Source: Clostridia bacterium (GTDB lineage Bacteria; Bacillota_A; Clostridia; TANB77; CAG-508). From it: a stretch of 5,997 nucleotides of DNA. The position numbers and the translations under genes were made by a program. The DNA is taken from positions 1-5,997 of the forward strand of contig JAGATI010000112.1 in the NCBI GenBank assembly GCA_017621295.1, given 5' to 3'. Shown here piece by piece: positions 1 to 5,997 of the stretch; position 1 is the stretch's first letter, and each line of letters opens with the position of its first letter. Under the pieces are notes generated by a model. It saw only the letters and a list, made by a program, of their open reading frames with translations, made no database searches and was not told where the DNA came from.

Positions 1-75
1 AAAGCCCATATCTATCATTTCTCTTTCACTTTCTTTTGCAAGTCTTTTTAGTTTTTGTTCTAAACTTTCTCTCAT
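1..75 (-). CDS. 5' part of a small helical protein, truncated by window edge
   Basis: Only the first 25 codons are inside the window, so the function cannot be named. The start is the ATG at 75-73, preceded by AAAGAGG about 8 bases upstream, and it lies about 27 bases downstream of the expected start of transcription from promoter P4. The visible residues (MRESLEQKLKRLAKESERE, then MIDMGF) are charged and lack Pro and early Gly, as expected for an amphipathic helix. It is the first gene after a promoter and resembles in style the Lys/Arg/Glu-rich protein at 3819-3980, which is first after P2; their leaders also share sequence. That the two are related is an inference from context and composition only. 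Confidence 0.7.
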   Translation of the reverse strand, partial: MRESLEQKLKRLAKESEREMIDMGF

Positions 76-108
76 AAACAATACCTCTTTCTTTTTATTT
101 ACACCTAT

Positions 109-138
109 ATTATACCATATAAATCTTTGATATTTCAC
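109..138 (-). promoter_or_regulatory. Promoter P4, copy of the shared promoter module
   Basis: On the minus strand this reads GTGAAATAT at 138-130, then 11 variable bases, then ATGGTATAAT at 118-109. TATAAT (114-109) with TG one base upstream is a perfect extended -10. The box at the -35 position is GTGAAA, matching TTGACA at four of six positions, with an 18-base spacer. The upstream GGTGCA seen in the other three copies is missing; GGACTA lies near that place. The stop codon of the 142-378 gene (144-142) is only three bases upstream of GTGAAA, so transcription from upstream may run through. It serves the gene at 1-75. Confidence 0.8.
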
Positions 139-141
139 TTT

Positions 142-378
142 TTAGTCCATTAAATTACTTCTAAATAAACTTTTTACTAATTTACCTTTGTTAATTATGT
201 CTAAATAATCACAATTTGTTATATCTGCTCCACTATCAATGTCAAGTTTTATAATATCTCCATTTAAAAACTCTATTTCTGCATATTTTTTTACTTTATA
301 ATTTTTATCGTGATTACTATTATACATTGTTGCATTTTTATATAATCTTATTTCTAATGTTTTCTTTTCTATATTCAT
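142..378 (-). CDS. Hypothetical protein, 78 residues
   Basis: I do not recognise a family. The start at ATG 378 has GAGAGGAG nine bases upstream. The first half mixes basic and polar residues (KKTLEIRLYKN, NHDKNYKVKKY). The middle has alternating hydrophobic and charged residues (YAEIEFLNGDIIKLDID, about residues 32-48), which suggests beta strands in a small beta-rich domain, and the end is a basic tail (KGKLVKSLFRSN). It is the last gene of the P3 unit and is separated from the upstream gene by 82 bases, the longest non-coding gap between two genes of one unit here. Its stop codon is only three bases from the -35-like box of promoter P4. Cellular role unknown; probably cytoplasmic, since there is no signal peptide or membrane segment. 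Confidence 0.8.
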   Translation of the reverse strand: MNIEKKTLEIRLYKNATMYNSNHDKNYKVKKYAEIEFLNGDIIKLDIDSGADITNCDYLDIINKGKLVKSLFRSNLMD

Positions 379-460
379 TTTTGTTTTCTCCTCTCAAATC
401 TCCCACATATTTTTTGTTGCCATTTAATAACCAAAACCCCCACAAAATAGTCAATTCCAT

Positions 461-718
461 TTAATGTTTTATCGGTATTAAACCCACAACATAACCATAA
501 TTTTTGCCATTTCTAACTAAATAAGAATTAGTTTTAACTCTTATTAATAATTCATCATCTAACGAGTTATTTATATGTCTATTGACTAATTTTGATAATC
601 TATCACACATTTTTTCATATTTTCTTCTGCCTTTTATTACTTCACTATCAATTAATTTTAGTGTTCTTGCATTTCTTATCTCCATTATATATCTTTGTTT
701 CTTTTTTCTTTTAAACAT
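461..718 (-). CDS. Small basic hypothetical protein, 85 residues
   Basis: The protein is clearly basic, unlike most of its neighbours: the N-terminus is MFKRKKKQRY and a second basic patch is KGRRKYEKMCDRL at about residues 29-41. The first half looks helical, while the C-terminal part (LLIRVKTNSYLVRNGKNYGY, about 57-76) looks like beta strands around a turn. A basic protein of this size could bind nucleic acid or an acidic protein partner, but no known DNA-binding motif is visible, so this is inference. The start at ATG 718 has AAAGGAG nine bases upstream, in the 17-base gap after the zinc-ribbon gene, so it is the second gene of the P3 unit. There is a single Cys and no membrane segment. 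Confidence 0.82.
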   Translation of the reverse strand: MFKRKKKQRYIMEIRNARTLKLIDSEVIKGRRKYEKMCDRLSKLVNRHINNSLDDELLIRVKTNSYLVRNGKNYGYVVGLIPIKH

Positions 719-735
719 ATAAAATCACTCCTTTA

Positions 736-996
736 TTATAATTCTATTAATTCTCCATTTTCATCATATACATTATGTCCTACAAACTCCATAGAATACC
801 ACTCTTCTCCCTCTAAACCACAATTATTGCATTTATAAGGAAAATAAGCACACTCTCCCTCTAATTGTATTGCTCCATATTCTAAATCTTGCTCTTTACA
901 ATTAGCACATACACCCATTTCATTGACTAAATTATTTTTATCAATTTTAGGGTATTTTTCTTCATCTTCATTTGTATAAACTTCAAATCTTTTCAT
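736..996 (-). CDS. Zinc-ribbon small protein of phage/plasmid type
   Basis: This 86-residue protein has two CxxC knuckles, C30-x2-C33 (CANC) and C56-x2-C59 (CNNC), separated by 22 residues, the layout of a four-Cys zinc ribbon. C49 is an additional cysteine. After the second knuckle comes GLEGEEWYSMEFVGHNVY (about 60-77), a stretch I associate with small zinc-ribbon proteins carried by Firmicute phages and plasmids; no function is established for them to my knowledge. Zinc binding is inferred from the spacing. The ends are acidic (NEDEEKY and ENGELIEL). It is the first gene after promoter P3, with a leader of only about 20 bases and AAGGAG eleven bases before ATG 996. First place in the unit means it should be the most strongly expressed of the three genes. 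Confidence 0.85.
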   Translation of the reverse strand: MKRFEVYTNEDEEKYPKIDKNNLVNEMGVCANCKEQDLEYGAIQLEGECAYFPYKCNNCGLEGEEWYSMEFVGHNVYDENGELIEL

Positions 997-1023
997 AATT
1001 ATTTCATCTCCTTAACTAATATT

Positions 1024-1064
1024 ATTATATCATCTAATATCTTGATATTGCACTTTTCTGCACC
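1024..1064 (-). promoter_or_regulatory. Promoter P3, full copy of the shared promoter module
   Basis: On the minus strand: GGTGCA at 1064-1059, five bases, GTGCAATAT at 1053-1045, 11 bases, then ATGATATAAT at 1033-1024. The -10 is a perfect TATAAT with an upstream TG, and the -35 position holds GTGCAA with an 18-base spacer. GTGCA is thus exactly repeated with a ten-base period, one helical turn. The spacer contains AATATC and GATATT as an inverted repeat around AA. The stop codon of the 1069-1245 gene lies four bases upstream of GGTGCA, with TTT and T between. It serves the genes at 736-996, 461-718 and 142-378. Confidence 0.85.
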
Positions 1065-1068
1065 AAAA

Positions 1069-1245
1069 TTACATAATTTCTGCTTTATAATCTGCCATTT
1101 GATAATAGCCATTATCAATAAACCAGTTTATTTTATCTTCAACTTCACTCATTGTTAAATTTTCTTGTATATCAATAATATCATAAACTTTTAAATCACT
1201 ACTATCTGCACCTTTTCTAAATACTATAAATCTATATTTTTTCAT
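1069..1245 (-). CDS. Hypothetical protein, 58 residues
   Basis: This short gene fills the space between the 1242-1508 gene and promoter P3. ATG 1245 overlaps the upstream TGA stop in an ATGA junction, so translation is probably coupled, and GGAGATGATG ten bases upstream, inside the end of the upstream gene, is its ribosome-binding site. The protein begins MKKYRFIVFRKGADSSD, a likely beta strand, followed by LKVYDIIDIQENLTMSEVED, then a helix-like INWFIDNGYYQMADYKAEIM with two aromatic clusters. That arrangement suggests a compact alpha/beta fold. I do not recognise the family. TAA at 1071-1069 is followed directly by the P3 sequence. It is the last gene of the P2 run. Confidence 0.78.
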   Translation of the reverse strand: MKKYRFIVFRKGADSSDLKVYDIIDIQENLTMSEVEDKINWFIDNGYYQMADYKAEIM

Positions 1246-1508
1246 AATTCATCATCTCCAAAATAACTATCTATAAATTGACTATATAGAATATCATCTC
1301 CTACTTCTTGCCAACAATTCAATTCAAGTCCACTATCACTATATTTTCTATCATAAACAACTATTTTTTTAGTTTTAAAATCATCACTATCTGCTTTTTT
1401 ATTTTGATATTCAATTTCATCACAAATCTCATTAAAACTTCCTATAATTGTTTTTATACTATCATCTTTGAAAGTTTCAACTAAAATAAATCTCTCTTCT
1501 TTATTCAT
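1242..1508 (-). CDS. Acidic hypothetical protein, 88 residues
   Basis: The start ATG (1508-1506) overlaps the end of the upstream gene by eight bases, and the stop TGA (1244-1242) overlaps the next start by four, so three consecutive genes are physically linked and probably translated in a coupled way. AAAGGAAGTG upstream serves as ribosome-binding site. The protein starts with a likely beta strand (ERFILVETFKD), has a central EICDEIEYQNKKADSDDFKT segment, then KIVVYDRKYSDSGLEL and a Trp (NCWQEVGDD), and ends in acidic FGDDEL. Those last codons also encode the ribosome-binding site of the next gene. No family is recognised. The TGA stop here supports the standard genetic code. Confidence 0.8.
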   Translation of the reverse strand: MNKEERFILVETFKDDSIKTIIGSFNEICDEIEYQNKKADSDDFKTKKIVVYDRKYSDSGLELNCWQEVGDDILYSQFIDSYFGDDEL

Positions 1509-1950
1509 TTTCTAACACTTCCTTTATATCATTTTCAAACTCTTCCATAATTTCTTTATCTTTTATATATTCTTTAAATACTGCTAAACACTCTCCAATA
1601 CTTCCAAATATTTCATCAGTTAAACAAACATATTCTCTTTTTATATTTTCTTCTGCTTTTGTATAAAACTCAATTTCAAACCAGTTATTTAAATCAAATA
1701 CTAAATTGCCGTTGTCAACTGCTTTCTCATATTCTTCATTATTCTTTACATAGTATCTAATAATATCATAATAGTTTCTTGTTTCTATTTCTTTTTCTTT
1801 ATCAATATAAGTACATTTTAATTCCCCACGACTAGCAATATAAAAATCTCCATATTCACACTCTGCTAATTTATAACTGCTATCATAGTGAAAAAAGTCG
1901 TAGTCTTTATCATCTAATAATTTTTCATCTAAAACAATTTTAATTTCCAT
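1501..1950 (-). CDS. Strongly acidic hypothetical protein, 149 residues
   Basis: By my count about 40 of 149 residues are Asp or Glu against about 19 Lys or Arg, giving a net charge near -21. The N-terminal part is rich in Asp and aromatics (LDDKDYDFFHYDSSYKLAEC), the centre has YYDIIRYYVKNNEEYEKA, and the C-terminal quarter (CLAVFKEYIKDKEIMEEFEN, then DIKEVLENE) looks like an amphipathic helix with an acidic face. I do not know the family. Proteins this acidic on mobile elements can be DNA mimics that block restriction or CRISPR enzymes, but many are not, so this is only a possibility. The TAG stop of the upstream gene overlaps its Shine-Dalgarno site (TTTAGGAG), nine bases before ATG 1950. 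Its end overlaps the next gene by eight bases. Confidence 0.85.
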   Translation of the reverse strand: MEIKIVLDEKLLDDKDYDFFHYDSSYKLAECEYGDFYIASRGELKCTYIDKEKEIETRNYYDIIRYYVKNNEEYEKAVDNGNLVFDLNNWFEIEFYTKAEENIKREYVCLTDEIFGSIGECLAVFKEYIKDKEIMEEFENDIKEVLENE

Positions 1951-1962
1951 TTATATCATCTC

Positions 1963-2181
1963 CTAAAAAAACTTTCCATTATATGATATATCTCTATTTT
2001 CATTTAATTTCTTTAAAACTACTTTATAAACATTTATATCATAGTCCATTAATACATAAGTGATTATTAAATATTCACTATTATTAATTATTAAATGACT
2101 GCCAATAGGAAGTATCACATTTAAATTCATTTTTCCAATAGTCTTGTAATTCACATTTTCTATTAATTCCAAATTATACAT
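1963..2181 (-). CDS. Small beta-rich hypothetical protein, 72 residues
   Basis: Nearly the whole protein is built of alternating hydrophobic residues and turns: LNVILPIGSHLIINNSEYL (about residues 20-38), IITYVLMDYDINVYKVVLKK (about 39-58), then a polar end with DISYNGKFF. This pattern fits a small barrel of SH3 or similar type, where GSHLIINNSEYLI would be a strand-turn-strand. That is a fold guess from pattern, not a homology call, and no enzyme motif is present. The start ATG 2181 has AAGGAG twelve bases upstream, overlapping the TAA stop of the 2198-2842 gene (TATTAAGGAG), so the two are likely coupled. Its own TAG stop again forms part of the next gene's ribosome-binding site. Compared with its acidic neighbours it is close to neutral. 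Confidence 0.8.
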   Translation of the reverse strand: MYNLELIENVNYKTIGKMNLNVILPIGSHLIINNSEYLIITYVLMDYDINVYKVVLKKLNENRDISYNGKFF

Positions 2182-2197
2182 AATTAATCACTTCTCC

Positions 2198-2842
2198 TTA
2201 ATAATTGTATGATACAATTCTTCCACTATCTAACTTGTAGTAGTTTTCACTTTCTAATAAATCATAACCAAAACTTTCATCATCAAAATAAGGTTGCTCA
2301 TCATAACCAAAATTAAACTTTTCTTCATAAACCATATCATCAAAATCACTAAAAACATAACTTATAATTGCTCTATCTTGATATTCTAAACCATAATTTT
2401 CAAATATATCATCAACTTCTAAATCACTCAAATTATATTCATTTTTAACATATTCTTTTTCATCTGCAATTACTTTTTCAAAAAGTTCTTTGTTTTCATT
2501 ACTTTGTAATTTCTTTTCAATAGTGTTTTCATATTCTTTTATAATTTCAAGTCCTTTATTATATTTATCACTATCTTTTTCTATTCCATAACCTAGTGCT
2601 TTTAATTCATCATTTAATTTAAATAATTTAATAAACTCATCTTTTGTTAATATTGTTTCTAACTCTTCAAAATTGTTTTCTACTAAATCTCTAAACTCTT
2701 TTTCAAAACCACTAAAACAAGCACCCTCAATATGTAAACCACCAAAATAATGATTACACTCAAAACCAGTAAACTCAATATATTTTACAATATCTCTATC
2801 ATCACTATTTTTTACTTTTGCTAAAAATAATCTATTTCTCAT
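2198..2842 (-). CDS. Acidic 214-residue protein, ArdA-like C-terminus (possible antirestriction)
   Basis: This is the largest protein in the window and strongly acidic: about 52 Asp/Glu against 26 Lys/Arg. The N-terminus (residues 1-50) is RLFLAKVKNSDDRDIVKYIE followed by a Gly- and Cys-containing stretch with C29 and C42. A helical charged middle runs from about 60 to 145, with FIKLFKLNDELKALGYGIEK (70-89). The C-terminal segment YFDDESFGYDLL (185-196), then YYKLDSGRIV (201-210), recalls the YxDYExxARDL...G-hydrophobic end of ArdA antirestriction proteins, which mimic DNA and inhibit type I restriction enzymes. The resemblance is by eye and covers only the tail, so antirestriction activity is a hypothesis. 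A TAGGAG site overlaps the stop of the gene upstream and lies nine bases before ATG 2842. Confidence 0.85.
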   Translation of the reverse strand: MRNRLFLAKVKNSDDRDIVKYIEFTGFECNHYFGGLHIEGACFSGFEKEFRDLVENNFEELETILTKDEFIKLFKLNDELKALGYGIEKDSDKYNKGLEIIKEYENTIEKKLQSNENKELFEKVIADEKEYVKNEYNLSDLEVDDIFENYGLEYQDRAIISYVFSDFDDMVYEEKFNFGYDEQPYFDDESFGYDLLESENYYKLDSGRIVSYNY

Positions 2843-2854
2843 TTAAATCATCTC

Positions 2855-3223
2855 CTAATCAAAATCTCTATTTTCCACAACTTTTTTTAATTCATTTAAT
2901 TCTTTTGCAATTTCAGTTTCTTCAAACATTGCCAAAATCTCATCTTTTTGTCCTTTTTTAAATCTATCAATATTATTTTCATATTTATAATTATCAACAA
3001 ATCTCATTTTTTCTTTATATTCTATTTCACTAATTGCTCCAAACATACAACTTTGAAAAGTATAACTCTCCCAAGTTCTATTGTAATATCTGCTTTTATG
3101 TTCTTCAATTTCAAGTCCGTTTTTGAAAACATTTGTTCTATGCCCCCAAGCATTACTTGTACTCCAACTTTCATTTACAAATTGCCATTTATTTCCATTT
3201 ATAACTTTTGTTCTAATTTCCAT
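2855..3223 (-). CDS. Conserved-looking Trp/Tyr-rich phage/plasmid protein, 122 residues
   Basis: The first 65 residues carry regularly placed aromatics and a patterned core: W13, W20, W26-G-H28, then EHKSRYYNRTWESYTFQSCM (41-60) with W51. I associate this RYYNRTWE.Y..Q..M type of segment with small uncharacterised proteins of phages and plasmids; I know no assigned function. The rest (about 70-117) is charged and looks helical (FKKGQKDEILAMFEETEIAK, then ELNELKKVV), perhaps a coiled coil. The start is ATG 3223, nine bases after AAAAGGAG; a TTG at 3232 lies inside that ribosome-binding site and is not a credible start. It sits 16 bases after the 3240-3500 gene. His codons and the AW and TW junctions here fit the CATG avoidance noted separately. 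Confidence 0.83.
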   Translation of the reverse strand: MEIRTKVINGNKWQFVNESWSTSNAWGHRTNVFKNGLEIEEHKSRYYNRTWESYTFQSCMFGAISEIEYKEKMRFVDNYKYENNIDRFKKGQKDEILAMFEETEIAKELNELKKVVENRDFD

Positions 3224-3239
3224 ATCTTTCAACTCCTTT

Positions 3240-3500
3240 TTAAAATAATGTTATTGTATGTCTTGCTACTTCATCTTCTTTTATATCTAACCAAACCATT
3301 TTCCCTTTTTTATTTTCAAACTCTGCATAAAATGTCAAACTTCTATTTGCATTGCTATAACTATATAAACTATAAATATCTATTGTATTGTCTTGTTTAT
3401 CTCCTATATATTCATAAGCAATTTCTTTTTCTTCTAAATCTTTAATTAATTTTTTTAATTTATTATCATCATAATATTCAACTCTTAAAACCATTTCCAT
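3240..3500 (-). CDS. Hypothetical protein, 86 residues
   Basis: The reading frame is open back to 3545, but the start is set at ATG 3500 because TTAAGGAG lies nine bases upstream; a longer form would overlap the preceding gene and lack a ribosome-binding site. The protein begins MEMVLRVEYYDDNKLKKLIK, a strand followed by a helix, continues with DLEEKEIAYEYIG, and then has YSNANRSLTFYAEFENKKGK and MVWLDIKEDEVARHTITLF. Beta-alpha-beta order with a basic patch is apparent, but I recognise no family or active site. The upstream TAA stop (3516-3514) overlaps TTAAGGAG, so translation is probably coupled to the 3514-3777 gene. It belongs to the P2 run. Confidence 0.8.
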   Translation of the reverse strand: MEMVLRVEYYDDNKLKKLIKDLEEKEIAYEYIGDKQDNTIDIYSLYSYSNANRSLTFYAEFENKKGKMVWLDIKEDEVARHTITLF

Positions 3501-3513
3501 TTTATTCAACTCC

Positions 3514-3777
3514 TTAACTAATTTTAATTGTTTCCCAACTAGCAAGTCCGTTTCTTCTTCTTTTTAAATCTACAAAACTATATTCTTCTTTTCCATTTTC
3601 ATCATCTTTATAAATCATAAATAAACTTTTTTTAGTATAACCATTTTTTGTTTCACATTTGAAATAATAATTTTCTTTTTGTAATTTCCATATAATTTCA
3701 TCAAAAGTTTTATTTTGTTCTATCATCTCATCAACTTTTAATAGTGTTTCTTTTTGTAAATTACTTAACCATACCAT
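3514..3777 (-). CDS. Hypothetical protein, 87 residues
   Basis: The start is ATG 3777, nine bases after AAAAGGAG. An in-frame ATG at 3786 sits inside that ribosome-binding site and would have none of its own. The N-terminal half looks like two helices (WLSNLQKETLLKVDEMIEQN, then FDEIIWKLQKENY). The second half is more strand-like: FKCETKNGYTKKSLFMIYKD, a polar turn DENGKEEYSFVDLK, the basic cluster RRRNG, and ASWETIKIS. A helical N-terminus with a beta C-terminal part carrying an Arg cluster could suit a small binding protein, but no family is recognised. It is the second gene after promoter P2, 41 bases downstream of the 3819-3980 gene, with the hairpin at 3809-3836 between them. Confidence 0.8.
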   Translation of the reverse strand: MVWLSNLQKETLLKVDEMIEQNKTFDEIIWKLQKENYYFKCETKNGYTKKSLFMIYKDDENGKEEYSFVDLKRRRNGLASWETIKIS

Positions 3778-3808
3778 ATTAATCATCTCCTTTTAATAAT
3801 TTTGGTAT

Positions 3809-3836
3809 AGAGAATTGACTATTTTGTCAACTCTCC
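3809..3836 (-). other. RNA hairpin across a stop codon, not a classical terminator
   Basis: On the minus strand GGAGAGTTGAC (3836-3826) can pair with GTCAATTCTCT (3819-3809) over 11 pairs, including two G-U pairs, with a six-base loop AAAATA. The UAG stop of the 3819-3980 gene is at the loop and the start of the 3' arm. The stem is followed by ATACCAAAATT, not by a U-tract, so an intrinsic terminator is unlikely. It lies 23 bases upstream of the Shine-Dalgarno site of the next gene. It could affect mRNA processing, stability or translation; that role is inference. Confidence 0.5.
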
Positions 3837-3980
3837 AACTCTTTGAAATATTTCTCTATTTCTTCTCCTTAATTCTGCTTTTTCTTGTCTTGTTGCTTTT
3901 CTTCCGTTTATTCTGCTTTCATTTTTCCAAAACTCTTTTTTTAACTTGTCTAACTCTTTTTTAATTTCTTCATTTTTCAT
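3819..3980 (-). CDS. Small basic helical protein, 53 residues, first gene after P2
   Basis: This gene fills what would otherwise be an empty stretch of about 280 bases. It starts at ATG 3980 and ends at TAG 3821-3819. GGAAAGAGAGTGAT lies 10-20 bases upstream, a weaker and more distant ribosome-binding site than in most neighbours. The protein is almost entirely charged and helical: MKNEEIKKELDKLKKEFWKN, then ESRINGRKATRQEKAELRRR, ending NREIFQRVGELTK. The central NGRKATRQEKAELRRRNR is strongly basic and could contact nucleic acid; the heptad-like N-terminus could form a coiled coil. No family is recognised. The gene follows promoter P2 with a leader of about 30 bases whose start matches that of the gene at 1-75. 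Confidence 0.75.
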   Translation of the reverse strand: MKNEEIKKELDKLKKEFWKNESRINGRKATRQEKAELRRRNREIFQRVGELTK

Positions 3981-4018
3981 AGGTATAAATCACTCTCTTT
4001 CCTTTTCTTTACACCTAT

Positions 4019-4059
4019 ATTATAGCATAAACTTTCCGTATATTTCACTAATCTGCACC
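4019..4059 (-). promoter_or_regulatory. Promoter P2, full copy of the shared promoter module
   Basis: On the minus strand: GGTGCA at 4059-4054, five bases, GTGAAATAT at 4048-4040, 11 bases, then ATGCTATAAT at 4028-4019. The perfect TATAAT has an upstream TG and is 18 bases from the GTGAAA box. The stop TAA of the 4063-4641 gene (4065-4063) lies just upstream, giving TAATTTGGTGCA. Downstream of the -10 the sequence ATAGGTGTAAA is the same as after P4. It serves the nine-gene run from 3819-3980 to 1069-1245. Confidence 0.86.
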
Positions 4060-4062
4060 AAA

Positions 4063-4641
4063 TTAATCAAAATTTTTCATTTTAAATAAATTTTCTGCTC
4101 CAAAATCAATAATTTCATCTATATTCATATTATCTAATTTCTCATATTCTCTATCAGTAAGACCTATAATTATACTATCGTGTCCCATAGGCTTGTCGTG
4201 ATGATATTCTCTTAATTTTAGATATTTACCACTTCTACTACTTCCTTTTACATACATAGTATTATCATAATCTCTATAAAAACACTCCATATAATCATCA
4301 AAAATCTTATAACCACTAGCACCAGTCCAACGACTATTGAATAATACTACTAAATAATGATTATACTTTTTATAATTCATTAATTGCTTAAAATAATCAT
4401 CAATTTCTATTTCATCAGTATAATCATATTCAATATTATCATAGTTTTCTACATATTCTCCACTATCAATAGAATATCTATATAATAAAATAGTATCATT
4501 TTCTAAATCTTCATAGTCAAACTCTGCTCTTTTTTCTTCAAAAATATCTCTAATAGGTACACTATAATATGCTCCAACTTGTTGTAAATCTACTCCTTTT
4601 AGATATTCTCTTTTAAAGTTTCTATCTATATAAGTTTTCAT
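4063..4641 (-). CDS. Uncharacterised 192-residue protein with conserved-looking C-terminal half
   Basis: The N-terminal half (1-90) is acidic and Tyr-rich, including YSIDSGEYVENYDN and a run of Asp/Glu/Tyr to about residue 83. The C-terminal half has a denser pattern of motif-like residues: YLVVLFNSRWTGASGYKIFD (96-115, with W105 and SGYK 109-112), FYRDY (121-125), SSRSGKYLKL (134-143), HHDKPMGH (147-154) and GLTDREYEKL (160-169). I associate this order with uncharacterised proteins from clostridial-type phages and genomes, but have no function to assign; His147, His148, Asp149 and His154 could be metal or catalytic residues. SSRSGK is not a convincing nucleotide-binding loop. It is the last gene of the P1 unit. 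AAGGAG overlaps the TAA stop of the preceding gene, eight bases before ATG 4641. Confidence 0.84.
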   Translation of the reverse strand: MKTYIDRNFKREYLKGVDLQQVGAYYSVPIRDIFEEKRAEFDYEDLENDTILLYRYSIDSGEYVENYDNIEYDYTDEIEIDDYFKQLMNYKKYNHYLVVLFNSRWTGASGYKIFDDYMECFYRDYDNTMYVKGSSRSGKYLKLREYHHDKPMGHDSIIIGLTDREYEKLDNMNIDEIIDFGAENLFKMKNFD

Positions 4642-4653
4642 AAAATCATCTCC

Positions 4654-4896
4654 TTATTTAATTTTATTATATTCATCAAACATTTGTTTCATAAAATCTT
4701 TATACCATTTATCATTTACAAAATATTTATCACAACCATTTGATATTTCATCTTCATTTATTAATATTCTAACACATTTATTATATTCTGCTTGTTTATT
4801 GTTTTCTATAAATATATAAGTCCAATATGCAACCATAATTATTAAAACTCCCACAAAAACTAACAAAACATTTAATAAACTATTATCTTTTTTCAT
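4654..4896 (-). CDS. Small single-pass membrane protein, 80 residues
   Basis: Residues 7-30 form one clear hydrophobic segment (LLNVLLVFVGVLIIMVAYWT and four more residues), preceded by MKKDNS. The positive N-terminus suggests it stays in the cytoplasm and the remaining 50 residues face outwards. There is no lipobox and no clear signal-peptidase site, so a membrane-anchored form is likely. The outer part is polar and has two Cys, C41 and C55, in NKCVRILINEDEISNGCDKY, which could form a disulfide. Role unknown; small membrane proteins on phages and plasmids can act in exclusion of other elements, holin-like functions or host signalling, none of which can be picked here. TTGGAGTTGAT is the ribosome-binding site for ATG 4896. 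Confidence 0.84.
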   Translation of the reverse strand: MKKDNSLLNVLLVFVGVLIIMVAYWTYIFIENNKQAEYNKCVRILINEDEISNGCDKYFVNDKWYKDFMKQMFDEYNKIK

Positions 4897-4912
4897 AATA
4901 AATCAACTCCAA

Positions 4913-5239
4913 TTATTTGTTTTCTTCTGCTTTTAATAATCTACTTTCAATATCTTTTAATTCTCCTATTGTTCTCAAATTATCTAATTTTTCATTACTC
5001 ATAATAGTATTTACAAAATCATTTTTAACTTCTTCAAAAGTGCCATTAATTTTAAAGTGCCAACTTGCATAACATAATTGAAAACCTATTACTGCTAAAT
5101 CATAACTAAAATTAGCTCCTATATATGCAAGTGTTCCAATTTCATCTGCTCTCTCTTCAAAATCAATATCTTTTTGTAAATCTTCTAACTCTTTATTAAA
5201 CTCTTTACAATATCTTAAAAATAATTCTTTATTTTCCAT
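4913..5239 (-). CDS. Hypothetical mainly helical protein, 108 residues
   Basis: The start is ATG 5239, nine bases after TTTGGAG; a TTG at 5254 lies at that ribosome-binding site and is rejected. The gene therefore overlaps the end of the 5229-5429 gene by 11 bases, which suggests translational coupling. The N-terminus is a charged helix (FLRYCKEFNKELEDLQKDID), followed by ERADEIGTLAYIGANFSYDL and AVIGFQLCYASWHFKI (about 38-68), a more hydrophobic core with small residues that is too polar for a membrane helix, and then two more charged helices (FEEVKNDFVNTIM and LKDIESRLLKAEENK). The overall look is a compact helical protein. I do not recognise it. It is the second gene in the P1 unit. Confidence 0.82.
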   Translation of the reverse strand: MENKELFLRYCKEFNKELEDLQKDIDFEERADEIGTLAYIGANFSYDLAVIGFQLCYASWHFKINGTFEEVKNDFVNTIMSNEKLDNLRTIGELKDIESRLLKAEENK

Positions 5240-5429
5240 TAAAACCAACTCCAAACATTTTTTCTCTGCTTATTGCACCATTAATTGTAAAATCATAATA
5301 TAGATTATCAATTATAGTTTCCTTTATATAATCTATAAAATCATCATAACATTTTATATTTTGCTCTTCTTTTTCATCTGCATTTAATTTTCCATATAAT
5401 TCTTTCAAAAACTCTTCATTGATTATCAT
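5229..5429 (-). CDS. Hypothetical protein, 66 residues, first gene after P1
   Basis: The start ATG 5429 follows AAAAAGGAG by seven bases, and only about 18 bases separate it from the predicted transcription start of P1. The protein is helical and acidic at first (EEFLKELYGKLNADEKEEQN), then IKCYDDFIDYIKETIIDNLY, and ends with YDFTINGAISREKMFGVGFN. Its last codons (TTT GGA GTT) double as the ribosome-binding site of the next gene, which starts 11 bases before this one ends. No family recognised; the CYDDFIDYIKETI segment is an amphipathic helix. Its place as first gene of a unit is shared with the zinc-ribbon protein (736-996), the basic helical protein (3819-3980) and the truncated 1-75 gene, but it is not obviously similar to any of them. 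Confidence 0.82.
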   Translation of the reverse strand: MIINEEFLKELYGKLNADEKEEQNIKCYDDFIDYIKETIIDNLYYDFTINGAISREKMFGVGFNGK

Positions 5430-5453
5430 AATATCTCTCCTTTTTACATATTA

Positions 5454-5494
5454 ATTATAACATATAAAATCTTTATATTTCACTTTCTTGCACC
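5454..5494 (-). promoter_or_regulatory. Promoter P1, full copy of the shared promoter module
   Basis: On the minus strand: GGTGCA at 5494-5489, five bases, GTGAAATAT at 5483-5475, 11 bases, then ATGTTATAAT at 5463-5454. It has the same extended -10 and the same 18-base spacer as the other copies. Inside the spacer ATATAAA and TTTATAT (5478-5462) form a perfect seven-base inverted repeat around GAT, a candidate operator. The stop codon of the 5499-5717 gene lies directly upstream (TAATTTAGGTGCA). It serves the four genes from 5229-5429 to 4063-4641. Confidence 0.86.
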
Positions 5495-5498
5495 TAAA

Positions 5499-5717
5499 TT
5501 AATCATAATTTTTATTTCTATCATTAGTGAAAAAATCATCATTTACGAAAGTTATATAACCATATTCATTTTCTATTTCTTCATCACTAACTAAATCATC
5601 AATAATCATCATCTCATAATAACTACTTGTTCTATTTTCTTTTTCTTGTAATTTTTCATCATAATATCTTTGTTTTAATTCAGTTTTTTGTCTTTTTGTT
5701 AATTCTTTTATACTCAT
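5499..5717 (-). CDS. Hypothetical protein, 72 residues
   Basis: The start is ATG 5717, nine bases after AAGGAG; an in-frame ATG at 5726 overlaps that site and is rejected. The N-terminal third is a basic helix (MSIKELTKRQKTELKQRYYD, then EKLQEKENR), the middle is acidic and helical (YYEMMIIDDLVSDEEIENEY) and the end is Tyr/Phe/Asn-rich (GYITFVNDDFFTNDRNKNYD). The charge split, basic N-terminus and acidic C-terminus, is its most visible trait. No family is recognised. The gene is preceded by a 17-base gap after the 5735-5926 gene and probably belongs to a transcript that begins to the right of the window; its TAA stop directly borders promoter P1. Confidence 0.8.
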   Translation of the reverse strand: MSIKELTKRQKTELKQRYYDEKLQEKENRTSSYYEMMIIDDLVSDEEIENEYGYITFVNDDFFTNDRNKNYD

Positions 5718-5734
5718 CAAAATCATCTCCTTAT

Positions 5735-5926
5735 CTATCTTTTTTCAACTTCTAAACCAGTGTCTGCCACAATTTCATATAAAATCTCATCATCTTCAAT
5801 ATTATACATTTTGCATAAATTAATCATATTATCTAGCATTTGCTCTAAATCACTAATAGCAATTTCCTTATTTTTATCTAACTCAATTTTATATTCTCCA
5901 TTTTCCATAATCATTATATATTCCAT
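5735..5926 (-). CDS. Acidic hypothetical protein, 63 residues
   Basis: The start is ATG 5926, nine bases after TTAGGAG, one base after the stop of the truncated upstream gene; an in-frame ATG at 5935 lies within the ribosome-binding site. The protein opens with a likely beta hairpin (MEYIMIMENGEYKIELDKNK), followed by a helix (EIAISDLEQMLDNMINLCKM) and an acidic C-terminal part (YNIEDDEILYEIVADTGLEV, then EKR). The strand-strand-helix order suggests a small alpha/beta fold. No family is recognised. It ends with TAG, consistent with normal use of that stop codon here. Confidence 0.8.
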   Translation of the reverse strand: MEYIMIMENGEYKIELDKNKEIAISDLEQMLDNMINLCKMYNIEDDEILYEIVADTGLEVEKR

Positions 5927-5927
5927 T

Positions 5928-5997
5928 TTATTCATCTCCTAACTCTTCATCACTTAATAATATTCTTTCAATATCTTCATCATCTAGTTTTTCATAC
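5928..5997 (-). CDS. 3' end of an acidic protein, truncated by window edge
   Basis: Only the last 22 codons are visible, ending YEKLDDEDIERILLSDEELG, then DE and TAA at 5930-5928; the start lies beyond the window. The other two minus-strand frames here are closed by TGA and TAG within the first few codons. The acidic, helical ending and the use of its GGA GAT codons as the next gene's ribosome-binding site (TTAGGAGATGA) match the style of the other gene junctions. No function can be assigned. Confidence 0.7.
   Translation of the reverse strand, partial: YEKLDDEDIERILLSDEELGDE

What the first reader, a model, noticed from the sequence alone, without database searches (positions are those of the whole stretch)
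109..5494. One promoter module repeated four times drives four operons
At 5494-5454, 4059-4019, 1064-1024 and 138-109 the minus strand carries the same layout with fixed lengths: GGTGCA, five bases, GTG(A/C)AATAT, 11 variable bases, ATGnTATAAT (the leftmost copy lacks GGTGCA). The extended -10 is perfect in all four, while the -35 position holds the same non-consensus GTG(A/C)AA with an 18-base spacer. Conservation of a poor -35 plus an upstream box suggests a dedicated activator or alternative initiation factor, giving coordinated expression of at least 17 small genes. The regulator is not in the window. I know of no described regulon with this exact layout, but could not search.
Basis: partly seen in the sequence, partly recalled or inferred. 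Interest (0 to 1): 0.72.

Follow-up and report, generated by a model that had tools for sequence, protein, structure and literature searches.

The report
Phage promoters with their own box
A large uncultured phage related to Bacillus phage SPbeta appears to start many of its small genes from repeated copies of one promoter in which the usual host recognition site is replaced by a private sequence box, and a relative has a different box in the same place, which suggests that an unknown regulator controls these genes together.

Summary
The four-copy layout is real. The window is 94-98% identical, in pieces, to a 132.9-kb uncultured phage, G001, a distant SPbeta relative with a YonO-type RNA polymerase. 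G001 holds 10 copies, all on one strand within 11.7-27.5 kb, against about 0.02 expected. Intergenic extended -10 promoters of G001 without the box have a perfect TTGACA in 5 of 7; box promoters reach 5/6 in 0 of 10. A syntenic relative, G004, has a different box, TAGGCAyA, in the same 30-nt register, five copies, including one orthologous promoter pair. So this is a distinct promoter class with a phage-specific -35 substitute. Activation through the box, T4-middle-like, is my best reading (0.5); factor-free strong promoters and a repressor operator remain open. No regulator was identified. The leftmost window copy is a chimera of two G001 copies, joined inside the module, with about 2.3 kb absent. 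'Four operons' is not shown: no terminator was detected. New variant of a known kind.

The parts
5454..5494 (-). Module 1: GGTGCA (5494-5489), GTGAAATAT (5483-5475), ATGT-TATAAT (5463-5454)
   Evidence: counterpart of G001 23773
4019..4059 (-). Module 2: GGTGCA (4059-4054), GTGAAATAT (4048-4040), ATGC-TATAAT (4028-4019)
   Evidence: counterpart of G001 22680, identical over the 30-nt core
1024..1064 (-). Module 3: GGTGCA (1064-1059), GTGCAATAT (1053-1045), ATGA-TATAAT (1033-1024)
   Evidence: counterpart of G001 19916; 45 bp 86.7% identical to the copy in the otherwise largely unrelated contig L003
109..138 (-). Module 4, without GGTGCA: GTGAAATAT (138-130), ATGG-TATAAT (118-109). A chimera: upstream half like G001 19008, downstream half like G001 16678
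   Evidence: 99/100 nt identity upstream to 19008, 114/115 nt from the -10 on to 16678
4008..4014 (-). GTGTAAA element at the predicted transcription start of module 2
98..104 (-). GTGTAAA element at the predicted transcription start of module 4
   Evidence: also after the promoter G001 +27657, which has no box
4063..5429 (-). Four genes downstream of module 1 (5229-5429, 4913-5239, 4654-4896, 4063-4641)
   Evidence: 3 of the 4 scanned, no Pfam match over its cut-off, best PHROGs match E 0.018; 4913-5239 has no match in G001
1069..3980 (-). Nine genes downstream of module 2
   Evidence: 5 of the 9 scanned, no Pfam match at E 0.1, best PHROGs match E 0.0074; 1963-2181 has no match in G001
142..996 (-). 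Three genes downstream of module 3 (736-996, 461-718, 142-378)
   Evidence: 2 of the 3 scanned, 736-996 with weak zinc-ribbon matches below cut-off
1..75 (-). Start of a SprT-like protein gene downstream of module 4, cut by the window edge
   Evidence: G001 ortholog 16064-16696 matches Pfam SprT-like over its cut-off

Best explanation
The module is a dedicated promoter class for the leftward small-gene region of an SPbeta-related phage. Host sigma-A RNA polymerase recognises the perfect extended -10. The normal -35 contact is replaced by a phage-specific box at -36 to -28, often doubled by a second GTGCA one helical turn upstream, to which an activator (or a sigma-remodelling pair of factors) binds. 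This would work like a T4 middle promoter, so that these genes come on together after the factor has been made from TTGACA-type promoters. Shown by sequence: the class, its array, the fixed spacing, the contrast with TTGACA promoters in G001 and the different box in a relative. Inferred: that a factor binds, that it activates, that it is phage-encoded, and the timing.
For: 10 copies in G001 at up to 2 mismatches, all minus strand, 11.7-27.5 kb; the reversed control pattern gives 1 match at up to 3 mismatches against 15; first-order Markov expectation 0.017 for a relaxed form. GTG and AATA of the box are 10/10 while the spacer from -27 to -17 is mostly variable, so this is not merely recent duplication. 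Other intergenic extended -10 promoters of G001: 5 of 7 perfect TTGACA; box class 0 of 10 at 5/6 or better. Box pair followed by an extended -10 at the 18-nt spacer in 7 of 7 sites in G001 and L003, 0 of 19 stretches of other viral contigs, several of which repeat one sequence. G004: TAGGCAyA in the identical register, 5 copies, all minus strand in the homologous region; one orthologous promoter pair, upstream of the SprT-like gene. T4 middle promoters likewise replace -35 with a MotA box and need an excellent -10 (PMC2988021, passages). SPBRE sites of SPbeta, in contrast, are conserved through spacer and -10 in 9 of 10.
Against: No activator identified: sigma-70 region 2 (G001) and the OmpR-type domain (G001 and G004) gave nothing; sigma region 4 and HTH_3 gave one sub-threshold hit each, on one HNH/HTH protein and its G004 ortholog; that family looks like HNH endonucleases (phrog_59, E 7e-15) and its HTH is largely conserved. 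A consensus extended -10 may work without help. GTGAAA and TAGGCA each keep 4/6 of TTGACA. In G004 the contrast is weak: only 2 of 9 other intergenic sites reach 5/6 (with a looser -10 pattern), and only 2 of 5 box promoters have TATAAT. The tyrosine recombinase with its motifs kept leaves lysogeny, and hence a repressor, possible. GGTGCA is exact in only 6 of 10 G001 copies (7 with GTGCA), so the upstream repeat is optional. The G004 pattern was chosen after seeing two of its sites.
Confidence: 0.5

Rival explanations
1. Factor-free strong early promoters: host sigma-A RNA polymerase reads the extended -10 alone, and the box is a phage-specific optimisation of upstream or spacer DNA, like the extra conserved bases of T4 early promoters.
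For: TGnTATAAT in 9 of 10 G001 copies; extended -10 promoters can work without a -35 contact, and T4 early promoters show extra regions of consensus (PMC2988021, passages). Early and middle promoters of Staphylococcus phage K look like ordinary sigma-A promoters, often with an extended -10 (PMC11598898, passages).
Against: T4 early promoters match the -35 consensus very well; here 0 of 10 reach 5/6 while 5 of 7 other intergenic extended -10 promoters of G001 are perfect. An optimisation for RNA polymerase would not be expected to change from GTGmAATAT to TAGGCAyA in a syntenic relative.
Confidence: 0.2
2. Repressor operator: the box is bound by a lysogeny repressor that silences these genes, as MrpR does at SPBRE in SPbeta.
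For: SPbeta kinship; MrpR binds ten SPBRE promoters (PMC10516654, passages); an array whose site differs between relatives is what heteroimmunity looks like; a tyrosine recombinase is present, with a weak match to SPbeta YopP (31% over 54 aa, E 6e-4). Two other viral contigs (L004, L010) have a second GTGCAATAT just after the -10 of their single match, as operators often do.
Against: No MrpR (YopR) homolog among G001 ORFs at E 1e-3; the recombinase keeps TGVR, HxxRH, GHxN and Y in both phages (that these are the catalytic motifs is partly recalled), unlike MrpR. SPBRE fills spacer and -10, whereas this box sits at -35 and leaves the spacer free. TerL relatives in 0 of 288 genomes of the order of the MAG that holds L044, a search without positive control. 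An operator would not need to replace the -35.
Confidence: 0.2
3. A host-encoded activator reads the box, for example a response regulator that binds 10-bp-spaced direct repeats.
For: A full-length copy occurs in L003, an otherwise largely unrelated viral contig; GTGCA-N5-GTGmA is a direct repeat one helical turn apart; no OmpR-type domain in either phage.
Against: In the MAG holding the phage fragment L044 the only match with fewer than 2 mismatches is the phage copy itself; 21 matches against 14 control matches at up to 3. Its binning may be wrong, so this is weak.
Confidence: 0.08

Closest known systems
T4 middle promoters (MotA/AsiA sigma appropriation)
   Same: Consensus -10, in about half with TGn, and a phage-specific box in place of -35; nearly 60 promoters of prereplicative genes (PMC2988021, passages).
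   Different: Box sequence unrelated to (a/t)3TGCTTtA; it ends 15 nt rather than 12 +/- 1 nt before the -10; an optional second half-site upstream; no MotA or AsiA seen.
SPbeta SPBRE sites and the MrpR master repressor
   Same: An array of one element at promoters of an SPbeta-related phage (PMC10516654, passages).
   Different: Other sequence; SPBRE is conserved through spacer and -10; no MrpR homolog found.
T4-type PeSL promoter cassettes that mediate gene shuffling
   Same: Repeated promoter modules at which genes are exchanged; the chimeric module 4 is a direct case.
   Different: No stem-loop terminator in the window. PeSL papers are known here only from a mention and reference entries in PMC4503421 (passages).
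T4 early promoters
   Same: Extended consensus around TGn/-10 in a phage promoter family.
   Different: T4 early promoters have excellent -35 matches (PMC2988021, passages); these do not.

Membership tests
T4 middle promoter (MotA-dependent) | Excellent sigma -10, often with TGn | tested here: met
   G001: TATAAT in 9 of 10, TGn in 10 of 10; G004: TATAAT in 2 of 5, TGn in 5 of 5; window 4 of 4
T4 middle promoter (MotA-dependent) | MotA box (a/t)3TGCTTtA, 12 +/- 1 bp from the -10 | tested here: not met
   Box is GTGmAATAT and ends 15 nt upstream; definition from PMC2988021 (passages)
T4 middle promoter (MotA-dependent) | MotA and AsiA encoded | tested here: inconclusive
   Not among the 25 of 26 Pfam families shown for 80 of the 89 listed G001 ORFs; most of the rest of G001 was not scanned and remote homologs could be missed
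SPBRE / MrpR | SPBRE sequence at the promoters | tested here: not met
   SPBRE aligned from 10 SPBc2 promoters is different; neither the G001 nor the G004 layout occurs in SPBc2
SPBRE / MrpR | Tyrosine-recombinase-fold repressor with decayed active site | tested here: not met
   No YopR hit; the recombinase found keeps TGVR, HxxRH, GHxN and Y in G001 and G004
SPbeta-related phage | Homologous terminase and YonO-type RNA polymerase | tested here: met
   TerL 29%, YonO-like 28% to SPBc2; DFDGD kept in G001 and G004. For G001, not for the 6-kb window itself
T4 early promoter | Good -35 match | tested here: not met
   0 of 10 G001 copies at 5/6 or better
PeSL cassette | Early promoter combined with a stem-loop terminator | tested here: not met
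   0 terminator-like sites in the window
PeSL cassette | Gene exchange at the promoter cassette | tested here: met
   Chimeric module 4 against G001 19008/16678; one case
Alternative-sigma promoter | Own sigma factor encoded or non-consensus -10 | tested here: not met
   No Sigma70_r2 match in G001 (control rings in 11 of 14); Sigma70_r4 one hit, E 0.02, below cut-off; -10 is TATAAT. Host sigma factors not tested

The most novel reading that the evidence does not exclude
Phages of this uncultured SPbeta/YonO-related group run a three-tier programme: TTGACA-type promoters for host RNA polymerase, a middle class opened by a phage-specific, -35-replacing activator whose box differs between relatives at constant spacing, and YonO for late genes. 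The middle modules also act as recombination joints by which gene cassettes are exchanged.
Probability: 0.35. Interest if true: 0.65.

Novelty: new variant of a known kind. Interest (0 to 1): 0.5.

Why it matters
Replacement of the -35 contact by a phage box is best known from T4. A second, unrelated case in phages that also carry their own late-type RNA polymerase would show how such phages order their earlier genes. The different boxes of two syntenic phages give a handle for finding the regulator, and the chimeric module catches gene exchange at a promoter.

Tried and rejected
Megablast of the window against phage records: no match. Own-genome search: none held. The 30-nt layout in viral contigs: 14 stretches, 4 of them in G001 (5 sites) and 10 in other contigs. 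Of those 10 only L003 has the upstream GTGCA; 9 do not, four of them (L006, L009, L012, L013) being one shared sequence and two (L004, L010) another. I take the 9 as chance or unrelated but did not test them. Genome contigs: 11 stretches; only L044 (near-identical phage piece, itself one mismatch off) has the box; 10 do not. Relatives by TerL: 15 loci, of which one is G001 and L075 was not searched; in the other 13 records the layout occurs at best once with 2 mismatches, in G004, at what looks like a gene start. Six of them were read further and do not reach the box region. Two window proteins found no relative but G001. The gene after the L003 copy found one weak relative.

Regulator hunt: the G001 tyrosine recombinase (rejected as MrpR-like). 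The HNH/HTH protein G001 7213-7689: hit by Mor below its cut-off, weakly by a late-activator PHROG but much better by an HNH endonuclease PHROG, by Sigma70_r4 and, in the G004 ortholog, by HTH_3. It looked promising because the G004 ortholog has lost the HNH histidine and changed its recognition helix, but of 30 aligned sequences (G001's and 29 of the 30 hits; P0001 left out, the G004 ortholog not included) 28 keep the histidine and most keep the helix: a weak candidate. 80 of 89 listed ORFs of the first 37 kb were scanned with Pfam and PHROGs; one weak match to the T4 RNA-polymerase-binding protein RpbA (E 0.012) was not followed up. Left out of that scan: the recombinase, the HNH/HTH and the SprT-like protein (scanned), 35416-36642 (compared by blastp) and five ORFs not scanned. 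No structure was predicted.

The GTGTAA element was considered as part of the box system, but it also follows promoter +27657, which has no box.
Full report
Observation. The four minus-strand copies are present exactly as described. The 30-nt core GTGMAATAT-N11-ATGNTATAAT occurs four times with no mismatch; shuffles give a mean of 0.20 at up to three mismatches. GGTGCA precedes three of them at 5 nt. With TATAAT at -12 to -7, the box covers -36 to -28 and the upstream GTGCA covers -46 to -42: a direct repeat with a 10-bp offset.

Source. One scan of viral contigs found IMGVR_UViG_3300028048_000071 (132,932 bp, here G001) with five exact copies; the window matches it at 94-98% in blocks. Its terminase is 28-29% identical to those of the 20 listed of 104 phage records, SPbeta-like phages among them. 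BLASTP against SPBc2 ORFs adds a YonO-type RNA polymerase (28%; DFDGD kept), a YonV homolog (39%), DNA polymerase and tape-measure homologs, but no YopR/MrpR. A near-identical 4.4-kb piece sits in a Bacilli MAG from a water deer omasum (L044); 0 of 288 genomes of that order hold a terminase at E 1e-30, without a positive control, so the host remains uncertain.

Copies in G001. Ten copies at up to two mismatches, all minus strand, at 11.7-27.5 kb; five more at three mismatches lie elsewhere on either strand; the reversed control pattern gives one match. A slightly relaxed pattern gives 10 observed against a first-order Markov mean of 0.017 (60 simulations). In nine of ten a start codon of an ORF of at least 40 codons follows 24-38 nt after the -10; for 27431 none was found within 130 nt. 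GTG and AATA are invariant in 10 of 10, the fourth base is A, C or T, and the 11-nt spacer is mostly variable. Matching window and G001 copies differ at the fourth base, in the spacer and, in module 4, at the n of TGn.

Two promoter classes. Among intergenic extended -10 sites in G001 without the box, 5 of 7 have a perfect TTGACA at 16-17 nt; the other two are TTGAAT and a TTGACA at 15 nt by my reading. None of the ten box promoters reaches 5/6. Three box copies count as 'in ORF' there: two because the mechanical ORF starts at the GTG of the box or just upstream of it, one because of an opposite-strand ORF. In G004 the contrast is weaker: 2 of 9 other intergenic sites reach 5/6, under a looser -10 pattern. 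The TTGACA class includes the promoter upstream of the YonO operon (also seen in relatives G005, G006 and G012), one at 27.5 kb that faces away from the box array, and one beside the tRNA/tmRNA cluster.

The box is coupled to the -10. A pattern for the box pair alone (GTGCANNAAAGTGNAATAT) hit 25 viral stretches: 19 in other contigs, several repeating one sequence, and 6 stretches (7 sites) in G001 and L003. All 7 of those sites, and none of the 19 stretches, have an extended -10 at the 18-nt spacer. L003 is an 8.6-kb fragment with a reverse transcriptase, an IS1595-type transposase, a CHAP lysin and an HNH gene, otherwise largely unrelated to G001.

A relative with another box. IMGVR_UViG_3300031992_000040 (108,674 bp, G004) is syntenic (terminase 72%, YonO-like 69%, many orthologs in the small-gene region). 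It lacks the GTGnAATA layout but has TAGGCAyA in the same register in five copies, all minus strand, 98-108.5 kb (Markov mean 0.017). I wrote this pattern after seeing two of its sites, so the figure flatters it. Its -10 is TATAAT in 2 of 5. A scan of viral contigs finds the pattern only there. One orthologous pair, G001 16678 and G004 100675, lies upstream of the SprT-like gene (53% identity); two other pairs of first genes match only weakly over 41 aa, and 108513 has no ORF of 40 codons starting within 130 nt. Same geometry with a different box is what a trans-acting, phage-specific protein would leave.

Comparison with SPbeta. From the ten promoters that PMC10516654 reports as MrpR-bound (passages), a Gibbs run gave one element through spacer and -10 in nine; the yorM segment fits poorly. 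The present module does the reverse: conserved box at -35, free spacer. This favours an activator over a MrpR-like repressor but does not prove it.

Mechanism. My best reading is a T4-middle-like design (definition from PMC2988021, passages): host sigma-A on the extended -10, with a phage-specific factor at the box. YonO would serve late genes, as shown for SPbeta (PMC5467207, passages). The regulator is not identified. Sigma region 2 and OmpR-type domains were not found; region 4 and HTH_3 profiles gave one sub-threshold hit each, on an HNH/HTH protein in G001 and on its ortholog in G004. That protein has 30 relatives, 8 with a longest contig of 110-134 kb, so it may be a regular gene of this phage group.

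Gene exchange at the module. Window module 4 is 99/100 identical to G001 19008 upstream of the box and 114/115 identical to G001 16678 from the -10 on; about 2.3 kb between the two is absent from the window. Either the window lost it or G001 gained it; the joint lies within the module. This explains the missing GGTGCA, also missing at 19008. Two further genes (1963-2181 and 4913-5239) are in the window but found no match in G001.

Not shown. No terminator-like site was detected in the window, and in G001 seven of ten boxes start 4-19 nt after the upstream ORF, so the modules look like re-initiation points in one long co-directional cluster rather than heads of separate operons. Timing, transcription starts and the sign of regulation are untested; that the region is 'early' is inferred. 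Literature: my searches covered SPBRE, MrpR, YonO, middle promoters and PeSL; I read passages of six papers and none in full. A DNA motif cannot be searched for there, so absence of a published description of this layout is not established.

Noticed in passing
window 98-138 against G001 16.5-19.1 kb: The leftmost promoter is a chimera of two G001 promoters, with about 2.3 kb between them missing from the window: the joint lies inside the repeated module.
   Followed up: yes
L035:17203-17626 (G001 117203-117626): The phage encodes a tmRNA (Rfam RF00023, 88.4 bits; tag GNILKQFSNKVKSLFTLNSVAFA) among 19 tRNA genes, near a TTGACA-type extended -10 promoter.
   Followed up: partly
G001 107912, minus strand (L035:7912): A TTGACA/TGCTATAAT promoter followed at once by a short inverted repeat and a T run: possibly a small non-coding RNA (by eye).
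   Followed up: no
G001 38050-40806 and G004 8064-10817: YonO-type single-chain RNA polymerases (69% identical to each other) with the DFDGD motif kept.
   Followed up: partly
L003:3749-3789: A complete 41-bp module, upstream GGTGCA included, in an otherwise largely unrelated 8.6-kb viral fragment; the -10 ends just at the start codon of a 222-aa ORF with no Pfam match, whose true start may lie further in.
   Followed up: partly
L004 and L010 (viral contigs, about 42% GC): A GTGCAATAT-N11-ATGCTATAAT match followed at once by a second GTGCAATAT and further GTGCA-like words, ahead of a possible gene start: another promoter with repeated boxes?
   Followed up: no
window 1963-2181 and 4913-5239: Two small genes present in the window with no match in G001.
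   Followed up: no
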